Positions 1 to 9,599 of a DNA stretch of 9,599 bases are shown piece after piece. The stretch's first letter is position 1. Each line of letters starts with the position of its first letter. The DNA is from Candidatus Sumerlaeota bacterium (GTDB lineage: Bacteria > Sumerlaeota > Sumerlaeia > JAFGJS01), in assembly GCA_016928995.1 (NCBI GenBank), contig JAFGJS010000077.1:1-9599 (forward strand), given 5' to 3'. The translations under genes were made by a program, and so were the position numbers. A model generated the notes under the pieces. The model did not search any database. It was not told the DNA's origin and saw only the letters and a list, made by a program, of their open reading frames with translations.

Positions 1-54
1 AATGTAGTGAAGAAAATCACCGTTTTGGAAAAACAAGCCCAACAAAATCAATAA
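1..54 (+). CDS. 3' end of a rightward gene (partial, unknown)
   Basis: Frame 1 is open from the window edge for 17 codons and ends in TAA at 52-54, reading NVVKKITVLEKQAQQNQ. Hydrophobic residues (V, I, L) spaced among Lys, Glu and Gln suggest the tail of a coiled coil. Such a tail is common at the C-terminus of many fibrous, chaperone and tail-fibre proteins, so it does not name the family. A strong hairpin terminator lies about 65 bases downstream and has a T-run on this strand, which supports a real gene ending here. The start is outside the window. Confidence 0.4.
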   Translation, partial: NVVKKITVLEKQAQQNQ

Positions 55-117
55 CTACATCCTTTAAACTGCGGAACATGGGTTAGCCGTTTGGATGAAT
101 CTTCGATTTGCGTCAAT

Positions 118-158
118 AAAAAAAAACCGGGAGGAGTTTAGACTCCTCCCGGTTTTTT
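118..158 (-). terminator. bidirectional intrinsic terminator shared by gap and the upstream gene
   Basis: Positions 121-137 and 142-158 are perfect reverse complements (17 bp, core CCGGGAGGAGT) around a four-base loop. On the minus strand, in the direction of gap, the stem runs into the T-run made by the A-tract 118-126. On the plus strand it ends in six Ts (153-158). It therefore fits rho-independent termination of gap, whose stop is 35 bases away, and also of the rightward gene ending at 54. Confidence 0.9.
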
Positions 159-193
159 GATGTAATGCGCCTTATTTTTCCAAGCGCGAAAAC

Positions 194-1198
194 TTACAGG
201 CTCTTGGCCATCAGTTTGGCCAGGTCGATGCAACGGCAGCTGTAGCCCCATTCATTGTCGTACCACAGCAGCAGTTTCACGAAGCCGCCTGCCATGGCTT
301 TGGTGCTCAGGCTGTCCACGATCGAGGAAAGCGGGCAGTGGTTGTAGTCGCTGCTGACCAACGGCTCTTCACTGTAGCCCATGATGCCCTTCAGTTCGCC
401 TTCCGCGGCGGCCTTCAGCGCGGCGTTCACGTCCGCAGCCGAGGCGTCTTTGCTCAGCTGCACGGTGAAGTCGGTCGCTGAAACGTTCGGGGTCGGCACG
501 CGCAGGGCGTATCCGTCCAGTTTGCCGTTCAGGGCCGGGATCACCTTGCCGATGGCGGCGGCGGCGCCGGTTTTGGTCGGAATGATGTTTACGGCGCCAG
601 CGCGAGCGCGGCGGGGATCCTTATGAATCTGATCCAGAATGCGCTGATCGTTAGTGTAGCTGTGCACGGTGGTCATGAGGCCGTGCTCGACGCCGAAATT
701 ATCGTTCAGCACCTTGACCGCCGGCGCCAGGCTGTTCGTTGTGCAGCTGGCGTTGGACACGACGTCATGGCTGGCCGGATCGTACTCTTTGTCATTCACG
801 CCCATCACGATCATCTTGTCCGCGTCCGGGCTGGGCTGGCTGATGATGACTTTTTTCGCGCCGGCCGTGATGTGCTTGGCGGCGTCGGCTTTTTTGCTAA
901 AGAAACCGGTCGATTCGCAGACGACCTGCGCGCCGAGCTTGGCCCACGGCAAGTTGGCGGGATCTTTTTCCTCAGACACCGGGATCAGCTTGCCGTTGAT
1001 CGTGATGCCTTCCGCGCTGGCCGAAACCTCGCCCTTGAACGGGCCATGCGTGCTGTCGTATTTGAACAGCAACGCCAGAGCATCGTTGGAAGCCAAGTCG
1101 TTCAGACCGACCACTTCCACGCCGTCCGTCTCCAAAGCGGCGCGCAGCACCAGCCGTCCAATGCGGCCGAAACCATTGATACCCAGTTTAACAGTCAT
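194..1198 (-). CDS. gap: type I glyceraldehyde-3-phosphate dehydrogenase (NAD-dependent)
   Basis: This cytosolic glycolytic enzyme (EC 1.2.1.12) oxidises glyceraldehyde 3-phosphate with NAD and phosphate to 1,3-bisphosphoglycerate. The 334-residue length is normal for the family. The N-terminus has the Rossmann signature INGFGRIGR (residues 7-15). Asp34 in GLND is the residue that binds the adenosine ribose of NAD, which argues for NAD over NADP. The catalytic motif SNASCTTN places the nucleophile at Cys152, and the partner His is His179 in TTVHSYT. The stretch DPRRARAGAVNIIPTKTGAA and the later RVPTPNVS are typical of the catalytic domain. The start is supported by AAGGAGAA on the minus strand about ten bases upstream (around 1205-1211). 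It stands alone, with no pgk or tpi beside it, and ends at a strong terminator. Confidence 0.98.
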   Translation of the reverse strand: MTVKLGINGFGRIGRLVLRAALETDGVEVVGLNDLASNDALALLFKYDSTHGPFKGEVSASAEGITINGKLIPVSEEKDPANLPWAKLGAQVVCESTGFFSKKADAAKHITAGAKKVIISQPSPDADKMIVMGVNDKEYDPASHDVVSNASCTTNSLAPAVKVLNDNFGVEHGLMTTVHSYTNDQRILDQIHKDPRRARAGAVNIIPTKTGAAAAIGKVIPALNGKLDGYALRVPTPNVSATDFTVQLSKDASAADVNAALKAAAEGELKGIMGYSEEPLVSSDYNHCPLSSIVDSLSTKAMAGGFVKLLLWYDNEWGYSCRCIDLAKLMAKSL

Positions 1199-1675
1199 GA
1201 TTGTTCTCCTTGTAATAAATTGAAGCGAATTGCTTATTTTTTGCCGTCTTATGGTTTATATTCATTAAATTCGAACCGTGAAGCTCTTCATAATCCGCCA
1301 AACTGTCAACACTTTTTAGCAATTGCTCCACGATTTCAGGTTTTCGTGAAAATTGTCGGATTTCGGGCGTGATCGCACGCTTCAGAGCAACGGCATACCA
1401 GCCTACTGGATCTTCTCAAATTCAAGTTCGGAGGATTGTAGCGCCGACGTCTCGCCGGCAAGATAAGCCGCCGGGACGGCGGCGCTATGATTTCACACGG
1501 GCTTTGAGAATATCCTGCGCCAACCTGATTCGGTACGTGTTCTCCCTTGACCGGGGCGGCCGCGCCGGGCATGCTGAGCTTGAGTGTGACTCCCCATTTG
1601 ACACGGAATTTGATCTCAACGCCAGTGTTTGGCGGGTTGGAGCGAAACTTGGAGCCAGCAGATACGAACAGCGGC
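1199..1675. other. divergent intergenic region between gap and the glycan operon
   Basis: This 477-base spacer has no coding stretch I trust. The 140 bases next to gap are AT-rich and should hold its promoter. A perfect TTGACA occurs on the minus strand (1304-1309), but no good -10 lies 16-18 bases beyond it. A TATAAA occurs nearer the gene without a good -35. I therefore cannot fix the gap promoter. The middle contains a GC-rich palindrome, annotated separately. No clear promoter for the rightward operon is visible: TTGACA at 1598-1603 lacks a matching -10. Confidence 0.6.
1439..1487. repeat. GC-rich imperfect palindrome, REP/MITE-like
   Basis: Two 21-base arms, 1439-1459 (beginning TAGCGCCG) and 1467-1487 (ending CGGCGCTA), are reverse complements except at three positions, one of which can form a G-T pair. 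They flank a seven-base AT-rich loop, AAGATAA. The hairpin is much more GC-rich than the surrounding intergenic DNA and has no T-run, so it is not a terminator. Its form matches interspersed palindromic elements of the REP type, but only one copy is in the window, so repeat status is inferred from shape. Confidence 0.5.
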
Positions 1676-2140
1676 ATGGACCTGGATCCGGAAATGCTGA
1701 TGCGGCGCGTGAGGGAGCGTGTGCGGGCCGAATGCGCGGCCGAGGACGCCGAGGAAATCGAGCAACTCCTGCTGTTGCAGCGCGAAGTGAAGCAGCTGCG
1801 CGATGAACTCGCCGGTCAGGCGTCCGCGCTGCCGCCGTCGCTGAAGGATGCTGCGATGGAGCAACTCGAGGAGACCGAAGCGAACCGCGACATCCCGCCG
1901 CACGAGGCGATCGAGCGCATCCCGCCGCTGTTTTGGCTCTACAAGGCCTGGCGCAAGACGGCCTTCGCGAGCCAGCGCGTCTTCAATCACGCCGTGGCGA
2001 AGCTTTTCCGTCACTCGTTCCACAATTTCATGCAACTCGAACGCGCCCAACTCGAAATACTCCGCCGCCTGGAGGCCATTGAACAACGGCTCAATGCTGT
2101 GGAACGCAATCGCACGGATGCCCCCGCAAAGGACGAATAG
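1676..2140 (+). CDS. small coiled-coil protein preceding a glycosyltransferase
   Basis: This encodes a 154-residue protein with no signal peptide and no clear membrane helix. Residues 1-48 are highly charged and helical (MDLDPEMLMRRVRERVRAE, then Leu-rich heptads). A Pro-containing linker follows at about 50-85. Residues 85-118 form an amphipathic aromatic segment with PPLFWLYKAWRK and VFNHAVAKLF, and 119-143 form a second coiled coil ending in LEAIEQRLNAVE. From memory, this pattern of an N-terminal MDxxxLMRxxRxxV and a later FNxAL followed by a Leu/Glu coil resembles the N-terminal extension of some bacterial glycosyltransferases and methyltransferases. Here it is a separate protein ending three bases before a glycosyltransferase, so it may act as its partner or oligomerisation subunit. 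ATG 1676 was chosen because it begins this conserved-looking N-terminus. The ribosome site is weak, and the open frame reaches further upstream. Confidence 0.75.
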   Translation: MDLDPEMLMRRVRERVRAECAAEDAEEIEQLLLLQREVKQLRDELAGQASALPPSLKDAAMEQLEETEANRDIPPHEAIERIPPLFWLYKAWRKTAFASQRVFNHAVAKLFRHSFHNFMQLERAQLEILRRLEAIEQRLNAVERNRTDAPAKDE

Positions 2141-2143
2141 CGC

Positions 2144-3232
2144 GTGAAGGTGAAGCAACTGCACATTATGACCGCGCGCTATGTGCGCGGCGACGCCATC
2201 GGGCATTATATGGATGTGCAGCGCCGCGCGTTCGAGCCGCAAATGCCCGTCACGCTGTACGCCGATGGCACGGACGCGGGCAACTTCGCGCTCGATTCCA
2301 GTCGCTACGTGCCGCTGGCCGGCGATCTGCTCTGGCTGCACTTCTCCATCGACGCGCCGCACCTGCAGGCGCTGCAGCGCGGACCGGATCTGAAGGTGCT
2401 CGATTATCACGGGCTTTGCCCGCCAGAGCTGTTTCTGCCGTATCAACCCGCGCACGCGAAACTGATGCGCCGGGGCCAGCGCCGTTTGCGGGAGATGCGG
2501 TCAATCTTCGACTGGGCCGTGGCGCATTCGGATTACACCCGGCGCGAATTACAGGATGCGGGTTACAAGCGCGTGGCGCGCATCCCGCTCGCCGTGCCGG
2601 AAGGCCTGCTGAACGGAGCGGGCGATCCGGCGCTGGAGCGCGATCTGGCGCGGCTGGAGTATGTGCTGTTTACCGGCCGCATCGTGCCGCAGAAAAACAT
2701 CCTCGGCGCGCTGGATTTCTTCGAGCAGCTAGAAGCTCGGCGTCCGGGGCTCAAGTTCCTGCTGGCGGGCAGCGGCGGCAACACGCCGGGGTATTTCAAG
2801 GAGGTGTTACGGCGGATCGACGAGCGCGGCATGAGCGGCAAGGTCTGCCTGCTGGGGCCGGTGAAGCGGCCGGAGATGCTCCGCTCGCTCTACGCCCACG
2901 CGCGGCTGCTGATCATGCTCAGCCGCTGGGAGACGTTCTGCGCGCCGCTGGCCGAGGCCATGGCGCACGGCGTGCCGCCTGTCGCGGCGAACAACACGGC
3001 GATCCCCGAGACGCTCAACGGCGCGGGCATCCTGGTGGAAGACAACGCCGCCTCGCTCGAACAAGCCCTTGATCGCGCCGATGCGCTGCTTGCCGATCCC
3101 GACGCCTACGCCGCCGAAGCCGAAAAGTGCCGCCGCGCCGCCGAACGCTACGCCGAACCACGCGTCGCCAGGGCGCTCAATCAATTTCTTAACGACTGCG
3201 CCACAAAGCATAAAGTCCGGATCATTGAATAA
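2144..3232 (+). CDS. GT4-type (GT-B fold) glycosyltransferase
   Basis: This 362-residue protein has the size and C-terminal signature of GT4 retaining glycosyltransferases, which transfer a sugar from a nucleotide-sugar donor to a glycan or lipid acceptor at the inner face of the membrane. The N-terminal acceptor half covers about 1-165. The donor half opens with LFTGRIVPQKN (residues 175-185), followed by LLAGSGGNTPGY, and the EX7E motif is Glu263 to Glu271 in ETFCAPLAEAMAHG. AANNTAIPETLNGAGILV (281-298) is the usual nucleotide-sugar loop region. The start is GTG 2144 with AAGGA at 2128-2132, ten bases upstream. GTG 2150 or ATG 2168 remain possible. It follows the coiled-coil gene by three bases, so translational coupling is likely. 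The donor sugar and acceptor cannot be read from the sequence. Confidence 0.9.
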   Translation: MKVKQLHIMTARYVRGDAIGHYMDVQRRAFEPQMPVTLYADGTDAGNFALDSSRYVPLAGDLLWLHFSIDAPHLQALQRGPDLKVLDYHGLCPPELFLPYQPAHAKLMRRGQRRLREMRSIFDWAVAHSDYTRRELQDAGYKRVARIPLAVPEGLLNGAGDPALERDLARLEYVLFTGRIVPQKNILGALDFFEQLEARRPGLKFLLAGSGGNTPGYFKEVLRRIDERGMSGKVCLLGPVKRPEMLRSLYAHARLLIMLSRWETFCAPLAEAMAHGVPPVAANNTAIPETLNGAGILVEDNAASLEQALDRADALLADPDAYAAEAEKCRRAAERYAEPRVARALNQFLNDCATKHKVRIIE

Positions 3233-3243
3233 AGGACATGGAT

Positions 3244-4203
3244 ATGAGATTGTTGTTGATCGCTATTTTACTGTTCGTTGTCTCTTGTCACAGTGTTAAA
3301 GCGCCTGTTATTGAAATCTATCAATCAGCTTACTCACAGGAGGATATTAATAATTTAAAAGAACTGAAGGATGTTAATTATCAAGAGACGCCGATGGATG
3401 ACTATATCGCAGCGATCTTATGGTCGATTCTCAGTGCTGATGTATACAAAAATGAAGTTACAATCCGCAATATTGCGCCAGATTCATCATATGTTCAGGC
3501 GAGAATTCAAGAAGAAGATCCTCCGATGACAGAAGAGGAATATGAGTCGTTCAAGAAGGCGCAATCTACTCTTTACGAGTTGCTCATGGAATACCGCGAA
3601 TCTGGTAAGGATATTGATCATTTTGTCGCAGAGGTTTGGGAGCAACGTGGATCGGATCTACGTCAGCTGGTCGCTCCAGACAAAGAGTCGCTGCGGTCTC
3701 ATCTTTTATTGATCGACATCTCAGACGAACGCTTCGATATAGAATCATTTGGTTCAAAGCCGAATCAATTGCCAGAATCGCGAGAAGAATTTCTTAGCAT
3801 GGAAATAGACAACACGTGGTTTTACGAACTTACGTCTCAGATCGAACAAGTGAAAGATGCGATAGTGGGCGATCTGGAGTTGTCGCTCGAAGAAATAGCG
3901 CGCGGGAAACACTATTTTAAAACCGATAGAACATATCATGAAAATCGCGACTCCTTTGTCGAAGGAGGCTTGGAAGGTCTTTTACTTGAACTCAAAAGAG
4001 AGAATTTGCTTGATCGATGGATGATCGAGAAATTGGAGCAGGACGCTATATTTCATGATGAGACATTAAGAAGATCTTTTTCTGATTGGCAACGGAGGAA
4101 CCTTCCACGACATCATGAAGTCTTCGGACCTTTTATGATAGAAGATTCATCGAGAAATCCCGATGGATTCGCAAATAATCAATTTCAGGCAGTATTGAAA
4201 TGA
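3244..4203 (+). CDS. putative lipoprotein of unknown function, AT-rich
   Basis: I do not recognise this 319-residue protein. It begins MRLLLIAILLFVVSCHS: a short basic start, a hydrophobic core and a lipobox-like VVSC with Cys at residue 15, predicting lipid anchoring after signal peptidase II cleavage. The rest is acidic and mostly helical (for example MTEEEYESFKKAQSTLYELLMEY), with no transmembrane helix or catalytic motif that I can name. ATG 3244 is preferred because AAAGGA (3231-3236) sits seven bases upstream; the in-frame ATG at 3238 would lie one base from that site. It starts 11 bases after the glycosyltransferase stop and 44 bases before the ligase-like gene, so it is probably co-transcribed. 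Its base composition and A/T-ending codons differ strongly from both neighbours, suggesting later acquisition. Confidence 0.8.
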   Translation: MRLLLIAILLFVVSCHSVKAPVIEIYQSAYSQEDINNLKELKDVNYQETPMDDYIAAILWSILSADVYKNEVTIRNIAPDSSYVQARIQEEDPPMTEEEYESFKKAQSTLYELLMEYRESGKDIDHFVAEVWEQRGSDLRQLVAPDKESLRSHLLLIDISDERFDIESFGSKPNQLPESREEFLSMEIDNTWFYELTSQIEQVKDAIVGDLELSLEEIARGKHYFKTDRTYHENRDSFVEGGLEGLLLELKRENLLDRWMIEKLEQDAIFHDETLRRSFSDWQRRNLPRHHEVFGPFMIEDSSRNPDGFANNQFQAVLK

Positions 4204-4247
4204 ATGTATGTCAGGCGCAATCTCATCAACTTGGGATGAAGTGATCG

Positions 4248-6062
4248 ATGTCCATTTTCCGCCGTAAAAAACGATTGCAGTCAGAATTTTCCGCTTTGCA
4301 GGCCAAGCGGGCGCGGCCGCATCATTGGACCGGCAGGGGGATGATGATCCCGGTTTTTTTCGCGCTGCTGGCGATGCATGCGCTGGAGCCGCCGCAACCG
4401 CCGCAGTGGCTGCTGGTTGTACGGATGGCTTTGCTGGCGCTGCTGACGTCCGGTCTGCTCATGCGCAAACTGGCCCATCGCTCTTTGCTTCAGCCGCGCT
4501 TCATGACGCTCGACGCCTTGCTGATTTTCTGGATTTGCTGGGAGGCGGTCTGCGCGACGCAGGCGCGAGTGGGATCGGCCGCGCTGGAGGGCTTGCGCAA
4601 TGTCGTGCTGGCCGCCGTGGCCTACGCCTGGGCCGCGCATGCGTTTCATTATGGCCGGCTGGTCACGCTGCGCTGGATGACCGTCGTGGGCATCAGCATC
4701 GCGCTCGCCGGCATGCTGTGGCGCGCGCCGCAGATGCATCCGTCCGAGGCGCTGATCTGGGCGGCGCTGACTCCGTTCGGACTGATCACGCTGCGTTCCG
4801 ACCGGTTGCTGGGTCACTTTTCGCAGACAACGGTGAAGTGGAGTTGCCTGGCGCTCGCGGCGGCGTTCATCGCGGGGTATTTCGGTTTGGAGCATCGCTT
4901 CAGCGATCCGGTAAATCCAACGGAACGCATCGCGCTGCAATGGCAATTCGAACGCGCAGAGCTGGCGGAAAGCCTGTTTTGGCGGCATTGGCTGACCGGC
5001 GTGGGGCGCGGCAATTTCGACTGGCGCTGGCGCGCGCTGACCGGGCAACCGGCTGCGGCGCGAATAGCGGATCGCGATCCATGGCCGTATCTGGCGGAAA
5101 GCGGCGCGGTGTCGCTGGTTGTGTTGCTGCTGATCGCCTATCAAGCGTTGTTTTTCCAGCAGCTCGCTCCCAGTCCCCTCAGGCAGGTCACTTCGCCGGT
5201 CAACAAAGCGCTGCGCGGCCTCCTTTTTCTCTGGCTCATCTGCGGATTCGCTCATGGCGCGCTGTGGCGTCCGGCCGGCGTCATGATGACTTTTTTTCTG
5301 ATCGGCGCATTGCGCGGCTGGAAAGCTCACTGGCTGGATCGCAGCGCTTCTGGCGCCTTTGATCCCGATGCGGACAGCCGCATCGGCGCCGTGGCCGATG
5401 CGCCGCCCAAGCTGCAGCCGGCGTTGGGGCTCGCGCCTCGCGTCGCGCTGACCATCGCTCTGGCATTTTTCCTTGGCGCGGTGCTTACCTTGCCGGAAGC
5501 CGCCCGCGCCTGGAGCCGGAACGGCGTGGCAGCATCGCCCCAAACACGAATTCGGCGCGCCATGCAGGCCATTCTGCTCTATCCGCGTGATGGCGAGCTT
5601 TGGCTGCGCGCGGCCCAGGCGAGAATCGCGACAATGAATCTGGATGGCGAATCTGCTCCTACTGGCCCCGATGTCAGCCGTGTGACCGAGGCGTTGTATC
5701 GTGCGCGCGAATGCAATCCGCTCGACGCCGAGATTCATTTCGCCCTGGCCGATTGGCAGCAACGCGCCTTGCAGCGTCCCGCCAGCGCTATTGCCTCTTT
5801 GCAACGCGGCTGCGAGGAATGCCCCGGCGATTGGAAACTCGCTTCAACGCTGAGTGAGCGCAACGCCGCCGAAGACCGTCCGGACGAAGCGCTGGAGGGA
5901 CTCAAACCTTTCCTGCAGCGACGTCCCGGCGATATGGAACTGCTTCGCCGCGCCATGCAACTCGCTCAAGCCGCCGGCAATCCGGCCTTCGCGTCCCGCA
6001 TCCAGCGAAGAACCCAGATCCTGCTGGAGAGTCAAGGGACCGGCCAACAAGAAATCAAATAA
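4248..6062 (+). CDS. O-antigen ligase-like (WaaL/Wzy_C) membrane protein with C-terminal TPR-like domain
   Basis: This 604-residue inner-membrane protein starts with a basic cytoplasmic tail (MSIFRRKKR). Several hydrophobic helices follow up to about residue 215 (roughly 32-45, 54-72, 87-101, 117-134, 142-157, 167-182, 198-213). A hydrophilic loop (215-285) contains LTGVGRGNF (249-257) and WPYLAESGAVSL (279-290), followed by helices near 287-303, 322-336, 342-356 and 399-415. The GVGxGNF and YLxExG motifs in a periplasmic loop are those of the O-antigen ligase/polymerase superfamily, which transfers or joins lipid-linked glycans. From about 430 to 590 the chain is soluble and made of TPR-like helical repeats (NPLDAEIHFALADW, PDEALEGLKPFLQRRPGDMELL), a common partner of this family. 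The His usual in the HNxYL loop motif is not present here. ATG 4248 has only a modest GGGA upstream. Exact substrate unknown. Confidence 0.82.
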   Translation: MSIFRRKKRLQSEFSALQAKRARPHHWTGRGMMIPVFFALLAMHALEPPQPPQWLLVVRMALLALLTSGLLMRKLAHRSLLQPRFMTLDALLIFWICWEAVCATQARVGSAALEGLRNVVLAAVAYAWAAHAFHYGRLVTLRWMTVVGISIALAGMLWRAPQMHPSEALIWAALTPFGLITLRSDRLLGHFSQTTVKWSCLALAAAFIAGYFGLEHRFSDPVNPTERIALQWQFERAELAESLFWRHWLTGVGRGNFDWRWRALTGQPAAARIADRDPWPYLAESGAVSLVVLLLIAYQALFFQQLAPSPLRQVTSPVNKALRGLLFLWLICGFAHGALWRPAGVMMTFFLIGALRGWKAHWLDRSASGAFDPDADSRIGAVADAPPKLQPALGLAPRVALTIALAFFLGAVLTLPEAARAWSRNGVAASPQTRIRRAMQAILLYPRDGELWLRAAQARIATMNLDGESAPTGPDVSRVTEALYRARECNPLDAEIHFALADWQQRALQRPASAIASLQRGCEECPGDWKLASTLSERNAAEDRPDEALEGLKPFLQRRPGDMELLRRAMQLAQAAGNPAFASRIQRRTQILLESQGTGQQEIK

Positions 6063-6074
6063 TAACCGTTATTC

Positions 6075-6089
6075 AAAGCCAGGGGCTTT
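6075..6089 (+). terminator. weak hairpin after the glycan operon
   Basis: AAAGCC and GGCTTT form a six-base stem with a three-base loop, 12 bases after the ligase-like stop. Only TTTCT follows rather than a full T-run, so termination here would be inefficient. No better candidate is seen between 6063 and 6346. Confidence 0.3.
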
Positions 6090-6190
6090 CTAATGTCTCT
6101 TGTTATCCGATCGGAATCGCGAGAAGAAAGTATATCGAATAGACTTTAGAAAAACTCCTACATTCAAAATGCGCCCCCCTAAGAAGTATC

Positions 6191-6241
6191 TTGACTTCGC
6201 ATAAATAACGTGATTATTCAGGATGACCGCTGAAATATAAT
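6191..6241 (+). promoter_or_regulatory. candidate promoter region for the peptidase-hydrolase gene
   Basis: The AT-rich spacer contains TTGACT (6191-6196) and, further on, a perfect TATAAT (6236-6241). They are too far apart to be one promoter. TTGACT has a three-of-six TATTCA 18 bases downstream, and TATAAT lacks a recognisable -35 at 16-18 bases. The spacer is long enough (284 bases) that the gene at 6347 should have its own promoter, and TATAAT, 105 bases before the start codon, is the better guess. Confidence 0.25.
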
Positions 6242-6346
6242 CAAAGCGCCGTTTCTTCCCATCCATCTCATTCCCATTCTTCAGGGCTTTTTTTATCGTT
6301 AAGCTCCTGCTGCGGCGCATCAATTCAACGAAATGGAGATCGACAG

Positions 6347-8278
6347 ATGAGCAAAAAAGCTAAGAAAAACACTCTGGAATTCATTCGTAATGTCGTGCCG
6401 GATATGCCCGATTCCAGAGATTGGTTTTATGGGCCTACGCTCCAGGCCCTGCCCTATCCGGCGTTAACTCCGCCCGCCGCGTTGAAAATTTTGAATCAAG
6501 GCCAGGAAGGCTCATGCACTGGATTCGCGCTGGCTGCCGTGATCAATTATCTCATGGAACGCTCTCAACGGACCGGAGTGCGGGTCAGCGCGCGCATGCT
6601 TTACCGCCTCGCTCAGCTGCACGATGAATGGCCCGGCGAGGATTATGAAGGCTCCAGCATCAAAGGCGCGATTTTGGGATGGGCCAATATGGGCGTTTGC
6701 CAGGAAGATCTATGGCCCAGCGACGACAGACATAAAAATGAGGAACTGACGATCCAACGGGCGAAAGACGCGCGCCATCACACCATCGGGGCTTATTACC
6801 GGCTCGAACCAAAGATCGAGCATTTCCACGCCGCGCTCAGCGAAACCGGAGCGCTGTATGTCTCCGCTCAAACTCACGCTGGCTGGAACAGTCCAATGAA
6901 TGGCGTCATCGAGTTCAAATCCGGCTCCAGCGGCGGTCATGCCTTCGCCATCGTCGGCTATGATCAGGATGGCTTCATCATCCAAAATTCATGGGGAACC
7001 GGCTGGGGCAAAAAAGGATTGGCGCATTGGACCTACGCCGATTGGAACGAAAACCTGATGGACGCCTGGGTGATTCAATTGGCCTATCCCACGCCGGAGA
7101 TTTTCGGTCTGGAGCCCCGAGCGGCTCGCATCGCCGCCGGCAGGATCGAGCGCAAGACGCTCTTCGCTCCCAAGCGCATCCATATCGCAGGGCACTTCGT
7201 GCATGTCGACGACGGGAAATTTCATCAAACCGGCCGGTATTGGAGCAACGCGCAAGACACGCAGCAAACCGCCGGGCACGTGGCTCAATCAACGAAATAC
7301 AAACACCTTTTGCTTTACGCGCATGGCGGCTTGAACAGCCCCGAGGATTCCGCGCGCCGCATTCATGCAATGAAAGAAGTGTTCAAAGCCAATGGCATTT
7401 ATCCGTATCATTTGATGTACGACGTCGGACTTGGCGAGGAAATCATGGATCTGTTGATCCGCGAATTTAATCCTTTGAACGAACGCTCCAGTGGAATGCT
7501 GGATGATATTTTCGACTTGGGACGCAAAGCCGTCGATTTTGCCTCGGAGCGAAAAAGAAGACTGATCGAAACGTTGGACCAAAAGATCGAAGATCTCGTT
7601 CGCAAGCCGGTCACGCCGATTTGGGAGGAAATGAAACGCGGCGCCCGGAAGGCCTTTGATGACGACGGCGACGGCACGAGCACCTTGAAAATGTTTGTCG
7701 AAGCGTTCAGCCGCGCTCAAAAGGAAAAGGGAAAGGCGGGAATCACACAGGTTCATATGGCCGGACATAGCACCGGCGCCGTGGCGCTGGCGCATTTGCT
7801 GGCGATGACGCGGCGGTTAAACATCCAGTTTCCCGTCTCCACGCTCAGTCTGCTGGCTCCGGCCTGCACCTTCGATCTCTTTAGTGAAACCTATCTGCCC
7901 ATCCTGAAAGGCGCGGACGACGGCGCGAATATCGGCAAAATGATTGTCTATTGCCTCAACAAACAAGCGGAGCTGGATGACAACGTCGGGGAAATATACC
8001 GGAAATCCCTGCTGTATCTCGTTTCCAACGCCTTTGAGCGTGAAGCTGAAAAACCCCTGCTGGGTATGGAGAAATTCAAGCGCTTACGTCCGCGCACCCA
8101 ACGCAATCTGAAATTCATCGTCGCTGATCCCACGAGTCAATACTCCCGTAGCGAAAGCCACGACGGCTTTGACAATGACGAGCGAACGATGAATAATCTA
8201 TTGAAAAATATTCTCGGACACGCTCCGGACCGGCCTTTCACGAAGAAAGACTTGAACTATGGCAAGATTATCTTCTGA
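6347..8278 (+). CDS. fusion of papain-like (C1A) cysteine peptidase and serine alpha/beta-hydrolase
   Basis: This is a single 643-residue polypeptide with two enzyme-like parts. Residues 1-250 form a C1A peptidase. After the entry motif PDSRDWFY, NQGQEGSC gives oxyanion Gln51 and nucleophile Cys57, six residues apart as in papain. GGHAFAIVGYD gives His198, and QNSWGTGWGKKG gives Asn214, so the active site is complete. Residues 251-315 form a linker. Residues 318-643 look like an alpha/beta-hydrolase: LLLYAHGGLNS (HGG oxyanion-hole region, 321-331), MAGHSTGAVALAHLL with nucleophile Ser475, and a possible catalytic His605 in SESHDGF. A charged helical insert (about 376-465) separates the oxyanion strand from the nucleophile elbow. 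There is no signal peptide, propeptide or membrane helix, so it is probably cytosolic or exported by a non-classical route. ATG 6347 is supported by TGGAG at 6334-6338. Substrates are unknown. It is monocistronic. Confidence 0.88.
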   Translation: MSKKAKKNTLEFIRNVVPDMPDSRDWFYGPTLQALPYPALTPPAALKILNQGQEGSCTGFALAAVINYLMERSQRTGVRVSARMLYRLAQLHDEWPGEDYEGSSIKGAILGWANMGVCQEDLWPSDDRHKNEELTIQRAKDARHHTIGAYYRLEPKIEHFHAALSETGALYVSAQTHAGWNSPMNGVIEFKSGSSGGHAFAIVGYDQDGFIIQNSWGTGWGKKGLAHWTYADWNENLMDAWVIQLAYPTPEIFGLEPRAARIAAGRIERKTLFAPKRIHIAGHFVHVDDGKFHQTGRYWSNAQDTQQTAGHVAQSTKYKHLLLYAHGGLNSPEDSARRIHAMKEVFKANGIYPYHLMYDVGLGEEIMDLLIREFNPLNERSSGMLDDIFDLGRKAVDFASERKRRLIETLDQKIEDLVRKPVTPIWEEMKRGARKAFDDDGDGTSTLKMFVEAFSRAQKEKGKAGITQVHMAGHSTGAVALAHLLAMTRRLNIQFPVSTLSLLAPACTFDLFSETYLPILKGADDGANIGKMIVYCLNKQAELDDNVGEIYRKSLLYLVSNAFEREAEKPLLGMEKFKRLRPRTQRNLKFIVADPTSQYSRSESHDGFDNDERTMNNLLKNILGHAPDRPFTKKDLNYGKIIF

Positions 8279-8314
8279 TTATCGCCTAAAAGGCGCGCCT
8301 TGAGCCTGATGAAC

Positions 8315-8381
8315 TTGAAGGTCGCAAGAGGTTATACGCTGCTGACATCCATAGTTGCAACTATAACCGCTGAACCTTCAA
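8315..8381. repeat. nested inverted repeats with a central palindrome
   Basis: TTGAAGGT (8315-8322) pairs with ACCTTCAA (8374-8381), and inside it GGTTATA (8330-8336) pairs with TATAACC (8362-8368). The interior holds a perfect 14-bp palindrome, ATAGTTGCAACTAT (8351-8364), which competes with the inner stem. The two stems are collinear and separated by internal loops of seven and five bases, as in a folded RNA. No T-run follows. It could be a small structured RNA, a 3' untranslated structure of the gene ending at 8278, or a protein-binding site. Confidence 0.45.
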
Positions 8382-8494
8382 TGCTTGAGCGCGGCATAGG
8401 GCCAAGGATGAGTGATATACACGTCCAGCTTTAAGCGTCGGAGATAAAGTGCAATAAAATGGACCGATTGGGACGAAAGCCATAGAAAAGAACG

Positions 8495-8575
8495 GCCGTG
8501 GAAAAATTATCAAAACATGCATTTTCCTATTGACCGAACCTGGGCAAATGCATTTAATGCGCATCCTTCCACGGC
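8495..8575. repeat. 9-bp inverted repeat flanking the tRNA promoter
   Basis: GCCGTGGAA (8495-8503) and TTCCACGGC (8567-8575) are exact reverse complements and bracket the promoter at 8530-8558. The right arm falls at about the expected transcription start. Between them ATGCATTT occurs twice (8517-8524 and 8548-8555), the second overlapping the -10 element. This arrangement could be an operator pair. Confidence 0.4.
8530..8558 (+). promoter_or_regulatory. sigma70-type promoter of the tRNA pair
   Basis: TTGACC (8530-8535) and TTTAAT (8553-8558) each match the consensus at five of six positions and are spaced exactly 17 bases apart. Transcription would start near 8565, about 55 bases before tRNA-Val. 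The bases after the -10 are GC-rich (GCGC), the type of discriminator seen in stable-RNA promoters under stringent control. Confidence 0.6.
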
Positions 8576-8620
8576 AAACGCCGCGGATGTTCTTTTTGAA
8601 AACCGAGCCGCCAGGGCCGT

Positions 8621-8697
8621 GGGCGGGTAGCTCAGCTGGCTAGAGCATCGCCCTTACAAGGCGGGGGTCGCAGGTTCGATTCCTGTCCCGCCCACCA
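8621..8697 (+). tRNA. tRNA-Val (anticodon UAC)
   Basis: This is a full cloverleaf. The acceptor GGGCGGG (8621-8627) pairs perfectly with CCCGCCC (8687-8693). The D stem is GCTC/GAGC, and the anticodon stem TCGCC/GGCGG closes the loop CTTACAA with anticodon TAC at 8655-8657. A five-base variable loop follows, and the T stem GCAGG/CCTGT carries TTCGATT. The discriminator is A8694 and CCA is encoded (8695-8697). UAC reads GUA and GUG valine codons. Confidence 0.97.
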
Positions 8698-8755
8698 GAG
8701 CCATCACCCGCAGCAGCGCCTGGCGCCGAATGTCATCACCCGCATCCAACCACGC
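8698..8755 (+). repeat. tRNA spacer with an 11-base direct repeat
   Basis: The 58-base spacer between the two tRNAs contains CATCACCCGCA twice, at 8702-8712 and 8734-8744, 32 bases apart. There is no T-run, so both tRNAs are probably made as one precursor and separated by RNase processing. Confidence 0.5.
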
Positions 8756-8832
8756 GGGGGCGTAGTTCAGTTGGTTAGAACGCCTGCCTGTCACGCAGGA
8801 GGTCGCGAGTTCGAGTCTCGTCGCTCCCGCCA
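8756..8832 (+). tRNA. tRNA-Asp (anticodon GUC)
   Basis: The acceptor GGGGGCG (8756-8762) pairs with CGCTCCC (8822-8828) with one G-U. The D stem is GTTC/GAAC, and the anticodon stem CCTGC/GCAGG closes the loop CTGTCAC with anticodon GTC at 8790-8792. The T stem GCGAG/CTCGT carries TTCGAGT. The discriminator is G8829, as expected for Asp, and CCA is encoded (8830-8832). GUC reads both aspartate codons. Confidence 0.97.
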
Positions 8833-8950
8833 TTTTTATCACTGGTTTTATTAGACTTAAAATTTGACATCTAAGAGTGTGATTTTTCATTCTGGCCCGA
8901 TTCCGGCTCCATTCCGCCCTCATTGGCGGTAAAATTCCGGTAACATTTTG

Positions 8951-8993
8951 AAAAGCCCCTACGCAATTCAGAGCGCTGTAGGGGCTTTTGTTT
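8951..8993 (+). terminator. intrinsic terminator after the tRNA pair
   Basis: AAAAGCCCCTAC (8951-8962) and GTAGGGGCTTTT (8978-8989) are perfect reverse complements around a 15-base loop, followed by GTTT. The A-tract on the left makes it usable in both directions. It lies 118 bases after tRNA-Asp and separates the tRNA transcript from the DUF2958 gene. Confidence 0.88.
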
Positions 8994-9042
8994 ATCGCAA
9001 ACTAGCCCAACATTCTTAAACCCTCTTCTCTTTTCTTTTGGC

Positions 9043-9360
9043 ATGTGGAACGAACCAACAGAAAGGCAATTGAGTGCTTTGCCGTCGCTGTATTCGACGG
9101 AGAATGTGCCGTTGGAAGAGAAAATTATTCATATGCATTTCTTCTTGGGCGGGTGTGATTGGTTCATGGCAGAATATGATCCAACCGACAGGCTGTTCTT
9201 TGGGTATGTGATTTTGAATGATGATTTGGAAAATGCCGAGTGGGGTTATACGAGTTTTGACGAGATGCGTTCGATTCGCACAAGGCACGGCCTGGAGATT
9301 GACCGCGATCTGCATTGGCATCCCAATCCTGTCTCTCAGATTCCACGGATTTGGATTTAA
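9043..9360 (+). CDS. DUF2958 family protein
   Basis: This 105-residue soluble protein matches the DUF2958 pattern throughout: LYSTENVPLEEKIIHMHFFLGG (residues 17-38), CDWFMAEYDP, LFFGYVILNDDLENAEWGY (51-69), FDEMRSI and EIDRDLHWHP (85-94). The family is small, often found on plasmids and integrative elements, and has no established biochemical function that I know of. The length is close to that expected for a single complete domain. ATG 9043 is the only reasonable start, but the preceding 20 bases are pyrimidine-rich (CCCTCTTCTCTTTTC) with no Shine-Dalgarno sequence, so initiation may be weak or leaderless. It lies between a tRNA pair and a truncated regulator on the opposite strand, which fits decayed mobile DNA. 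Confidence 0.85.
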   Translation: MWNEPTERQLSALPSLYSTENVPLEEKIIHMHFFLGGCDWFMAEYDPTDRLFFGYVILNDDLENAEWGYTSFDEMRSIRTRHGLEIDRDLHWHPNPVSQIPRIWI

Positions 9361-9374
9361 TCGACGGAATGAAG

Positions 9375-9520
9375 TCAGGATTTTCGTTTTTTCCTTTTTG
9401 ATCTATAGGCTTCTTCGGCTTCGATGATCCAATCTGCGAGTGAATATCCAAGCGCATTTGCTATTCGAACGCAGACTTCGAGTGTAGGTCGGCGTTCTCC
9501 TCGTTCGAGAAAACTATAAT
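9375..9520 (-). pseudogene. XRE-type helix-turn-helix regulator, 3' fragment cut by an insertion
   Basis: The minus strand reads NYSFLERGERRPTLEV followed by CVRIANALGYSLADWIIEAEEAY and a basic Lys/Arg tail, ending in TGA at 9375-9377. FLERGERxPTLEVxxRIAxALGxSLxxW is the classic second half of the HTH_3 (XRE/Cro-CI) DNA-binding domain. What should precede it, the RxxxGLSQExLA half, is absent. Upstream of 9520 the frame stays open but reads HLNGCPVFGD, unlike any XRE protein, and the DNA there looks like an insertion-sequence end. The protein would have been a small cytosolic repressor of the plasmid, phage or toxin-antitoxin type. In its present form it lacks part of the DNA-binding fold and its native promoter. 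Confidence 0.72.
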
Positions 9521-9599
9521 TGTCCCCAAAAACTGGACAGCCATTAAGGTGGATTTTTCTCCGGTTTTCGTTCGAAAATTCAGAGGAACGAAAAGGAGA
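9521..9599 (+). mobile_element. probable left end of an insertion sequence (partial)
   Basis: The sequence starting TGTCCCCAAAAACTGGACAG (9521-9540) begins with TG, has a short internal TGTCC/GGACA dyad, and coincides exactly with the loss of XRE homology on the minus strand. About 50 bases further on, the window ends in AAAAGGAGA (9591-9599), a strong ribosome binding site pointing right. A transposase gene starting just beyond the edge would place it at the distance expected inside an IS. The TG start and layout suggest an IS3-like element, but the transposase and opposite end are outside the window. Confidence 0.5.

What the first reader, a model, noticed from the sequence alone, without database searches (positions are those of the whole stretch)
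6347..8278. One polypeptide combining a complete papain-type active site with a GHSTG alpha/beta-hydrolase
The sequence shows Gln51, Cys57, His198 and Asn214 of a C1A peptidase, then HGG and GHSTG motifs with Ser475 and a candidate His605 of a serine hydrolase, in one uninterrupted frame without a signal peptide. Bacterial C1A enzymes of the PDxRD type are known, but I do not recall this fusion as a described system. A cytosolic dual hydrolase with its own transcription unit beside accessory DNA could be an effector, toxin or defence protein. A peptidase that processes or activates the attached esterase/lipase is another possibility. The function is inference.
Basis: partly seen in the sequence, partly recalled or inferred. 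Interest (0 to 1): 0.62.

Follow-up and report, generated by a model that had tools for sequence, protein, structure and literature searches.

The report
Papain protease fused to lipase-like hydrolase
The window encodes one bacterial protein that joins a papain-type protein-cutting enzyme to a lipase-like enzyme; the same fusion, with both active sites intact, is kept in scattered bacteria of many phyla and often sits beside or is joined to cell-wall-cutting enzymes, so it is probably a self-lysis or weapon enzyme of a kind not described as such in the papers I could search.

Summary
ORF 6347-8278 (643 aa) is an intact papain (C1A, xylellain-like) peptidase joined to an alpha/beta-hydrolase. 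The predicted fold of each half matches solved structures. It is no assembly artefact: 67 proteins in several phyla carry both halves intact. Gln/Cys/His/Asn of the peptidase is kept in 72 of 72 papain-bearing proteins. Ser475 and His605 are kept in 67 of 67 with an intact hydrolase, Asp545 in 66. The halves co-diverge (r = 0.92). The gene is sporadic, signal-less, single-copy here and plasmid-borne in rhizobia.

New here: homologues of the hydrolase half that lack papain stand next to, or fused to, a caspase (8 of 9). Peptidoglycan-degrading enzymes are repeatedly fused to or directly beside the module (GH108, GH19-like, N-acetylmuramidase, amidase, CHAP, phage lysozyme); none is among the commonest families of 139 distal control genes. 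Best reading: a peptidase-lipase effector pair of the caspase plus alpha/beta-hydrolase kind, with papain in place of caspase, probably working with a murein hydrolase to break the envelope. Anti-phage defence is possible but not shown: neighbours hold no general excess of defence genes. Substrates and proteolytic gating are inferred.

The parts
6335..6338 (+). GGAG ribosome-binding site, 8 nt before the ATG
   Evidence: sequence
6347..8278 (+). 643-aa papain / alpha-beta-hydrolase fusion protein
   Evidence: full-length homologues
6392..7087 (+). C1A (xylellain-type) peptidase domain, residues 16-247, opening with the conserved DxPDxRD motif
   Evidence: Pfam PF00112; 3ois Z 28.6 over model residues 5-247
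6497..6499 (+). Gln51, oxyanion hole of the peptidase
   Evidence: 72/72 conserved
6515..6517 (+). Cys57, peptidase nucleophile
   Evidence: 72/72 conserved
6938..6940 (+). His198, peptidase
   Evidence: 72/72 conserved
6986..6988 (+). Asn214, peptidase
   Evidence: 72/72 conserved
7088..7171 (+). linker, residues 248-275, low model confidence and variable
   Evidence: pLDDT about 40 at 250-271
7172..8221 (+). alpha/beta-hydrolase domain, residues 276-625
7322..7330 (+). HGG, residues 326-328, after the first long strand (probable oxyanion hole)
   Evidence: invariant in A1
7424..7732 (+). helical cap-like insertion, residues 360-462, between strand 351-359 and the nucleophile strand; holds a low-confidence loop near 377-398
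   Evidence: His326-Ser475 spacing 120-149 in papain fusions versus 257-296 in four papain-less forms
7763..7777 (+). GHSTG nucleophile elbow, Ser475
   Evidence: Ser kept in 67 of 72 papain-bearing proteins
7979..7981 (+). Asp545, candidate catalytic acid after strand 529-537
   Evidence: 66/67; position in topology
8159..8161 (+). His605, catalytic histidine after strand 588-593
   Evidence: 67/67
8621..8832 (+). tRNA-Val (8621-8697) and tRNA-Asp (8756-8832) downstream; context, not part of the unit

Best explanation
It is a peptidase-lipase effector pair on one chain. The N-terminal C1A peptidase and the C-terminal lipase-like alpha/beta-hydrolase both keep complete active sites (shown). 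They belong to a modular class in which this hydrolase is kept together with a cysteine peptidase, papain here and caspase elsewhere, often with a murein hydrolase fused or adjacent (shown). Inferred mechanism: the protein waits in the cytosol in a latent state. The peptidase may be held by its N-terminal segment, as I recall for xylellain, and the hydrolase by its helical cap. A trigger wakes the peptidase, which cuts in cis or in partner proteins and so licenses the hydrolase; the hydrolase attacks membrane (phospho)lipids, and partner murein hydrolases finish the lysis. The outcome would be altruistic death or killing in a conflict.
For: Both active sites conserved; halves co-inherited, mirror-tree r 0.917, n 66; lipases, phospholipases and acyltransferases among the best fold matches of the second half. 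Papain-less homologues of the hydrolase have a caspase gene directly downstream (L068, L069, L070, L143, L152, L153, L154) or fused (L057). In R. gallicum two papain fusions and one hydrolase, caspase, trypsin-NucA run lie within about 20 kb. Murein hydrolases fused (L128 N-acetylmuramidase, L057 amidase, L125 endolysin-like) or adjacent (GH108 x4, GH19-like, CHAP, Amidase_2, phage lysozyme), none in the top 25 families of the control; those inspected have no clear signal peptide. Sporadic: 1 of 39 own-class genomes with the full-length protein, about 2% of Alpha- and 6% of Gammaproteobacteria sampled. Precedent: caspase always with a neighbouring alpha/beta-hydrolase in VMAP systems (PMC7159879); protease-activated pronucleases including caspase-nuclease (PMC12799240).
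Against: No NTPase sensor, EAD domain or other trigger gene is seen in the window; most close homologues stand alone without a recurrent partner. Neighbours show no general excess of known defence genes. Proteolytic gating, lipid substrate and lethality are untested. In five divergent proteins the hydrolase triad is lost while papain stays intact, so the peptidase can work without the lipase. The window locus itself has no murein hydrolase or caspase beside it, though its contig ends 1.3 kb downstream.
Confidence: 0.5

Rival explanations
1. Metabolic or scavenging dual hydrolase: a cytosolic or released enzyme that digests protein and lipid debris, with no role in conflict.
For: Stand-alone gene with no recurrent neighbour in most close relatives; both activities are degradative.
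Against: Sporadic, and on plasmids in rhizobia; no secretion signal; caspase-partnered and murein-hydrolase-linked relatives.
Confidence: 0.17
2. Exported antibacterial toxin (type VI or other secretion), attacking the envelope of competitors from the periplasm.
For: Lipase and murein-hydrolase effectors are typical type VI cargo (own knowledge); a Tle1-like fragment lies in the S. meliloti cluster.
Against: TssC/VipB is absent from the window's genome (92% complete) and found in only 8 of 36 host genomes; Pfam finds no PAAR or VgrG domain in the protein; no recurrent small immunity gene next door.
Confidence: 0.15
3. Phage-related lysis or maturation protein: a phage-type C1A peptidase with lysis enzymes next door.
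For: The papain half matches a PHROG peptidase (8e-18) and the neighbours match endolysins; one near full-length homologue lies in a viral-collection contig (L055).
Against: No listed phage record covers more than about a third of the protein; only 2 viral contigs found; no recurrent phage structural gene among the neighbours listed.
Confidence: 0.08
4. Sequencing-induced or chance fusion of two adjacent genes.
For: None found.
Against: 67 full-length fusions with both active sites intact, in several phyla, with co-diverging halves.
Confidence: 0.01

Closest known systems
Xylellain and bacterial short C1A peptidases (MEROPS C1A; PDB 3ois)
   Same: Fold (Z 28.6), catalytic tetrad; the window protein opens with a conserved DxPDxRD segment
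   Different: Xylellain is a stand-alone peptidase; here a 350-residue alpha/beta-hydrolase follows. The text of a 2023 survey of the papain family does not contain the word hydrolase.
Caspase plus alpha/beta-hydrolase pairs of VMAP/MoxR-vWA conflict systems (Kaur et al. 2020, PMC7159879)
   Same: A cysteine peptidase kept together with an alpha/beta-hydrolase; relatives of this hydrolase lie next to caspases in rhizobia
   Different: Papain instead of caspase, both on one chain, no NTPase-vWA-VMAP core seen; homology to the hydrolases of that paper was not tested directly
Multiple peptidases coupled to NucA endonuclease ('System 3', PMC7159879)
   Same: In R. gallicum the hydrolase-caspase pair precedes a trypsin-NucA protein; the paper mentions lysozyme- and papain-like peptidoglycan peptidase effectors
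   Different: The window gene has no nuclease, trypsin or EAD1 beside it
Protease-activated pronuclease pairs and canu caspase-nuclease loci (PMC12799240)
   Same: Peptidase linked to a second hydrolytic enzyme; here too a variable insertion lies before the active site of the second enzyme
   Different: Second enzyme is lipase-like, not an MBL nuclease; activation not shown here
A. fulgidus lipase, LCAT, NirD/DDHD, Legionella PlaB
   Same: alpha/beta-hydrolase fold with Ser-Asp-His order
   Different: Large helical insertion before the nucleophile strand; aligned residues only 8-20% identical

Membership tests
Papain family C1A, xylellain type | Gln-Cys-His-Asn catalytic residues | tested here: met
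   72/72
Papain family C1A, xylellain type | papain fold | tested here: met
   3ois Z 28.6, 241 residues aligned
Papain family C1A, xylellain type | N-terminal segment blocking the active site | tested here: inconclusive
   conserved DxPDxRD segment present, residues 1-9 of low confidence; coordinates not available to measure occlusion
alpha/beta-hydrolase superfamily | alpha/beta-hydrolase core with GxSxG elbow and Ser-Asp-His order | tested here: met
Lipase or phospholipase | activity on lipids | not testable with these tools
   structural resemblance only
VMAP-type caspase/hydrolase pair (PMC7159879) | peptidase of the caspase superfamily | tested here: not met
   papain instead in the window
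VMAP-type caspase/hydrolase pair (PMC7159879) | MoxR, vWA and VMAP core genes nearby | tested here: not met
   none among the window genes scanned; the contig ends at 9599
VMAP-type caspase/hydrolase pair (PMC7159879) | same hydrolase family | tested here: inconclusive
   homologous to caspase-adjacent hydrolases in rhizobial plasmids; the paper's own sequences were not compared
Type VI secretion effector | type VI apparatus in the genome | tested here: not met
   no VipB in G000, 92% complete
Canu / protease-pronuclease systems | MBL-fold nuclease partner | tested here: not met
   partner is an alpha/beta-hydrolase
Known anti-phage systems in PADLOC-DB | match to a model | tested here: not met
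   no match up to E 1

The most novel reading that the evidence does not exclude
The protein is a self-contained, papain-gated lipase that kills or lyses its own cell: the bacterial cell-death pattern 'cysteine peptidase licenses a destructive enzyme', here with papain in place of caspase, a lipase in place of the gasdermin or nuclease, and phage-type murein hydrolases as the finishing step, the lipase letting signal-less endolysins through the membrane.
Probability: 0.22. Interest if true: 0.8.

Novelty: new variant of a known kind. Interest (0 to 1): 0.56.

Why it matters
Peptidase-effector coupling has been shown for caspases and trypsins with nucleases. This family suggests that papain-type peptidases and lipase-like hydrolases form the same kind of unit. 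The two enzymes are on one chain, so coupling can be tested with two point mutants. The repeated joining to murein hydrolases gives a concrete hypothesis for how envelope breakdown could be assembled from three catalytic activities.

Tried and rejected
Assembly artefact: rejected. Recurrent operon partner: none in the close relatives; signals appeared only in wider sets. Type VI cargo: disfavoured. Phage origin: phage matches cover only the papain half. General defence-island enrichment: PADLOC hits near and far look alike apart from caspase. The PDB fold search with the whole chain was filled by papain matches, so the second half was folded alone; no listed entry shows the two domains together, which excludes nothing. 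Promoter and terminator scans gave no more than shuffles. Literature searches found no description of this fusion; the library is open-access only.

Full report
The observation. Window 6347-8278 (+) is one open frame of 643 codons preceded by GGAG 8 nt before the ATG. Residues 47-227 match Pfam Peptidase_C1 at 2e-12, and the nearest solved sequence is xylellain from Xylella, 3ois, at 3e-17 over 16-244. The second half has no Pfam or NCBIfam family above cut-off. The protein is single copy in its genome.

Not an artefact. One scan of 84,980 species genomes found 43 loci with relatives; most cover residues 13-638 at 41-52% identity in the best segment. An alignment of 37 proteins (the others 45-54% identical to the window protein) keeps Gln51, Cys57, His198, Asn214, Ser475, Asp545 and His605 invariant. 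Profile searches with the hydrolase half in about 990 further genomes and in plasmids added more divergent members. Over the combined set of 72 papain-containing proteins the peptidase tetrad is intact in every one. In the 67 with an intact serine, His605 is kept in all and Asp545 in 66. Pairwise distances of the two halves correlate at r = 0.917 for 66 proteins, permutation p = 0.0005, so the fusion has been inherited as a unit. Three of the 43 loci have broken frames (L026, L037, L040).

Structure. With the 37-row alignment AlphaFold gives pLDDT 80.8, pTM 0.58 for the whole chain. The first 247 residues align to xylellain with Z 28.6, 241 residues. Folded alone, residues 273-643 reach pLDDT 83.7, pTM 0.86. 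VIA-align then lists almost only alpha/beta-hydrolases: A. fulgidus lipase Z 12.1, LCAT 11.5, NirD/DDHD 10.8, human monoacylglycerol lipase 10.6, Legionella PlaB 10.5. Foldseek's best hit is the same lipase at E 1.4e-3, so the fold is clear but the family is divergent. Ser475 follows strand 468-474, Asp545 follows strand 529-537 and His605 follows strand 588-593, the canonical order. A helical insertion (360-462) with a low-confidence loop near 377-398 lies before the nucleophile strand and looks like a cap.

Distribution. The gene is sporadic. Of the 39 genomes of the window's own class searched, only the window genome has the full-length protein; 6 of 289 in the class of the Insolitispirillum locus (Alphaproteobacteria), 18 of 321 in the class of the Sedimenticola locus (Gammaproteobacteria), 7 of 247 in the phylum of the Desulfopila locus and 3 of 132 in another phylum have the hydrolase. 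Pseudomonadota, Thermodesulfobacteriota, Myxococcota, Verrucomicrobiota and Nitrospinota rows are mixed in the tree, with starred branches that split the first three (not proof of transfer). Several members lie on rhizobial plasmids, some conjugative.

Modularity. The hydrolase occurs in other company. In Kovacikia it lies between an N-terminal Amidase_2 and a C-terminal caspase domain. In Mesorhizobium, Rhizobium, Ensifer, Sinorhizobium and one genome of the Desulfopila-locus phylum it is a separate gene with a caspase-type gene directly downstream (L068, L069, L070, L143, L152, L153, L154). Of nine papain-less hydrolases, eight have a caspase; L139 has none that I identified. In four papain-less forms (three caspase-adjacent, and L139) the spacing from HGG to the catalytic serine is 257-296 residues instead of 120-149, an extra insertion of about 130 residues in the cap position. 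In R. gallicum two papain fusions and a run of hydrolase, caspase and a trypsin-NucA protein lie within about 20 kb. Conversely five divergent papain proteins have lost the hydrolase triad; three of them have gained an N-terminal trypsin-like domain (L058, L059, L066) and one has a caspase gene next to it (L065).

Murein hydrolases. N-acetylmuramidase (PF11860, 2.5e-61) is fused to the N-terminus in L128; an endolysin-like domain (PHROG 7, 6e-6) in L125. GH108 muramidase genes lie directly downstream on the same strand in L007, L023, L030 and L150; others are GH19-like in L021, CHAP in L060 and L065, Amidase_2 in L064 and phage lysozyme in the S. meliloti hydrolase-caspase-pYEATS cluster L154. 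Among 139 nearest genes Pfam counts 6 PG_binding_3, 4 GH108, 4 PG_binding_1, 3 CHAP and 5 caspases; none of these is among the 25 commonest families of 139 distal genes from the same loci. The lists show only 25 families, so single control hits could be hidden. Three of the four GH108 loci belong to one clade, so the events are fewer than the loci. These enzymes and the fusion lack an obvious signal peptide (a hydropathy scan, not a trained predictor; the L154 lysozyme is the most hydrophobic at its N-terminus).

Interpretation. Shown: one chain, two conserved active sites, long co-inheritance, exchange of papain for caspase beside the same hydrolase family, and repeated joining to murein hydrolases. 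Inferred: that the hydrolase acts on lipids, that the peptidase licenses it, and that the result is lysis or death. The precedents are the caspase and neighbouring alpha/beta-hydrolase pairs of VMAP systems (PMC7159879) and the proven protease-activated pronucleases, including caspase-nuclease loci (PMC12799240). In the first of these papers lysozyme- and papain-like effectors are already mentioned for EAD1-linked proteins, so the general idea is known. The fused papain-hydrolase family was not found described in the papers searched. The anti-phage role is not supported by neighbourhood statistics, and a type VI route is disfavoured.

Verdict. The function remains inference; I file it as a new variant of the peptidase-effector pairs.

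Noticed in passing
L061:189-2099 (-), R. leguminosarum pRle248d: A caspase domain joined to a GDSL-lipase-like domain in one protein, a few genes from the papain-hydrolase fusion: a second, unrelated lipase paired with a cysteine peptidase.
   Followed up: no
L058, L059, L066: Trypsin-like domain fused in front of the papain domain with a degenerate hydrolase half, each beside a divergent giant gene of about 7 kb whose sequence is related in all three.
   Followed up: partly
L127:4816-6714, L067:3908-5788, L064 and L072: Animal-type haem peroxidase genes beside or near the fusion in several Alphaproteobacteria.
   Followed up: no
L152 (R. gallicum plasmid, 38 kb): Dense cluster of three hydrolase paralogues, two caspase-type proteins and a trypsin-NucA nuclease protein.
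   Followed up: partly
L029:9840-11054: A protein with a weak TIR match starts about 20 nt after the fusion gene in Insolitispirillum peregrinum.
   Followed up: no
window 3238-4203 (+): 321-aa protein with a lipoprotein-like N-terminus, no Pfam family over cut-off, in a 41-44% G+C stretch between 62-66% G+C genes.
   Followed up: no
window 9043-9360 (+) and 9384-9599 (-): DUF2958 gene after the tRNAs and, on the other strand at the contig end, a frame resembling an XRE-type helix-turn-helix protein by eye.
   Followed up: no
window 8654-8923 (-): The ORF with 'RLELATSCVTGRRSNQLNYAP' overlaps the two tRNA genes and is probably spurious.
   Followed up: yes
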